Of a DNA stretch of 64,000 bases, positions 1-64,000 are shown in pieces. The stretch's first letter is position 1; each line of letters opens with the position of its first letter. The notes under the pieces were generated by a model. The model saw only the letters and a program-made list of their open reading frames with translations, searched no databases and had not been told where the DNA came from. Source of the DNA: Acinetobacter venetianus RAG-1 = CIP 110063 (lineage in GTDB: Bacteria; Pseudomonadota; Gammaproteobacteria; Pseudomonadales; Moraxellaceae); assembly GCF_000368585.1 (NCBI RefSeq), contig NZ_KB849557.1, positions 37,763 to 101,762 of the forward strand, read 5' to 3'. The translations under genes and the position numbers were made by a program.

Positions 1-1248
1 CCAACCTCTTACATTGTTGCATTGATTGCAATTTTGTTTACCTCGATTAGCTATGGTCATATGATTCGTCGCTACCCTTCCTCTGGGTCGGCATATACCT
101 ATGCCCAAAAATCCATTCACCCGAACGTTGGTTTCATGGTGGGTTGGTCTTCATGGTTAGACTACCTACTCTCGCCAATGGTCAATATCATTCTTGCTGT
201 AATTTATTTAGAAGCACTTTTCCCATCAGTGAACCACTGGATATGGGTAATTGTTCTCACAGCATTTATGACAGGTGTTAACCTACGTGGTGCACGATTT
301 GTGGCGAACTTTAACAGTTGGATCGTTTTAGTACAGCTCATCGTAATTGGCACATTCACTTATTTGGTTTATCAAAAACTTCAAATGGGTGTGAATGCCG
401 ACGGTCCTATCACGGCTGAAACACGTTATCAGCTTTGGAGCTTAGAGCCTTTCTGGAATGAACTAACTTCAGTCGGTGCACTCATCACTGGTGCAACGTT
501 ACTTTGCTTCTCGTTCACTGGCTTTGACTCACTAAGTTCACTTGCTGAAGAAACCAAAGATACTGAGAAAACACTCCCTAAAGCGATTTTCTTAACTGCA
601 TTATTCGCGGGTGTGATTTTCATTATCAGTACTTACTTTATGCAGATCTATTTCCCGAATGATCCTACAACATACTTTAAAGATGTTGCTGCCACACAGC
701 CTGACATTTTACTATTAGTCGGTGGTTCATTATTCCAGTCATATGTTCTAGCATTTGCAATCGTCACTGTAATGGCATCGGGTATTTCAGCACATGCGGG
801 TGTATCTCGTTTGATGTACGTGATGGGTCGTGATGGTGTAATTAATAAGAAAATCTTTGGTCATATCAGCCCAAAAAACTTCACCCCTTCATATAATATT
901 TTGATTGTGGGTGCCGTTGCGTTAACTGCTGGTTTCATGAATCTTGATATTGTCATTTCAATGATCAGTTTCGGTGCTTTAACTGCGTTTACCTTTGTAA
1001 ACTTATCAGTAATTTCTCGTTATGCATTACGAGATGGGCGCACGAAGAACTTTAAAGATATTCTGAGCTTTGTGATTATTCCACTACTCGGCTTCCTCAG
1101 TGTCTTTGCAATGTGGTTAGAAATTGAAGAGACAGCACTCAAATACGGCTTGTGGTGGGCAATGTTTGGTATTTTATATCTTGGTTATAAAACTAAAGGT
1201 TTTAAATACTCTGCCCCTCAACACAATGAATTTGATGACAGACTATAA
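1..1248 (+). CDS. APC-family amino acid/polyamine permease, 5' end cut by window
   Basis: Membrane importer of the amino acid-polyamine-organocation superfamily. The frame is open from base 1 (reads PTSYIVALIAILF), so the true start and the first one or two membrane helices lie outside the window. What remains shows about ten hydrophobic helices, the SYGHMIRRYPSSGSAYTYAQ stretch typical of helix 2-3 of PuuP-like transporters, and the conserved acidic SLAEETKDTEKTLPKAI loop. The C-terminus is short and charged. It converges on the flavodoxin gene across a strong hairpin terminator. Substrate is inferred only (putrescine or an amino acid); the family is secure. Confidence 0.85.
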   Translation, partial: PTSYIVALIAILFTSISYGHMIRRYPSSGSAYTYAQKSIHPNVGFMVGWSSWLDYLLSPMVNIILAVIYLEALFPSVNHWIWVIVLTAFMTGVNLRGARFVANFNSWIVLVQLIVIGTFTYLVYQKLQMGVNADGPITAETRYQLWSLEPFWNELTSVGALITGATLLCFSFTGFDSLSSLAEETKDTEKTLPKAIFLTALFAGVIFIISTYFMQIYFPNDPTTYFKDVAATQPDILLLVGGSLFQSYVLAFAIVTVMASGISAHAGVSRLMYVMGRDGVINKKIFGHISPKNFTPSYNILIVGAVALTAGFMNLDIVISMISFGALTAFTFVNLSVISRYALRDGRTKNFKDILSFVIIPLLGFLSVFAMWLEIEETALKYGLWWAMFGILYLGYKTKGFKYSAPQHNEFDDRL

Positions 1249-1261
1249 ACTGTCGACAAAT

Positions 1262-1286
1262 AAAAAGGCGCTTGATGCGCCTTTTT
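1262..1286. terminator. bidirectional rho-independent terminator
   Basis: Perfect 10-bp stem AAAAAGGCGC/GCGCCTTTTT with a 5-nt loop. It lies between the converging permease and flavodoxin genes and has A and T tracts on both sides, so it can stop transcripts from either direction. Confidence 0.85.
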
Positions 1287-1298
1287 ATTTATGTTCAA

Positions 1299-1853
1299 TT
1301 AGCCATGTAACTTTTCAACAATCGTTTGGACACGTTGCGCATAAAGTTTTGCTGTTTCTAAATCGCCTGTCGGGATTTCGTCCACGCTTGCATCAGATGG
1401 TGTTTGCACTAATAAACCTACTGAACCACCCAAATTATTCACATCTTCACGTTTTGCTTCTTTAGTATTTGCTGGTAACAGCCCCAAACTTACCCAAATT
1501 CCGCCATGCTGTGACGCCAGTGTTTGTAACTGAATTAATGTCACTTGCTTATCACCGTTCAGACTTGCACTATTGGTAAAGCCTGCAAACACTTTATCTT
1601 GCCAACCCCGTGTAAACCAAACTTTAGAAGTAGCATCAGCAAATTTTTTGAATTGCCACGGCGCAGAACCCATATAAGTTGGTGCTCCAAATACAATACC
1701 TTGTGCTTCGCTAAGTGCTTGCCAAGCTTGCTCAGAAATTTCTCCGTTTTGATCAATTTCAATCAGTGAAGCTTGGATTGTTTGCGCAAAAGTTTCAGCA
1801 ACTACTTTTGTATGACCATAACCAGAATAGTAAACAACTGCTATGTTTGACAT
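1299..1853 (-). CDS. Flavodoxin-like NAD(P)H:quinone oxidoreductase (WrbA-type family)
   Basis: 184-aa cytoplasmic FMN-binding oxidoreductase. The N-terminus IAVVYYSGYGHTKVVAETFAQ is the flavodoxin phosphate-binding loop. FGAPTYMGSAPWQFKKFAD and the GGIWVSLGLLPA region match the WrbA/flavodoxin_2 fold. Such enzymes carry out two-electron reduction of quinones or related electrophiles. It is transcribed divergently from an HxlR-family regulator with a 20-bp perfect palindrome in the shared intergenic region. This is the arrangement seen for HxlR-type electrophile sensors and the reductases they control. Exact substrate unknown. Confidence 0.8.
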   Translation of the reverse strand: MSNIAVVYYSGYGHTKVVAETFAQTIQASLIEIDQNGEISEQAWQALSEAQGIVFGAPTYMGSAPWQFKKFADATSKVWFTRGWQDKVFAGFTNSASLNGDKQVTLIQLQTLASQHGGIWVSLGLLPANTKEAKREDVNNLGGSVGLLVQTPSDASVDEIPTGDLETAKLYAQRVQTIVEKLHG

Positions 1854-1916
1854 GAGTTTTATCCAAATTTTTAAAAAGTTCGATTTAATGATATATTTTA
1901 GAAACTAGGTGTCAAT

Positions 1917-1936
1917 TAGTTACCAATTGGTAACTA
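1917..1936. promoter_or_regulatory. 20-bp palindromic operator between reductase and HxlR regulator
   Basis: Perfect palindrome with half-site TAGTTACCAA, placed between the divergent starts at 1853 and 1971. A partial extra half-like element (CTAGGTGTC) lies just upstream at about 1905. Likely binding site for the adjacent HxlR protein; binding is inferred from position and symmetry. Confidence 0.6.
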
Positions 1937-1970
1937 GCTCAATTTAACTGAAGTTTTAAGGATGTTTTAA

Positions 1971-2354
1971 ATGAATCAAGCATTAAAATATAATATTTAT
2001 CAACAACATTGCCCTGCTCGGTTATTTTTTGAAAAAATTGCAGATAAATGGGTATTATTGATTATCAATGTGCTAGCAAGAGAAACTCAGCACTTCAATT
2101 TGCTCAAGAAAAGTATTCAAGGGATTTCACCCAAAGTCTTATCGCAAAAGTTAAAAATGCTGGAGCGAGATGGATTCATTGAACGCCAAGTGCAAAACAC
2201 CTCACCTATACGTGTCGATTATTCTTTAACGTCACTAGGATTAGAGGTAGCTAAAATGGCTTATCAATTGAAAGATTGGGCTGAAACCAATATTGAACAA
2301 GTGATCACTGCACAACAGCGCTTTGATGCAACCCAAACAGAAGAATCAAAATAA
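1971..2354 (+). CDS. HxlR-family winged-helix transcriptional regulator
   Basis: 127-aa DNA-binding protein. It has the HxlR signature: a Cys near the N-terminus (HCPARLFFEKIADKWVLLIINVL), then FNLLKKSIQGISPKVLSQKLKMLERDGFIERQV (recognition helix and wing) and VDYSLTSLGLEV. The conserved Cys in the HCP motif is the redox or electrophile sensor in characterised relatives such as YodB/HypR. It is divergent from a flavodoxin reductase and followed 11 nt later by a VOC-family gene, probably co-transcribed. Likely autoregulated through the palindrome at 1917-1936. Confidence 0.85.
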   Translation: MNQALKYNIYQQHCPARLFFEKIADKWVLLIINVLARETQHFNLLKKSIQGISPKVLSQKLKMLERDGFIERQVQNTSPIRVDYSLTSLGLEVAKMAYQLKDWAETNIEQVITAQQRFDATQTEESK

Positions 2355-2365
2355 ATGGTGAATAT

Positions 2366-2746
2366 ATGCACCCACAACCCTTAATTGCCGTAGAAGATGT
2401 CGAGAAAACCAGTTCATGGTATCAAACCATGTTGGGACTTAGTAGCGGACATGGTGGCAAAGAATATGAACAGTTAATGTTTAACCAGCACATGGTTCTA
2501 CAACTACATCAATGGCAAGCACATGAACACCCTAATATCGGTAGTCCAAATACGGCGATTGGTAATGGTGTGTTATTGTGGTTTGAGAGTTCTCAATTTG
2601 ATGAGATTGTACAAAAGCTACAAAATCATCAAGTCGAAATTTTAGAAGGACCTAAATACAACGCGAATGCACATCATCGAGAAGTTTGGTTTAAAGACCC
2701 AAATGGCTATACTCTCGTTGTTGCGACTCCTTATGGCGATGTATAG
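2366..2746 (+). CDS. VOC-family (glyoxalase/bleomycin-resistance fold) protein
   Basis: 126-aa small cytoplasmic protein with paired beta-alpha-beta-beta-beta motifs of the vicinal oxygen chelate superfamily. The N-terminal half reads LIAVEDVEKTSSWYQTMLGL, and the C-terminal half has HHREVWFKDPNGYTLVVATP, the typical metal-ligand/dimer strand. It starts 11 nt after the HxlR regulator with a GGTGA ribosome site, so it is probably in that operon and may detoxify or bind the same electrophilic ligand. Substrate unknown. Confidence 0.75.
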   Translation: MHPQPLIAVEDVEKTSSWYQTMLGLSSGHGGKEYEQLMFNQHMVLQLHQWQAHEHPNIGSPNTAIGNGVLLWFESSQFDEIVQKLQNHQVEILEGPKYNANAHHREVWFKDPNGYTLVVATPYGDV

Positions 2747-2757
2747 CCATGCATTAA

Positions 2758-3228
2758 TTAGAGTTGTTTGAAGCCTTGTTGACGCCATGCTTCGTAAACA
2801 ATCACCGCTGTTGCATTCGACAGATTTAAACTTCTTGAGTTTTCCGCCATTGGCAAACGAATCCACTGTTCTTGTGGAAACATTAAACGTACATGCTCTG
2901 GCAGACCGCGTGTTTCTGGCCCCATCAATAAAGCCACAGGACGATTTAGATCAACCGTGTGCGGTGTTGCCGTTCCTTTAGTTGTTAATGGGAAAACATG
3001 CTCAACACTTTTTGCTTTTAAATCAGCAAGGCAAAGCTCGATATTGTCCCAAATTTGCATTCTTGCCCATTCGTGATAATCCAATCCCGCACGTTTAAGC
3101 TTTTTATCATCGAGTTCAAAACCTAAGGGTTTAACCAAATGAAGCTGTGCGCCAGTATTAGCACATAAACGGATGATATTACCTGTATTCGCTGGAATTT
3201 CAGGCTCGAATAGAACAACATGAATCAC
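2758..3228 (-). CDS. trmL: tRNA (cytidine(34)-2'-O)-methyltransferase TrmL
   Basis: 156-aa SPOUT-class methyltransferase that 2'-O-methylates the wobble nucleotide of the leucine tRNAs with CAA/UAA anticodons, using SAM. Visible motifs are the N-terminal [20 protein letters not shown], the central [11 protein letters not shown], and the C-terminal knot [28 protein letters not shown]. These form the alpha/beta trefoil knot of TrmL (formerly YibK). The length is normal for the family. The start is GTG (GTG ATT CAT). It converges on the VOC gene with only 11 nt between them. Confidence 0.92.
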
Positions 3229-3249
3229 AAATTTTCTCTACTTTTCATA

Positions 3250-3320
3250 ATCCCTCCTAGCCTCCATTTTTCAAAGGGAGGAACTCCCCTCTTTTTTTTA
3301 AAGAGGGGTTGGGGGGAGAT
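3250..3320. repeat. REP-like palindromic intergenic repeat
   Basis: Nested inverted repeats built of CCTCC/GGAGG and CCCCTCTTT/AAAGAGGGG arms between cysG and trmL. The composition resembles the second element near 30.1 kb, which suggests one dispersed repeat family. It may also attenuate transcription from cysG into trmL. Confidence 0.6.
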
Positions 3321-4694
3321 TTATTGCCATTTTAACTGTTCACGTAAGCTCACGACTTCACCAATAATGGTTAAAGTCGGCGCTACAATATGATGCTCTG
3401 ACACTTTAGTTGCAATATCAGCCAAAGTTCCAACCACCACTTTTTGTTCAGGTGTTGTCCCTTTAGAAATGAGAGCAACAGGCATATTCGGTCGCTGACC
3501 ATGTGCAATCAATTGCTCACAAATCCGCTCTAAACCAACCAAGCCCATATACAACACAAGGGTTTGATTTTCATAAACCAATTCATTCCAAGGAAGTTCT
3601 GGCGAACCCTCTTTTAAATGCCCTGTAAGAAAACGAACACTTTGTGCATAATCACGATGCGTCAATGGAATACCAGCATAGGCTGAACAACCCGAAGCAG
3701 CTGTAATACCCGGAACGACTTGGAAAGTCACATTGGCTTCTACCAACTCTTGAATTTCCTCACCACCACGCCCAAATATAAATGGATCACCGCCCTTTAA
3801 ACGGCAAACACGTTTACCTTGCTGCGCGTAATCAACCAATAAAGCATTAATACCATCTTGCGGAACGGAATGATTAGAACGTGCTTTACCCACATAGATT
3901 TTTTCAGCATCGCGACGACATAAATCTAAGATAGGTGCAGACACTAAACGATCATAAATCACCACATCAGCTTGTTGCATCAATCGCAAGGCTTTTAGCG
4001 TCAAAAGCTCAGGATCACCCGGCCCCGCACCGACTAGATACACCTCACCTTTCGGTGCGTTCCATTCAGTTAAAGCCTGCTCAATTAGATCATTGGCGAC
4101 ATCTAAATTATCATTGAACACTTGCTCTTTCAGCGGACTTGCATACAAATTTTCCCAAAAGATACGACGTTCATCTGGATTAGAAATTTTTGCTTTAACT
4201 TGCTTGCGCCACTGTCCAGAAAACTCGGCAAGTTTGCCCATACCATGTGGCACAACCGTTTCGATCTGAGTACGTAACTGTCGAGATAAAACAGGCGATG
4301 CGCCATTCGATGCAACTGAAATCACTAAAGGTGAACGATCGATAATTGCTGGCACCATAAAGCGACAATGCGGAATATCATCCACACTATTCACCAGTAG
4401 ATTACGCTGTTCGCATTGTTCAAAAACGGCTTTATTAACTTCAGCTTGATCAGTTGCAGCAATCACTAAACGATAAGGCGTTGCGAGAATACTTTCAGAA
4501 AAAGCAGCTTGAATGTATTGTCCTACTGACTTCACTACAAGCTGAAGTAGCTCAGGTTCAATCTCAGGTGCAATCACATCGACAATTGCACCTGCTTTGA
4601 CCAACAAATTTGCTTTACGGTAGGCGATATGCCCACCTCCAACAATCAGACAACGTTGCTGTTGCAACTTTAAAGAGATTGGGAAAATTTCCAC
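3321..4694 (-). CDS. cysG: Siroheme synthase CysG (trifunctional)
   Basis: 457 aa, the full CysG length. The N-terminal precorrin-2 dehydrogenase/ferrochelatase domain starts EIFPISLKLQQQRCLIVGGGHIAYRKA (Rossmann GGGxxA). The C-terminal uroporphyrinogen-III methyltransferase starts near residue 216 with GEVYLVGAGPGDPELLTLKALR and continues with DVVIYDRLVS, GDPFIFGRGGEE and PGITAASGCSAYAGIPLTHR. It converts uroporphyrinogen III to siroheme, the cofactor of sulfite and nitrite reductases. The start codon is GTG. It stands alone rather than in a cysIJ operon. Confidence 0.95.
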   Translation of the reverse strand: MEIFPISLKLQQQRCLIVGGGHIAYRKANLLVKAGAIVDVIAPEIEPELLQLVVKSVGQYIQAAFSESILATPYRLVIAATDQAEVNKAVFEQCEQRNLLVNSVDDIPHCRFMVPAIIDRSPLVISVASNGASPVLSRQLRTQIETVVPHGMGKLAEFSGQWRKQVKAKISNPDERRIFWENLYASPLKEQVFNDNLDVANDLIEQALTEWNAPKGEVYLVGAGPGDPELLTLKALRLMQQADVVIYDRLVSAPILDLCRRDAEKIYVGKARSNHSVPQDGINALLVDYAQQGKRVCRLKGGDPFIFGRGGEEIQELVEANVTFQVVPGITAASGCSAYAGIPLTHRDYAQSVRFLTGHLKEGSPELPWNELVYENQTLVLYMGLVGLERICEQLIAHGQRPNMPVALISKGTTPEQKVVVGTLADIATKVSEHHIVAPTLTIIGEVVSLREQLKWQ

Positions 4695-4734
4695 ATCACG
4701 CCTCTATATTTTCAATCTGACTGAGATAAAGCAA

Positions 4735-4761
4735 AAACTGTGCACAAATTAGATGCACAGT

Positions 4762-4763
<2 letters not shown>
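4735..4763 (-). terminator. Rho-independent terminator of serS
   Basis: Ten-bp stem AAACTGTGCA/TGCACAGTTT. On the minus strand it is followed by TTTTGCTTT. It overlaps the last bases of the serS stop codon. Confidence 0.7.
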
Positions 4764-6039
<1,276 letters not shown>

Positions 6040-6113
6040 TCATGAATAGAGAAAAAACTGGCTATAGTGTAAGGCTTTAACCTAAAAAAATACAGCGATA
6101 GAAAACAAAGACT

Positions 6114-6141
6114 CAGCATCTACAACGGATTGTAGGTGCTG
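6114..6141 (-). terminator. Rho-independent terminator of the lipoprotein gene
   Basis: Twelve-bp stem CAGCATCTACAA/TTGTAGGTGCTG with one G-T pair and a 4-nt loop, just after the stop at 6151. The following minus-strand sequence is T-rich but interrupted. Confidence 0.6.
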
Positions 6142-6150
6142 AAAAACTGA

Positions 6151-6900
6151 TTAATTTGGTTCTTTAGGTAAACTTGGTAAATATTCAGCTTTGATAAATT
6201 GCTTCGCAGCATAATATGGTAGGGTTAGCTCACTCATCCCTTCAGCATAAGATGCTAATTCATAAAGTGGATATACAAAGACAATACCATTCACGCCATA
6301 ATAATAATTATCGCTGACCTCTAACTGATCTTTCTTAACATTATGCTCTTCTAACCAGTTTTGATTGGCTGCATATAATTCATCACGAAGTTTCTGACTC
6401 ATATCAGGTTTAAGGAGTTCACTGACCGTAATATGTTTTTTATTGGCCAAATCAAAATTCACAAACTCTTGATGTGACATACCATGCGCCGCACCCGCTG
6501 AATAAGAATAAGTTTGAATTGCAAAAGTCGCTAAATTATAGTTTTGTCCAACGAAGCGAACATAGGTACTACTTTCACTTTGCAAAGCTTGATTGGCTGG
6601 CTCTTTAACTTGTTGATCAGGTAAATCAGCAAACGCATTTGGTTCTGCTTTTTTCATGCGGTTTACAAAATAATCATCAATCCATTTTTGATTGGTTTCC
6701 ACAGTTTGCAAATCATAATTGGTGCAACCATCTTCCAAACATACTTTCTGCTTTGGAATTTTGACAGTAACAACTTTTGCCAGAATAAGTGGAATATCTG
6801 TTTTTTCAACTTTTGTTGTTTGATCTTGTTTCGGTTGACAGCCGACTAGTGCAACAACTGTCATGATTGAAATCAATGGGAGTAATTTTACCGTCTTCAT
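6151..6900 (-). CDS. DUF3298/RsiV-like lipoprotein
   Basis: 249-aa exported lipoprotein. The N-terminus MKTVKLLPLISIMTVVALVGC is a signal peptide with lipobox LVGC at about residue 18-21. The body matches the DUF4163/DUF3298 pair found in RsiV and PdaC-type proteins: YVRFVGQNYNLATFAIQTYSYSAGAAHG, the DLANKKHITVSELLK stretch, and a C-terminal Tyr-rich FVYPLYELASYAEG. The family includes lysozyme-binding domains, but this protein lacks an anti-sigma segment, so a role in envelope or lysozyme response is only inferred. Monocistronic. Confidence 0.7.
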   Translation of the reverse strand: MKTVKLLPLISIMTVVALVGCQPKQDQTTKVEKTDIPLILAKVVTVKIPKQKVCLEDGCTNYDLQTVETNQKWIDDYFVNRMKKAEPNAFADLPDQQVKEPANQALQSESSTYVRFVGQNYNLATFAIQTYSYSAGAAHGMSHQEFVNFDLANKKHITVSELLKPDMSQKLRDELYAANQNWLEEHNVKKDQLEVSDNYYYGVNGIVFVYPLYELASYAEGMSELTLPYYAAKQFIKAEYLPSLPKEPN

Positions 6901-7006
6901 CGTTATACAAGTCTCTGATGTTTTTCATCACTATACAAAGCCTTGTTGTCAGAAGAAATTACGAAATGTATCTATATTTTCAACTCTACCCTCTTAATAT
7001 GTTTAC

Positions 7007-8482
7007 TTATACTTTTTCCTCCAAATCAACCCAATTACAATGAAAACCTAACGGTATACGGACCCCCAATTCTATTTCGGCCTGAACGCTCATCTCTACA
7101 CCATTCACTTTAAGTATCACCGCTTTTGAAGTCAGACCATCTATGTGGTGTACATATGTCATTAAATAACCTTGCCCCTCAACACTTTGAGAATTCTCAG
7201 GTACAAATGTCACTTCCCCAATAATCCATTGTTGACCCAAATCATAAATGAGACTGGTTTGTAAAACCAAATCATGAATTTTCAAAACATTGAATGAACT
7301 ATTTTTTGGAAAGCCCAAAGTATACAAGTAACGGTAAGGCATCCCGATATAGCGCTCGTCAATTTTTGGAAACTCTTGAATATCAGCATCAATAACCATC
7401 CTTTGGATGCTTGTTAAGTTTGAGTCAACCGTCCAACGCTCCAATATGGCGTGTTGATCTTCATAAGCCGCATGTTGAGAATGTTCAAAATCATTTTGAT
7501 GTACCAAAACATCCAATACAATTTGGTTTTTATTGTCCCGATAAGCATTCGCGGCGTGGAAAACAAAACAAGGATCAACATTGATCCAGCGGATTTTTTC
7601 AGCATGCCCATACTGCGCTAAAATACCAATACGCGCCTGATGTTGTTCATTCCATTGATAAGGCACACTATTGCCTGTAAATAATCGAGTAATGGAAAAT
7701 GTGAGTGGAAAATCAAAAACAATCACATCCTGCTCTGTAATGAGACAATCATGAATCATCGGACCATGCTGCAAAGGAATTTGACTCACATGGACCAATT
7801 CGCCCTGCTCATCAATCACTTGGTAATACGCATTTTTACGATCAAGGGCATCGTAACAAATCGCATGTAAATGTCCCGTTTTCTGATCCTTACGAGGATG
7901 TGCAGTAAAAGGTAAATCAGCATCACTGTTAAAAAGCTGATAACGTTCCGTATTTAACTCAAAGTCCAAACAAATTGGGAAAGCACCCGCCTCAATAACA
8001 GCCCACAGCTTTCCAAAATGCTTAAAGATATTTGTGTTAACAACATCATGATCCCCCCTCCTATATCCGTGTACATATTGCTTTTTTTTATTTTTCTGCA
8101 CAGTATCTGTTGCAATCATTTTGCTTTTAAACCAGATCGCCTTTCCATTTCGCAGTTTAAGCCCATGAACCATACCATCACCCATATACCATTCAAACAA
8201 TGTTAGTTTTTTGGCATAGATAGGATTCGAACCAATCCGCAGTAATAAACCATGTAGATGCTTTGGAATTTCTCCAATCACTTTAAAATTAGAAATCTCA
8301 GTTTCATGTACAGGTCGGTATACGATTTTTTGATAAATACCATTCTCATTCCATGAGGAGTTTCGTCTTAGAAACAAACCGATAATCCTAATCAACTTTT
8401 GTTTTAAAACATTTTTCAGCGATTTCAAAGCTGTCATTTTAGGATAACTATTAATTACTTTTTGATCAGCCAAATCTTTCAT
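7007..8482 (-). CDS. Carotenoid oxygenase family protein (RPE65/CCD-like)
   Basis: 491-aa non-haem iron dioxygenase fold (seven-bladed propeller). Putative iron-ligand His residues appear in the contexts FTAHPRKDQKTGHLHA, HGPMIHDCLITE, FVFHAANAYRD and, at the C-terminus, PLGFHCNWVD, the order expected for this family. The N-terminal half contains PKHLHGLLLRIGSNPIY and WYMGDGMVHGLKLRNGKA, the classic entry motifs. Enzymes of this family oxidatively cleave carotenoids, stilbenes or phenylpropenes; the substrate here is not predictable. No carotenoid pathway gene is nearby. Confidence 0.85.
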   Translation of the reverse strand: MKDLADQKVINSYPKMTALKSLKNVLKQKLIRIIGLFLRRNSSWNENGIYQKIVYRPVHETEISNFKVIGEIPKHLHGLLLRIGSNPIYAKKLTLFEWYMGDGMVHGLKLRNGKAIWFKSKMIATDTVQKNKKKQYVHGYRRGDHDVVNTNIFKHFGKLWAVIEAGAFPICLDFELNTERYQLFNSDADLPFTAHPRKDQKTGHLHAICYDALDRKNAYYQVIDEQGELVHVSQIPLQHGPMIHDCLITEQDVIVFDFPLTFSITRLFTGNSVPYQWNEQHQARIGILAQYGHAEKIRWINVDPCFVFHAANAYRDNKNQIVLDVLVHQNDFEHSQHAAYEDQHAILERWTVDSNLTSIQRMVIDADIQEFPKIDERYIGMPYRYLYTLGFPKNSSFNVLKIHDLVLQTSLIYDLGQQWIIGEVTFVPENSQSVEGQGYLMTYVHHIDGLTSKAVILKVNGVEMSVQAEIELGVRIPLGFHCNWVDLEEKV

Positions 8483-8608
8483 TTTTATTAGGAAATTCTT
8501 AAATTATTATTTATATGATAAAATAAACCACCTTTTAAATCTAATAAACTATCAAAATAAATAGATAGTATAAATATCAAGGCTTTTGAATTTTAACCTA
8601 TCCTAAAA

Positions 8609-8630
8609 AAAGCAACCCGTAGGTTGCTTT
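8609..8630 (-). terminator. Rho-independent terminator of lolA
   Basis: Nine-bp stem AAAGCAACC/GGTTGCTTT with a 4-nt loop. On the minus strand it is followed by a run of T residues, just downstream of the lolA stop. Confidence 0.8.
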
Positions 8631-8648
8631 CTATTCATCTGCAATCAT

Positions 8649-9344
8649 TTACTGATCAATAATATCTGTGCCTTTTGGTGGCTCAAAATTAAAGACTGAC
8701 GCAGGAATCGTTGGATTCACTTTAATATTACTAAAGCGAACATACGTGGTTTGTCCTAATGAATCTTGTAATACCATTAAGTTAGGTGCTTTGTTTGCGC
8801 CAAAACTAATCGTCATACTTTGGAAAGCACTATCTTCTTGCTTTGGATATAAAGTGTAATACAACTTCGTACGGTCAGGCTGCGTTACACGATATGACTG
8901 CATAATTTGATTGGTATTACCCGACAATAATAATGCAGGCGTATTAGCAATTTGATCATCTAGGCTTTGACGGACTGCTTGTTGTAAATCAGGATCATAA
9001 ATCCACACGACCTTACCTGTTGTCACAATCGTTTGTTTCGCAGGGCTCGTTGTTTCCCAGTAGAATTTCCCAGGACGTTCAACTTTCATTACACCTTTGA
9101 AAGTTTGATTCATATGCTGTGCAGTTAAGCCTTTTTTCTGCACATTTTTGTTATTGGTTACTTTCGTTGTTTGCTCAAAATCTGCTGTTAGACGCTGCAA
9201 ACCAGACAACTGTTGAACCAAACTTGTTGTTGCTTGCTGGGTCGAAGCTGCGACAGGAGCTGCAAACACTTGTGTGCTCATCACTGGAGCTAAGGTCATT
9301 GCACTTAAAGTTGCCGCGTAAGCCATTTTTTTTACGAAATTCAT
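8649..9344 (-). CDS. lolA: Outer-membrane lipoprotein carrier LolA
   Basis: 231-aa periplasmic chaperone that takes lipoproteins from the LolCDE complex and hands them to LolB. A Sec signal peptide (MNFVKKMAYAATLSAMTLAPVMSTQVFA) is followed by QQLSGLQRLTADFEQTT, the conserved MKVERPGKFYWETTSPAKQTIVTTGKVVWIYDPDLQQAV core, and a C-terminal VRFSNIKVNPTIPASVFNFEPPKGTDII. The length and layout are normal for Acinetobacter-type LolA. Monocistronic with its own terminator. Confidence 0.92.
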   Translation of the reverse strand: MNFVKKMAYAATLSAMTLAPVMSTQVFAAPVAASTQQATTSLVQQLSGLQRLTADFEQTTKVTNNKNVQKKGLTAQHMNQTFKGVMKVERPGKFYWETTSPAKQTIVTTGKVVWIYDPDLQQAVRQSLDDQIANTPALLLSGNTNQIMQSYRVTQPDRTKLYYTLYPKQEDSAFQSMTISFGANKAPNLMVLQDSLGQTTYVRFSNIKVNPTIPASVFNFEPPKGTDIIDQ

Positions 9345-9645
9345 AAAATGAACCTTCTATCAGATTTCTACTGTTATGACGACATCTTACTGTTTTTGAT
9401 CACTAAAAAAATGAAGAAAAGCACAGGTTTTGTTTATTTCATGTCGCAAAGTCCTGCATTATGTATGAAGTTGCAGCCTTTATGTAGGAATTGTAATGAT
9501 AAAAATTACGATCAAAACCTGAATTAGACTACGCTAAATGATCCATATAAAGCCTTCAAATAAAATAATATCTAAAGAATCAACTAGACGAAACACTACA
9601 TTTTGTTAGTCTAAATACCATCAAATACAACAACAGCCATAAATT
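9345..9645. other. Divergent intergenic region lolA/pirin
   Basis: 301 bp without a convincing ORF. It must hold the promoters of lolA (minus) and the pirin gene (plus). The sequence is AT-rich, and I could not assign either promoter with confidence. Confidence 0.5.
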
Positions 9646-10515
9646 ATGAAAAGTCTTGCCTTTATTCAGCGGAATGACACGTATTTTGCAATTGGGGATT
9701 TTTACCCTGCTCTCTCGGTGTTTTCATATCATGAATTAGGCAATACAACTTCACCCTTTTTATTATTGGATCATCTAGGGCCTGGACGCTTAGCACCGAA
9801 AAGTACTAAAAAAGGCGTCAATGAGCATCCACATCGTGGTTTTGAAACGGTGACTTTTGTTTTTGCTGGTGAACTAGAACATCAAGACTCAACAGGTCAA
9901 GGCGGCATCATCGCTCAAGGTGATGTTCAATGGATGACAGCAGCTTCTGGCATTCAGCATATAGAGCATTTTAGTCCTGCATTCCGTGAGCAAGGTGGAT
10001 ACTTTGAAATGGTGCAATTATGGGTTAATTTGCCTGCGAAAGATAAAATGTCGTCACCCCGCTATCAAAGCTTGTTAAGCAATACCATCCCTAAAGTACA
10101 ACTGGATCAAGATGCAGGTTATGTTCGTATTGTGGCTGGACAATTTCAGAATACATTGGGAATTGCAAAAACATTCAGTCCGATGAATGTCTTAGATGTT
10201 CATCTCAATAAAGACCAACACCTCACCTTGCCAGCATCACATGGAGACACCATCCTTATTTATTTGCGTAAAGGCAAGCTCCAATTCGCAAAAGATGAAG
10301 AAATTCTAGAAGAACAAGCTTTGGCAGTCATGTCGAGCTTCGATAACGATGTTGCCATCAAGGCCTTAGAACATTGTGATTTATTATTTTTATCCGCACC
10401 ACCATTACAAGAACCAATCAATGGACATGGCTTTTTCGTAATGAATAGCTATGAAGAAATTCTACAAGCCTATGAAGACTTAAAAAATGGTACTTTTGGG
10501 AAAGCTTCTAACTAA
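9646..10515 (+). CDS. Pirin family protein
   Basis: 289-aa bicupin of the pirin family. Metal-ligand His residues are visible in the first cupin, VNEHPHRGFETVTFVFAGELEHQDS and QWMTAASGIQHIEHF, which matches the HPHRGF...H signature. The C-terminal pirin_C cupin contains NVLDVHLNKDQHLTLPASHGDTILIYLRKGKL. Bacterial pirins act as quercetinase-like enzymes or as redox-linked regulators; the substrate is unknown here. It converges on rpmA over a bidirectional terminator. Confidence 0.88.
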   Translation: MKSLAFIQRNDTYFAIGDFYPALSVFSYHELGNTTSPFLLLDHLGPGRLAPKSTKKGVNEHPHRGFETVTFVFAGELEHQDSTGQGGIIAQGDVQWMTAASGIQHIEHFSPAFREQGGYFEMVQLWVNLPAKDKMSSPRYQSLLSNTIPKVQLDQDAGYVRIVAGQFQNTLGIAKTFSPMNVLDVHLNKDQHLTLPASHGDTILIYLRKGKLQFAKDEEILEEQALAVMSSFDNDVAIKALEHCDLLFLSAPPLQEPINGHGFFVMNSYEEILQAYEDLKNGTFGKASN

Positions 10516-10543
10516 ACAAATGGCTCAAAATTTGAGATATAAA

Positions 10544-10566
10544 AAAACCCGCTAAAAGCGGGTTTT
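10544..10566. terminator. Bidirectional terminator between pirin and rpmA
   Basis: Nine-bp stem AAAACCCGC/GCGGGTTTT with a 5-nt loop between two converging genes. Confidence 0.8.
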
Positions 10567-10582
10567 CTTGAACTATTAAAAC

Positions 10583-10837
10583 TTAAGCTTCAACAGTTAC
10601 ATAGCGACGGCCAAATTGACCTTTCACTTCAAATTTTACTACGCCGTCAGCAGTAGCAAATAAAGTATGGTCACGACCCATACCAACATTTGCACCAGCG
10701 TGGAATTCTGTACCACGTTGACGAACGATGATGTTACCAGCAGTTACAGTTTGACCACCGTAAACTTTAACACCTAACATCTTAGGATTCGAATCACGAC
10801 CGTTCTTAGTCGATCCACCGGCTTTTTTAGTTGCCAT
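10583..10837 (-). CDS. rpmA: 50S ribosomal protein L27
   Basis: 84-aa component of the large ribosomal subunit whose N-terminal tail reaches the peptidyl-transferase centre. It starts [24 protein letters not shown], the invariant L27 N-terminus, and continues with [17 protein letters not shown] and [14 protein letters not shown]. It lies 18 nt downstream of rplU with a GAGGAG ribosome site, the conserved rplU-rpmA operon. Confidence 0.98.
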
Positions 10838-10855
10838 GTCTATTTACTCCTCGTG

Positions 10856-11167
10856 TTAGCCTGCGATACCAGTAATTTTCAACTCGGTAAACCATTGACG
10901 GTGACCTTGTTGCTTACGGTAGTGTTTACGACGACGCATTTTGATGATGCGGATTTTGTCGTGACGACCATGGCCAACTACTTCTGCAGTTACTTTTGCG
11001 CCAGCTACAACTGGAGCACCGATTTGAATGTTGTCACCGTTAACAACCATTAATACGTCATCAAACGTAATAGTCGCGCCAGTTTCAGCTTTCAATAATT
11101 CTACTTTAAGGGTTTCACCCTCAACAACACGGTGCTGTTTACCACCGCTTTGGATTACTGCGTACAT
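10856..11167 (-). CDS. rplU: 50S ribosomal protein L21
   Basis: 103 aa, starting [23 protein letters not shown] and ending with the basic [13 protein letters not shown] tail. It binds 23S rRNA in the large subunit. The open frame extends 59 codons further upstream, but the conserved start [11 protein letters not shown] at 11167 is the true one; the upstream part is leader sequence. First gene of the rplU-rpmA operon. Confidence 0.98.
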
Positions 11168-11615
11168 AATGTACTCCAACTTGCCCGTGTCGTCGTGCCG
11201 ATAAAGGGACATATCGATCTTAAGACGAACGCCACTGGGGTTATACAAGGGGACAAATTTTAAGTGAAATTTGATCAAACAACAAGTCATTTTGCACAAA
11301 TGCTCAAATATCTGAATATTGTTTAGATTTTTTAATAAAATCAATTAGATTGCAGATACGTTGTTTTGATTGATTCTTTCCGTGATTTACAATACATTTT
11401 TAAAAACAAATTGCGACAAGAACAAACTGTGTTTGAACTAAGTCAAAAGTAGAGTATTGAGGTTATGTGCGAAAACCATTTTTCTGCCTAAATTAACACC
11501 AAAAAACTCATCATCATGTTTTAAATGATGGATTACACAGCCTGTATAACTGTTTAGCAAAAGATTAATTGATACACTTAGCGCCATTACTCACCTGTAC
11601 GAGGTTTTCCTTCAT
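11168..11615. other. Divergent intergenic region rplU/ispB
   Basis: 448 bp with no supported gene. An open frame continuous with rplU is a leader artefact. The region must contain the rplU-rpmA promoter and leader on the minus strand and the ispB promoter on the plus strand. I see no clear riboswitch or operator. Confidence 0.5.
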
Positions 11616-12593
11616 ATGGTTATCGATTTTAAGCAAGACATTCTCTCCCCTGTTGCGACAGATTTTGCTGCGATGGATTACCTGATCAATGAAGGGATTA
11701 GCTCTAAAGTCGGTTTGGTGATGTCTGTCAGCAAACATGTTGTTGAAGCTGGCGGAAAACGGATGCGCCCAATTATGTGCTTACTTGCAGCACGAGCTTG
11801 TGGTTTAGCGAATATGCAGCACGCGCAACATTTGGCTGCAATTATTGAAATGCTGCATACTGCAACCTTGGTACATGATGATGTTGTAGACGAATCCAAC
11901 CTCCGTCGTGGCCGTCCTACTGCCAATGCAACGTGGAATAATCAAACAGCGGTTTTAGTCGGAGATTTCCTGATTGCGCGCTCTTTTGATTTATTGGTCG
12001 ACTTAAACAACATTACCTTATTAAAAGATTTCTCAACAGGTACTTGTGAAATTGCAGAAGGTGAAGTTTTACAGTTGCAGTCTCAGCATCAACCCGAAAC
12101 AACCGAAGAGACGTATTTAAGAATTATTCACGGGAAAACTTCACGTCTTTTTGAACTTGCGACTGAAGGCGCAGCAATTTTGGCAGGTACAGAAGAATAT
12201 CGTGAACCATTGCGCCGTTTTGCTGGTCACTTTGGTAATGCCTTTCAAATCATTGATGATATTTTAGACTACACCTCTGATGCAGAAACATTAGGTAAAA
12301 ATATCGGTGATGATTTAATGGAAGGAAAACCAACTTTACCATTAATTTCAGCATTAGCTCATTCAACTGGCGATGATCATGCAATTATTCGTCGCAGTAT
12401 CGCAACAGGCGGAATCGAGCATTTAGATAAAGTCATTGAAATTGTGCATAACTCGGGCGCTTTGGATTATTGTCAAAAACGTGCCCAGCAAGAAACGGAT
12501 GCCGCTTTAGAAGCTTTAAAAGCTTTACCAGATAATGATTATCGCCAAGCACTCATCAATCTGACCTTAATGGCCTTACACCGTTTACAATAA
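11616..12593 (+). CDS. ispB: Octaprenyl diphosphate synthase
   Basis: 325-aa trans-polyprenyl transferase that makes the isoprenoid side chain of ubiquinone/menaquinone from FPP and IPP. The two Asp-rich motifs are present: VHDDVVDESNLRRGRPT (first, DDVVD) and IIDDILDYTSD (second, DDILD). GGKRMRPIMCLLAA is the IPP-binding region. It is divergent from rplU-rpmA, the classic neighbourhood of ispB in gammaproteobacteria, which supports IspB over IspA or GGPP synthase. Confidence 0.95.
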   Translation: MVIDFKQDILSPVATDFAAMDYLINEGISSKVGLVMSVSKHVVEAGGKRMRPIMCLLAARACGLANMQHAQHLAAIIEMLHTATLVHDDVVDESNLRRGRPTANATWNNQTAVLVGDFLIARSFDLLVDLNNITLLKDFSTGTCEIAEGEVLQLQSQHQPETTEETYLRIIHGKTSRLFELATEGAAILAGTEEYREPLRRFAGHFGNAFQIIDDILDYTSDAETLGKNIGDDLMEGKPTLPLISALAHSTGDDHAIIRRSIATGGIEHLDKVIEIVHNSGALDYCQKRAQQETDAALEALKALPDNDYRQALINLTLMALHRLQ

Positions 12594-12603
12594 TTTTTTA
12601 TGA

Positions 12604-14664
12604 GTGCCTATGCATTTTAATTTAACTGATCTCTTTTTAAAAATGCAGGAACAGCTTGACCAACCTCAAGCTGTTCTTGATGAAAACCTAATGATTGAAT
12701 TGGTCAATCGTTTACGACCAAAAAATCCTAATGATGCAGAAGAAGTTAAACAACGTATTCATTCGTTGATTAAAACATTGTTACTCACACCAACATCTGC
12801 AATCTTGCTGCAAAACTTTTTACTCAAGTTGATCAGTCAATATAAGCAAATTAGTTTATATGCCGACAGCGGTATTTTATCTTTAGATGGTTTTTGGAAT
12901 CAGTTAAGCCAGCGTTTGGGTGCGCACTTCCTTCCATTAGTTGAAGATGGCCAACAACTCAAAACATTGGTTGGAAAAGTTTTCCACCAGGAAACCGATA
13001 GTGATTGGCTGATCTTGATCGAGAAACAAGATTGGATTAGTTTATTTAGCTTAATTAGTGAAAGCCAAAGCAACACCAAAGAAAAGCAAATCTCAAAGAA
13101 TGAACTGATTAAAGCGATTACCGTTCTATCCTATCGTATTAGCGGTATTGGTTTATATCCTGAATTTATTAATGCACAACCAGACATTATTGAATATGAA
13201 TCCCCGTTCTTGGTTCAAAACCGAGAAATTGTTGAGTTTATAGAAAAGTATAAAAAAATTGTTGATGATCAAGATGCTGTCGTTGTACTCCCCCCACCAG
13301 ACGCATCTCAAGCTTTTGTTATGCTTGATCAATGCCGTGATGTAGTACTAAAAATTCGTCGTGCGACTAAACGTATCGGTGTCAGTATCAGTTTGACATA
13401 TTTGCTATCTTTGCTTGAACAAGCATTAGATCGCATTGAGTTATTAATTAGCTTGCTAGCCAGTAAAAATGAGATACGTTATACCTCTCTTGGCGAATTG
13501 ATCACAGATTTAACACAAGCACATTATGATGAAAAAAGTGTTCGATACCTATTAAGTTCAACCAGTGAACTGATTGCTTTACAGGTAACTGAAAATGCAA
13601 GTAAAACTGGTGAACACTATGTAAGTACGGACAAATCTGGTTTCTGGGGAATGTACAAAGCTGCCGCTGGAGCTGGTGCGATTATTGCGCTGATGGCAAC
13701 GCTGAAAATTCTCACTGCACGTTTTGTTCTTGCGCCTTTTATGCAAGCTTTCTTATATAGTATGAACTATGGCTTAGGCTTCATGCTGATCCATGTACTT
13801 CATTTTACTGTTGCGACTAAACAACCTGCGATGACCGCAGCCGCTCTTGCTGCTACGGTACAACAGCAGAAAGGCAGTAAAAATGCCCAGATCGCAGAAC
13901 TTGCGGCACTGATTATTAATATTATTCGTACCCAGTTCGTAGCGATTTTAGGCAATATTTCGATTGCAATCCCTGTGGCGGCGCTGATCACATTTCTCTG
14001 GCAATACAATTTACACGAACCACTGCTCTCCACCACTAAAGCAGCGAAAACCCTACATTCATTAAATCCATTCACCTCTTTGGCTGTACCTCACGCCGCT
14101 ATCGCTGGGGTGTGTTTATTCTTATCGGGTTTAATCGCAGGTTATTTTGATAACCTCGCCGTATATCGCAAAGTTGGCCCTCGTTTAAAACAACATCGTC
14201 GCTTAAAACGCTGGATGGGAGAACAACGCCTAGACAAGTTTGCAAACTATATTGAAACGAACTTAGGTGCGCTTGCTGGTAACTTTCTATTCGGCATCAT
14301 GCTCGGCAGTATTGGCACCATCGGATTTATTTTAGGTCTACCCTTAGATATCCGTCATATCGCCTTTGCTTCAGCAAACTTTATTCAAGGTCTAATGACG
14401 ATTAGCGGCTCACCAGATATTGGTTTAATCCTTGTGTCATTTTTAGGCGTTATGCTGATTGGCTTAACTAACTTGTTTGTCAGTTTTACACTCACGATTA
14501 TTGTTGCTCTACGTGCACGTCGTGTTCGTTTTGCGCAATGGAAACCATTAGCGAAATTAGTACTTACACACTTCCTGACTCGACCAAGTGATTTTTTCTG
14601 GCCACCGAAACAACCAATTGAAGTTGATGATGAAAATTCAGCGGAACAGAAAGTGAGACACTAA
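12604..14664 (+). CDS. Membrane protein of the Gcr-type 'site-specific recombinase' family
   Basis: 686 aa. The N-terminal half is soluble and helical (about residues 1-345). The C-terminal half contains about six to eight hydrophobic helices (for example AAAGAGAIIALMATLKILTARFVLAPF and FLFGIMLGSIGTIGFILGL). It matches the family historically annotated as site-specific recombinase after a Neisseria gene, but the membrane topology and lack of any recombinase catalytic motif make that name doubtful. The start is GTG at 12604 or ATG at 12610. It follows ispB by 10 nt and may be co-transcribed. Confidence 0.6.
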   Translation: MPMHFNLTDLFLKMQEQLDQPQAVLDENLMIELVNRLRPKNPNDAEEVKQRIHSLIKTLLLTPTSAILLQNFLLKLISQYKQISLYADSGILSLDGFWNQLSQRLGAHFLPLVEDGQQLKTLVGKVFHQETDSDWLILIEKQDWISLFSLISESQSNTKEKQISKNELIKAITVLSYRISGIGLYPEFINAQPDIIEYESPFLVQNREIVEFIEKYKKIVDDQDAVVVLPPPDASQAFVMLDQCRDVVLKIRRATKRIGVSISLTYLLSLLEQALDRIELLISLLASKNEIRYTSLGELITDLTQAHYDEKSVRYLLSSTSELIALQVTENASKTGEHYVSTDKSGFWGMYKAAAGAGAIIALMATLKILTARFVLAPFMQAFLYSMNYGLGFMLIHVLHFTVATKQPAMTAAALAATVQQQKGSKNAQIAELAALIINIIRTQFVAILGNISIAIPVAALITFLWQYNLHEPLLSTTKAAKTLHSLNPFTSLAVPHAAIAGVCLFLSGLIAGYFDNLAVYRKVGPRLKQHRRLKRWMGEQRLDKFANYIETNLGALAGNFLFGIMLGSIGTIGFILGLPLDIRHIAFASANFIQGLMTISGSPDIGLILVSFLGVMLIGLTNLFVSFTLTIIVALRARRVRFAQWKPLAKLVLTHFLTRPSDFFWPPKQPIEVDDENSAEQKVRH

Positions 14665-14736
14665 TCAAATTTTGTTATGTTTTTTTACTGAACCTTAAAA
14701 AAATCTGAAAATGAAATTATCATAAAATTTCAAGAC

Positions 14737-14767
14737 TTGACCAAAAGTGTACTCGCAAGTACACTTT
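14737..14767 (+). promoter_or_regulatory. PAP2-adeIJK promoter with embedded 24-bp palindromic operator
   Basis: A -35 element TTGACC (14737-14742) and a -10 element TACACT (14760-14765) are separated by exactly 17 bp. A perfect inverted repeat, AAAGTGTACT/AGTACACTTT with a 4-nt centre, fills 14744-14767, covering the spacer and the -10. This geometry is typical of a TetR-family repressor site. AdeN, a TetR repressor, is known to control adeIJK in A. baumannii, so this is a candidate AdeN operator. Confidence 0.65.
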
Positions 14768-14817
14768 CAAACACTATACAACCCTGAACAATGGTTAAGC
14801 AAAAAAATGAGGTTCGC

Positions 14818-15468
14818 ATGCCGCACCTACTACTTTGTATTGGTTGCATTTTTTTAGGATTCGGTGTGTTTGGACTGCTTTATTCCAACGCATCAGCTTT
14901 TGATCTATTGAGTGTTCAAACTTTATTTGAACATCGCTCATTTGCGCTTAACAATGTAGCAGTTCTGCTTTCTAGACTAGGCGGAATGCCTTTTTTACTA
15001 TTTTTAACTGTGTTTTTTTGTGTCTACCACATTCGGATTAAAGATTATAAAAAAGTGACTTTTCTTGCTTTGAGTGTAAGTGGAAGTATTGTGATTGGTT
15101 GGCTTCTGAAATGGGGCATTGATCGGCCAAGACCTTTGGAATTTTATCATTTGGTTCAAAGTTATGGAGCATCCTTCCCAAGTGCCCATAGCCTATATGC
15201 TGCAACCCTTGCGAGTTTATCTATGTTGCTATTTAGAGAGCATAAGTACCGCAAAAGCGTCATTTTAGTATCTACTTTATGGTTTATTTTCATGGGGTTA
15301 TCTAGAGTTTATGCAGGGGTTCACTATCCAACCGATGTACTTGCAGGTTGGGGAATTGGGTTAATTTGGACTTCGTTGCTTTGGTTTTGGCTGTATCAAA
15401 GCAATTTCAGCAACAATTTGTTTTTAGATAAAAAATCTAAATTGAGGTGGAATAATGATGTCGGCTAA
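14818..15468 (+). CDS. PAP2-superfamily membrane phosphatase, first gene of the adeIJK operon
   Basis: 216-aa integral membrane phosphatase. All three PAP2 active-site motifs are visible: KWGIDRPRP, SFPSAHSLYAA, and SRVYAGVHYPTDVLAGW with the catalytic His and Asp. Several hydrophobic helices flank them. Such enzymes dephosphorylate undecaprenyl-PP, phosphatidate or related lipids. The ATG at 14818 has a GAGG ribosome site 5 nt away; an in-frame ATG at 14791 has none. The last 14 nt overlap adeI, so the two are translationally coupled and share the palindrome-controlled promoter. Confidence 0.85.
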   Translation: MPHLLLCIGCIFLGFGVFGLLYSNASAFDLLSVQTLFEHRSFALNNVAVLLSRLGGMPFLLFLTVFFCVYHIRIKDYKKVTFLALSVSGSIVIGWLLKWGIDRPRPLEFYHLVQSYGASFPSAHSLYAATLASLSMLLFREHKYRKSVILVSTLWFIFMGLSRVYAGVHYPTDVLAGWGIGLIWTSLLWFWLYQSNFSNNLFLDKKSKLRWNNDVG

Positions 15469-16714
15469 GCTTTGGGCACCTGCCCTCACTGCTTGCGCAT
15501 TAGCAACAAGCATCGCGCTTGTTGGTTGTAGCAAAGATCCTAAAGATGCACAGCAAGCAGCTGCTGCTCAAAAAATGCCGCCTCCAGAAGTTGGTGTCAT
15601 TGTTGCTCAACCACAAAGCGTAGAACAAAGTGTAGAACTTTCAGGACGAACGGCTGCATATCAAATCTCTGAAGTTCGTCCACAGACTGGTGGTGTGATT
15701 TTAAAACGTTTATTTGCTGAAGGTAGTTACGTTCAAGCAGGTCAAGCGCTTTATCAAATCGACGCAAATACCAATCGTGCAACGGCTGATAATGCTCGAG
15801 CGGCTCTGTTACGCCAACAAGCAAACTTAAATGCTTTACGTGTAAAAGAAGGTCGTTATAGTCAACTTGTTGGAACAAATGCTGTTTCTAAACAAGAATA
15901 TGATGACATTAATGCTCAAGTGAAATTAGCGGAAGCAGATGTTGCAGCGGCTCAAGCAGCACTAAAAAATGCTGAAATTAATTTGGGTTACTCTACTGTA
16001 CGTGCACCAATTTCAGGTCAGTCTAGCCGTTCTTCCGTAACCTCTGGTGCGTTAGTGACAGCGAATCAGGCTGATCCATTGGTGACGATTCAACAACTTG
16101 ATCCAATCTATGTTGATATCAACCAATCAAGCGCTGAGTTACTACGCCTTCGTCAGCAAATGAGCAAAGGTAGCTTGGATAGCAGTGGTAATACACGCGT
16201 AAAAATCACACTTGAAGATGGTTCTGACTATCCGATTGAAGGTCAGTTAGCATTCTCTGGCGCAAGTGTAAATCCCGATACTGGAACAGTGACATTACGT
16301 GCTGTGTTCTCAAACCCGAACCATTTGCTATTACCAGGTATGTATGCAACTGCCAAAATTTCTCAGGGAATTTTGCCAAATGCTTATTTGGTTCCTCAAG
16401 CAGCGGTTACTCGTTTGCCTACAGGTCAAGCGATTGCAATGGTTGTAAATGCTAAAGGGGTTATTGAGACTCGTCCAATTACAACTGTTGGTGTTAAAGG
16501 TCAAGATTGGATCGTGACTGAAGGTCTAAAAGCTGGCGATAAAGTCGTCGTAGATGGTGTTGCTAAGGTGAAAGAAGGTCAAGAGGTTTCAACTAAGCCT
16601 TACCAACCACAAGCAAATGCGCCTCAAGCTCAAGGTGCTGCACCACAAGCAGCCGAACAGAAAAAACAGGCCGACGCACCAAAAGCTGAACAAAAAGCAA
16701 CTGCACAAGCTTAA
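15455..16714 (+). CDS. adeI: RND efflux periplasmic adaptor AdeI
   Basis: 419-aa membrane-fusion lipoprotein of the AdeIJK multidrug pump. Signal peptide with lipobox LVGC at about residue 25. The barrel-sandwich/lipoyl half QTGGVILKRLFAEGSYVQAGQALYQID is followed by the alpha hairpin, then APISGQSSRSSVTSGALVTANQADPLVTIQQLDPIYVDI, and a Gln/Ala/Lys-rich tail. It bridges inner-membrane AdeJ and outer-membrane AdeK. Start ATG ATG with a GAGGTGG ribosome site; it overlaps the PAP2 gene. Close in wording to A. baumannii AdeI as I remember it. Confidence 0.93.
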   Translation: MMSAKLWAPALTACALATSIALVGCSKDPKDAQQAAAAQKMPPPEVGVIVAQPQSVEQSVELSGRTAAYQISEVRPQTGGVILKRLFAEGSYVQAGQALYQIDANTNRATADNARAALLRQQANLNALRVKEGRYSQLVGTNAVSKQEYDDINAQVKLAEADVAAAQAALKNAEINLGYSTVRAPISGQSSRSSVTSGALVTANQADPLVTIQQLDPIYVDINQSSAELLRLRQQMSKGSLDSSGNTRVKITLEDGSDYPIEGQLAFSGASVNPDTGTVTLRAVFSNPNHLLLPGMYATAKISQGILPNAYLVPQAAVTRLPTGQAIAMVVNAKGVIETRPITTVGVKGQDWIVTEGLKAGDKVVVDGVAKVKEGQEVSTKPYQPQANAPQAQGAAPQAAEQKKQADAPKAEQKATAQA

Positions 16715-16726
16715 GGGGTAGATTGC

Positions 16727-19700
16727 ATGGCTCAATTTTTTATTCATCGCCCAATTTTTGCATGGGTGATTGCACTGGTGATTATGCTGGCGGGGATTCT
16801 CACGCTAACAAAAATGCCAGTTGCTCAATATCCGACGATTGCTCCCCCCACGGTAACCATTTCTGCGACTTATCCTGGGGCATCTGCTAAAACTGTTGAA
16901 AACACAGTAACTCAAATCATCGAACAACAAATGAATGGTTTAGATGGTTTACGTTACATTTCTTCTAACAGTGCGGGTAATGGTCAAGCATCGATTAACT
17001 TGAACTTCGAACAAGGTATCGATCCAGATATCGCACAGGTTCAGGTTCAAAATAAATTACAATCTGCGACAGCACTTTTACCCGAAGACGTACAACGCCA
17101 AGGCGTCCGAGTAACTAAATCTGGTGCAAGCTTTATGCAGGTTGTTGCCTTTTACTCACCAGATGGAAGCTTATCAGCATCAGATATTAAAGACTATGTG
17201 AACTCAAATATTTCTGAGCCACTCAGTCGTGTTGCGGGTGTTGGTGAGATCCAAGTCTTTGGTGGCTCTTATGCGATGCGTATTTGGTTAGATCCAGCGA
17301 AATTAACAAGTTTCAACCTCACTCCAAGTGATGTTGCAGCTGCAATTCGCGCGCAGAACTCTCAAGTTGCTGTAGGTCAGTTAGGCGGTGCGCCTTCAAC
17401 TAAAGGACAAGTACTGAACGCAACTGTAAATGCACAAAGTATGCTGCAAACACCTGAACAGTTTAGAAAAATCTTCCTCAAGAATACTTCGACTGGTGCG
17501 CAGGTTCTTTTGGGTGATGTTGCTCGTGTTGAGTTAGGTTCTGATAACTATCAGTTCGATTCTAAATTCAATGGTAGTCCTGCTGGTGGTGTAGCAATTA
17601 AACTTGCAACTGGTGCCAATGCATTGGATACAGCTGCAGCTGTAGAAAAACGTTTATCAGAATTGCGCCATAACTATCCAAGTGGCTTAAAAGACAAACT
17701 TGCGTATGACACAACACCGTTTATTCGTTTATCGATTGAAAGTGTTGTACATACATTAATTGAAGCAGTTGTTTTAGTATTTATCGTCATGTTCCTATTC
17801 TTACAGAACTGGCGTGCGACGATTATTCCTACACTTGCCGTTCCAGTAGTAGTGTTAGGTACATTTGCCGTTATTAACATGTTCGGCTTCTCGATCAACA
17901 CATTAACCATGTTCGCGATGGTATTAGCAATCGGTCTCCTCGTCGATGATGCGATTGTCGTTGTAGAGAACGTAGAGCGGGTTATGCAAGAAGAACATCT
18001 TGAACCTGTACCTGCAACTGAAAAATCAATGAGCCAGATCTCGGGTGCCTTGGTTGGTATTACCAGCGTATTAACCGCTGTATTCGTACCAATGGCGTTC
18101 TTCAGTGGAACAACTGGGGTAATTTACCGTCAGTTCTCGATCACTTTGGTTACAGCGATGATTCTTTCTTTGATCGTTGCATTAACCTTTACCCCTGCCC
18201 TATGCGCTACATTGTTAAAACAACACGATCCAAACAAGCAAGAAAGCAACAATATCTTTGCACGTTTCTTCCGTTGGTTTAACCGCAGCTTTGATAAACT
18301 TTCTGTGAAATACCAAGGTGGTGTCAATCGTATGACACACCATAAGCTTTTCTCTGGGGTTATTTATATTGCTGTGATTGCTGCGTTAGTTGGTCTTTAC
18401 AAAATGCTGCCGTCTTCGTTCTTACCAGAAGAAGACCAAGGCGTAGTCATGACACTGGTGCAATTACCACCAAGTGCCAGCCTTGAACGTACAGATAAAG
18501 TGATCACGACAATGACTGATTACTTCATGAATAAAGAAAAAGATAACGTAGATTCTATCTTTACGGTATCTGGTTTCTCATTCACTGGGGTCGGTCAAAA
18601 TGCGGGTCTAGCCTTCATTAAATTGAAAGACTGGGGTGAGCGTACGACACCTGAATCACAAATTGGTGCCATCATTCAACGTGGTATGGCGTTGAATATG
18701 ATCGTGAAGGATGCATCGTACATTATGCCGTTGCAGTTACCTGCGATGCCTGAACTCGGTGTTTCGTCTGGTTTCGATATTCAGTTAAAAGATGTCAGTG
18801 GTCAAGGTCACGATAAACTTGTTGCTGCACGTAATGCGATCTTAGGTATGGCAGCTCAAGACAAACGTCTTGCTGGTGTGCGTCCTAACGGTCAGGAAGA
18901 TACGCCTCAGTATCAAATTACGATTGATCAAGCGCAAGCAGGTGCTATGGGTATCAGTATCGCTGATATTAACAGTACGATGAGCATGGCTTGGGGTGGT
19001 TCATACATCAATGACTTCGTTGATCGTGGTCGTGTGAAGAAAGTTTACGTCCAAGGTGAAGCGGATACTCGCATGATGCCTGAAGACTTGAACAAGTGGT
19101 ATGTGCGTAATAACAAAGGTGAAATGGTTCCATTCTCTGCCTTTGCAAAAGGTGAATGGACTTATGGTTCACCTCGTTTAGAGCGTTATAACGGTGTATC
19201 ATCTGTTAACATCCAAGGTACTCCAGCTCCAGGCGTCAGTTCGGGTGATGCAATGCTTGCGATGGAAGAAATTATTGGCAAGTTACCGTCAATGGGCTTA
19301 CAAGGTTTTGACTACGAATGGACAGGTTTATCTTTAGAAGAACGTGATTCTGGTAACCAGACAGTTCCTTTATTGATTCTTTCATTATTGATTGTATTCC
19401 TATGTCTTTCTGCGTTATATGAAAGCTGGTCTATCCCTGTATCAGTATTGCTTGTTGTTCCATTGGGTATCATCGGTGCGTTTACGTTGACATGGTTAGG
19501 CATGGTGATTAAAGGCGATCCAAACTTATCCTTTAACATCTACTTCCAAGTCGCGATTGTTGCGGTAATTGGTTTGTCTGCGAAAAATGCGATTTTGATC
19601 GTAGAATTTGCAAAAGAGTTGCAAGAAAAAGGTGAAGACCTGTTTGAAGCAACGTTACATGCTGCAAAAATGCGTTTACGTCCAATTATCATGACAACAC

Positions 19701-19900
19701 TTGCATTTGGTTTCGGTGTATTACCATTAGCTCTTGCAAGCGGTGCTGGTGCTGGTAGCCAACACTCAGTTGGTTATGGTGTACTTGGTGGTGTAATTTC
19801 TTCAACACTTTTAGGTATCTTCTTCATCCCTGTGTTCTTCGTGTGGATTCGTAGTATCTTTAAGTACAAACCTAAAACTTTAAATACTCAGGAGCATTAA
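16727..19900 (+). CDS. adeJ: RND multidrug efflux transporter AdeJ
   Basis: 1057-aa inner-membrane proton-driven drug exporter of the HAE1/AcrB family, full length. It starts [27 protein letters not shown]4 carries the proton-relay Asp pair in [21 protein letters not shown], and a second relay region has [21 protein letters not shown] in TM10. Two large periplasmic loops separate TM1/2 and TM7/8. Between adeI (12 nt) and adeK (2 nt). Exports beta-lactams, quinolones, tetracyclines and other amphiphiles in the characterised system. Confidence 0.95.
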
Positions 19901-19902
19901 TC

Positions 19903-21366
19903 GTGATGCAAACTGTATGGTCTATTTCTAGTCGTGGCATCGCAATTTCTGCACTCGCGCTTTCTTTGGCTGCCTGCCAAAGCATGCGCGGGCCAGAGCC
20001 TGTTGTGAACACAGATATTCCTGAAGGCTATGCGTCGTATAGTAATGCTTCTGGAACATCAATCGCAGAACAAGGTTACAAAGATTTCTTTGCTGACCCT
20101 CGCCTGCTACAAGTGATTGATATGGCGCTTGCCAACAACCGTGATTTGCGTACTGCAGCGTTGAATATTCAAAAAGCGCAACAACAATACCAAATCTCGG
20201 AAAACAATCAGTTGCCGACGATTGGTGCAAGTGGTAGCGCGGTTCGTCAAGTATCGCCGAGCAGCAACCCAAATAATCCTTACTCAACTTACCAAGTGGG
20301 CTTAGGCTTAACTTCTTATGAGTTAGATTTTTGGGGTCGTGTTCGCAGCTTAAAAGATGCAGCATTAGACAACTACTTAGCTACTCAAAGTTCGCGTGAT
20401 GCAACGCAAATCAGTCTAATTGGTCAAGTTACTCAAGCTTGGTTAAATTATTCATTTGCCAGTGCACAACTTAAACTGGCAGATCAAACTTTAAAAGCTC
20501 AATTAGACTCGTTTAACTTAAACAAAAAACGTTTCGATGTGGGTATTGATAGTGAAATCCCTGTTCGTCAGGCACAGATTTCAGTTGAAACTGCACGTAA
20601 TGATGTTGCAAATTACAAAACACAAATCGCTCAAGCTCAAAACTTGTTGAATTTATTGGTTGGTCAATCAGTTCCAAACAACTTATTGCCGAGCCAACAA
20701 GTTGCTCGTATCACACAAAAAGGTGTGTTAACGGCGGGCTTACCAAGTGATTTGTTAAACAACCGTCCTGATGTCAAAGTTGCTGAATATCAGTTAAGTG
20801 CGGCTGGTGCGAATATCGGTGCTGCTAAAGCTCAGTTATTCCCAACTATTAGCCTTACTGGTTCAGCAGGCTATGCATCAACTGACCTGAGTGATTTGTT
20901 TAAATCAGCAAATGGTTTATGGTCTATTGGACCAAGCATCAATATGCCAATCTTTGATTGGGGCACTCGCCGCGCGAATGTAAAAATCTCTGAGACAGAT
21001 CAGAAGATTGCATTAGCGAATTATGAGAAGTCAGTTCAATCAGCGTTCCGCGAAGTGAACGATGCTTTAGCTACACGCGCAAACATCGGTGATCGTTTGA
21101 CCGCCCAACGCCGTTTAGTTGATGCAACCAATACAACCTATAAATTATCAAATGCGCGTTTCCGTGCAGGTATTGATAGTTATTTAACCGTATTGGATGC
21201 TCAACGTTCTGCTTACTCAGCTGAACAAGGTCTATTGTTATTACAACAAGCAGACTTGAACAACCAAGTTGAACTATACAAAACACTTGGTGGCGGTGTG
21301 AAAGCGACAAGCAGTGAAACTGTAGCGCACCAACCATCTAGTTCAGAAAAGCATTACGCAAAATAA
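19903..21366 (+). CDS. adeK: Outer-membrane efflux channel AdeK
   Basis: 487-aa TolC-like outer-membrane factor lipoprotein, third part of AdeIJK. Lipobox LAAC in SALALSLAACQSMRG. Two internally homologous halves contain SYELDFWGRVRSLKDAALDNYLA and SINMPIFDWGTRRANVKISE, typical of the NodT subfamily, and PSDLLNNRPDVKVAEYQLSAAGANIGAAKAQLFPTI. GTG at 19903 or ATG at 19906 can start; the GGAG site at 19891 suits either. A strong terminator follows, closing the operon. Confidence 0.94.
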   Translation: MMQTVWSISSRGIAISALALSLAACQSMRGPEPVVNTDIPEGYASYSNASGTSIAEQGYKDFFADPRLLQVIDMALANNRDLRTAALNIQKAQQQYQISENNQLPTIGASGSAVRQVSPSSNPNNPYSTYQVGLGLTSYELDFWGRVRSLKDAALDNYLATQSSRDATQISLIGQVTQAWLNYSFASAQLKLADQTLKAQLDSFNLNKKRFDVGIDSEIPVRQAQISVETARNDVANYKTQIAQAQNLLNLLVGQSVPNNLLPSQQVARITQKGVLTAGLPSDLLNNRPDVKVAEYQLSAAGANIGAAKAQLFPTISLTGSAGYASTDLSDLFKSANGLWSIGPSINMPIFDWGTRRANVKISETDQKIALANYEKSVQSAFREVNDALATRANIGDRLTAQRRLVDATNTTYKLSNARFRAGIDSYLTVLDAQRSAYSAEQGLLLLQQADLNNQVELYKTLGGGVKATSSETVAHQPSSSEKHYAK

Positions 21367-21384
21367 CTATCAACTTTTGCGCAC

Positions 21385-21413
21385 AAAAAAGCTCACTTCG
21401 GTGAGCTTTTTTT
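21385..21413 (+). terminator. Rho-independent terminator of the adeIJK operon
   Basis: AAAAAAGCTCAC/GTGAGCTTTTTTT stem with a TTCG tetraloop and long T tract. Confidence 0.9.
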
Positions 21414-21474
21414 ATTGCAACAATTGCGAATATTTCTTATCTTCAATACGACGTTTTAATGATTAGAAAATACA

Positions 21475-21825
21475 ATGTTATTAAGTAGTTTAGAGTCCGT
21501 TCCTGGACATGAAATTTTGCGTCAATTTGATGTGGTTTACGGCAGTACCGTTCGTAGTAAACACGTTGGTCGTGATCTCATGGCAGGCCTTAAAAATATT
21601 GTTGGTGGTGAACTCACTGGCTATACCGAACTACTGGAAGAGTCTCGCCAAGAAGCAACCCAACGAATGATTGATAAAGCACGTGCTTTAGGTGCAAATG
21701 CGATCGTAGGGATTCGTTTCTCTACCTCAAATATTGCGCAGGGCGCATCTGAACTTTTTGTTTATGGAACAGCAGTTGTCGTTCAGCCTGTTACACCTAA
21801 ACTCCCCGATCCATTTGGTGCGTAG
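21475..21825 (+). CDS. YbjQ/UPF0145 family protein
   Basis: 116-aa soluble protein with the YbjQ signature: PGHEILRQFDVVYGSTVRSKHVGRD, GGELTGYTELLEESRQEATQRMIDKARALGANAIVGIRFSTS, and a terminal YGTAVVV. The fold is a pentamer-forming alpha/beta protein of unknown function (once called putative heavy-metal binding). It is followed 8 nt later by a second, divergent member of the same family carrying a membrane anchor. Confidence 0.85.
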   Translation: MLLSSLESVPGHEILRQFDVVYGSTVRSKHVGRDLMAGLKNIVGGELTGYTELLEESRQEATQRMIDKARALGANAIVGIRFSTSNIAQGASELFVYGTAVVVQPVTPKLPDPFGA

Positions 21826-21833
21826 GTAAACAT

Positions 21834-22274
21834 ATGGATGGATTAATTTTTCAGATTGCCCTGTTTCTAATTCTTTTTTCGGTGGGTTGGGGTTTTGGTC
21901 GTCATATCGAACAAAAACATCTCCGTGAATTGGATGAAAAAGAAAAGCAGTTTGCACATATTCGAGTTGATACCAATCGCTTTGAGCAAACCATAGCGCA
22001 TGGGCAAATGGTTAGTAGCAACGTCGTTATTTCTCACGATTACTTTAAATATATTCTTGCCAATATTCAAAACTTTTTCGGTGGTCGCCTGACCAGTTAT
22101 GAGAGTGTGGTTGAACGCGCACGTCGTGAAACGATGCTTCGCCTCAAGCAGGAAGCAGATCGAATAGGTGCAAATCATATTATGGGTGTTCGGATGAGTA
22201 CCACAGAGTTAGGCATGCAAGGCGGTATGGTCGAAGTATTTGCTTATGGAACAGCGATCGTCAATCATCATTAA
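21834..22274 (+). CDS. Membrane-anchored YbjQ-family paralogue
   Basis: 146 aa. An N-terminal membrane helix (LIFQIALFLILFSVGWGFG, residues about 4-22) and a charged linker precede a YbjQ-like domain: GGRLTSYESVVERARRETMLRLKQEADRIGANHIMGVRMSTTE, ending AYGTAIV. It pairs with the soluble YbjQ protein upstream, which suggests the two interact at the inner membrane. Function unknown. Confidence 0.75.
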   Translation: MDGLIFQIALFLILFSVGWGFGRHIEQKHLRELDEKEKQFAHIRVDTNRFEQTIAHGQMVSSNVVISHDYFKYILANIQNFFGGRLTSYESVVERARRETMLRLKQEADRIGANHIMGVRMSTTELGMQGGMVEVFAYGTAIVNHH

Positions 22275-22277
22275 AAA

Positions 22278-22310
22278 TTTGTCCTGTCATCTCGAAAATA
22301 ACAGGACAAA
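22278..22310. terminator. Hairpin between converging YbjQ and Dph6-like genes
   Basis: Ten-bp stem TTTGTCCTGT/ACAGGACAAA with a 13-nt loop. On the minus strand it is followed by TTTTT, so it mainly serves the Dph6-like gene. Confidence 0.65.
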
Positions 22311-22313
22311 ACG

Positions 22314-23021
22314 CTAGTCGCCAAAAATTGCTTGCCAATAGTAGTAGGTTTTCTCTTCCCCATTATCAAGTTTAAAATCATAAGACATTTTTCGCGTCTC
22401 AATAATTTCAAACTCGACAGGCTTTTTAAATAAAGCACCTGAATAAGCAAAAGTGTGGTATTCACCATTTTCACCACAGACATCGACGTCACTCGGCATT
22501 CTTGCAATGAGTGCAGCATTAATATCTTGTCCAATAAAAGACGCATCTAATTTACTAGCATCCGTTACGATGATCTTGGTTTTAATTCCCGAATCCAAAA
22601 AGCTTTGCATCACTTCTGCCGAATTTAAATTCCAGATTGGTTCAACGACTTCAATGCCTAGAGGATGTAGACGATCTTCTCGATATTTGCGTACATCGCT
22701 CAGGTAAATATCACCAAATATAAAGTGCTCAACGCCTAGGGCTTTAAAATGATTAGCCGCGTCTAACATGTGTTGTTCATAAGCAGGAAGATTTTTTGGA
22801 AGAAATACAGGATAAAGTGGGATACCAATACTTTCGGCTTGCTTCTCAAGCAATGCATGCGGGATCGCATGCATTGATGATAATTCTGTTTCTTCATTCA
22901 CTGTTGTTAGTAAAGCAACAACTTCAAACTCATTTTGCTCTAATACAGTATGTAGTGCTAAAGCAGAATCTTTACCACCGCTCCAATTAAAAACGGCTTT
23001 CTTACGGATGTTCACTATCAT
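22314..23021 (-). CDS. Dph6-like ATP-pyrophosphatase (diphthine--ammonia ligase family)
   Basis: 235-aa adenine-nucleotide alpha-hydrolase. P-loop VFNWSGGKDSALALHT near residue 12-25, then SSMHAIPHALLEKQAESIGIPL, FGDIYLSDVRKYREDR and the characteristic GENGEYHTFAY. In eukaryotes and archaea relatives amidate diphthine, but bacteria lack diphthamide, so the bacterial substrate is unknown. The start codon overlaps the stop of the SDR gene by 4 nt (ATGA), indicating translational coupling. Confidence 0.8.
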   Translation of the reverse strand: MIVNIRKKAVFNWSGGKDSALALHTVLEQNEFEVVALLTTVNEETELSSMHAIPHALLEKQAESIGIPLYPVFLPKNLPAYEQHMLDAANHFKALGVEHFIFGDIYLSDVRKYREDRLHPLGIEVVEPIWNLNSAEVMQSFLDSGIKTKIIVTDASKLDASFIGQDINAALIARMPSDVDVCGENGEYHTFAYSGALFKKPVEFEIIETRKMSYDFKLDNGEEKTYYYWQAIFGD

Positions 23022-23824
23022 TTAACTCGTGTTTTACGAATCATTTTATACAACAAGCTTGGCGATAAGCGAGAGACTAAAACACCGAGTTGTTCCTTTT
23101 TCCCACCAACAACAATATATTCCTCGCCTGCCATCAACGATTCAACTACACGTTCAGCAAATACACCTGCATCTAAACCATTTTCAATTGCTTCATCTTG
23201 ATGACCTTGCGGCTTCCCCTCACCATTTAAGGCATTAAAAGAAACATTGGTTTTCACAAAACCAGGGAAAACCACAGAAACCTCAACACCGTCTTTGGCA
23301 ACCTCAGCGCGTAAACTATTCGCCCACATATGAATCGCTGCCTTTGCAGCAGAATAACTTGCACGATATTGAGTACCCAATAGTCCTGCTACACTTGAAA
23401 CAAAGACTACTCGACCAATTTTTTGTTTAAGAAAAGTTGGCAAAACTGTTTTAGTAAAGAAAACTTGTGAGAAATAATCAACTTCCATGATGGCACGTTC
23501 AGTTTGCATGGTCGTGTCTTGAATCAATGCACGCTGACTCAAACCAGCATTATTAATCAACCAATCCACACGGCCTTTACATGCTAAAACTTGCTCATGT
23601 GCATGGCGGACTTGAGCTTCATCGGTAATGTCGGCAGCAATCGAAAGATGCTGTTCTGGCTTGAGTAATCCAACCCGTACCGCTTCTAACTCATCATAAC
23701 GGCGAGATGTCAGTACAACTTGTGCACCTTGCAAGGCACATTCACGCGCCAAGGCTTTACCCAAACCTGAAGATGCTCCTGTGATCCATACCACTTTGTT
23801 TTCAAGACTTTTTAGCTTTGCCAT
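23018..23824 (-). CDS. Short-chain dehydrogenase/reductase (SDR)
   Basis: 268-aa NAD(P)-dependent oxidoreductase of the classical SDR family. Cofactor motif WITGASSGLGKALA at residues about 13-26, NNAG at about 90, and the catalytic YSAAKAAIHMWANSLR (Tyr-x3-Lys) with Ser in VFVSSVAGLLG. The C-terminal basic/hydrophobic tail suggests a DHRS7-like or acyl/steroid-type substrate, which is inference only. First gene of a two-gene operon with the Dph6-like gene. Confidence 0.85.
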   Translation of the reverse strand: MAKLKSLENKVVWITGASSGLGKALARECALQGAQVVLTSRRYDELEAVRVGLLKPEQHLSIAADITDEAQVRHAHEQVLACKGRVDWLINNAGLSQRALIQDTTMQTERAIMEVDYFSQVFFTKTVLPTFLKQKIGRVVFVSSVAGLLGTQYRASYSAAKAAIHMWANSLRAEVAKDGVEVSVVFPGFVKTNVSFNALNGEGKPQGHQDEAIENGLDAGVFAERVVESLMAGEEYIVVGGKKEQLGVLVSRLSPSLLYKMIRKTRVK

Positions 23825-23836
23825 AACCTGTTCCCT

Positions 23837-24499
23837 CTATGCTTGATGACGCATAAACTTAAGGAAATAATCAATATAAGTTGATGCAACTTGATGATCG
23901 AGTTGAGTGCCTAATTTCTCTAAACGCTTATATCCTAAATGGGTCGTCATCGTAATCACGCCATTTAAAGTTTTATCTACCACAAAATTGAACTTTAAAC
24001 ATTTTTTAGGTTCACGAATTAAGTGTGTCACACCCACATCAATCACTTCTGTTAACAGTCGTAATGCATTTGAGATTTCTTGTTGATCACCAGCAGCTAG
24101 CTTTTGACTTGATGTTTCTACCCTTTGAGCCAATTTCTGATCAATCGGATAAGTCATGTAAATAGTTTCATCTTCAATTTGCAGTGTCTTAGACAGATAT
24201 TCCACCAATGGCACTAAACGATCATTACTGAAAAATGAGACTGACCACGGCATATATTTACGCACTGCTTCTAAGATTTGCTGAATCACTTTTTCAGATT
24301 CACCCGTTTGTGAATAGTGCTGATTTTCTTGTAATAGCACGATAAAAACTTGTTCGATGACCTCACAAGCCATTTCAGACAATACACTCCCCAAAGCATT
24401 GGCCTGACTATCTTTACTTCCTTGCATTAACTGCGTTCGAATATGCGCAAATCTTGCGTATGTATTCGCATGAATATTCAAAAAAACGGCGGTGTTCAT
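23837..24499 (-). CDS. Uncharacterised protein, tandem paralogue A
   Basis: 220 aa, not recognised. No signal peptide and no membrane helix. It is clearly homologous along its whole length to the next gene upstream. Shared blocks are GSVLSEMACEVIEQVF, SEKVIQQILEAVRKYMPWSVSFFSNDRL, the MTYPIDQKLAQ stretch, IREPKKCLKFNFVVDKTLNGVI and HLGYKRLEKLG. The start at 24499 (MNTAVFLNIH) is chosen because it aligns with the paralogue. It lies 12 nt upstream of the SDR gene, so possibly co-transcribed with it. Confidence 0.75.
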   Translation of the reverse strand: MNTAVFLNIHANTYARFAHIRTQLMQGSKDSQANALGSVLSEMACEVIEQVFIVLLQENQHYSQTGESEKVIQQILEAVRKYMPWSVSFFSNDRLVPLVEYLSKTLQIEDETIYMTYPIDQKLAQRVETSSQKLAAGDQQEISNALRLLTEVIDVGVTHLIREPKKCLKFNFVVDKTLNGVITMTTHLGYKRLEKLGTQLDHQVASTYIDYFLKFMRHQA

Positions 24500-24528
24500 T
24501 TTCTTAACCCTAATTTTTAGATCCATAA

Positions 24529-24556
24529 AAAAGAGGCTTTTTTATCAGCCCCTTTT
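24529..24556 (-). terminator. Terminator between the tandem paralogues
   Basis: Ten-bp stem with AAAAGAGGCT/AGCCCCTTTT arms (one wobble pair). On the minus strand it is followed by TT, separating the two homologous genes into different transcripts or attenuating read-through. Confidence 0.6.
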
Positions 24557-24615
24557 TATCCATCAATCTGTTTTTGTATCATTTTTGGCTTTCTGCACCC
24601 CGAATTTAACATATT

Positions 24616-25296
24616 CTATTCAGTATCAACATGCATAAATGCCAAAAAATGATTCACACAATCAGTCGCTGCATTTGAATCCACCTGATTGCCCATTTTC
24701 TCTAAACGCTTATAGCTCAAATGCGCGGTCATATTAATCACACCATTTAAAGTCTTATCGACCACTTTATTGAAATTCAAACATTTTTTAGGCTCACGGA
24801 TAAGACTTGTCACTCCAAGATCAACAATTTCAATCAACGTTTGGAACACATCCACCATATCTTGAATCTCATTGTTTTTTAACTTATTGACCAATGCATG
24901 AGCCTGTTGAACTAAGTTTCGATCAATTGGATATGACACATACACTTGTTCATCGTGATATTTGATCATATCTGAAAAATAATTCACAAAAGGACATAAC
25001 CGTTCATTGCCAAATAATGCAATCGACCACGGCATATATTTTCGAACCGCGCCAATAATCTGCTGAATCACTTTTTCGGATTCAGCGGCACTCTTTTGTG
25101 TGAGGTAGGTTGGTTGGCGATTTTGAATCAACAGCACTGAAAATACTTGCTCCACGATATCACAGGCAATTTCTGATAGTACTTCACCCAAAATGCGTGA
25201 CTGGCTTTCTTGAGTCCCTGAATTCAACTGTTGGCGAATCGTCTCAAACTGTCCATGTGTCACTTCATTAATTTTCAATAGAATTGAATAACTCAT
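24616..25296 (-). CDS. Uncharacterised protein, tandem paralogue B
   Basis: 226 aa, not recognised, paralogue of the downstream gene. The start MSYSILLKIN at 25296 is preferred, because an AAGGA ribosome site lies 8-9 nt upstream and the N-terminus then aligns with paralogue A. Conserved features are GEVLSEIACDIVEQVFSVLL, VRKYMPWSIALFGNERLCPF, YVSYPIDRNLVQQ and SLIREPKKCLNFNKVVDKTLNGVINMTAHLSYKRLEKMG. All predicted helical and soluble. No function can be named. Confidence 0.75.
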   Translation of the reverse strand: MSYSILLKINEVTHGQFETIRQQLNSGTQESQSRILGEVLSEIACDIVEQVFSVLLIQNRQPTYLTQKSAAESEKVIQQIIGAVRKYMPWSIALFGNERLCPFVNYFSDMIKYHDEQVYVSYPIDRNLVQQAHALVNKLKNNEIQDMVDVFQTLIEIVDLGVTSLIREPKKCLNFNKVVDKTLNGVINMTAHLSYKRLEKMGNQVDSNAATDCVNHFLAFMHVDTE

Positions 25297-25501
25297 AAGA
25301 AGCATCCTTTTTTTAATTTTCGCATTTTTATTTTGTTGTTTTATGCATCTACATTTATTAAATATGTGATCCAATAGACATAAATTTAGCTTTTTTCACA
25401 TAAAAAACCAACGCATTTCGTCGGGTTTTTTAGATGAAAAAATTGATAGAATTTTTGCTACAATAGATCCAATTTTTTATTCATTTTTAATCTTCTATAT
25501 T

Positions 25502-28402
25502 ATGACCGACGCTCAATCTGCTCAAAATATTGCAACAACCTACGATCCAACTGAGATCGAAAAAAAGTGGTATCAAATCTGGGAAGACAAAGGCTACTTT
25601 AAGCCATCAGGTCAAGGTGATTCATTTTGTATTATGATTCCACCGCCAAACGTCACGGGTAGTTTGCACATGGGGCATGGTTTTAACAATGCCATCATGG
25701 ATGCCCTCACCCGCTATAATCGTATGTCTGGCAAAAATACCTTATGGCAACCAGGGACTGACCACGCAGGTATTGCAACGCAGATGGTTGTAGAACGTCA
25801 GCTTGGTGCACAAAACATTAGCCGTCATGACATGGGTCGTGAAAAGTTCATTGAAAAAATTTGGGAATGGAAAGAACAATCTGGCGGTACGATTACTCGT
25901 CAAATCCGTCGCTTAGGTTCTTCTGTGGACTGGTCTCGTGAACGCTTTACTATGGATGAAGGTTTATCCAATGCGGTAAAAGAAGTTTTCGTTAAGCTAC
26001 ACGAAGATGGTTTGATTTACCGTGGTAAACGCCTCGTAAACTGGGACCCGAAACTGCAAACTGCGCTTTCTGACCTTGAAGTTGAGTCAGATAAAGAAGA
26101 AGCAGGTTCATTGTGGCACTTCAAATATTTCTTTGAAGATAAATCACTCCGCACACACGATGGTAAAGATCACATCGTGGTGGCAACCACACGTCCTGAA
26201 ACATTACTGGGCGATACAGCCGTTGCAGTGGCGCTCGATGATGAACGTTATACGCACCTTGTCGGTCAGAACATTATTTTACCAATTACAGGCCGTGCTG
26301 TTCCAATTGTTAAAGACGAATATGTCGATAAAGAGTTTGGTACGGGCTGTGTAAAAATCACCCCTGCGCACGACTTCAATGACTATGAAGTGGGTAAGCG
26401 TTGTGAATTGCCAATCATCAATATCTTCAATAAAAATGCGGAAGTATTGGCTGAGTTTGAATACATCGCCAAAGCTGGCGAACAAATTTCTAAAACCATC
26501 GCTGCACCATCAGACTATATTGGTTTAGAGCGTTTTGCTGCACGTAAAAAATTAGTTGAACAAGCAGAAGCGGAAGGCTGGTTAGATCAAATTCAACCAT
26601 ACACCTTGAAGCCACCACGCGGTGACCGTTCTGGTGTGATTGTTGAGCCATTATTGACAGATCAATGGTATGTGAAAATTGCACCACTTGCTGAGCCAGC
26701 TATTAAAGCGGTAAAAGATGGTGACATCAAATTCGTTCCTGAGCAGTACAGCAACATGTACATGGCATGGATGAACAATATTCAAGACTGGTGTATTTCA
26801 CGTCAGCTTTGGTGGGGTCACCGTATTCCAGCTTGGTACGATGCCGAAGGTAATGTCTTCGTTGGTCGTGACGAAGCTGAAGTCCGTGCTAACAACAACA
26901 TCCCTGCTGATGTTGCATTGAGTCAAGATGAAGACGTACTCGATACATGGTTCTCATCTGCACTGTGGACCTTCTCTACTTTAGGTTGGACGGGCGACAA
27001 AGCTAAAGATGCGGAAAACTATTTCCTGAATACCTTCCACCCAACAGATGTGTTGGTAACAGGTTTTGACATTATCTTCTTCTGGGTAGCGCGCATGATC
27101 ATGATGACCATGCACTTCATGAAGAATGAAGATGGCACGCCACAAGTTCCGTTCAAAACTGTGTATGTACATGGTTTAGTGCGTGATGGTGAAGGTCAGA
27201 AGATGTCTAAATCTAAGGGTAACGTACTTGACCCATTAGACCTGATTGACGGTGTAGACCTTGAAACCTTAGTACAAAAGCGTACTACAGGTTTGATGAA
27301 CCCGAAACAAGCCGCGAAGATTGAAAAATCGACCCGTAAAGAATTCCCTGAGGGTATTCAAGCTTACGGTACAGATGCTGTGCGTTTCACTTTCTGTGCG
27401 CTTGCCAACACGGGTCGTGACATCAAGTTCGACATGAAGCGTGTTGAAGGTTACCGTAACTTCTGTAACAAGATTTGGAACGCAACCCGTTTCGTATTGA
27501 TGAATGTTGAAGGTCAAACTGTCGGTCAAACTGCGCGTCCTGATCTTTGGGAATTGCCTGAACAGTGGATTATCAGCCGTTTACAAAAAGCGGAAGCTGC
27601 GGTTCAACAAGCGTTTGCAACTTACCGTTTAGACTTGGCTGCACAAGCGATTTATGACTTCATCTGGAATGAATACTGCGACTGGTATGTCGAATTGACC
27701 AAGCCAGTATTAAACGATGCTGAAGTGTCTGAAGAGCGTAAAGCAGAAGTTCGTCGTGTGTTATTGGCAGTAATGGAAGCGTCTTTACGTTTAGCTCACC
27801 CAATTATGCCGTACTTGACTGAAGAAATTTGGCAAACACTTGCGCCAATGCTCGGTATTCAAGGTGAAACCATTATGACTGCGGCATACCCTGTGCCTGC
27901 TCAAGAGAAAATTAATGAGCAAGCTGAAGCAGACATGCAATGGTTACAAGGTTTGATTGGTGCAGTACGTAACATCCGTGGTGAAATGGGCTTAGGGAAT
28001 GCACGTTTATTACCTGTATTGCTTCAAAACACCACTGAAGCTGAAAAAGCACAGATCACGCGTATTGAAGCGTTGTTTAAAGCATTAGCAAAAGTGGAAA
28101 GCATTACGTTCTTAGCTGATGCTGAACAACCGCCATTGTCTTCATCTTCTGTGGTTGGACATGTGTCTGTATTCGTTCCGATGAAAGGCTTGATTGATCC
28201 TAAAGCAGAATTGGGTCGCCTGCAAAAAGACTTAGACAAAGTGCAAAAGCAGCATGACCAAATTGCAACTAAACTTGGCAATGAAGGTTTTGTGGCAAAA
28301 GCACCTGCGGCTGTGGTTGAAGGTGAAAAAGTGAAATTGGCTGAGTTTGCTGATCAGTTAGTGAAGATTAAAGCGAATATGGAGCAGATTGCTGCGCTTT
28401 AA
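25502..28402 (+). CDS. valS: Valine-tRNA ligase
   Basis: 966-aa class I synthetase that charges tRNA-Val and edits mischarged threonine. HIGH motif as [16 protein letters not shown] near residue 45, an editing domain with [17 protein letters not shown], the KMSKS loop in [18 protein letters not shown], and the C-terminal ValS coiled coil ([37 protein letters not shown]). A hairpin with a T tract at about 25402-25431 precedes the gene and could end upstream antisense transcription or act in the leader. Confidence 0.97.
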
Positions 28403-28433
28403 GGTGTTGCATATTTAATCTGATCTGTTGTAT

Positions 28434-28458
28434 AAAGGGCTGAATAATCAGCCCTTTT
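28434..28458 (+). terminator. Rho-independent terminator of valS
   Basis: AAAGGGCTGA/TCAGCCCTTT stem with ATAA loop followed by TTAT. Confidence 0.85.
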
Positions 28459-28473
28459 TATCTTCAATTTATT

Positions 28474-29598
28474 TTAAGAGTTCCATATTACTCTTAGGCT
28501 AATATTATCTCTTTCATCATATTTACTGTCTTCTTTTTCCCACCCCAATAATTTTAAATACTTATTAGAAATATGATTTTTTGCCCATTCTTCACCAGCT
28601 AATACATCTAAAATGTATAAAACATTAGTTACTATTGGAAAGTATTGTTCTATATCAGTTTTCGTAAGTTTTTCGCCATCTTTCAATTTTCCCTTATGTG
28701 CAATTTCATTTCTGACCTCTATTAATTTTTGAACTTTTTTAAATAAGTCTGCCAAACTTTTCCATTGTTCAACTTCTAACTGCGAATTATGTAAGATAAC
28801 AATATAATCTTTTAATATCTTATGGATGGGTGGACTAGGAAGATTATGTAGTATCCAATCAGTTTGAGGAGCTATCTTTCCTATATGTTGCTTTACTGCT
28901 ACTTCCAATCCAGACGTTAATAACATCAAAGCACTCTTGGGACTTGTTTCTAATGTATTCTTAGCTTCTCGTAATAATTCATGACCAAGAGGAACATGAA
29001 AAGAGCTATTAAAAAATGCCTTATACTTTAGAGCATATTCGCTGTTCCAATAGAGCCCCTTCTTCATCCCCAAGTCAAATTGGTGGCTACTCAAAGGCAT
29101 TAAGTGGAATTCTTTAGCTTCTTTTCTTGTTTTCCAATAAAAGGAAATCTGATCTAAAAAAGAAATTTGATTTTCGATTCCCTGAAACCAAACTATACCA
29201 CTTACAAAACGGTGAATTGTATTTCTTAATAATTCTTCGATATCCATATATAAGTTTTCTATTTTTTTAGGTAGATGATTTCTATAGACGGAAAATCCAT
29301 CTTTCAAAAATCCATTTGAGTCAATAATTTCTACTTTGGCAAAATTCTTAAAAGGAACAGTTATTGGTGCATCTTCAAGGGTTATATATTTATTATTATA
29401 AATTAATGTATCTATAAAATTATAGGATTCATCATCAACTTCTGCTTCATAATATGCTTTGCATACTACCCCTTCTCCCTCATCACTTTTTAATAAGACT
29501 AGTCGTACATTTAAATCTGATAAAAATTCAACACCATCTTCGTGTATATGAAAAAACCAATCTAATAAATGTAATTTTGCAACAAAAAAGATCTTCAA
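28474..29598 (-). CDS. Uncharacterised protein with C-terminal HEPN-like motif
   Basis: 374 aa, not recognised as a named family. The C-terminal 140 residues are helical and contain SALMLLTSGLEVAVKQHIG and, further on, KKVQKLIEVRNEIAHKGKLKDG. The RNEIAH hexamer fits the R-x4-6-H signature of HEPN domains, which are often RNases or toxin/defence modules. The N-terminal 230 residues show no motif I can name. Base composition is visibly more AT-rich than the valS and J-domain neighbours, which suggests transfer. Followed by a DUF559 gene in the same orientation. Confidence 0.6.
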   Translation of the reverse strand: MKIFFVAKLHLLDWFFHIHEDGVEFLSDLNVRLVLLKSDEGEGVVCKAYYEAEVDDESYNFIDTLIYNNKYITLEDAPITVPFKNFAKVEIIDSNGFLKDGFSVYRNHLPKKIENLYMDIEELLRNTIHRFVSGIVWFQGIENQISFLDQISFYWKTRKEAKEFHLMPLSSHQFDLGMKKGLYWNSEYALKYKAFFNSSFHVPLGHELLREAKNTLETSPKSALMLLTSGLEVAVKQHIGKIAPQTDWILHNLPSPPIHKILKDYIVILHNSQLEVEQWKSLADLFKKVQKLIEVRNEIAHKGKLKDGEKLTKTDIEQYFPIVTNVLYILDVLAGEEWAKNHISNKYLKLLGWEKEDSKYDERDNISLRVIWNS

Positions 29599-29686
29599 TT
29601 TTTACTCCAAATAAATTCTATTTTAAATTTTAAATATATCTACTTTATATTCTTACATCTTCTATATTTTTAATGAGAGATGATTA

Positions 29687-30058
29687 TCAGGAGGAGCTTT
29701 TGTTCTTCAGCTCCAAGCATAGTATCCTCAAATCCTCTAAAACCAATTCAGTATTAGTAAACACATCATTATTCCAATACCTCACCACTTTCAAACCCAA
29801 AGCTTCTAAAAACTTCGTTCGCTCAAAATCATAAGCTCGACCATCATCTGTATTATGTTGACTACCATCCAACTCAATCACTAAACCCAATTCATGGCAA
29901 TAAAAATCCACAATATACGGCGCAATCACATGCTGTCTGCGAAATTTGAGATTCATAAATCGTTTAGCACGGAGTAATTGCCATATCAGGTGTTCTGCAT
30001 CGGTGGCATTAGTCCGCATGGTTTTGGCGAATTCTAATAATTGTGGGTCTAGTTTCAT
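29687..30058 (-). CDS. DUF559 / Vsr-like endonuclease-fold protein
   Basis: 123 aa. It shows the DUF559 layout: N-terminal LLEFAKTMRTNATDAEHLIWQLLRAKRFMNLKFRRQHVIAPYIVDFYCHELGLVIELDGSQH, then ERTKFLEALGLKVVRYWNNDVFTN. The FRRQ...YIVDFYC...LVIELDGSQH pattern is the PD-(D/E)xK-like catalytic core shared with Vsr mismatch endonucleases. Family members are common in accessory regions; no function is established. Upstream (on the minus strand) is a REP-like repeat. Confidence 0.8.
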   Translation of the reverse strand: MKLDPQLLEFAKTMRTNATDAEHLIWQLLRAKRFMNLKFRRQHVIAPYIVDFYCHELGLVIELDGSQHNTDDGRAYDFERTKFLEALGLKVVRYWNNDVFTNTELVLEDLRILCLELKNKSSS

Positions 30059-30070
30059 TTTTTATTATTA

Positions 30071-30195
30071 CCTCTCCCTAGCCCTCTCCTAAAAGGAGAG
30101 GGAACGTTCATTATAAATTTTATGCAAGTATATAATCACTTGTGACTCCCTCTCCCTATGGGATGAGAAGTATTGCTTCGCAAGGGGGTGAGGGA
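30071..30195. repeat. REP-like palindromic repeat pair
   Basis: A hairpin CCCTCTCCT/AGGAGAGGG (30082-30102) followed about 50 nt later by CTCCCTCTCCC ... GGGGGTGAGGG. Same C/T-rich versus G/A-rich composition as the repeat at 3250-3320. Located between the DUF559 and J-domain genes; DUF559 genes are often found next to such elements. Confidence 0.6.
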
Positions 30196-30198
30196 AAC

Positions 30199-31215
30199 CT
30201 ATAAAACTCCATGCCCCAACAACATCTCTATCCCACTCACCTTTTTCATATACTTTAAACGTTCCTTTTCCCACTTCAACTGCTGCTTTAACTCATCACA
30301 ATCCACATCTATGGCTTTATACACATCCCCAATATGTACATGCTCGGCTTTAACTTTTTTCGCCAACTGAAAAGAATCTAAAATCTCATCTATTTGGCTT
30401 TCCAACTGCTGACTTTGAGCATCCAAAGCCAGTCGATAAAACTTTACTTGCTCCGCAGATAACGCTTTCGCCCCTACACATTTATTCTGTTCAAGCTGTA
30501 ATTGGAGTTTGAGTAAATAAAACAAATCCTGCTGCTCATAAGCCTGACTTGCCTGCTGGAACAACTCGGTTTTTTCTGCTTTCTTGCTCTCGTCTTGCTC
30601 ACGGTCAGGATGAATCATCGCGGCAATTTTTAAATACACCGTTTTCAGTGACTGGGCTGCCATCTGCTCCGCTTGTTCCCGTTTCTGCTGCTGTCTTTGC
30701 TGTTTAGCGTGTTCTCGTGCTAGTTGCTGCTCGGCTGCATGTTGTTCAAAGTCATCTTCATACGATGTTATTTGCTCATCACGTTCAAGCTGATCGACTT
30801 TTACTTGCTGCACTTTTTTGCTTTTCTTGGCGGACTGCTGTGCATGTTGCTGATAAAAAGTATCAATCTGATCGACTTGTTGCTGCTGTTCGTTGGAGAG
30901 CATTTTGGAATGTTTCAACATGCGCGCACGTTGGGCAATGCTTTCATCCAACTGCTGCATATCTGCTTTGGAAAATTCATGACTGTGTAACATATCCCAA
31001 AGCTGTTGCAACTGCTGAAATAGAACAGCATGGAGTTCACTATAAATAGGTAGAAGTTTTTGCCGTGTATGTTGCTGAATTTCGTCTTGGGCATTTTGCC
31101 ATATAGCAAGGCTGATTTTTTGCTGTTCAATTTTATCAATCAGGCGATTCAGTTTTTTCTGCTGTGGAGACTGTTCTGCCCCTTGCTGCATGCTGACTTT
31201 AAGATCAAAGGACAT
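30199..31215 (-). CDS. J-domain-like coiled-coil protein
   Basis: 338 aa, very rich in Gln and Lys. Long coiled-coil segments cover about residues 20-190. A J-domain-like stretch follows with LKTVYLKIAAMIHPDREQDESKKAEKTELFQQASQAYEQQDLFYLLKLQ. The HPD tripeptide needed to stimulate DnaK-type ATPases is intact. The C-terminus is a further coiled coil. The start at 31215 (MSFDLKVSM) is preferred to an in-frame ATG 19 codons upstream. Probably an auxiliary Hsp70 co-chaperone; the client is unknown. Confidence 0.65.
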   Translation of the reverse strand: MSFDLKVSMQQGAEQSPQQKKLNRLIDKIEQQKISLAIWQNAQDEIQQHTRQKLLPIYSELHAVLFQQLQQLWDMLHSHEFSKADMQQLDESIAQRARMLKHSKMLSNEQQQQVDQIDTFYQQHAQQSAKKSKKVQQVKVDQLERDEQITSYEDDFEQHAAEQQLAREHAKQQRQQQKREQAEQMAAQSLKTVYLKIAAMIHPDREQDESKKAEKTELFQQASQAYEQQDLFYLLKLQLQLEQNKCVGAKALSAEQVKFYRLALDAQSQQLESQIDEILDSFQLAKKVKAEHVHIGDVYKAIDVDCDELKQQLKWEKERLKYMKKVSGIEMLLGHGVL

Positions 31216-31322
31216 CACACATCTACCTGAAAAAGAAAAAGTGTAGCAATAATCAAAGGCCAAAAGTAGCACTCAGGCCTTTGAACAGCTAGGCAAATCG
31301 ATCTGAAAAAGCAAAGGAACAA

Positions 31323-33017
31323 CTAAGCAAGACAATCCGTAGCATCAGTAATTAAAGAAATTACCCGATTACGCCCCTGCTGTTTCGCCCGATATAAGCA
31401 CTGGTCGGCACGGCGAATAGCATCGTTCATATCCGCATCATCCACCTGAGCCAGACTGACCCCAATACTAAGACTGACGGGATGATTGTCGATAATGGAT
31501 TCTTGTTCAATCGCGCTACGGATTTTCTCCGCCAAGTGCATCGCCCCCTCAAGCGTTGTTGCAGGCAATAATGCAATAAATTCCTCACCCCCCAAACGCG
31601 CCACAAAGTCAGTAATACGTAGCGTCGTCGGTAAAATCTCAGCTACACGTTGCAACACTTGATCGCCCACCTCATGCCCAAAGCTATCATTCACCTTTTT
31701 GAAAAAGTCGATATCCATCAACAGTACTGCATAGGTCTGTTCAGTACGTGACATTTGGGTAAATAAATAGCTCAAATAATCATTAAAAGCACGACGATTA
31801 TGCAAGCCAGTCAAAGCATCGTAACGAGCAATGTGCGCCAATTCGACATTGGCTACTTGTAACTCATGTGTGCGTTCAGCCACTTTCTGTTCCAGTGTGG
31901 CATTGGCATCCAGCAGTTGATGCTTTTGAGTGAGCAAGGTATCAGTCATACTTTGTAAAGAATGTGACAAACCTTTTATTTCGCGAATACTGGTCTGGGT
32001 TGCAAAGCGAATATCTTCTTGCCCCTTTTCGACTGCATGGGCTGACTGCGCCAAAGTTTCAATTGGACGACTAAAACGATTCGCTAATTTATAGGTCATC
32101 AATAACAATAACAGCGACAAGATAAAGCCGATCGCCAAGATTTTATGTTGCAGTGATTTCACTTCAGCTAAGGCAATCGACATCGGCTGACGAATAATGA
32201 CATGCCAACCTAAATTCATCTGGGTCTGTGAAAGCACAGGCACGTCAGTGGTTAAATATTGTTGATCTTCGCTCCAATTATCTACAAAATAATTGGCTTT
32301 ATGTTTTTTAGAAACAGGAGGTTGTACTTGTCCGATACTCTTAAACGGATACAGAATTTCACCCTGCTGATTCACAATAAAGACTTCAATGCCACGTTGT
32401 GCAGCATTTTCAGACAGTGAACTGCTCAATACATGACTTGCCCAACTCCAGTCGGCATGCGCCGCCAATACCCCTTTGAGTTTCTTGGTATACGGATCAT
32501 AAATGGGAGTGGCAAAATCAATGAAACGCATTGGTTCATTGGGGTTAATAGCTTTAATTTTCTTCGCCAGTAAAACCGCTTTATGCACATCGCCCAAATA
32601 GACTTGCTTGGAACCATGAATGAACCACGGGCGTTCCGATACATCCGCGCCTTGTAAGAGATGATCAGCAGCAACGGCAACTTGTCCGTCAGGATCAGCA
32701 ATCCCAATCCAAGCATAATATTTATAAGATGTTTTAACTTGATCGAGTTGTTGTTGCACTCTTGGATTTTGAAAATCGGCTTCAGCAAAAAACGGCGACT
32801 GACTTAATAGCACCATCTCCCGTTCACGTTCTGTGAGGGAGTTTGCCAAGGTATTGCTGATACTTTTTGCCGCAATATATAAGGTTTGCCCACTACTTTT
32901 GCTCATTTGAACCGAGGCAGTCTTACCTATGTATAAGGTAATACAGAGTCCTAAGATAAAAGACATCCCTGCAAATAAAATCAGGAGTCGATTACGAAAG
33001 GAATCTATACGAAACAT
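31323..33017 (-). CDS. Membrane diguanylate cyclase with periplasmic dCACHE sensor
   Basis: 564 aa. N-terminal helix (LLILFAGMSFILGLCITLYIG), a periplasmic dCACHE-type sensor of about 240 residues (YKYYAWIGIADPDGQVAVAAD, VYLGDVHKA, FIDFATPIYDPYTKKLKGVLAAHADW), a second helix, a HAMP-like segment, a coiled coil, and a C-terminal GGDEF domain. The catalytic loop is GGEEF, preceded by the inhibitory I-site RITD five residues before, so it should make cyclic di-GMP and be product-inhibited. The ribosome site lies in a hairpin (33028-33052). Confidence 0.88.
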   Translation of the reverse strand: MFRIDSFRNRLLILFAGMSFILGLCITLYIGKTASVQMSKSSGQTLYIAAKSISNTLANSLTEREREMVLLSQSPFFAEADFQNPRVQQQLDQVKTSYKYYAWIGIADPDGQVAVAADHLLQGADVSERPWFIHGSKQVYLGDVHKAVLLAKKIKAINPNEPMRFIDFATPIYDPYTKKLKGVLAAHADWSWASHVLSSSLSENAAQRGIEVFIVNQQGEILYPFKSIGQVQPPVSKKHKANYFVDNWSEDQQYLTTDVPVLSQTQMNLGWHVIIRQPMSIALAEVKSLQHKILAIGFILSLLLLLMTYKLANRFSRPIETLAQSAHAVEKGQEDIRFATQTSIREIKGLSHSLQSMTDTLLTQKHQLLDANATLEQKVAERTHELQVANVELAHIARYDALTGLHNRRAFNDYLSYLFTQMSRTEQTYAVLLMDIDFFKKVNDSFGHEVGDQVLQRVAEILPTTLRITDFVARLGGEEFIALLPATTLEGAMHLAEKIRSAIEQESIIDNHPVSLSIGVSLAQVDDADMNDAIRRADQCLYRAKQQGRNRVISLITDATDCLA

Positions 33018-33027
33018 ATCATTTTCA

Positions 33028-33052
33028 CCTTAAAGCAAACTGCTTTTTAAGG
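33028..33052 (-). promoter_or_regulatory. Hairpin sequestering the ribosome-binding site of the GGDEF gene
   Basis: On the minus strand an inverted repeat with outer arms CCTTAAA/TTTAAGG and inner GCA/TGC ends in AAGG, which is the start of the AAGGTGA Shine-Dalgarno sequence for the ATG at 33017. Folding would hide that site, so translation could depend on temperature or a trans factor. Inference from sequence only. Confidence 0.4.
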
Positions 33053-33263
33053 TTCGCAATATATCAGATATCCTTTATTAATTATTAAGCTTAAATACCT
33101 AATAGCCTTGAAAATTCAATCATTCCGATAGAAATAGACTTTGGTTCTAGTACTATCCTTGCCACAAAAAAATGGCATTCTTATCAAGGTTCAGACAAGG
33201 ATAACGACCGTTTTCTTTTTTAGCTCTACAATATCCATAAAGCTGTGCTATTTTTAAGCAAAA

Positions 33264-33270
33264 TGCACCA
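33264..33270 (+). promoter_or_regulatory. NtrC-like half-site upstream of amt
   Basis: TGCACCA is a perfect half of the NtrC consensus (TGCACCA-N4-TGGTGCA), about 35 nt upstream of the sigma-54 box. A second perfect half in the other orientation, TGGTGCA, lies at 33386-33392. Confidence 0.4.
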
Positions 33271-33303
33271 CTTTTCACCAAAACTCACAATTAAATTCTA
33301 AAT

Positions 33304-33319
33304 TGGTGCGTTTTTTGCA
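33304..33319 (+). promoter_or_regulatory. Sigma-54 (RpoN) promoter of amt
   Basis: TGGTGC-N4-TTTGCA with GG at 33305-33306 and GC at 33317-33318, exactly 10 nt apart, the invariant -24/-12 spacing. The TTGCA block is perfect. The gene downstream is an ammonium transporter, a textbook RpoN/NtrC target. Confidence 0.65.
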
Positions 33320-33450
33320 TAATAATTCCCATTAAATTGAGTTGTACTCGTATAACTTGAGTTTTTAGATTTACTAAATCTATTTTGGTGCAAAAAACGA
33401 ATCAAACATTTACACCAAGACTAGATTTAGCACTTTTTTTGAGCACCACT

Positions 33451-34638
33451 ATGCAAAACGTAGATTTATTTTTCTTACTGCTCGGTGCAGTACTGGTATT
33501 GGCAATGCATGCTGGATTTGCATTCTTGGAACTTGGCACAGTACGCCATAAAAACCAAGTCAATGCTCTAAGTAAAATCCTCACAGACTTTGCGATTTCA
33601 GCAATCGCATACTTCTTTGTGGGTTATTGGATTGCATACGGACAAAACTTTTTCCATATGGGGGCTGTCCTTGCAGAAGATCATGGCTATAACTTGATGC
33701 GCTGCTTCTTCTTACTGACATTTGCTGCTGCGATCCCTGCTATTGTTTCGGGAGGTATTGCTGAACGCGCGAAAATGCGCCCACAAGCTATCGCAACCTT
33801 GCTGTTAGTTGCACTGATTTATCCATTCTATGAAGGCATGATCTGGAACGGTAACTATGGTGTACAAACATGGTTAGAAAGTACATTCGGCGCAAGTTTC
33901 CATGACTTTGCTGGTTCTGTCGTTGTACATGCAATGGGTGGATGGATTGCTTTAGCAGCCGTGATTTTACTCGGTGCTCGTCATGGTCGTTATAAGAAAG
34001 ATGGTCGCGTCAGCGCGCATCCACCCTCATCAATTCCATTTCTCGCTTTAGGTTCATGGATTCTGATTGTAGGTTGGTTTGGCTTTAATGTGATGAGTGC
34101 GCAACGTGTAGAAGCGATTTCGGGATTGGTGGCAATCAACTCTTTAATGGCAATGGTCGGCGGTACTTTAGCAGCGAACTTTATGGGCAAAAATGACCCT
34201 GGTTTCTTACACAATGGTCCATTGGCTGGCTTAGTTGCAATCTGCGCAGGCTCAGATATTGTGCATCCAATTGGTGCATTATTGATTGGTGGCGTTGCGG
34301 GTGCACTATTTGTTTACCTATTCACTTATACACAAAATAAATTAAAAGTGGATGATGTACTAGGTGTATGGCCATTACATGGCGTATGTGGTGCATTTGG
34401 TGGTATCGCTGCGGGTATTTTTGGTCAAGAAATGCTTGGAGGTTTAGGTGGGGTTTCGCTTATGTCTCAAATCATAGGTACAGGTTTAGGAATTGCGATC
34501 GCACTTGTCGGTGGCTTTGTGGTGTATGGCATCTTGAAAGCAACTTTAGGTATCCGTCTTTCTCAAGAGGATGAATATCGTGGTGCTGACCTTTCTATTC
34601 ATAAAATTTCAGCCAACTCCGAAGAGTCGATGTTCTAA
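33451..34638 (+). CDS. amt: Ammonium transporter (Amt/AmtB family)
   Basis: 395-aa inner-membrane ammonia/ammonium channel with about eleven helices. Signatures are DLFFLLLGAVLVLAMHAGFAFLELGTVRHKNQVNAL, the FAGSVVVHAMGGWIALAAVILLG block carrying the pore His, and DVLGVWPLHGVCGAFGGIAAGIFG with the second pore His. An in-frame TTG 22 codons upstream exists, but MQNVDLFFLLLGAVLV at 33451 matches the mature topology, and GAG precedes it. No glnK is adjacent. Confidence 0.92.
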   Translation: MQNVDLFFLLLGAVLVLAMHAGFAFLELGTVRHKNQVNALSKILTDFAISAIAYFFVGYWIAYGQNFFHMGAVLAEDHGYNLMRCFFLLTFAAAIPAIVSGGIAERAKMRPQAIATLLLVALIYPFYEGMIWNGNYGVQTWLESTFGASFHDFAGSVVVHAMGGWIALAAVILLGARHGRYKKDGRVSAHPPSSIPFLALGSWILIVGWFGFNVMSAQRVEAISGLVAINSLMAMVGGTLAANFMGKNDPGFLHNGPLAGLVAICAGSDIVHPIGALLIGGVAGALFVYLFTYTQNKLKVDDVLGVWPLHGVCGAFGGIAAGIFGQEMLGGLGGVSLMSQIIGTGLGIAIALVGGFVVYGILKATLGIRLSQEDEYRGADLSIHKISANSEESMF

Positions 34639-34652
34639 TTTTTCAGTAAGTT

Positions 34653-34678
34653 AAAGCGGCTAAAAAGCCGCTTTTTTT
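34653..34678 (+). terminator. Rho-independent terminator of amt
   Basis: AAAGCGGCT/AGCCGCTTT stem with AAAA loop and a T tract. Confidence 0.88.
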
Positions 34679-34685
34679 ATGCTTA

Positions 34686-34702
34686 TTTAAGAGATGCTTA
34701 AG
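34686..34702 (+). promoter_or_regulatory. PmrA box upstream of PAP2 phosphatase gene
   Basis: TTTAAG-AGATG-CTTAAG fits the PmrA consensus of two (C/T)TTAAG hexamers 5 nt apart perfectly. It lies about 45-55 nt before the phosphatase start, where a PmrA-activated -35 region would be, and the pmrCAB operon is 1.6 kb away. Confidence 0.65.
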
Positions 34703-34754
34703 ATTAGAACAGTTTAATAAAAAATATATTGTCTTCATTTGAATTGTGCCGCCT

Positions 34755-35471
34755 ATGCACCTGAAAACACCTTTTTTTATACAGATGAGTTTTCTTCTGC
34801 TACTCAGTTTTTTCATTTTACTCTGGGTTTTTCCTGTGGGTGGATCAATTGACTTATATCTCATCCAACCGTGGGTCGGTACATTTGGAGACTTTGCACT
34901 CAAAGGTGATTGGTATTTGGCAAAGCTAAATCATAGCTATGTAAAACAGATCATTACCGTTGTGTATGTGACCTTTTTTATTTTATGGGCACTGTCTTTT
35001 AAAGTCGAAAAATTCAAAGCGAAACGTTGGCAATATGGCTATATGTTTTGGGTCAGCATGCTATGTACTTGTATCGTTGGCTTTATGAAAGCGCATTCGG
35101 CTCACGCCTGCCCTTGGGCAATGACACATGAAACTGCGACAGGATTTGTATGGGATTTTTCAGCTACCGCAGGCCATTGTTTCCCAGGTGGGCATGCAAG
35201 TACTGGCTTTGCACTCATTACAGGCTATTTTGTTTATCGACTTGATCAAAAAGGTCGTGCATGGTTTTACTTATTTGCAAGTGTCATTTTAGGCTTTGCA
35301 ATGGGATGGGCACAAATGATGCGTGGTGCGCATTTCTTAAGTCATAATCTTTGGACGGGATGGATCTGCCTTGCAATTAACTTTGTTGTTTATGCAATCA
35401 CCTACAAACGCCATCTTGCAAATAGTACGACCATTTCCATACCTCAATCTAAGCTTGATGTGGTAAAGTGA
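34755..35471 (+). CDS. PAP2-superfamily phosphatase, candidate PmrA-regulated lipid A/lipid phosphatase
   Basis: 238 aa from ATG 34755 (GTG 34746 is also possible). Integral membrane protein with about five helices and PAP2 motifs: FMKAHSAHACPWAM (modified first motif), GHCFPGGHASTGFALITGYF (PSGH-like), and RGAHFLSHNLWTGW (H-x3-D-like, with N replacing D). The Cys-rich CPWAM and PGGHAS forms recall LpxE/LpxT-like and KdsF-type lipid A enzymes rather than classic PgpB. With the PmrA box ahead of it and PmrCAB nearby, a lipid A or phosphoethanolamine-donor role is inferred. Confidence 0.75.
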   Translation: MHLKTPFFIQMSFLLLLSFFILLWVFPVGGSIDLYLIQPWVGTFGDFALKGDWYLAKLNHSYVKQIITVVYVTFFILWALSFKVEKFKAKRWQYGYMFWVSMLCTCIVGFMKAHSAHACPWAMTHETATGFVWDFSATAGHCFPGGHASTGFALITGYFVYRLDQKGRAWFYLFASVILGFAMGWAQMMRGAHFLSHNLWTGWICLAINFVVYAITYKRHLANSTTISIPQSKLDVVK

Positions 35472-35517
35472 CCTCCTAATGGAACGGTTATAATCACTTA
35501 GGTATAGTTTGTTGCGA

Positions 35518-36321
35518 ATGGATGACTTTCAAGAATTTCTAGAAACCGCTTTAGTTACTCAGCAAGAATCAATTAAAGCGTACACCTTAGACTCTGGGAA
35601 AGTGTGGTTAAAGAAAGCGTCTGAACGTCATGGTTTGTGGTTATACACGCCTCTAAAATGGTTGGCCAAAATTTTTAACTTGGGTGCAATCATGCCTGTT
35701 CCGAATCAAGGTGGTTCGGCAGCGATTCAATGTGAATACAATCGTATCCAACAGCTCAAAGCATTGGGAGTGTCAACCCCAAATGTTCTAGCGCTTTCCA
35801 AAAAAGGCATACTCTTAGAAGATCTTGGTTCGCAACGTCAAAGCAAGGTAAAGCAATTAGACCAATCCTTGGCACGTTGCAAAGATGATATTGCAGGCAA
35901 ATTAAACTTGTTTACTCAAGCGATTCAAGCCATCCAGCATGTACATTTGCAAGGTGGATATTTAAGTGAAGCTTTTGCTCGCAACATTCTGGTAGACAAA
36001 GATACTCATTTTAGTTTTATTGATTTTGAAACAGATCCAGCATCTGTGCTAAGCCTACATGATTGCTATGTTCGAGATTGGTTGTTGTATATTTTCTCTA
36101 CTGCTTATCACTTCGAGTTTGAACAGCTTTCTGAAGCCAGTCAAATTCTATATCGAGCATTACTCGCAGAGCCGCAAGTCTATAAAGACATTTGCAAAGT
36201 GGGTAAGCGCTTAAATTGGGTTTTACGTTTAAATGTCAGTCGTGTTGGCAATGATGGCAAACGCATCCAAAAATGCGTGCTGTTTTTACGCTATTTAAGA
36301 GAACATGGCGAAGTTAAATGA
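35518..36321 (+). CDS. BUD32/RIO-like (lipopolysaccharide-kinase-type) protein kinase-fold enzyme
   Basis: 267 aa, ATG at 35518 (an upstream TTG TTG is open but has no ribosome site). Kinase-fold landmarks are NQGGSAAIQCEYNRIQQLKALGVSTP (Glu of the N-lobe), VHLQGGYLSEAFARNILVDKD (HRD-like catalytic loop) and FSFIDFETDP (DFG-like Asp). It resembles the BUD32/WaaP-type kinases of proteobacteria that phosphorylate lipid A core sugars or small proteins. It follows the PAP2 gene by 46 nt, probably the same operon, next to pmrB, so a lipopolysaccharide role is attractive but unproven. Confidence 0.65.
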   Translation: MDDFQEFLETALVTQQESIKAYTLDSGKVWLKKASERHGLWLYTPLKWLAKIFNLGAIMPVPNQGGSAAIQCEYNRIQQLKALGVSTPNVLALSKKGILLEDLGSQRQSKVKQLDQSLARCKDDIAGKLNLFTQAIQAIQHVHLQGGYLSEAFARNILVDKDTHFSFIDFETDPASVLSLHDCYVRDWLLYIFSTAYHFEFEQLSEASQILYRALLAEPQVYKDICKVGKRLNWVLRLNVSRVGNDGKRIQKCVLFLRYLREHGEVK

Positions 36322-36347
36322 TGATCACATATTAACTTGCTAGCAAC

Positions 36348-37685
36348 TTATCCGTGACGCTCAAGCTTTTTAGGCAAGCGAACTGTCACTAACAATCCGC
36401 CCAAATCAATACTGCGCCCCAATTGCAACGTTCCACCGAGTCGCTGAGTCGCTTTGTCAACAATAGAAAGTCCTAAACCACTACCCACTTCAAGATGATG
36501 ATGAACACGGTAAAAGCGCTTTAAAACTTTGTCATAGTTTTCAGGGGCAATTCCTGAACCACTGTCTTCGATTTGAATACAAGCATAATCCTCATTCTCG
36601 TTATAAACTGAAATGTTAATGATGCCCTGACTTGGCGTATATTTGATTGCATTATCAATCAGATTGAAAATGATTGAATGCACCGTCGACTCAAGACTTT
36701 GCATCTCAATCACATCATTTCGTTCAAAACCAAGATCAATTTCTTTCTGCATAGCGAGATTGACCAGTTGCTCAACACAGTTCAAAGCAACATCATTCAA
36801 ACGGAATAGCGTATTCGGCTCGATCAACATCAGACCGACATCTTGTTTTGCCAAAGCCAAGAGTTGAGTGACCAAATGCTGAATACGTGCCAGTCCCTTA
36901 CTTAGATTTTTTAAGGATTCATGTTCTGGGAACTGACTCATCAAAATCTTAGTCTGTAGATTCAATGCAGTTACTGGCGTACGAAGCTCATGCGCAGCAT
37001 CTGCAATAAACTGCTTTTGTTCCGCCTGAGCATGTTGAATTCGCTCGAACAGATGGTTCATTTCCTCAATGGTTGGGATGAGTTCTTGAGGATATTCTTT
37101 ACTATCAATCGGTGCTAAGCCATCCGAATCACGTTGCTGTAATTCTGCTTTAAAATCATCTAGCGGTTTGAGACTCAGGCTAATAATAAAAGCCAAGATA
37201 ATAATCGCAAATGGTAGTAGCAACACATAAGGAATAAACATACTCCCAGCAAGTTCCCATGCGAAGCTTTTACGGACTTGCTCCTGTTGACTGACTTGAA
37301 TTTGATAATCTTTTAGCGGAATAACATAAACGCGCCATTTGCCTTGTGGTGTTTCTTGGGTATAGAAACCCGCCTGTTGCACTGGTGGAATCAACAAATG
37401 GGTTTGATGCCATAAATGGCTTTGATCCTTATACGCCCAGATATCGACAAGTAGGTCTTCTTCATGATAGGTGCGATGCAACTCAACCTTACTTGCAACG
37501 GGCGTTAGAGGCTGAGTTGTTGAACGTTCTGCCATATATTGCATTTGCGTATCAAGAATTTCATCTACTTCATGCAAGGCAATTTTATAAGCAGTAAAAA
37601 TCAATAAGCATCCAAGCAATAAACTAAAGATTGATGTGCCCCAAATGAGCCGTTTTTTTAGCGAATATTGCTTGGGTGTTTTCAT
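36348..37685 (-). CDS. pmrB: Sensor histidine kinase PmrB
   Basis: 445-aa inner-membrane sensor. TM1 at about residues 14-34, a periplasmic domain of about 110 residues, TM2 at about 150-172, HAMP linker, HisKA box FIADAAHELRTPVTALNLQ with the phosphorylated His at about 232, and HATPase motifs NLIDNAIKYTP, DSGSGIAP and GSGLGLSIV. It senses cationic peptides, Fe3+ or low pH and phosphorylates PmrA. Last gene of pmrCAB, 5 nt after pmrA. In A. baumannii, mutations here give colistin resistance. Confidence 0.93.
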   Translation of the reverse strand: MKTPKQYSLKKRLIWGTSIFSLLLGCLLIFTAYKIALHEVDEILDTQMQYMAERSTTQPLTPVASKVELHRTYHEEDLLVDIWAYKDQSHLWHQTHLLIPPVQQAGFYTQETPQGKWRVYVIPLKDYQIQVSQQEQVRKSFAWELAGSMFIPYVLLLPFAIIILAFIISLSLKPLDDFKAELQQRDSDGLAPIDSKEYPQELIPTIEEMNHLFERIQHAQAEQKQFIADAAHELRTPVTALNLQTKILMSQFPEHESLKNLSKGLARIQHLVTQLLALAKQDVGLMLIEPNTLFRLNDVALNCVEQLVNLAMQKEIDLGFERNDVIEMQSLESTVHSIIFNLIDNAIKYTPSQGIINISVYNENEDYACIQIEDSGSGIAPENYDKVLKRFYRVHHHLEVGSGLGLSIVDKATQRLGGTLQLGRSIDLGGLLVTVRLPKKLERHG

Positions 37686-37690
37686 AAGTC

Positions 37691-38368
37691 TTAGGGTTGT
37701 CCCAGTCGATAGCCTAATCCACGAATCGTACGAATGAAGTCTTTACCTAGTTTTGCACGCAAATGGTGGACATACACTTCAATTGTATTACTCGTGACTT
37801 CACTATCAAAATCATACAACTTATCTTCAAGGTTTGCTTTGGAAAAAATCTTATTGGGATGCGTTACCATTGGAATAAGAATCGCCCACTCACGATTTGA
37901 CAACTCGATTTGCTGACCTTTGAACGTCGCTAAATGCTGTTCGACATCCAAGACTAAATCGCCACTTTTCAACAGTTGCGAATTATTTTTCAATTGCGTC
38001 ATTGCTGTATTGCCACGGCGTAACAATGCATTGATACGGGCAAGCAATTCATCAAATTCATAAGGTTTAATCAAATAGTCATCTGCTCCCTGATTTAAAC
38101 CTTCAACACGATTTTGCAGTTGGTCTCGCGCCGAAATAATCAACACAGGCAATGCGCTTCGTTGACGAATTTGACGCAAAATCTGCATACCATCCATTAA
38201 TGGCAAACCAAGATCGAGTAACACCAAATCAAAATCTTGCTTTGATAAAAGCGTTAACCCATCTACACCGTTATTGACCCATTCCACGTCAAATTGATGA
38301 TATCGCAATAACGTCAATGTCGACTCTGCAATCATAAAATCATCTTCGATCATCAAGATTTTGGTCAT
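37691..38368 (-). CDS. pmrA: Response regulator PmrA
   Basis: 225-aa OmpR/PhoB-type regulator. Receiver domain with acidic pair EDD at 8-10, phospho-acceptor Asp at about 52 in LVLLDLGLP and Lys in LIKPYEFDELLARI. The C-terminal winged helix ends SNTIEVYVHHLRAKLGKDFIRTIRGLGYRL. It activates pmrC through the PmrA box at 40077-40093, and presumably the PAP2 gene through 34686-34702. It sits between pmrC (13 nt) and pmrB. Confidence 0.95.
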   Translation of the reverse strand: MTKILMIEDDFMIAESTLTLLRYHQFDVEWVNNGVDGLTLLSKQDFDLVLLDLGLPLMDGMQILRQIRQRSALPVLIISARDQLQNRVEGLNQGADDYLIKPYEFDELLARINALLRRGNTAMTQLKNNSQLLKSGDLVLDVEQHLATFKGQQIELSNREWAILIPMVTHPNKIFSKANLEDKLYDFDSEVTSNTIEVYVHHLRAKLGKDFIRTIRGLGYRLGQP

Positions 38369-38381
38369 GATTTCATCTCAC

Positions 38382-40028
38382 TTATGGATTTGAGCATGTA
38401 GCTAACATGTCATTTTTAGGGTCAATTACTTTGGTTTTTACGTCTAACAAACTCAACATCGTTGGGAATAAGTTATCTTGGCTTAATTCCTTTTGACGTT
38501 GTTGCGACAAACAACTCATTTGTTTCTGTGCCTGTTGTTTCCACGCATCAGAGAACCACATTAGCATCGGCACATGTGTTTGCTGAGATGGTGCAATTGC
38601 ATAAGGCGCGCCATGTAAATACATGCCACTTTCACCCGTCGACTCACCGTGATCAGACAAATACCACAAACCTGTTTCGTATTGGGTTGCTGTCTTTAGG
38701 GTTTCAATCAAAGAATCTAAAACATAATCCGTGTAGAGCAAAGTATTGTCGTAACTATTTAATAATTCATCACGAGAACAACCTTGAATCGCATTGGTAT
38801 CACACGTTGGTTTAAAGACTTTATATTGCGGTGGAACGCGTTTGTAATATGCAGGCCCATGACTTCCCATTTGATGTAATACAACTAAATGCGGACGTGT
38901 GTCATCCTTCGGAATCGTCGCTAAGTATGCTTTTAAACTATCAATTAAAATATCATCAAAACATTCTTCATCTTTACACCATTTCTTTTGAATGGGTTCT
39001 GGAATTTTGAACTCTTCAACACGGTCACACGTTCCTTTACAACCAGAATTGTTATCAATCCATGTCACTTGATAACCAGCTCGCTTCGCAATATCTAGCA
39101 ATCCTTCACGATGATTCGCTAGACTTTCATCATAATCTTCGCGTGGCATACCTGAGAACATACACGGCACTGAAACTGCCGTTGCCGTTCCACATGAACT
39201 CACTTGAGAAAAATTGATAATGTCTTGTTTCGATAATTTAGGGTTGGTGTTCTTGCTATAGCCATTTAAAGAGAAATTTTCTGCACGCGCAGTTTCACCG
39301 ACGACTAGAACCATTAATTTAGGCAACTTGGATGCATCAGTTTTTTGCATCGTTGCATCTTCACCATAGGTTACGAGCGGAAGATTTTCTTTAGGTGCTT
39401 TCTTTTTATAATAAGACGCAAAAGATGCAATCATATTTTGTGGTGAGATCATACCTTTCAAATCACGGTTTTCACGGAAGATTGCTGCAAAATCAACATA
39501 GAAAACAAAAAGCAGACCACCTACCATTGCTAAAGAAACAACAGTAGCAATTACTTTCTTGAGCAACTGACCAACGATAGGTTCAGATTTTAGTTTTACC
39601 AGTAAAATCGCAATGATTGGTAAAACCGTCATCCCTAAAGTCCAAACAACCAAATGCCAAGACCAAGTATCACGCGCCTCTGCCATATCTGTTTGCATCA
39701 GATTTTGCACTTGATCAGAAGTAATCAAGACACCTAAAGTGCTCACTGCATATGAAGCAAATCCACCGATAAAAACCAGTGCAATTGCAATTGGCTTAGC
39801 CGTCCACTTCCAGTTGAATAACTGAAAAATAAAGTTATACAGTGCAACAACAACCAAAACCGAAGCCGCAACAAATAGACCTGCTTTGATGCCTGTATAA
39901 GGAGTAAGGGATTGAAGCTTTTCATAAAAAGCGATATTCAGGAAAACCCCTAACCAAATTGCAAGCAATAAGTTAAAAGTAAGCAGTGAAATCGGCCTGA
40001 TCTTGAGTTTTTGTAGCAGCATAATCAT
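38382..40028 (-). CDS. pmrC: Lipid A phosphoethanolamine transferase PmrC/EptA
   Basis: 548-aa inner-membrane enzyme that adds phosphoethanolamine from phosphatidylethanolamine to lipid A, lowering polymyxin binding. Five N-terminal helices (about 1-185) precede a periplasmic alkaline-phosphatase-like domain: VVGETARAENFSLNGYSKNTNP with the catalytic Thr, SSCGTATAVSVPCMFSGM, LHQMGSHGPAYYKR and LSDHGESTGESGMYLHG as metal ligands, plus paired Cys. The start is uncertain among GTG 40031, ATG 40028 and ATG 40022. First gene of pmrCAB. Confidence 0.95.
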   Translation of the reverse strand: MIMLLQKLKIRPISLLTFNLLLAIWLGVFLNIAFYEKLQSLTPYTGIKAGLFVAASVLVVVALYNFIFQLFNWKWTAKPIAIALVFIGGFASYAVSTLGVLITSDQVQNLMQTDMAEARDTWSWHLVVWTLGMTVLPIIAILLVKLKSEPIVGQLLKKVIATVVSLAMVGGLLFVFYVDFAAIFRENRDLKGMISPQNMIASFASYYKKKAPKENLPLVTYGEDATMQKTDASKLPKLMVLVVGETARAENFSLNGYSKNTNPKLSKQDIINFSQVSSCGTATAVSVPCMFSGMPREDYDESLANHREGLLDIAKRAGYQVTWIDNNSGCKGTCDRVEEFKIPEPIQKKWCKDEECFDDILIDSLKAYLATIPKDDTRPHLVVLHQMGSHGPAYYKRVPPQYKVFKPTCDTNAIQGCSRDELLNSYDNTLLYTDYVLDSLIETLKTATQYETGLWYLSDHGESTGESGMYLHGAPYAIAPSQQTHVPMLMWFSDAWKQQAQKQMSCLSQQRQKELSQDNLFPTMLSLLDVKTKVIDPKNDMLATCSNP

Positions 40029-40076
40029 CACAATCTAAAAAGAAAATTCTTAGCTTCACTAAGATAAAAATTGAAA

Positions 40077-40093
40077 CTTAAAAATGACTTAAA
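40077..40093 (-). promoter_or_regulatory. PmrA box of pmrCAB (autoregulation)
   Basis: On the minus strand TTTAAG-TCATT-TTTAAG is a perfect pair of PmrA hexamers 5 nt apart, about 50-65 nt upstream of pmrC. A TATCTT -10 candidate follows. PmrA would therefore activate its own operon. Confidence 0.75.
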
Positions 40094-40283
40094 CTAAATA
40101 CTTGATGTTTCACAATACTGCTGATTGAACGCTAAAACTCGTATCATGACGCTAAAAATTATTTATATGAAAACAATAATTTCCTTATACCCGATCATTC
40201 CAAACATCGTATTATTTTATTGTTAACAAGCCATCCAGTGGATAAGGCGATTATAGTGTAATGAAGAAAAATTGAAATAAAAA

Positions 40284-40313
40284 AACACCCTATAAGCAGT
40301 ACTTAAGGGTGTT
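40284..40313 (-). terminator. Rho-independent terminator of the porin gene
   Basis: AACACCCT/AGGGTGTT stem. On the minus strand it is followed by a run of T residues, just after the porin stop. Confidence 0.75.
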
Positions 40314-40329
40314 GTTTTAAGCTAAAGTA

Positions 40330-41436
40330 TTAGAACTTGAACTCTAAACCTAAACCTGCAACAGGTTGCTTGTCTTTCTTACTTGCTTGTTCAAGAGTCA
40401 AATACCCCGCATAACCATAAGTTTTAACTTGTTTGTTAAAAGCATAGTCTGCACCAGCGATAATTTGCTTCGCTTTAAAATCAGATGAGTTATCTTTAAA
40501 ACTCGTATCATTTTGGCTGTACTGACCTTTTACCGTCCAGTTTTTCGCTTGAGGAATATTATATTCAGCGCCGATTAACCAACCTTGCGCATCATCAATA
40601 TTTTCAGAACCTGCATCATTGCCAGCAACAGCTTCTACTTCGGAGGTTTGGTACATTGCTTTTAACGCCAAACCATCAATTGGATTCACACGACCAATGG
40701 CACGAACAGTATTCGCTGCTGCAAATAAAGATCCACCACCAATTTCAGGTTCAGCAGCATTTAACATACCTCGTCCTAAAAAATTACTTGGAATTGCTTT
40801 GTCATAAGCTAAAGCTGCCACAACCATTGGGTTTTCATATACAACAGAAGCAGACCATGCATCACCTAAACCACGACCAGAAACTTTAGCTCCACCGCTA
40901 GTTTTCTTAATCCCAGAAGATTCACCTGTTGCCAGTAATGCGTTGAATTTGAAACCACCATCTAAAAGTTTCACTGCTGGTGATTCATATACAACCACAT
41001 TATCAATACGGTTTTCGCCTGTGAAGATCCCTGTTACATCCGCTTTATTTGCGACATAGTTATTGAAGGTATCTACGACGCTTGATAATTGTTTCAATGG
41101 CGTATCATGCTTACCGATTTTAACAGTACCCAATTGACTGTCTTTTAAACCTACATAACGGTTACGTTGAGTCCAGTCACTACTATCACCATCAGCACTA
41201 AAACCCCATTCTGCAGCGTATACAGCGCTTAAACGGTCAGTCAGTTTTTCATCACCCTTTACGCCGATAAACGAACTATTTGAACTAATTTCCCAAACAT
41301 CTTTATTCGATTTAGTTGCATTTTTTTCTGGTAAATAGTCAACGCTAGCATCAATCTCACCGTAGATTGTTGGCGCTGCAAAAGTTGATGTTGCAAGTAA
41401 ACTGAGCACTGCTGCTGTTACAATTTTGATTTTCAT
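40330..41436 (-). CDS. Gram-negative trimeric porin (porin_4-like)
   Basis: 368-aa outer-membrane general porin. Signal peptide MKIKIVTAAVLSLLATSTFA. Mature start APTIYGEIDASVDYL, then alternating beta strands (SNSSFIGVKGDEKLTDRLSAVYAAEWGF, RNRYVGLKDSQLGTVKIGKHDTPLKQLS, which is the L3-like loop) and a terminal Phe in GLGLEFKF, the BAM signal. The start at 41436 is chosen because AGGA lies 8 nt upstream; in-frame ATGs further upstream lack a ribosome site. Substrate unknown. Confidence 0.88.
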   Translation of the reverse strand: MKIKIVTAAVLSLLATSTFAAPTIYGEIDASVDYLPEKNATKSNKDVWEISSNSSFIGVKGDEKLTDRLSAVYAAEWGFSADGDSSDWTQRNRYVGLKDSQLGTVKIGKHDTPLKQLSSVVDTFNNYVANKADVTGIFTGENRIDNVVVYESPAVKLLDGGFKFNALLATGESSGIKKTSGGAKVSGRGLGDAWSASVVYENPMVVAALAYDKAIPSNFLGRGMLNAAEPEIGGGSLFAAANTVRAIGRVNPIDGLALKAMYQTSEVEAVAGNDAGSENIDDAQGWLIGAEYNIPQAKNWTVKGQYSQNDTSFKDNSSDFKAKQIIAGADYAFNKQVKTYGYAGYLTLEQASKKDKQPVAGLGLEFKF

Positions 41437-41767
41437 TGTTGACATCCTAGTTAATTTGTAACAAATCCTACACATTAACTTTATATGACAAAACAATTAA
41501 AATCTTATTTATTTATTCTATTTTCGACTAAAGTTTAATTTTTATACACGATAATCATTTACTGTAAAAAATAAAAAATATTCAATAATATTATTTATTA
41601 TCAATATCTTATAAAAACAACCATTTCTTTAATTTAAGGTGATTCAAATCTTGGTAGGCAATTTTTTGATTTTATTGAAATAGGATCTTCATCTCTTTTT
41701 ATCCATGTATACATCTGTTCAATATTTCAACTTATAACAACAAAAAAATTAATTTTGTAATAAATAT
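41437..41767. other. AT-rich intergenic region upstream of the porin gene
   Basis: 331 bp, strongly AT-rich, with the porin promoter region on the minus strand and the 3' end of the MFS transcript. I see no coding sequence and no clear operator. Confidence 0.5.
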
Positions 41768-43060
41768 CTAATGTGGTCTTGCCTTTTTCAACCAGTAATA
41801 AATCGGCCATAAGCAAATCACCGCGATCATACAAATCACAGTTAAATAACGAGTGTACCCTAGCCAATCCCCTATTACCCCACTCATTAAATAAAGCAAA
41901 CCACTGATCGTTGCCATCACAGAAACCTGAAAAGTAAAGTCTGTGCCTGCAAAGTTTTTACGGCTGTATTGCATCACTAAAGTCAGCATCACGACCAAAA
42001 GCATTGCCGAACATGCATCTTCAAATGCATTGACAGCATACAACCACATCGGCGCGATCGGAGATTGATGCTCAAATGCATAAGCAAGATAACCGTAAGC
42101 GATAAGACTAAGTATTTTTAATATTGAAAATAAAATCAAAGCCGATGATCTAGAAAAATATCTGAGTAATAATCCTGCTATACCTGCACCAATCAATGCT
42201 GCGATTGCACCAAGCATGGTAATGTAAATTCCGATTTGCGAAAAACTCAGCCCCATATCAACCATTAACGGTTTTAAAAGTGGTCCTGCAAGCCCATCAG
42301 CAATTTTGAAGCTGATTAATACCATTAACCAAGCTTTTAACTCTACAGATGAACTAAAGTAAGCAAGATATTGTCGAATTGCCTGAAGTAGTGATGTCTG
42401 TATTTTTGCAATATCAGTAGAAGCTTTAGGATGAACAGGTTCTTTATAAAATAAGATCGCTAATGTATTTAAAAAGACAATCCCAGCCAGTAATAGAAAA
42501 GTTGCTTGCCATTGCAGCCAGTCCAGACTCCACAATACAGCACCACCACCGACAATAAAGCCAAGCCTTGAACCAATTACTTGGAAGGTATTGCCCCAAT
42601 GTTGTTGATCAGTTTTAAGCAAATTAACAGCCAAACCATCTGTTGCAATATCTTGCGTTGCGCCTGTTAGATTGCTCAATAACAATAGAACAAAGAAGAT
42701 CAACAAGTAACTTGGTTGATCCAAAGCTTGAATGGGGAAAAATGAAAGTAAAATTAAAATCAAAACACTACAAAGCTGTGTAGGAATAATCCAGCTTCGA
42801 TAATGCCCAATATTAACACTCCCATTTCTTTCCCTGCCGAAAACGGATGGATAAGGTATGGCATAACGATCAACATAGGCAGCCCAAAATATTTTGATTG
42901 ACCACGGCAGCATCAACAAACCAAAACCGCCGATATGTGCCAGTGAAACACCTTGCGCTCTCAAAATGACCGGCAAAGCATGTGTCATAAAGCCGACAGG
43001 TAGACCTTGAGCCCAATACAGTGAAAATAATAAGACATAAACTTGCCGTAAATTAGGCAT
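41768..43060 (-). CDS. MFS transporter, RhtX/FptX-like siderophore import family
   Basis: 430 aa, twelve predicted helices. The N-terminus LYWAQGLPVGFMTHALPVILRAQGVSLAHIGGFGLLMLPWSIKIFWAAYVDRY matches RhtX/FptX permeases and the related AmpG family. Those import ferri-siderophores (rhizobactin, pyochelin) across the inner membrane. A Fur-like sequence lies upstream. No siderophore receptor or biosynthesis gene is in the window, so the substrate remains open. Confidence 0.75.
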   Translation of the reverse strand: MPNLRQVYVLLFSLYWAQGLPVGFMTHALPVILRAQGVSLAHIGGFGLLMLPWSIKIFWAAYVDRYAIPYPSVFGRERNGSVNIGHYRSWIIPTQLCSVLILILLSFFPIQALDQPSYLLIFFVLLLLSNLTGATQDIATDGLAVNLLKTDQQHWGNTFQVIGSRLGFIVGGGAVLWSLDWLQWQATFLLLAGIVFLNTLAILFYKEPVHPKASTDIAKIQTSLLQAIRQYLAYFSSSVELKAWLMVLISFKIADGLAGPLLKPLMVDMGLSFSQIGIYITMLGAIAALIGAGIAGLLLRYFSRSSALILFSILKILSLIAYGYLAYAFEHQSPIAPMWLYAVNAFEDACSAMLLVVMLTLVMQYSRKNFAGTDFTFQVSVMATISGLLYLMSGVIGDWLGYTRYLTVICMIAVICLWPIYYWLKKARPH

Positions 43061-43172
43061 GTATCAATTTCCTCGACAAGTGCTTAGTAAGTTCAAAAGT
43101 ATCTAATCCTCTCAAAATCTTGACGATATTTTCTCATTTTTTGCCAATGCAGAGTATCTCATCAGCGTTTAA

Positions 43173-43191
43173 GATAATTATAGTTGTCATT
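43173..43191. promoter_or_regulatory. Weak Fur-box-like sequence
   Basis: 19-mer starting GATAATTATA matches the Fur consensus at about 13 of 19 positions. It lies between the divergent MFS and acyltransferase genes, 113 nt before the former and 15 nt before the latter. Suggestive only. Confidence 0.25.
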
Positions 43192-43205
43192 ATTTAGCTT
43201 TACTT

Positions 43206-43832
43206 ATGCCACAACATTTTCCAGATTTACCCCCATTAGTTCCTCAACGTGGAACTCATTATAGTCGGGCTTTGTGTAAAAAAATCTTTTTAAGCCAAGG
43301 CTGGAAAGTTGTAGGCGATATTCCAAACCTACCTAAAGCAGTCGCAATTATTTCACCACACACCTCAAATATCGATGGATGGTATGGTTTTCTAGCGATT
43401 GGTGGCTTAGGGTTGAAAATCACAGTTTTAGGCAAAGATACGTTATTTAAACCACCTTTCAAACCACTTTTAGACTGGGCTGGACTGATTCCTGTTCACC
43501 GTGACAGTACCAATGGGCTAACGGAGCAAGTTGTCGCAACCATTCAAAAATATGACCGAATTTGGGTGGGTATGGCACCTGAAGGAACACGTAAAAAAGC
43601 AGAGAAAATGAAAAGTGGTTTCTACCATATTGCTCATGCAGCGGGTATTCCAATCGTGATGTTCTCTTTCGATTACGACCATAAAACCATTTATAGCTTA
43701 GGGGCTTTTACCCCAACAGGTCACTATCAACAAGATTTAGAAAAAATTATGAGTTTTTATGAAGGTCATTTCTCGCCGAAAAATCCACATTGGCTGGCTG
43801 AACCATTACAAAAACTTGTGAAAAAAAACTAG
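43206..43832 (+). CDS. 1-acyl-sn-glycerol-3-phosphate acyltransferase-like protein
   Basis: 208-aa member of the lysophospholipid acyltransferase family. Catalytic HX4D as ISPHTSNIDGWYGFLAIG, the PVHRDSTNGL substrate-binding block, and the MAPEGTRKKAEKMKSGFYHIA EGTR motif. It would acylate a lysophospholipid or related alcohol at the membrane surface. No clear membrane helix, so a peripheral enzyme. Followed by a patatin-like lipoprotein in the same orientation. Confidence 0.85.
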   Translation: MPQHFPDLPPLVPQRGTHYSRALCKKIFLSQGWKVVGDIPNLPKAVAIISPHTSNIDGWYGFLAIGGLGLKITVLGKDTLFKPPFKPLLDWAGLIPVHRDSTNGLTEQVVATIQKYDRIWVGMAPEGTRKKAEKMKSGFYHIAHAAGIPIVMFSFDYDHKTIYSLGAFTPTGHYQQDLEKIMSFYEGHFSPKNPHWLAEPLQKLVKKN

Positions 43833-43895
43833 AAAGTTAAGGGCAAATCTGATCTGATGTGCCCATCTCCTCTGTCTATTTTATCTTCAACTGTT

Positions 43896-44813
43896 ATGAA
43901 AATTGCTCGACTTTCTTGTTTGGCACTGCTTAGCCTTGCTTTATTCGGCTGTGATCAAGCAACGAAAAAAATACCGCCCACAACGACATTAAAAGCACGT
44001 GAACCAGTGATTGCACTGGCTTTAGGTGGTGGCGGTGCGAAAGGATTCTCCCACATTGGTGTGATCAAAGTATTAGAGTCTCATGGCATTAAAGCAAAAA
44101 TCGTAACAGGCACGAGTGCAGGTAGCTTTGTCGGGAGCATTTATGCAAGTGGTCAAACACCATATCAAATGCAAAATCTAGCGCTCAAACTCCAAGAGTC
44201 GGATATCCGCGATCTTACTTTGAATAGCCAAGGCTTCATCCTCGGACAAAAACTACAAAACTATGTCAATGCTCAGGTTGGTAATAAGCCGATTGAAAAA
44301 TTTCCAATTCGTTTTGCAGCAGTAGCAACCCGATTAGATAATGGTAGAAAGGCTGAATTCATCAAAGGTAATGCAGGACAAGCAGTTAGAGCATCATGCA
44401 GTATCCCAAATGTGTTTGTTCCAACCGTGATTGGCAGCACTAAATACGTGGATGGCGGCTTAGTAAGTCCAATTCCTGTAAAAACGGCAAAAGATATGGG
44501 CGCGGATATTGTGATTGCTGTCGATATTTCAGCACGTCCAACGGGTGACAAACCACTGAGTATGTGGGGATTACTCGATCAAACCATTAATATTATGGGA
44601 CAACAAAGTATTAATGAAGAACTCAACCAAGCGACGATTGTGATTCAACCTAAAGTCGGACATTTAGGTGTGCTCGACCTTAAATCAAGTAATGAAGCCA
44701 TTCTAGAAGGTGAGAAAGCTGCGCAAGCAAAAATCACGGCAATTCAAAGCGCAATTACTAATTTTAAGAAATCTCCAGCAGCATTTAAGCCTGCCCCAAG
44801 AGCAAAATTCTAA
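43896..44813 (+). CDS. Patatin-like phospholipase lipoprotein (RssA-type)
   Basis: 305-aa lipoprotein. The start MKIARLSCLALLSLALFGC at 43896 gives a clean signal peptide with lipobox LFGC; an ATG 13 codons upstream is also open. Patatin landmarks are the oxyanion hole GGGGAKGFSHIGVIKVLE, nucleophile GTSAGSFVGS (GxSxG), and catalytic Asp in YVDGGLVSPIPV. A serine-Asp dyad lipid acyl hydrolase, likely on the periplasmic side. Pairing with an acyltransferase suggests phospholipid turnover. Confidence 0.85.
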   Translation: MKIARLSCLALLSLALFGCDQATKKIPPTTTLKAREPVIALALGGGGAKGFSHIGVIKVLESHGIKAKIVTGTSAGSFVGSIYASGQTPYQMQNLALKLQESDIRDLTLNSQGFILGQKLQNYVNAQVGNKPIEKFPIRFAAVATRLDNGRKAEFIKGNAGQAVRASCSIPNVFVPTVIGSTKYVDGGLVSPIPVKTAKDMGADIVIAVDISARPTGDKPLSMWGLLDQTINIMGQQSINEELNQATIVIQPKVGHLGVLDLKSSNEAILEGEKAAQAKITAIQSAITNFKKSPAAFKPAPRAKF

Positions 44814-44861
44814 AAAAACAATCTTTGTATATTCATAAAGATAATGATCTGATAGAGTGCA

Positions 44862-44885
44862 AGAGGTGAATATTTATTCACCTCT
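44862..44885. terminator. Perfect 11-bp hairpin after the patatin gene
   Basis: AGAGGTGAATA/TATTCACCTCT with a TT loop. No U tract follows, so it may be a weak terminator or an mRNA-end stabiliser. Confidence 0.45.
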
Positions 44886-44912
44886 ACTCACTTTAATCAC
44901 ACGAGCAAATCT

Positions 44913-45374
44913 ATGGAATTTGTAGTTGAGCCTTGGCACTGGTTTGTATTAGGGATTTTACTCATTCTTTCAGAGTTAATTTTGCCAGCTTTTGCCGCTT
45001 TATGGTTTGGCATTGCAGCCGTTATGGTCTGCATTTTGTTGTGGCTTTTCCCGATGATGGGATTTACAACCCAAGTAATTACTTGGGGAATTTTATCTAT
45101 TTTATGCACGATTCTTTGGTTTAAGTTTATAAAACCACTTTCAATCGATAAAACCAAAGCTGGTTTGTCTCGTGAATCAACCATTGGACAAGTTGGCATG
45201 GTCATCCATACTGGACTCGATCATGGTCAAATTATTGTACGCTTTCCAATGCCTGTCTTAGGCTCTGATGAATGGAACTGCCGTTCAACAGCCGAAGTAA
45301 AGGTTGGGGATCGCGTTCAAGTTATTGATATTTTGGGTAATGATTTAGTCGTTCAACCACATAGCTCCGCATAA
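44913..45374 (+). CDS. NfeD family membrane protein
   Basis: 153 aa. Three hydrophobic helices in the first 75 residues (WHWFVLGILLILSELILPAFAALWFGIAAVMVCILLWLF, then VITWGILSILCTILWF) and a C-terminal OB-fold domain (STIGQVGMVIHTGLDHGQIIVRFPMPVLGSDEWNCRSTAEVKVGDRVQVIDILGNDLVV). NfeD proteins partner with SPFH/stomatin proteins in the membrane, and the next gene, 18 nt downstream, is exactly that. Confidence 0.9.
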   Translation: MEFVVEPWHWFVLGILLILSELILPAFAALWFGIAAVMVCILLWLFPMMGFTTQVITWGILSILCTILWFKFIKPLSIDKTKAGLSRESTIGQVGMVIHTGLDHGQIIVRFPMPVLGSDEWNCRSTAEVKVGDRVQVIDILGNDLVVQPHSSA

Positions 45375-45392
45375 ACACAAAGAGGGTTTTCA

Positions 45393-46241
45393 ATGTCTGT
45401 CGGTACTATTGTTGTATTAGCGCTTTTCGCTTTTATTGGTACAACTATTTTTAAAGGGGTGCGTATTGTTCCCCAAGGTTATAAATGGATTGTACAACGC
45501 TTAGGTAAATACCATACTACCTTACGTCCAGGTCTTAACTTTGTCATTCCGTATATTGATGAAGTTGCTTATAAAATCACAACCAAAGATATTGTTTTAG
45601 ATATCCCTTCTCAAGAAGTGATTACTCGTGACAATGCCGTCATTATTGCCAATGCTGTAGCATATATTAATATCACGACACCAGAAAAAGCAGTGTACGG
45701 GATCGAGAACTATACTTGGGCAATTCAAAACCTTGTTCAAACTTCATTGCGTTCTATCGTAGGTGAAATGGACTTGGATGATGCACTTTCATCTCGTGAT
45801 CACATCAAAGCTAAACTTAAAGCTGCCATTTCTGATGATATTTCAGACTGGGGAATTACCCTTAAAACAGTTGAAATTCAGGATATTCAACCATCACACA
45901 CCATGCAGGCTGCGATGGAAGCACAAGCTGCTGCTGAACGTCAGCGTCGTGCGACTGTGACCAAAGCCGATGGTGAAAAACAAGCTGCGATTCTGGAAGC
46001 AGATGGTCGTCTTGAAGCGTCTCGTCGTGATGCAGAAGCACAGGTTGTACTTGCCGAGTCTTCACAACGTGCCATTGAAATGGTTACAAGTGCAGTAGGT
46101 GATAAAGAAATTCCAGTTGCTTACCTACTCGGTGAACAATACGTTAAAGCGATGCAAGATATGGCAAAATCAAACAATGCCAAGACTGTCGTACTCCCTG
46201 CCGATGTACTGAACACGATTCGCGGAATTATGGGACGTTAA
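45393..46241 (+). CDS. SPFH/stomatin-type membrane scaffold (QmcA-like)
   Basis: 282 aa. N-terminal membrane helix (IVVLALFAFIGTTIFKGVRIV), SPFH/band-7 domain (GYKWIVQRLGKYHTTLRPGLNFVIPYIDEVAYKI, RSIVGEMDLDDALSSRD), and a long coiled coil rich in Ala/Glu/Arg (AAMEAQAAAERQRRATVTKADGEKQAAILEADGRLEASRRDAEAQ). It organises membrane microdomains and regulates FtsH-type proteolysis in relatives. Operon with NfeD and its own terminator. Confidence 0.92.
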   Translation: MSVGTIVVLALFAFIGTTIFKGVRIVPQGYKWIVQRLGKYHTTLRPGLNFVIPYIDEVAYKITTKDIVLDIPSQEVITRDNAVIIANAVAYINITTPEKAVYGIENYTWAIQNLVQTSLRSIVGEMDLDDALSSRDHIKAKLKAAISDDISDWGITLKTVEIQDIQPSHTMQAAMEAQAAAERQRRATVTKADGEKQAAILEADGRLEASRRDAEAQVVLAESSQRAIEMVTSAVGDKEIPVAYLLGEQYVKAMQDMAKSNNAKTVVLPADVLNTIRGIMGR

Positions 46242-46263
46242 TTTTAATTATCGTTCTGTATGC

Positions 46264-46292
46264 AAAAAGCCATGGTTCTCCATGGCTTTTTT
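46264..46292 (+). terminator. Rho-independent terminator of the nfeD-SPFH operon
   Basis: AAAAAGCCATGG/CCATGGCTTTTTT stem with TTCT loop. Confidence 0.9.
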
Positions 46293-46324
46293 ATTCTCTA
46301 GATTTTTAAATAAGTCGCTTTAAT

Positions 46325-46615
46325 TTAATTCTGATCAGCAAGCTGCTTAATCTTACGATCAAATACAAATGGGCCAAATGGTAATACTGCCGCAATCAAC
46401 CCCATATTAAAGACTGATAAAGACCATTTCATGCGATGACATACCACAAACAACATCACGAGGAATAACAGAAATAAGACACCGTGCCCCATACCAATAT
46501 ATTTTACGAAAATTGGATTTCCCCAAATATATTTAATTGGCATTGCGATGCCGAGTAAAAGTAAAAATGAAATACCTTCAAGTGTGCCAACAATACGTAA
46601 AGATTGAATATTCAT
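46325..46615 (-). CDS. DUF3817 small membrane protein
   Basis: 96 aa, from MNIQSLRIVGTLEGISFLLLLGIAMPIKYI. The longer open frame reaches back into ispA, but this start matches the family. Three membrane helices and the conserved HGVLFLLFLVMLFV and AAVLPFGPFVFDRKI motifs of DUF3817. Inner-membrane protein of unknown role. Lies 13 nt after ispA, probably co-transcribed. Confidence 0.8.
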   Translation of the reverse strand: MNIQSLRIVGTLEGISFLLLLGIAMPIKYIWGNPIFVKYIGMGHGVLFLLFLVMLFVVCHRMKWSLSVFNMGLIAAVLPFGPFVFDRKIKQLADQN

Positions 46616-46628
46616 AACATGCCTTAAA

Positions 46629-47540
46629 TTAACTTTGACGTGCCAATAAGAATTGAGAGATTGCAGTGAGATCTTTTGCGTCTTCACCAAAGAATGCCAA
46701 AGCTTCAAAGGCTTGATCATGTAATGTTTGCGCATAAGCTTGTGCTTGCGCTAATCCCATTAACGCAGGATAGGTGGATTTTTGCACCTGTTCATCTTTA
46801 CCCGCAGTTTTTCCGAGTGTTTCGGTGCTTGCCGTAATATCTAAAATGTCATCTTGAACTTGGAACGCTAAGCCAATACTTTGCCCAAACTGGCGTAGCT
46901 TTGGAATTGCTTGATCAGTTCCAGCGAAAACCGTGACTGCACCCATCATAATTGCCGCTTGGATTAATGCACCTGTTTTATTGCGATGGATATTTTCAAG
47001 TTCGGCTTGATCGACCTGTTTGCCTTCAGCTTGTAAATCCAAAACCTGTCCACAAACCATTTTTGAACTGGCTGTCGCTAAAATTTGCATCTGCTTTAGT
47101 ACAATTGCAGGATCAGTGCCCTGCCCTTGTTCATCGAATAAACGGCTACCTAGAATCTCAAACGCCATGGATTGCAGAATATCACCTGCCAATAAAGCAG
47201 TATCTTCGCCAAAAGCAACATGACAAGTTGGCTGACCACGACGCAGCAAGTCATTATCCATACAAGGCAAATCATCATGTGCCAGTGAATAACAATGAAT
47301 TAATTCAACTGCAACCGCAGCACGTCGAGCAGCAGCAAAATGAGGATTTGGTTTTAATGCAGCTGCGGCATAACACAATGCTGGACGAATTCGCTTTCCA
47401 CCTAACATGACCGCGTGGTGTACTGCGGCTTTTAAGGGTTCTGGAATCGAAAATGCAGCCAATGCTGTCAATAAATCTTGTTGAATACGTTGTTGAGCTT
47501 GTTTTAAAACATCCGCATTAACTTGAGAAATAGATGACAC
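46629..47540 (-). CDS. ispA: Farnesyl diphosphate (geranyltranstransferase) synthase
   Basis: 303-aa short-chain prenyl synthase. GGKRIRPALCYAAA (IPP binding), first Asp-rich motif SLAHDDLPCMDNDLLRRGQPT with the two-residue insertion (DDLPCMD) that marks bacterial FPP synthases, and second motif QVQDDILDITAS. It condenses IPP with DMAPP and GPP to make farnesyl-PP for quinones, undecaprenol and haem O. Distinct from the IspB paralogue at 11.6 kb. Confidence 0.94.
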   Translation of the reverse strand: MSSISQVNADVLKQAQQRIQQDLLTALAAFSIPEPLKAAVHHAVMLGGKRIRPALCYAAAALKPNPHFAAARRAAVAVELIHCYSLAHDDLPCMDNDLLRRGQPTCHVAFGEDTALLAGDILQSMAFEILGSRLFDEQGQGTDPAIVLKQMQILATASSKMVCGQVLDLQAEGKQVDQAELENIHRNKTGALIQAAIMMGAVTVFAGTDQAIPKLRQFGQSIGLAFQVQDDILDITASTETLGKTAGKDEQVQKSTYPALMGLAQAQAYAQTLHDQAFEALAFFGEDAKDLTAISQFLLARQS

Positions 47541-47656
47541 AATTGCCTCTGGAATTTAAATGGAAGAATAAATGACAGAACTTGTCAAAGTGGCGACATC
47601 ATAACACTATTTATCTCACTAGATTGTGTTTGTATTTTTAATCCATTCAAAATAAT

Positions 47657-47680
47657 AAAACCTCCTAAAAAGGAGGTTTT
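47657..47680 (-). terminator. Rho-independent terminator of prpF
   Basis: AAAACCTCCT/AGGAGGTTTT stem with AAAA loop between prpF and ispA. Confidence 0.85.
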
Positions 47681-47698
47681 ATCGACTATAAATCTTGA

Positions 47699-48886
47699 TT
47701 AGAACGTATCACCCGGTACGCGTACCCAACCTTCCATCAATACCCGCGCACTACGGCTCATAATGGCTTTTTTCACTGACCATTTGCCATCAATCAAGTC
47801 AGCCTGAGCGCCTACACGTAACGTTCCAGATGGATGACCAAAACGAACAGCTTCACGTTCGCCACCGCCAGCAGCCAAATTAACGAGAGTTCCGGGAATC
47901 GCTGCTGCCGTTCCAATTGCAACCGCAGCTGTGCCCATCATGGCATGGTGTAATTTACCCATTGAAAGCGCACGAACCAGTAAATCAACATCTGTAGCTT
48001 CAACAGCTTTTCCACTTGAAGATGTATATGATTTTGGTTTTGAAACAAATGCAATTTTAGGTGTATGTTGACGTGCTGCTGCTTCAGAAATATCTTTAAT
48101 TAAGCCCATTTGCACTGCGCCATAAGCACGAATTTTTTCAAACCGCGCTAATGCCACTGAATCACCATTGATATGATCTTGTAATTCTGTACCTTGATAA
48201 CCAATATCTTCAGCATTCAAGAAAATCGTTGGAATGCCTGCATTAATAAAGGTGGCTTGGAATGAACCAACTTCAGGCACTTCAAGCTGATCGACGACAT
48301 TACCGGTAGGGAACATATCGCCACCCTCTTCGCCATCATCTGCTGGATCTAAAAACTCAATTTGAACTTCTGCTGCTGGGAATGTCACACCGTCAAGCTC
48401 AAAATCACCTGTTTCTTGTACTTGCCCATTGGTTATTGGTACATGCGCGATAATGGTTTTTTGAATATTCTTCTGCCAAATACGCACCGTACAAATGCCA
48501 TTTTCAGGAATACGATCAGCATCAACTAAACCATTAGAAATCGCAAATGAACCCACTGCAGCAGTTAAATTACCGCAGTTTCCACTCCAATCGACAAATG
48601 GCTGATCAATTGAAACTTGTCCAAAAAGATAGTCAACATCGTGTTCTGGTTGCGTGCTTTTTGCCAAAATCACCGTCTTACTGGTACTAGAGGTTGCACC
48701 TCCCATTCCATCAATTTGTTTACCATAAGGATCAGGACTGCCAATTACACGAAGTAAAAGTTGATCACGAGCTTTGCCTGCTACTTGTGCCGCTTCAGGT
48801 AAATCATCTAATTTGAAAAATACACCTTTACTTGTGCCACCACGCATATAGGTTGCAGGGACTTTAATTTGCGGTACTGAGCTCAT
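47699..48886 (-). CDS. prpF: PrpF-family isomerase (2-methylaconitate cis-trans isomerase-like)
   Basis: 395 aa with two pseudo-repeated halves of the diaminopimelate epimerase-like fold. Motifs are PATYMRGGTSKGVFFKLDDLP, IDGMGGATSSTSKTVIL, DWSGNCGNLTAAVGSFAI (Cys with GN) and MMGTAAVAIGTAAAIPGTLVN. In the methylcitrate cycle PrpF works with AcnD. Here it stands alone, without prpB/prpC/acnD, next to an aromatic amino-acid permease, so a related dicarboxylate isomerisation is possible. Confidence 0.85.
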   Translation of the reverse strand: MSSVPQIKVPATYMRGGTSKGVFFKLDDLPEAAQVAGKARDQLLLRVIGSPDPYGKQIDGMGGATSSTSKTVILAKSTQPEHDVDYLFGQVSIDQPFVDWSGNCGNLTAAVGSFAISNGLVDADRIPENGICTVRIWQKNIQKTIIAHVPITNGQVQETGDFELDGVTFPAAEVQIEFLDPADDGEEGGDMFPTGNVVDQLEVPEVGSFQATFINAGIPTIFLNAEDIGYQGTELQDHINGDSVALARFEKIRAYGAVQMGLIKDISEAAARQHTPKIAFVSKPKSYTSSSGKAVEATDVDLLVRALSMGKLHHAMMGTAAVAIGTAAAIPGTLVNLAAGGGEREAVRFGHPSGTLRVGAQADLIDGKWSVKKAIMSRSARVLMEGWVRVPGDTF

Positions 48887-49256
48887 GTCAATTTCATCCT
48901 TCTATCATGTACTTGGTGCAAGTAAATTTTGAGTCTAAATTACTGCACAGCAATCGAAAATGCCATACGACCAATTGATTTTAGATCATCGATCGCGAAC
49001 AAAATATGTCTTTGATATTGAGTCTATTCTGTAAATTTAACAATGGCGTTTAAACCAATAAACAAGGTTAATTAAACAAAGCCCTCATTTAAGTGTATAA
49101 ATAAAATACAAATCTTAGTTTACTATTCACTCAAATATAAGATTTTAAATGAATTTTAAAAACAACTTTCCAGTCATAGCTCATCTGTACTTTTACTAGG
49201 CGAAAATCTTTCAATCTATTAGAATAATCCACTTATTCCTCGTCGAGCTCAGTCCT
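48887..49256. other. Divergent intergenic region prpF/permease
   Basis: 370 bp with no supported gene. It holds promoters for prpF (minus) and the permease (plus), which I could not assign. Confidence 0.5.
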
Positions 49257-50615
49257 TTGAACAACGATTCTTCTAAACTTCAGCGTGGACTAAAAAACCG
49301 CCATATCCAACTCATCGCGATGGGTGGGGCTATTGGTACGGGCTTATTTTTAGGTTCTGCGCAAGTCATCCAGTCTGCTGGACCATCTATTATTTTGGGT
49401 TATGCGATTGGAGGCTTGATTGCTTTTCTAATCATGCGTCAACTTGGTGAAATGATCGTTGAAGAACCTGTAGCAGGTTCATTTAGCCATTTCGCTTATC
49501 AATATTGGGGTAAATTTCCTGGTTTCTTATCAGGTTGGAATTATTGGGTTTTATATATTCTCGTTGCCATGAGTGAGCTCACGGCGGTAGCGAAATATAT
49601 CAACTACTGGTGGCCTCATATTGCGGCTTGGCAGTCAGTATTATTCTTCTTTGTCATCATTACTGCGATCAACCTCACCAATGTGAAATTCTACGGTGAG
49701 TCTGAGTTCTGGTTAGCAATCATTAAAGTCACTGCTGTTGTTGCTATGATTCTTTTTGGTTTGTATCTATTGTTTACCGCAGATGCAAACTCAACAGCGT
49801 CATTTAGCAACTTATGGTCACACGGCGGTTTCTTCCCGAATGGCTTTGATGGGCTATTCTATATGCTTGCCTTCCTCATGTTCGCCTTTGGTGGTATTGA
49901 GCTAATTGGTATGGCAGCAGCTGAAGCGAATGATCCAAAGAAAACAATTCCAAAAGCGATTAACCAAGTTGTTGTTCGTATTTTAATTTTCTATGTCGGT
50001 TCACTCGCAATTTTATTATCGCTTGTGCCTTGGAATCAGCTTGATTTAGGTGGTTTAGACAAGAGCCCATTCGTGATGATCTTCAGTCAAATGGGGATTG
50101 GTTGGGCTGCGCATTTACTTAACTTTATTATTCTAACAGCTGCACTCTCGGTTTATAACAGTGGTATGTATGCTAATAGCCGTATGCTGTTTGGTTTGGC
50201 TGAACAAGGCAATGCACCGAAAGTTTTTGCGAAAGTAAATAAGCAAGGTGTTCCTGTACCAGCTGTCTTGCTTTCTGCATTATTGATCTTTGGTTGTGTA
50301 TTATTGAACTACTTTGTTCCAGAAGATGCTCTTGGTCATTTGATGTATATCGTGGTGGGTGCTCTAGTTCTGAACTGGGCGATGATCAGCTTAACGCACT
50401 TAAAATTCAAAGCAATGACGAAAGAGAAAGGTTTAAAAACCAGTTTCCCTGCATTATGGTCTCCGTTGAGCAACTATTTAGTTTTAGCATTTATTGCAGT
50501 TGTTCTATACATCATGTGGCAGCAAGGTTTTAAAGAATCTGTACTGATGATTCCGATCTGGATTGTACTCATGTTTATTTTATTTAATGTTTTAAATAAA
50601 AAGAAAGCAGACTAA
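49257..50615 (+). CDS. Amino acid permease, AroP/PheP-like
   Basis: 452-aa proton-coupled importer with twelve helices. The N-terminus LQRGLKNRHIQLIAMGGAIGTGLFLGSAQVIQSAGPSIILGYAIGGLIAFLIMRQLGEMIVEEPVAGSF and GIELIGMAAAEANDPKKTIPKAINQVV are close to E. coli PheP/AroP, so phenylalanine or another aromatic amino acid is likely, though the AAT family also includes other substrates. The start codon is TTG (no ATG nearby), with only a weak ribosome site. A terminator separates it from tRNA-Arg. Confidence 0.88.
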   Translation: MNNDSSKLQRGLKNRHIQLIAMGGAIGTGLFLGSAQVIQSAGPSIILGYAIGGLIAFLIMRQLGEMIVEEPVAGSFSHFAYQYWGKFPGFLSGWNYWVLYILVAMSELTAVAKYINYWWPHIAAWQSVLFFFVIITAINLTNVKFYGESEFWLAIIKVTAVVAMILFGLYLLFTADANSTASFSNLWSHGGFFPNGFDGLFYMLAFLMFAFGGIELIGMAAAEANDPKKTIPKAINQVVVRILIFYVGSLAILLSLVPWNQLDLGGLDKSPFVMIFSQMGIGWAAHLLNFIILTAALSVYNSGMYANSRMLFGLAEQGNAPKVFAKVNKQGVPVPAVLLSALLIFGCVLLNYFVPEDALGHLMYIVVGALVLNWAMISLTHLKFKAMTKEKGLKTSFPALWSPLSNYLVLAFIAVVLYIMWQQGFKESVLMIPIWIVLMFILFNVLNKKKAD

Positions 50616-50634
50616 ATAATTGATCGATTTATTA

Positions 50635-50665
50635 AAAAAGTGATTGCTAAGGTAGTCACTTTTTT
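50635..50665 (+). terminator. Rho-independent terminator of the permease
   Basis: AAAAAGTGA/TCACTTTTT stem with 12-nt loop and T tract, just before tRNA-Arg. Confidence 0.8.
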
Positions 50666-50685
50666 GTTTATAATCATTAAATTAT

Positions 50686-50761
50686 GCGCTCATAGCTTAA
50701 CTGGATAGAGCAGTTGCCTCCTAAGCGACCGACGTGGGTTCGAGTCCCGCTGAGCGCACCA
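50686..50761 (+). tRNA. tRNA-Arg(CCU)
   Basis: 76 nt with encoded CCA. Acceptor stem GCGCTCA/TGAGCGC, D arm with TGGATAGA, anticodon stem GTTGC/GCGAC around loop CTCCTAA (anticodon CCT, reads AGG), T arm GTGGGTTCGAGTCCCGC. The right end is 4 bp from the end of cas2-3, so this tRNA marks the left edge of the CRISPR-Cas island. Confidence 0.96.
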
Positions 50762-50765
50762 TGAT

Positions 50766-53700
50766 TTAGGCTTTAGAAATACCAAAGCCATAGTCATAAT
50801 ACCAAGTTGGTGGATTTTCGCTGTTATATAGTGTCAAAGAAACTCGACAACCTTGCTCCTCAGAAATTTTATATTCATGGCAATAATCCAGCATTTGTTG
50901 TGGTGTCAGCGCCAACCATGCTTGTGCTGTCGCAGCTCGCTCATCAAATTTGATTCGGTCCCACACTAACCCATACTTACTGTAGTTGGCATATTGACTT
51001 GCTTTGACATCAAGACCATACACCTGTTTTTCTACAACCAAACCATCATCCCATTTAAACTTATAAATTTCTTGGTAATTCCGTTCTCGTAAAGATGTTT
51101 GATTATAGATGTGTTCCGTCATAACACAGGCATCAACATCAGGACGAGAAAACATTTGCTCCCCCTGATCATAAAAATAATTTTGACAAAACTTCTGAAT
51201 CTCTTGATCGTCTAATTGCGCAAACAAGCAGTTCTGTTGATCAAACCGCAATCGAGCGTTAATCACCAGTTGCTGATTTTGATCCCATGGCAGTAATTCC
51301 GACAAGTTTTGTGTTTTATAGGTATTTATAATATTTGGTGATGAACTATAGCCTTCATATCCTGGATAGATAAAAGCACTCGTTCTTCGAATCCCCTGTT
51401 TTTTGTGGCGTTCCCTATCTCTATCTTGGCAATAACGATAATTCCATTGTGGAATCATCACATTAGGCTGCTTAATTTTATCTAAACGATGTCGATTGAC
51501 CCGCCCTGCGGTTTGCACAATAGATTGTACGCTCGAAGCATCAATCACCGCCCAATCAAAATCATGGTCTCGTCCCACCTCTTCGACTGGCGTTGCTATA
51601 ACGATAAAAGGTACGGAACTCGCAGAACTGTGTTTAGCAAGCTCTACCACCTCAGTATCTTTTAAAATCTGTTCATTACCCGTTTTTCTTTTTTTGCCAT
51701 CTTTATGTCGAGTTAAAAGCTGATCCAAACGCTGCTCTTTATAAAAACGAGAAATCAACCAATCATTGGCATGGTAGCAAGCCACTTTTGCCTCCGACCA
51801 ATACTCAGATAGAAACTGGGCCAGTCCAATCGCATGCTTGATATTAGCAACCCGAATCAAGCCAAATGAAATTTGTTTTCCTGTTTGACTAAAATCCCAA
51901 GCATGATCATGATGCAATGTTTGGGCTGCTGCCAATACCGCCTGTTTCCAACCCAATACCGAAGTATCCGTGAAGGAAATAAGCTGTGCCAAACGATAAG
52001 TTGGCTTTTCCATTAAATGGGTTTGCAAGGCATCAAGATGCTGCTGATATTTGGTATTGAAATCAGATGGCTGATCTGAACAATCTAACCAAATTTGCGG
52101 TTTAAGTTCATTATCAATCACAGCAATGATTGATTTTTGTTGTTTTCCATATAAAGCAGAGCGCATTTGTATACCTGACTCAAATGCTCGATGAATCGTT
52201 TTAGCGACTGTCATTGATAAAGTTGCAGATGAACAAATCACATTACGCCCGTACATCGCAGCCAATTGCACCAAACGCAGCACGGCTATCAGGGCTTTGG
52301 GTTCATAGCCATCAATTTCATCTAATATCAAATCACTACTGATCACACGGAGTAAGGCTTTGACATGATGACCTTGCCGATGTGGCTCACCAGCAGCAAT
52401 TAAATAATCAACGGTTGAGACCAATAAGGGTGATGCCAGTACAGTCATGCTCTTTTGGTCTGGAACTTTTCGACCTTTTTGTTCAATGCTAAATAAGGGA
52501 TTGAGCCAATCAGGTAAACCACACTCATCCCCAAAGGCATCAAAAATAGGCTCAATCCGATTTTCATCTTCATCTATATAGGCAGTTAATTTAGCAGCAT
52601 TAAATAAATTTTGTGTGACAGTATCACCAATAACAACAGCGATTTCCTCATCAGAAAGACTCATCGAAGATTGCAAGGCATGGCCTGTTTGCAAGGTTAA
52701 AGAGCGTAAATTTAATGCAATACTAATACGCGGATCATCAGGTCTTAAGGTACAAGCCGCTCGTAAATTCATACGGGTTTTCCCGCTGCCAGTACCTGCA
52801 ATATTCAAAATTAAAGCGGGTGTGTCTGGCATTTTCTGAATCTGTTTTTGTAATGCATTCGCCGCAATGTTCTGCCACTGGAAACGTGGGTGAGTTGTTG
52901 GCTGGCAGATATAATCGACCGTTTGCTCAGATAGTCCTGATAAATTCAAATCAGTCATCATCTGAACAGCGATACGAGAGGCTCGATCACCGACTTGGTG
53001 TAAATGCCATTCTAAAGGTTGATCTTGTATTTTTTCCTTTTTGTCTTTCTCTATCTCTTTAAATTTTGTATTGGCAAACAATGTGAAATTTTCAGGTTTT
53101 ACTGCTGAAAACTGCTGAGCAGAAACAATATGATCGGCATGGATCAAGGCAGCTCGTGAATGTAGTACCAATGCTTTCCAATAAAGTCGTTGATCCTCTG
53201 GCTTGGAAACAGGCTGCTCAGGCAGCAGTGCCATTAAACGCTGCATGCGTTTTTGATGACTACTAAAGATAGAATTTGGCAAATCCCCTGCACATTTTAA
53301 TTGATTGACGTGAGGATTTAGCGCTCGAACATGATTTTCATAATGCGGTAATGCATTGAAAGGAGGATGATCCCCATCAGGTTCAATACCCAATAAGCCA
53401 TGATGGGTAACTACAAGGTAATCAACCGCTTCAAACTGGTTGGAGATACCATATTCTGAGTCATGATTAATTTCACGATCGCCCAAAGTAAATTTCTCAA
53501 TTCCCCTATTTAAATTGTTCCAAGCAAATTGCCAATTCCAATTATTTTTTCTGAGTTGTTGTAACAGCTTCATAGAGAGCCATTCGTGGCGGACATCATC
53601 TTTGATGCGTTGTCCTGCCATTTCGGGGCTGAGTTTTTGTTGAAAATGCACTGATGCCTTGCCAATATCATGCATATCCCCTGCTGCACCTGCCAATAAG

Positions 53701-54029
53701 CTACTAGCTTTGACCCAGTTTTCTAGCATCAATCGCTTTTGATGTTTCTTGGTCGAAGCAATTGGATAGGCGCCATCTAAAGCAAACTTTTGTTTAGCTC
53801 CTACCACCCAAGCCAGTTTCATCCGTCGCATACCAAAATTTCGATAGGCAGCTACTGCGGTTTGCCGAGTTGCGACTTTATTTAATGCACTTTTGATTTC
53901 TTTTAAAGCTGCTTCTGTCATTGGCGCATGCCAAGAAGTATGTCCTGTACGGATAGCATAGCTATCTAAAATCGCTCTAGTCTTTTTTAAAGCTCTTTTT
54001 TCGCAAGCGGAAATGAAAATAACGTGCAT
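50766..54029 (-). CDS. cas3: Type I-F Cas2-Cas3 fusion nuclease-helicase
   Basis: 1087 aa. Cas2 domain at residues about 1-100 (MHVIFISACEKRALKKTRAILDSYA). HD nuclease with His120-Asp121 in GDMHDIGKASVHF and VVTHHGLLGIEPDGDHPPF. SF2 helicase with Walker A AGTGSGKT at about 411-418, DEID at about 570-573, SSATLS, and arginine-finger region GRVNRH. It is recruited by the Csy complex to degrade invader DNA and joins Cas1 in spacer acquisition. Unusually, it points away from csy1 and ends beside tRNA-Arg. Its promoter region contains a 10-nt match to the nearby CRISPR-like guide. Confidence 0.96.
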   Translation of the reverse strand: MHVIFISACEKRALKKTRAILDSYAIRTGHTSWHAPMTEAALKEIKSALNKVATRQTAVAAYRNFGMRRMKLAWVVGAKQKFALDGAYPIASTKKHQKRLMLENWVKASSLLAGAAGDMHDIGKASVHFQQKLSPEMAGQRIKDDVRHEWLSMKLLQQLRKNNWNWQFAWNNLNRGIEKFTLGDREINHDSEYGISNQFEAVDYLVVTHHGLLGIEPDGDHPPFNALPHYENHVRALNPHVNQLKCAGDLPNSIFSSHQKRMQRLMALLPEQPVSKPEDQRLYWKALVLHSRAALIHADHIVSAQQFSAVKPENFTLFANTKFKEIEKDKKEKIQDQPLEWHLHQVGDRASRIAVQMMTDLNLSGLSEQTVDYICQPTTHPRFQWQNIAANALQKQIQKMPDTPALILNIAGTGSGKTRMNLRAACTLRPDDPRISIALNLRSLTLQTGHALQSSMSLSDEEIAVVIGDTVTQNLFNAAKLTAYIDEDENRIEPIFDAFGDECGLPDWLNPLFSIEQKGRKVPDQKSMTVLASPLLVSTVDYLIAAGEPHRQGHHVKALLRVISSDLILDEIDGYEPKALIAVLRLVQLAAMYGRNVICSSATLSMTVAKTIHRAFESGIQMRSALYGKQQKSIIAVIDNELKPQIWLDCSDQPSDFNTKYQQHLDALQTHLMEKPTYRLAQLISFTDTSVLGWKQAVLAAAQTLHHDHAWDFSQTGKQISFGLIRVANIKHAIGLAQFLSEYWSEAKVACYHANDWLISRFYKEQRLDQLLTRHKDGKKRKTGNEQILKDTEVVELAKHSSASSVPFIVIATPVEEVGRDHDFDWAVIDASSVQSIVQTAGRVNRHRLDKIKQPNVMIPQWNYRYCQDRDRERHKKQGIRRTSAFIYPGYEGYSSSPNIINTYKTQNLSELLPWDQNQQLVINARLRFDQQNCLFAQLDDQEIQKFCQNYFYDQGEQMFSRPDVDACVMTEHIYNQTSLRERNYQEIYKFKWDDGLVVEKQVYGLDVKASQYANYSKYGLVWDRIKFDERAATAQAWLALTPQQMLDYCHEYKISEEQGCRVSLTLYNSENPPTWYYDYGFGISKA

Positions 54030-54050
54030 AGTTTATAGTTGTTAAATTTT

Positions 54051-54060
54051 TAAGTATTAA
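54051..54060 (-). promoter_or_regulatory. Second match to the CreA-like guide, in the cas2-3 promoter region
   Basis: On the minus strand TTAATACTTA, the first 10 nt of the pseudo-spacer, lies 22-31 nt upstream of the cas2-3 ATG. The two preceding bases are TG, not the I-F PAM CC, so binding would be weak or the match is chance. The site would overlap the likely -10/start region. Confidence 0.35.
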
Positions 54061-54118
54061 CAATATAGTGGGTTGTTTTAGACAGGGAAAGATAAGAAAT
54101 TACTTAATAGTTATCAAA

Positions 54119-54142
54119 ACGACATTTTGCGTCGTATTTTTT
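54119..54142. terminator. Hairpin between cas2-3 and doc
   Basis: ACGAC/GTCGT stem with 7-nt loop, followed on the plus strand by ATTTTTT and on the minus strand by TTTGAT. Probably ends the toxin transcript before the cas2-3 promoter. It resembles the hairpin at 55582-55600. Confidence 0.5.
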
Positions 54143-54171
54143 ATCTCAACAAAGTTGAATCTGTAACTTTA

Positions 54172-54558
54172 TTATATTTCAGACAGTTCATATAAGAAAT
54201 CAGAAACAATTTTAGCTAAATCTTCATGTTGCTCCTGACTCTCAACAATATCAACCATTAGATCATCTAAGCCTGTACTCTCATGAATAGACACTCCTTG
54301 AATCTCTAAAAAAGTCAGCATTACAGCTAGTCCTGTACGCTTGTTACCATCCACAAAAGCATGACCTTTGGCTAAAGCAATACCATACCATGCTGCTATT
54401 TCAAACAAGTCATTCACATCATTATAATAAATTTGCTGATCAATACGTCCCAACACGCTCTCTAATTTTTCAATATGGCACCCTTCTCGCCCCACACCTG
54501 TCTGACGAAGAATCTCGTTATGAACAGCAATTACAAAGGTTGAATTAATCATACTCAT
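54172..54558 (-). CDS. doc: Doc-type Fic-fold toxin (death-on-curing family)
   Basis: 128-aa small Fic/Doc protein. Signature HAFVDGNKRTG (HxFx(D/N)xNKR) near residue 80, plus EIAAWYGIALAKGHAF and AVMLTFLEIQGV. Doc proteins inactivate EF-Tu by phosphorylation; related Fic proteins AMPylate targets. The start overlaps the stop of the antitoxin gene by 4 nt (ATGA), the usual TA arrangement. It lies between cas2-3 and csy1, where it could stabilise the CRISPR island. The N-terminal helix HNEILRQTGVG fits the family. Confidence 0.85.
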   Translation of the reverse strand: MSMINSTFVIAVHNEILRQTGVGREGCHIEKLESVLGRIDQQIYYNDVNDLFEIAAWYGIALAKGHAFVDGNKRTGLAVMLTFLEIQGVSIHESTGLDDLMVDIVESQEQHEDLAKIVSDFLYELSEI

Positions 54559-54734
54559 TTATAAGCAAGCTCTTGTATTTCTTCTTTATGTTGACGAATA
54601 ACACGTTTAGCACTGTGCATAACCATACGCTTAGTTGCTTCATTATTTTCAAACTGAATCGATACGACTTGCCCAGCCCGAGCTGAACGTGTTTTATGAT
54701 TTTCAACATTAAAATCTTTTAATCGTTTGATCAT
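54555..54734 (-). CDS. Antitoxin of the Doc-type pair (small basic protein)
   Basis: 59 aa. It starts MIKRLKDFNVENHKTRSARA and contains a strand-like GQVVSIQFENNEATKRM and a helical, charged C-terminus. A strong AGAGGAA ribosome site is present. It overlaps the Doc gene by 4 nt. The N-terminus could bind DNA and the C-terminal helix could neutralise Doc, as in Phd. I do not recognise its exact family. Confidence 0.75.
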   Translation of the reverse strand: MIKRLKDFNVENHKTRSARAGQVVSIQFENNEATKRMVMHSAKRVIRQHKEEIQELAYK

Positions 54735-54767
54735 TCTTATTCCTCTTGGGACAATCTATTCCAAACA

Positions 54768-54795
54768 TCTCTAAGCCATCTAAGCGATGGTAAAA
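54768..54795 (-). repeat. Degenerate CRISPR repeat, downstream copy of the creA-like gene
   Basis: 28 nt, 21 of 28 identical to the array repeat. The stem is CCATC/GATGG with loop GCTTA (loop identical to the array). Compared with the array stem TCATC/GATGA, both arms changed together, so base pairing is kept. Confidence 0.75.
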
Positions 54796-54824
54796 GTCAC
54801 ATATCAACCAATACTAAGTATTAA

Positions 54825-54852
54825 TTTCTCAACCACCTATGCGGCAGTGAAC
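54825..54852 (-). repeat. Degenerate CRISPR repeat, upstream copy of the creA-like gene
   Basis: 28 nt, 19 of 28 identical to the array repeat but about 23 of 28 identical to the widespread I-F repeat as I remember it (stem CTGCC, loop GTATA). Here the stem is CTGCC/GGTGG with loop GCATA and handle TTGAGAAA. It appears to derive from a different I-F repeat lineage than the array in this window. Confidence 0.75.
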
Positions 54853-55044
54853 TATAAACGCTACATGATTAGAATAATCGGTATTTTCTGAGTTATCCTA
54901 TAGTAGCAAAGAACATAATACTACTATTAGAACCCTTCCGATTCTTTTCTAAACCTCCTATATGCGCTGAGATGCTGCCTCCTATCCATGATATCAAATT
55001 TAGACAGAAATATTTTCCAAAAAAACAGCAACTCAAAAAATAAC

Positions 55045-55075
55045 CCTTAATACTTAGGATATTTTGATAGAAAAA
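55045..55075 (+). promoter_or_regulatory. Candidate Csy-complex binding site (target of the creA-like RNA)
   Basis: CC (55045-55046) followed by TTAATACTTAG, an 11-nt perfect seed match starting at nucleotide 1 of the pseudo-spacer. Beyond it, positions 13-14, 18-23 and 28 also match, in total 20 of 29. This partial match is the type that gives Csy binding without cleavage. It lies 14 nt before the -35 of the next promoter. Confidence 0.7.
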
Positions 55076-55088
55076 TTTATATTAAATA

Positions 55089-55115
55089 TTGACAAGGTTT
55101 TATTACATCTATAGT
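55089..55115 (+). promoter_or_regulatory. Promoter of the 33-codon ORF / 72-aa gene
   Basis: TTGACA (55089-55094) and TATAGT (55110-55115) separated by 15 bp. A complex bound at 55045-55078 would sit directly against its -35. Expected transcript start near 55122. Confidence 0.55.
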
Positions 55116-55125
55116 TTTATTATCG

Positions 55126-55185
55126 AATGGACACAAAAAAAGCAGGTATTCTGTGACCAAACTTCATACCTGCCTTAGGTCCATT
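55126..55185 (+). promoter_or_regulatory. Two-tier hairpin in the leader of the small-ORF transcript
   Basis: Outer 7-bp stem AATGGAC/GTCCATT encloses an inner perfect 8-bp stem GCAGGTAT/ATACCTGC. It would form at the very 5' end of the RNA and resembles the stable 5' structures of type I toxin or tightly controlled mRNAs. Confidence 0.55.
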
Positions 55186-55220
55186 TCCACAGCGTCTAAT
55201 TACTCCGGAGGACTATCTCA

Positions 55221-55322
55221 ATGATAGCACAGCCTATATATCTATTTCTACGCAACTTCATGTTGCGAGTTTTGTTAGCTTCTCAACAATTCATCAAGTG
55301 TGAGGGGGTAATATATGTCTAA
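55221..55322 (+). CDS. 33-codon hydrophobic small ORF, candidate toxin or leader peptide
   Basis: 33 aa (MIAQPIYLFLRNFMLRVLLA then SQQFIKCEGVIYV), too short to appear in routine gene calls. A very strong GGAGGA ribosome site lies 8 nt before the ATG. The N-terminal 20 residues form a hydrophobic helix with two Arg. AUA codons at positions 2, 6 and 31 are notable because known CreT toxins act through rare-codon tRNA sequestration. The stop overlaps the ATG of the next gene by a few bases, so translation is coupled. Candidate CreT; could also be a leader peptide. Confidence 0.5.
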   Translation: MIAQPIYLFLRNFMLRVLLASQQFIKCEGVIYV

Positions 55323-55533
55323 ATTTATTATTAATAAGAATCAACAAACAAATGGTGATCATGAGGTTCACAACCTCACCACTGGTTGTTCATTTATGCC
55401 TCAAACTCAAAATAGAATTGATTTAGGTGAACACACACATTGCTCTGGAGCTATTTCATTAGCGAAAAGAAATTGGCCTAAAGCAAGAATCAACGGTTGC
55501 TACTACTGTTGTAATTCCTGTCATACAAGTTAA
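55315..55533 (+). CDS. 72-aa Cys/His-rich small protein
   Basis: 72 aa starting MSKFIINKNQQTNGDHEVHN. It contains HEVHNLTTGC, GEHTHCSGAI and the terminal NGCYYCCNSCHTS, with six Cys and several His that could form a metal site. Strong GAGGGGG ribosome site. I recall similar short proteins with a YYC..CHTS end in other bacteria but know no function. It is expressed from the promoter that carries the guide-RNA target, and lies 141 nt before csy1. Confidence 0.7.
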   Translation: MSKFIINKNQQTNGDHEVHNLTTGCSFMPQTQNRIDLGEHTHCSGAISLAKRNWPKARINGCYYCCNSCHTS

Positions 55534-55581
55534 TCTTCTTGAATTAACGATGCAAATCCATAAGTTTAGAAAAAATATTTA

Positions 55582-55615
55582 TGCGACATTTCATGTCGCA
55601 ATAATGATCATTATT
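55582..55615. promoter_or_regulatory. Hairpin and 16-bp palindrome upstream of csy1
   Basis: TGCGACAT/ATGTCGCA (loop TTC, 55582-55600), directly followed by the perfect palindrome AATAATGATCATTATT (55600-55615). One may end the small-gene transcript; the other could be an operator of the cas operon. Csy1 has a GGAGA ribosome site. Confidence 0.5.
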
Positions 55616-55674
55616 ACTTTATTTTTCTAAACAACCTGTTAAAAATAGACCAGACAATAAAAACGGAGAATAGA

Positions 55675-56841
55675 ATGTCCGAACCAAAAAATGATGTTTA
55701 TATAAATGCGTTAGAAGAATCGGTACATTTCTCATTTAAGACGATTAATTCTAATATTGAAAAAGGCGGAATTCGTTTAAATAAACAGCAAGCACTTGAT
55801 TTACCTTATCTCAGCGCCAGAACTTTACTCAATGAAAATTTTTTGATTCCAACCGACTATCAAGCTAACGCAGGCAAGACTGCTTCGTATTTTAAAGTAG
55901 TGAAAGCCGCGATGCTCAATGATGACATCAGTTTAGAAGAGGCTGAGTTTCGACAACAAGTTGAACAACTGAAACCATATATTCAGCCTATTTTTAACGC
56001 ACCTTATCAAGCAGGCATAGAAGATATTGATATTCGTATGCGCCAACTTTTAATTCCTAAAAATGGTGAATATATTTCAATCAGCCCACTCACTGCTGCA
56101 GGTGTGAATTATCTGATAAATCAGGAAATTGATACCATTAATATTGCGCGTAAAGAAAAAGACAGTGAATTTAATGGGATTCAGACTGCAGTTTTTGGTA
56201 TAGGTGGTGCAAACCCACAAAATGTCGGAAGTCTAGTTCGAGCCATGCAACGTCCGATTACCCTCAGCTCACCACAAGCCAGTGAAAAAATCCGTCAAGC
56301 TTTAGCCATTTTCTATAACGGTTTTACTTACCGTATTCTACGTAAAGTGAAATTTGTGAGTGCAAGAAAAAATGCAGGAGCGGCATTAACAGAATGGGCA
56401 AGTATTTTAAATCGACAGCTTTTAATTACGGCTAATAATGTCATTCAGAACTGGCATGAATTAGAAATTTTTTCCCCTTCTACCAACATGGAAATCCGCG
56501 AGCAAGAGCTTAAGTTTCTGAAAATTATTGCTCAAGATGTATTAAAACAAGGCTTTTTTCAAAAGAATATTTTGCAAGAAGCAGAAGCCATATTGCCAAG
56601 TATGGATGAAATAGAGCGTCCATCCTTTTGGGTGCATCCAAGCCAGCCACTTATAATTCAAGGGCTCATTGATCCTGAGCTGCGCGATGATCTTTGGAAA
56701 ACCAAGTTTGCCGATCATCTTGCTAAAAGAATTACCCATGAAACCATTATGATCGAAACAGAAAGTGAAGAGGTCGCCATTAGTTTAGATCACAATGCAG
56801 AGGGATATATTGCCCGACGTTTACGGGAGATCATTCGATGA
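55675..56841 (+). CDS. csy1: Type I-F Cascade large subunit Csy1 (Cas8f)
   Basis: 388 aa, shorter than the roughly 430 aa of the Pseudomonas protein. The conserved GIGGANPQNVGSLVRAMQRPI block matches the Csy1 GG(x)nPQN motif that contacts the PAM region with Csy2. It reads the CC PAM and starts target unwinding. First gene of the csy1-csy2-csy3-cas6f-cas1 run. Csy1 and Csy2 overlap by 4 nt, so they are co-translated. Confidence 0.9.
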   Translation: MSEPKNDVYINALEESVHFSFKTINSNIEKGGIRLNKQQALDLPYLSARTLLNENFLIPTDYQANAGKTASYFKVVKAAMLNDDISLEEAEFRQQVEQLKPYIQPIFNAPYQAGIEDIDIRMRQLLIPKNGEYISISPLTAAGVNYLINQEIDTINIARKEKDSEFNGIQTAVFGIGGANPQNVGSLVRAMQRPITLSSPQASEKIRQALAIFYNGFTYRILRKVKFVSARKNAGAALTEWASILNRQLLITANNVIQNWHELEIFSPSTNMEIREQELKFLKIIAQDVLKQGFFQKNILQEAEAILPSMDEIERPSFWVHPSQPLIIQGLIDPELRDDLWKTKFADHLAKRITHETIMIETESEEVAISLDHNAEGYIARRLREIIR

Positions 56842-57725
56842 GTCGTTATGCGGTTATTCCTCGTATTCGGGTGCAAAATGCCAATATGCAAAGTAATGGC
56901 TTTTTACTGGGTGGTGTGCCACTCATGGCTGCCAATATGTTTGCTCATCATTTGGCCAGACAGTTAGGCACACAAGACCAAGGCATCATATATATTCACC
57001 ATGACCAACAACGTTTAGGCGGTCAGGCATATGGAAAGTTCACACCTGCCCAACGACGTGGTGCGGTATTTATTGGTAAAAAGGATTATTCCTCTAAAAA
57101 TAAATATGCATTGTCTTTACAGCCAACTGCTTCCTGTCATTTAGAATTTAGTCTAATCATTAAGTTTGCCAGTTCTCGATTGAGTCCTGAGAAACTGACC
57201 CATCTTTTAAAACGTAGTCGTTTTGCAGGTGGACAAATTATCGAGTTTTCCGAAATCAGTACACACAATGAAAATGAACTGGAAACAGCTTTAAAAGAGA
57301 TAAAAACAGGCTTTGTGATTTTGGATCGACAAGACTTGTTGATTGAGTATCAACAACGTAATCAGATCAATCGAATTCAGGCATTTACCCAACTTTTAGC
57401 ATTGAAGTCTGATCCACTGAGAACATTTTTTAACGATCAAAGTTTAAGTTGGATTTCTGCAACCAATTTAGGTTATGCCTTGCTTGAAACAGCAACCGAT
57501 CAGCGTGCAGGGATTCGCCAAGCTCAAGATCAGCACAGTACAGCACACGCCTATGCCGAGCCATTAACAGGAATTGTGCAATATTTTTCTCTAGGAGAAA
57601 TTTTACGAAAATCTGCTGAAGCTGACGATTCATCATGGCATGAATTAGAACAACTTTTGTGGACTTATCAATGGCCACAAGATGACATTTTCCTTTTACA
57701 ACAAAACTGTACCAATGCAAATTAA
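56838..57725 (+). CDS. csy2: Type I-F Cascade subunit Csy2 (Cas5f)
   Basis: 295-aa RAMP-fold protein that binds the 8-nt 5' handle of the crRNA and forms the foot of the Csy complex with Csy1. It starts MSRYAVIPRIRVQNANMQSNGFLLGGVPLMAANMFAHHLARQLG, the Csy2 N-terminus. Mid-protein ATASCHLEFSLIIKF-like strands follow. Overlaps csy1 by 4 nt. Confidence 0.9.
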   Translation: MSRYAVIPRIRVQNANMQSNGFLLGGVPLMAANMFAHHLARQLGTQDQGIIYIHHDQQRLGGQAYGKFTPAQRRGAVFIGKKDYSSKNKYALSLQPTASCHLEFSLIIKFASSRLSPEKLTHLLKRSRFAGGQIIEFSEISTHNENELETALKEIKTGFVILDRQDLLIEYQQRNQINRIQAFTQLLALKSDPLRTFFNDQSLSWISATNLGYALLETATDQRAGIRQAQDQHSTAHAYAEPLTGIVQYFSLGEILRKSAEADDSSWHELEQLLWTYQWPQDDIFLLQQNCTNAN

Positions 57726-57749
57726 ACTTTAAATATAAGGATTTTTCAC

Positions 57750-58811
57750 ATGACAATTTTTAAAAAATTACCGGGCAGTCTTTCCCTACAACGTGGCACA
57801 GTCGTGAGTGATGGGGCATTTTTCAACTTATTTGACGATGGTAGACAAGAAGCTTTGCACGTAATGTATCACGGGATTCGAGGTACTCAGAATGTCGCTG
57901 GTAATAAAGAAAAAGGCGCAGCAACAGGTAACTCCCTTGCTCGTGAAGTCACCAATATTCAACTGACTGAATCTGCAAAATTACAACCGAATGCTAAGCT
58001 TCTAGTGAAATGGGATTTTCGTTTTATTGATTTAAGCTACGTGCTCTTTGCCAGTGCATCAAAGGCAGGTGCCGATAAAAGTGAAGAATATAATTTCCGC
58101 CAAGCATTTTTAAGTTTTGTAGATCGTGCCAAACAAAGTGATGGTTTGAAAGAAGTAATCCGCCGTTATATCCGCAATATTGTGAATGGTCGTTGGTTAT
58201 GGCGTAATCGCATCGTCGCTGAAAGTATTGATATTCAAGTGACTGCTCAAGACCACCCTGAGAATTTTAGTTTTGATGCGCTCTCTTATCACCTAAAGAG
58301 TTTTGAAAATCCATCGGAACAAGAACAAAAATTGGCGGATATTTTACTGAAAGGCATTACTGGCGAATCAACCAATGCAGCTTTACACATTGAAGCGATT
58401 GTTGATTTTGGTATGGGCGGTGTTGAAGTTTTCCCATCTCAAAATTATTTAGAAGATAAACCCAAAGGATTTTCTCGCTCTCTCTACCAGCTCACGCCTA
58501 AAAAGCCTGATCACAAAGCCAATGATAATCAATATTTAGGGCAAGCTGCGTTGCGCGACCAAAAAATTGGTAATGCTCTACGCACCATTGATACTTGGTA
58601 TCCACAATTTGAGGAAAACGATAAAAAACCAATTGCAGTTGAACCAAACGGCGCGAATTTAGAGGGACAGATTTTCTATCGCGTTGGTAAAGATAAAGTA
58701 TCTGCATTTGATATTTTAAAAGAAGTAGATGAGCTTGATCCAAACAGTGAAAAAGGTATGTTCCTGATTGCTTGTCTCATTCGTGGTGGCGTTTACTCTG
58801 AAGGTGAATAA
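57750..58811 (+). CDS. csy3: Type I-F Cascade backbone subunit Csy3 (Cas7f)
   Basis: 353-aa RAMP protein; six copies coat the crRNA spacer. Typical N-terminus LPGSLSLQRGTVVSDGAFFNLF, then YHGIRGTQNVAGNKEKGAATGNSLAREVTNIQLTESA and RYIRNIVNGRWLWRNRIVAESIDI. Length is normal. Starts 24 nt after csy2 with an AAGGA ribosome site, and ends 2 nt before cas6f. Confidence 0.93.
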   Translation: MTIFKKLPGSLSLQRGTVVSDGAFFNLFDDGRQEALHVMYHGIRGTQNVAGNKEKGAATGNSLAREVTNIQLTESAKLQPNAKLLVKWDFRFIDLSYVLFASASKAGADKSEEYNFRQAFLSFVDRAKQSDGLKEVIRRYIRNIVNGRWLWRNRIVAESIDIQVTAQDHPENFSFDALSYHLKSFENPSEQEQKLADILLKGITGESTNAALHIEAIVDFGMGGVEVFPSQNYLEDKPKGFSRSLYQLTPKKPDHKANDNQYLGQAALRDQKIGNALRTIDTWYPQFEENDKKPIAVEPNGANLEGQIFYRVGKDKVSAFDILKEVDELDPNSEKGMFLIACLIRGGVYSEGE

Positions 58812-58813
58812 TC

Positions 58814-59425
58814 ATGGATGCTCATTTCTACCTTGATGTCCGTGTACTGGAATCTTCAGATGATACGGATTTAAAACTGGGTCATATTCGTAATCAGATT
58901 TATACCGTGATTCATGGTGCATTTCGCAAACTGCCAGCGCATTATGCGTTGGCGGTGGAAATGTCGGATAAGTTAAAAGCAAAACAAGAACAATTTGAAA
59001 AAAAGCATGGTCGTACCGCTAAACCTAATTTTGATATTTTGCGTATTTTTGCAGAACAACAAGATGAGTTAGAACAACTGATTGAAGCCATTAAAGGACA
59101 CTGGAAAATTCGAGATTACACTGTTCTCGGGACAGCGATTGCAGTGCCTATAGCCAAAATATCAGGTTGGAAAAGTTATCGACGTTTTCGTATACCGACT
59201 CAAAAAGCAGAACGTACCCAACTTTCTGATCAAAATGAGCCTTTGCGCGATAGACGTTTAAAAACAGCAAAAGACAAACCATTTTTTCAAGTCATGAGTC
59301 AAAGTACAGGGCAAGGATTTACCGTCATTATTGATATTCAAGATAGTGAAAATGCAGGACATGGTTTACCTGATAGTTATGGGCTGGCTCGTAAAGAAAG
59401 TCCTTTTGCATTGCCAGTATTTTAG
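58814..59425 (+). CDS. cas6f: Type I-F crRNA endoribonuclease Cas6f (Csy4)
   Basis: 203 aa. It cuts repeat RNA below the hairpin and stays bound as the head of the complex. The catalytic-type His is at about residue 34 in NQIYTVIHGAFRK. The C-terminal half has the G/R-rich RRFRIPTQKAERTQL and RRLKTAKDKPFF basic surfaces, and it ends FALPVF. It must accept both the array repeat hairpin (TCATC/GATGA) and the divergent hairpins of the creA-like gene. Confidence 0.93.
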   Translation: MDAHFYLDVRVLESSDDTDLKLGHIRNQIYTVIHGAFRKLPAHYALAVEMSDKLKAKQEQFEKKHGRTAKPNFDILRIFAEQQDELEQLIEAIKGHWKIRDYTVLGTAIAVPIAKISGWKSYRRFRIPTQKAERTQLSDQNEPLRDRRLKTAKDKPFFQVMSQSTGQGFTVIIDIQDSENAGHGLPDSYGLARKESPFALPVF

Positions 59426-59434
59426 GGAAATAAA

Positions 59435-60388
59435 ATGAGCCAACTTCGTCAGGAACGCAGCAAACCGTTAATGCTTTCAAAGCGAGCTTGTGTATTCTAT
59501 TTAGAGAAAGTACAAGTCGTTTTAAAAGATGATAGAGTTGTATATTTAACCAATAGCTTACAGCCTGTTGAGTATTTTTATAATATTCCTGAGAAAAACA
59601 CGGCTTTTCTTTTATTGGGTAAAGGCAGTTCGATCACGGATGCAGCCGCTCGACGTTTAGCAGAATCCAATGTTATGGTTGGATTCTGTGGCTCAGGTGG
59701 CTCTCCCCTATTTTCTGCTTTAGATTTAACCTTTCTGGCACCTCAAAGTGAATATCGTCCAACTGAGTATATGCAAATTTGGATGAAAGCATGGCTAGAA
59801 GATGATGCCCGTTTACTCATGGCAAAAATATTATTATTGGAGCGTATCGCCTTAGTCTCTGATACTTGGAAAAAGAATATTGATCTGATTCAGCATGGTA
59901 TTTATATCAATGAAAATGCGTTAAATACCTTTAAACAGGATATTGATCAAGCAACCAATCAACAAGAATTATTAGCCGCTGAGGGTCGATGGGCAAAAGC
60001 GTTATATAAAGAGTTGGCAAAAGGTTTTAAGTTTAATTTCACTCGCGATGAGGGTAAAAATTCCCACGATACCATTACAGATATAGCCAATAATTATCTG
60101 GATCATGGTAATTATATTGCTTATGGATATTCAGCCGTTGCCCTAAATGGTATGGGAATTAGTTTTGCCTTACCTATCTTACACGGTAAAACTCGCCGTG
60201 GTGGCTTGGTATTTGATATTGCTGATTTGGTTAAAGATGCTTTTGTCATGCCACTTGCTTTTTCTTGTGCTGCGAAAGGACAAAATCAAAAAGACTTTCG
60301 TATGCAATTGATTGAAACTTGCCAAGATAGTGATCTGTTAGATTATATGTTTGGCTTTATTTCTGAGCTATGCTCTAAAATCAAATAA
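59435..60388 (+). CDS. cas1: Type I-F Cas1 integrase
   Basis: 317-aa metal-dependent integrase that inserts new spacers with Cas2-3. FLLLGKGSSITDAAARRLAESNVMVGFCGSGGSPLF is the N-terminal domain. The C-terminal active-site region reads GISFALPILHGKTRRGGLVFDIADLVKDAFVMPLAF with the His and Asp metal ligands. Located between cas6f (9 nt) and the array leader, not upstream of cas3 as in most I-F loci. Confidence 0.94.
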   Translation: MSQLRQERSKPLMLSKRACVFYLEKVQVVLKDDRVVYLTNSLQPVEYFYNIPEKNTAFLLLGKGSSITDAAARRLAESNVMVGFCGSGGSPLFSALDLTFLAPQSEYRPTEYMQIWMKAWLEDDARLLMAKILLLERIALVSDTWKKNIDLIQHGIYINENALNTFKQDIDQATNQQELLAAEGRWAKALYKELAKGFKFNFTRDEGKNSHDTITDIANNYLDHGNYIAYGYSAVALNGMGISFALPILHGKTRRGGLVFDIADLVKDAFVMPLAFSCAAKGQNQKDFRMQLIETCQDSDLLDYMFGFISELCSKIK

Positions 60389-60485
60389 AATCATAATATT
60401 ACAAACACAACTTCTTTTTGAAGTATTTTCATTCATTAAAAGCTTATATAATTGATTTTAGGGGTTTTGTGCTTACTTAACTCTA
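60389..60485 (+). promoter_or_regulatory. CRISPR leader
   Basis: 97-bp AT-rich segment between cas1 and the first repeat. It contains a perfect TATAAT (60447-60452) as array promoter -10 and, overlapping it, an IHF-like TTGATT element with one mismatch in the distal half (TAT for YAA). New spacers should be inserted at its right edge. Confidence 0.6.
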
Positions 60486-63400
60486 GTTCGTCATCGCTTA
60501 GATGATTTAGAAACTACTATCAATTCGACACCACGATCATGAATAGTTCGTCATCGCTTAGATGATTTAGAAATACATACCCCGAATCGTCGGACGGACA
60601 ATGGTGTTCGTCATCGCTTAGATGATTTAGAAAATCGAAGCCAATGCAGCAGGATTGAATGACTCGTTCGTCATCGCTTAGATGATTTAGAAATTTGAAC
60701 GATGATTTTAATGATGGGTGGTTAAGTTCGTCATCGCTTAGATGATTTAGAAATCGATAGATCACTTGGGCAGGTTGAACAAACAGTTCGTCATCGCTTA
60801 GATGATTTAGAAAAAAGCCCCTCGACCTGCTGTAGCTAATACAGAGTTCGTCATCGCTTAGATGATTTAGAAAGCAAGAGTGGGCAGTAGGGCTAATTTG
60901 TACGGGTTCGTCATCGCTTAGATGATTTAGAAAATGAGCGAGTTGTTGGAAGTGCATCTAGAACAGTTCGTCATCGCTTAGATGATTTAGAAATTAATCA
61001 TCAAGTTGCCCGTACGGATGACACTGTTCGTCATCGCTTAGATGATTTAGAAATCAATCCCTAACCACTTCCACGCCTTTAATTCGTTCGTCATCGCTTA
61101 GATGATTTAGAAATTGATCAGTCAGCAGGCGCTGTTGGATTACTCGTTCGTCATCGCTTAGATGATTTAGAAAGACATGATCAGCGAATTGTGTGAGCCA
61201 CTTCCGTTCGTCATCGCTTAGATGATTTAGAAATTTACTTGAGCATCAGAAAGCATGTTGTTATAGTTCGTCATCGCTTAGATGATTTAGAAAAGCAGGG
61301 TTTACAGCTGTTGAGAATAGAGATGGTTCGTCATCGCTTAGATGATTTAGAAAAACGACAATGATGATCATGCAGATTTAGTAGAGTTCGTCATCGCTTA
61401 GATGATTTAGAAATTAAACATGCTCACCTCCAATGCTTTCGTAGTGTTCGTCATCGCTTAGATGATTTAGAAAATCATGAGCCATACCAGTTAAGTTCAT
61501 AGACTGTTCGTCATCGCTTAGATGATTTAGAAATCAACGGAATCGGTGGCTGCACCATCGAAGAAGTTCGTCATCGCTTAGATGATTTAGAAATTATGAA
61601 GAAGTGAAAAAGGCTGCAAATAAACGTTCGTCATCGCTTAGATGATTTAGAAAGAAATCTGCCAAGGGTGATCCTGATCCAAAATGTTCGTCATCGCTTA
61701 GATGATTTAGAAAATCATGAGCCATACCAGTTAAGTTCATAGACTGTTCGTCATCGCTTAGATGATTTAGAAAGACATAAGGAATTGCTGCAACTGAGTT
61801 ATATAGTTCGTCATCGCTTAGATGATTTAGAAAGCTACATCTGCAACTTGCTGAAATAATGGCTCGTTCGTCATCGCTTAGATGATTTAGAAAAAAGCAA
61901 TCACTGGGCAATTGAACTCTTTAGCGTTCGTCATCGCTTAGATGATTTAGAAATCAGTTTTTCTGAATTCTTCTGCAATCGCTTGGTTCGTCATCGCTTA
62001 GATGATTTAGAAAAGGCATTTCGAAAGCTTGGTTTGGATGCAACGGTTCGTCATCGCTTAGATGATTTAGAAAGCTGATATATATCTTTGCTCCCACGTT
62101 AAAAAGTTCGTCATCGCTTAGATGATTTAGAAAATCAACAACAGATGCAAATATTGCTTTATCAGGTTCGTCATCGCTTAGATGATTTAGAAACTACTGG
62201 GGCATTACTAATAGATGGGGTTTAAGTTCGTCATCGCTTAGATGATTTAGAAAAATGCCCAAGTTCAGGAACTTTACTTGTTGTTGTTCGTCATCGCTTA
62301 GATGATTTAGAAAATTAAATCTGGATTAGTCAAAGGCCTTTCAATGTTCGTCATCGCTTAGATGATTTAGAAAAAGAGTTGAGAAGAAATTAGATAAGAT
62401 CAATCGTTCGTCATCGCTTAGATGATTTAGAAAAATGCACAGATACCACCCAATACAGCCATCCAGTTCGTCATCGCTTAGATGATTTAGAAATGAATTA
62501 CAGAAATTCGCTAAAGGCTTATTACGTTCGTCATCGCTTAGATGATTTAGAAATGCATTCTCTAAAGATGACTTACTAAAAACTTGTTCGTCATCGCTTA
62601 GATGATTTAGAAATATTGCAAGCACAGCCAAAATTATTGAAATTAGTTCGTCATCGCTTAGATGATTTAGAAATTGTAATGGCAGGAAGTACTGGTACAG
62701 GTAAAGTTCGTCATCGCTTAGATGATTTAGAAAACTACCTGAGCTTCTTCTAAAAACTTACCTCTGTTCGTCATCGCTTAGATGATTTAGAAACTTATGA
62801 CGATGTTCATCGAGTTCAGCTATGAGTTCGTCATCGCTTAGATGATTTAGAAATCGCTAAACACGCCACCCATGGCGTTTAGTTTGTTCGTCATCGCTTA
62901 GATGATTTAGAAAATTGAAAGAACCCGATACATAACCCTCACCACGTTCGTCATCGCTTAGATGATTTAGAAAGTCATCAGTTGGGGGAGCATTTTTTAT
63001 ACGATGTTCGTCATCGCTTAGATGATTTAGAAATTGAAGAAGTTTTGCAGGCGAAGCCTTAATCTGTTCGTCATCGCTTAGATGATTTAGAAACAACGAT
63101 GCCAATGGTGATACCACACCTAATAGTTCGTCATCGCTTAGATGATTTAGAAAGTTATGACTGACTTTCTGAATCAAGAGTTTTAGTTCGTCATCGCTTA
63201 GATGATTTAGAAAATCACTGTACCAGTCCATAAAAACAAACATGGGTTCGTCATCGCTTAGATGATTTAGAAATTTTTCTCTTATTAAGCAGTACATTGC
63301 GAACAGTTCGTCATCGCTTAGATGATTTAGAAAAGAGTATGAAGGCAAGAATATGGTTTATGTATGTTCGTCATCGCTTAGATGATTTAGAAAACTCGAT

Positions 63401-64000
63401 TGAGTGATTTATCATATAAAAATGTGTTCGTCATCGCTTAGATGATTTAGAAAGCGATCCAAGACCTACGCGGACAATTCGGTCTGTTCGTCATCGCTTA
63501 GATGATTTAGAAATAAGCAAGAGCATGATCATGATGAAAACTACAGTTCGTCATCGCTTAGATGATTTAGAAATGATGCAAAACATCATAAACGTAGTTA
63601 CTTTAGTTCGTCATCGCTTAGATGATTTAGAAATATATCATTTTTTGTTATAAACATCGAATTTAGTTCGTCATCGCTTAGATGATTTAGAAATATCCGA
63701 TTGAATTAGCGTAACAATTATTTATGTTCGTCATCGCTTAGATGATTTAGAAATTCCCCAGCTCAGGACTATATCGATAAGAAGAGTTCGTCATCGCTTA
63801 GATGATTTAGAAAATCAAGCGAATGATCAAGATTATCCACTACAGGTTCGTCATCGCTTAGATGATTTAGAAAACGGTCGAACTTCTGTGATTTAAAAAT
63901 GAGACGTTCGTCATCGCTTAGATGATTTAGAAAATATGCTAAAACACAGTAGAAACCGAGCTATGGTTCGTCATCGCTTAGATGATTTAGAAATGAAAGG
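60486..64000 (+). CRISPR. Type I-F CRISPR array, at least 59 repeats, truncated by window end
   Basis: 59 repeats of 28 nt, every 60 bp from 60486 to 63993, with 58 complete 32-nt spacers and 7 nt of a 59th. All repeats appear identical. Each has stem TCATC/GATGA, loop GCTTA and 3' handle TTTAGAAA, the I-F pattern. The leader is on the cas1 side, so the newest spacers are at the left. Spacers 17 (61474-61505) and 21 (61714-61745) are identical. The array continues past the window. Confidence 0.98.

Follow-up and report, generated by a model that had tools for sequence, protein, structure and literature searches.

A putative CreA-type guide and its candidate payload between cas3 and csy1 of a type I-F CRISPR-Cas locus in Acinetobacter venetianus RAG-1

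Introduction

The type I-F CRISPR-Cas locus of Acinetobacter venetianus RAG-1 carries a crRNA-like unit in the gap between cas3 and csy1. Which site does such a guide recognize, and what does it control? We addressed this question by analysing a 64,000-nucleotide stretch of DNA (in the following the window) together with related loci from other Acinetobacter genomes. From left to right, the gap contains doc and a short ORF, the guide unit creA on the minus strand, its CC-flanked target and, behind a predicted promoter, a leader hairpin, ORF1 and an ORF for a 72-aa protein (Table 1).

This kind of module is already described in Acinetobacter, where CreTA occupies the cas3-csy1 gap of WCHA45, LoGeW2-3 and ANC3789 (PMC10097628). 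In the WCHA45 module, the guide together with the Csy complex lowers transcription about sevenfold, and protection is lost without the Csy complex (PMC10097628). Here and below, statements on published systems follow the accessible parts of the cited sources. New in the present case are the I-F branch, the payload and the swapping of payloads behind one guide slot. A description of a 72-aa payload was not seen in the literature consulted, which was searched by other terms than this payload; this or a sister locus may be among the 19 further modules mentioned in PMC10097628.

Table 1. Features in and around the cas3-csy1 gap (positions in the window).
Feature	Position	Strand	Remark
cas2-cas3	50766..54029	-	I-F locus
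doc (Fic/DOC)	54172-54558	-	part of 54172..54734, directly downstream of psiR2
short ORF	54555-54734	-	antitoxin position beside doc
psiR2, degenerate I-F repeat	54768..54795	-	hairpin kept
psiS, 29-nt guide (pseudo-spacer)	54796..54824	-	TTAATACTTAG...
psiR1, degenerate I-F repeat	54825..54852	-	predicted TTGAGAAA 5' handle
CC, I-F PAM	55045..55046	+	
target (protospacer)	55047..55075	+	20/29 identical to guide, positions 1-11 all paired
payload promoter (predicted)	55089..55117	+	TTGACA; TATAGT 15 nt or TAGTTT 17 nt behind it
leader hairpin	55142..55173	+	GCAGGTAT...ATACCTGC
start block	55207..55231	+	conserved; SD GGAGGA, small hairpin, AUG AUA GCA CA
ORF1	55221..55322	+	33 codons; 29 codons in four relatives
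72-aa payload protein	55315..55533	+	phrog_4298, conserved Cys/His
8-bp hairpin	55582..55600		payload-csy1 interval, terminator-like on - strand
csy1, csy2, csy3, cas6f	55675..59425	+	Csy complex, predicted guide carrier
cas1	59435..60388	+	
I-F CRISPR array	60486..64000	+	GTTCGTCATCGCTTAGATGATTTAGAAA repeats; runs beyond window end

Results

The guide unit and its target

As proposed in the original prediction, two degenerate I-F repeats flank a 29-nt pseudo-spacer on the minus strand. Their identity to the array repeat is 19/28 and 21/28. The hairpin of the downstream repeat had been said to be changed on both arms with pairing kept, which holds true: the arms differ from those of the array repeat, and both repeats form a 5-bp stem with a 5-nt loop. 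When compared with Rfam, the first repeat provided a sub-threshold CRISPR-DR4 match (25.6 bits at a gathering threshold of 35, E = 0.0074). The 11-nt seed match, the CC PAM and the 20/29 identity at 55047 were likewise reproduced. A crRNA-like unit outside of the array whose divergent repeats keep the hairpin, and PAM-flanked partial complementarity near a promoter region that is kept in relatives (see below), are both characteristic of CreA guides.

To gauge the chance level we scored CC-preceded sites over 20 guide positions. Among the 81 such sites within 1.5 kb upstream of csy1, 55047 was the best (16/20) and the runner-up reached 11. When all 4,549 CC-preceded sites that the two strands of the window offer were scored, 55047 alone exceeded 13/20, with four others at exactly 13. 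Of 5,000 dinucleotide-shuffled guides, five attained 16/20 within the 1.5 kb before csy1. A single copy of the pattern CCTTAATNCTTAG is present in the 3.46-Mb genome, and the reversed pattern is likewise found once. Since PAM-free guide matches of 15-17/20 exist elsewhere in the window (14827, 21144 and 8248), the PAM carries weight.

Several further observations concern the surroundings of the unit. The doc gene and its short upstream ORF share the strand of psiR2 and start 33 nt behind it, such that creA may be the leader of their transcript, an mRNA that Cas6f may trim by its cleavage. DNA resembling 54171-54676 was found in 60 plasmid records, 58 of them from Acinetobacter. Within the array, an identical spacer occurs twice (61445-61533 and 61685-61773, 89-nt stretches with 100% identity). 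The genome of the window, G000, contains further I-F-like arrays at C3:1134874-1138290 and C3:545689-545831, whose repeats mostly show 93-96% identity within the part that matched; a search with the window Csy1 returned a single csy1 copy.

Related loci

Relatives were collected by searching 175 Acinetobacter genomes with the Csy1 of the window, which yielded 18 genomes including the window's own. A seven-row Csy1 profile reached 47/175 genomes, namely these 18, 11 with a longer, L060-like Csy1 and 18 weaker ones. Of the 18 same-branch I-F loci, 11 (ten loci and L023) have both a guide and its CC-flanked target in the cas3-csy1 gap. In each of the ten loci, which like L023 carry two repeats, one CC-flanked site stands out, at 13-18/20 compared to 10-13 for the next best. 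All ten of these targets are on the strand of csy1 and precede it by 474-684 nt.

The 72-aa payload is present in five of the eleven loci: the window, L007, L008 (A. modestus), L012 (A. calcoaceticus) and L013 (a MAG). Three others (L010, L011, L014) carry a KilAC-domain protein, with PF03374 in the two tested, and two (L017, L022) carry small LNLFE-type proteins. The latter share LNLFE, have guide-target pairs upstream and match none of the PHROGs. The creA unit is directed against the payload in the window and in L013 and along the payload in the other 72-aa loci. L020 retains one repeat and a frame that is disrupted and, by eye, KilAC-like, and L015 has a 72-aa gene with an internal stop, the scan finding no creA there. 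Such decaying loci appear to lose both halves, guide and payload.

That the target precedes csy1 on the strand of this gene, at a distance of about 630 nt in the window, would also fit an autoregulation of the CreR type, in which the Csy complex represses its own csy1 operon and the small ORFs are leader genes of it. CreR is known for types I-B, I-E and V-A (PMC13131331) and, as here, is a mini-CRISPR guide in the cas locus (Liu 2023, via reviews). L023 is a possible CreR: its 16/20 target (runner-up 14) lies 193 nt before csy1, and the interval is free of genes. Unlike in CreR, however, the target of the window precedes a separate payload and is not beside the csy1 start; the predicted promoter is 550 nt away from csy1, the interval being occupied by hairpins and the gene of a conserved protein, although transcription may read through into csy1. 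In L009 (G068) a CRISPR array lies directly upstream of csy1 in place of the guide module, and the conserved csy1-proximal block is retained. L016, L018, L019 and L021 possess csy1, but no guide module was found in them by the scan. As csy1 keeps its own upstream block even in the array-bearing L009, we regard autoregulation as quite unlikely.

Co-variation of guide and target

Whether seed and target drift independently in relatives was a check put forward earlier. When it was run, both were found to change together across several guide families. Within the 72-aa group, guide positions 1-5 (TTAAT) are fixed, position 6 is A, T, G, C and G in the five loci, and positions 7-11 vary between CTTAG, CTTAT and TATAG, with each target following its own guide. 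Other payloads are associated with unrelated guides (GAGACTAG, GCGAT, GATGT) that have equally matched targets.

The mismatches are distributed in a characteristic manner. Over the ten loci none were found at positions 1-5 and 7-9 (0/10), one at each of positions 10 and 11 (1/10), and many at positions 6 (5/10), 12 (8/10) and 18 (5/10). Counting the KilAC trio once and leaving out L023 (eight loci), sixth positions within 1-12 mismatched in 11/16 cases compared to 2/80 for the rest, which gives a Fisher p of 3.5e-9 that is optimistic, since the loci are related and their independence is overstated. The corresponding values were 14/24 versus 16/120 for positions 1-18 and 18/31 versus 23/157 for positions 1-24. 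Position 17, which is not a sixth position, mismatched in 6/10 loci and counts against a clean sixth-base pattern. The preference for mismatches at every sixth base corresponds to the pattern of type I crRNAs. For archaeal CreA, pairing at positions 1-5 and 7-11 is required while sixth positions are free (PMC8501985).

Between sister guides the match is not exclusive. The window guide scores 16/20 on the L013 target, equal to its own, and the guides of L010 and L011 reach 18 on the L014 target versus 17 on their own, which counts against co-variation. The guide at 54796-54824 is furthermore predicted to fold on itself, the pair between positions 6 and 12 being A-T in the window and G-C in L013; these two positions are ones that type I guides leave unread.

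One could still consider the mini-array a dead remnant, with the guide-target likeness being due to chance or to common descent from a duplicated stretch. Repeats and target are indeed degenerate, the shuffled guides mentioned above match equally well in 5/5,000 cases, and no obvious creA promoter was seen in the window; in seven relatives TATAAT was read by eye 7-15 nt before psiR1. The sixth-position pattern, the changing seeds with matching targets and the presence of the pair in 11/18 loci argue against a remnant and leave it very improbable. What the sequences themselves show is a guide with a PAM-flanked target, co-variation of the two among relatives and a preference of the mismatches for every sixth base. 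Co-variation and relaxed sixth positions support the earlier reading of a CreA-type guide with a target near the payload promoter, and provide strong evidence for the unit at 54768-54852 being a functional guide.

The payload transcript

For the promoter downstream of the target both predicted motifs were found; its distance had to be corrected from 14 to 13 nt, as measured from the 29-nt match to TTGACA. The promoter is a predicted one: it was absent from the list of a generic promoter scan, which gave 4 promoter-like sites versus a shuffle mean of 8.2. Among the 72-aa loci, no clear TTGACA was found in L008; in the other four the predicted -35 starts 42-52 nt after the first protospacer base and 10-20 nt beyond a 32-nt protospacer. 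The complex would thus sit beside the promoter and not on it, and a mere occlusion of the promoter does not suggest itself. Protospacer and predicted -35 overlap, by contrast, in the KilAC and L022 modules. With targets beside the promoter in one group and over the -35 in the other, the presumed repression need not work by occlusion, and even activation may be conceivable.

A small-ORF transcript had been predicted to follow the target. The small ORF is present, and the picture can be refined in that the transcript combines a start block that is invariant with the gene of a 72-aa protein that is conserved. Its parts are a 5' hairpin, the start block GGACTRTC..AATGATAGCACA that opens ORF1, and the 72-aa ORF. 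We aligned the five 72-aa loci from target to csy1. Invariant columns amounted to 20/24 in the start block (SD to AUGAUAGCACA), 21/84 in the rest of ORF1 and 155/219 in the 72-aa ORF. The dN/dS ratio of the 72-aa ORF was 0.03-0.19 for all ten pairs, indicative of purifying selection, and that of ORF1 was 0.78-1.49 (six pairs among four relatives, the window being left out for length). Together, ratios and column invariance indicate conservation of the 72-aa protein and of the mini-ORF start, but not of the mini-ORF peptide; conservation of the ORF1 peptide ends after MIAQ. The exact start block occurs in 5/175 genomes, which are those of the five 72-aa loci, and a sixth match with 2 mismatches lies inside another ORF.

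The leader hairpin has close copies in L013 and L022 and variants in L007, L008, L012 and L017. Allowing for up to 3 mismatches, a limit that these four variants exceed, its consensus was found in 3/175 genomes, all at csy1 (G000, G153, G155). In G155 (L022), whose Csy1 is 44% identical, it stands before a different payload. Nearly identical leader hairpins thus precede different payloads (the window, L017 and L022); by eye, the loop in L017 is reverse-complemented and the preceding A-run unchanged.

The conserved start block allows for the possibility that the toxic part is the RNA. Like CreT, the SD and the AUG-AUA block would tie up initiating ribosomes or rare tRNA-Ile, and the 72-aa gene would be a passenger. 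This start block is the most conserved non-coding piece, with the peptide that it opens being unconstrained, and AUA is the 7th rarest codon (4.1 per 1000) in 31 mechanical ORFs of at least 250 aa. A terminator-like hairpin at 55251-55267 lies within ORF1. An AUA-based CreT exists (PMC8501985), and an SD with a mini-ORF suffices in the WCHA45 CreT (PMC10097628). The SD and the AUA at codon 2 are invariant in all five loci. However, this AUA is a single one and tandem rare codons are absent, whereas the CreT of H. hubeiense has AUA AUA in tandem. The terminator-like hairpin was not seen in relatives, the 72-aa protein is under clear purifying selection, and the KilAC, L017 and L022 payloads are protein genes that lack the start block behind like guides. 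An RNA toxin appears somewhat unlikely on these grounds. In our preferred view the main effector is the 72-aa protein, and the start block would add a second element that is toxic or controls translation.

The 72-aa protein family

Among 5.8 billion proteins we found 81 homologues of the 72-aa protein. The family, which has conserved Cys and His (35 sequences aligned), matches phrog_4298, a mobile-element family; no match was obtained in Pfam. It occurs in 11 phage and 15 plasmid records and was a lone small gene in the five that were opened. Plasmids, prophages and an inovirus are its hosts, with no visible antitoxin beside it. In G127 and G035 a relative with 58% identity follows a gene that we take to be leuC-like, and no guide was seen in the stretch inspected. 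Given these guide-free relatives in G127, G035, plasmids and phages, the protein need not be strongly toxic.

A solitary family of this kind, on mobile elements and beside leuC, with payloads being swapped between loci, might also be a back-up defence or accessory function that is repressed by Csy and turned on when an anti-CRISPR blocks Csy. PADLOC returned no defence-family match, though, and in the accessible parts of the sources both published types of CRISPR-repressed payload are toxins (PMC10097628; PMC12737573). We consider a role of this sort unlikely.

Discussion

In our view, the creA guide probably brings the Csy complex to the CC-flanked site and likely represses a probably harmful transcript, in a manner resembling CreTA or CrePA. 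Cas6f would cut both degenerate repeats to release a crRNA-like RNA, with which the Csy complex would bind the target and hinder the promoter. Because the guide-target pairing is partial, cleavage would not follow. Once Csy is lost or inhibited, the payload transcript would appear. Its start block with AUG-AUA resembles a tRNA-sequestering CreT, and the 72-aa protein would act as CreP does in CrePA. By analogy with the WCHA45 module, the payload is predicted to be off in presence of guide and Csy complex, and a loss of CRISPR would likely be punished through payload release.

The module shares with WCHA45-type CreTA the position between cas3 and csy1, two degenerate repeats, a CC-flanked and partly matching target and, in the window and L013, a guide gene divergent from the payload. 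It differs by belonging to a distant I-F branch (Csy1 of L060 is 18% identical to that of the window), by a 72-aa protein gene that follows and by a target upstream of the predicted promoter, whereas the published target is downstream of the start site. The published guide is moreover reportedly without canonical seed, while positions 1-5 and 7-9 were never mismatched here. The 33-bp mini-ORF of WCHA45, starting with ATGTTTAGC, had no match in G000. As a positive control, G115 and G121 yielded this mini-ORF next to creA repeats; in G118, ATGTTTAGC occupies the corresponding position. Additional matches of the mini-ORF pattern were two in G003 and G019 and one in G121.

In CrePA (Shu 2025, via the review PMC12737573) a crRNA-like guide silences a phage-derived protein, too, but CreP is said to contain a KilA-N domain, to which the 72-aa protein is unrelated. 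The loci L010, L011 and L014, in which a KilAC protein stands behind the guide and the target overlaps the predicted -35, are CrePA-like and may be nearer to CrePA than the module of the window. Haloarchaeal CreTA (PMC8501985) is alike in the pairing at positions 1-5 and 7-11, the free sixth positions and the rare-codon mini-ORF; unlike the window module it is archaeal, of type I-B, with tandem rare codons and no protein payload.

Beyond the single locus, we tentatively propose, as a possibility of some weight, that the cas3-csy1 gap of this I-F branch is a payload slot. One guide architecture would serve swappable proteins (72-aa phrog_4298, KilAC and two of LNLFE type), which Csy would silence and which would be set free once CRISPR no longer functions. 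As CRISPR-repressed effectors, the members of the 72-aa family could then form a new class and act either as a toxin that stops the cell or as a back-up defence that comes on just when anti-CRISPR wins.

With its natural guide-target pairs, the comparative set allows the sixth-base rule of type I targeting to be derived solely from evolutionary change. Searching for a seed with a CC PAM between cas3 and csy1 offers a way to further modules. Should the proposed reading hold, CRISPR-Cas loci would keep hostages that can be exchanged for one another, and a role open to testing would be assigned to an orphan family of small proteins from plasmids, prophages and an inovirus. Deletion or inhibition of Csy in such strains could then act beyond immunity.
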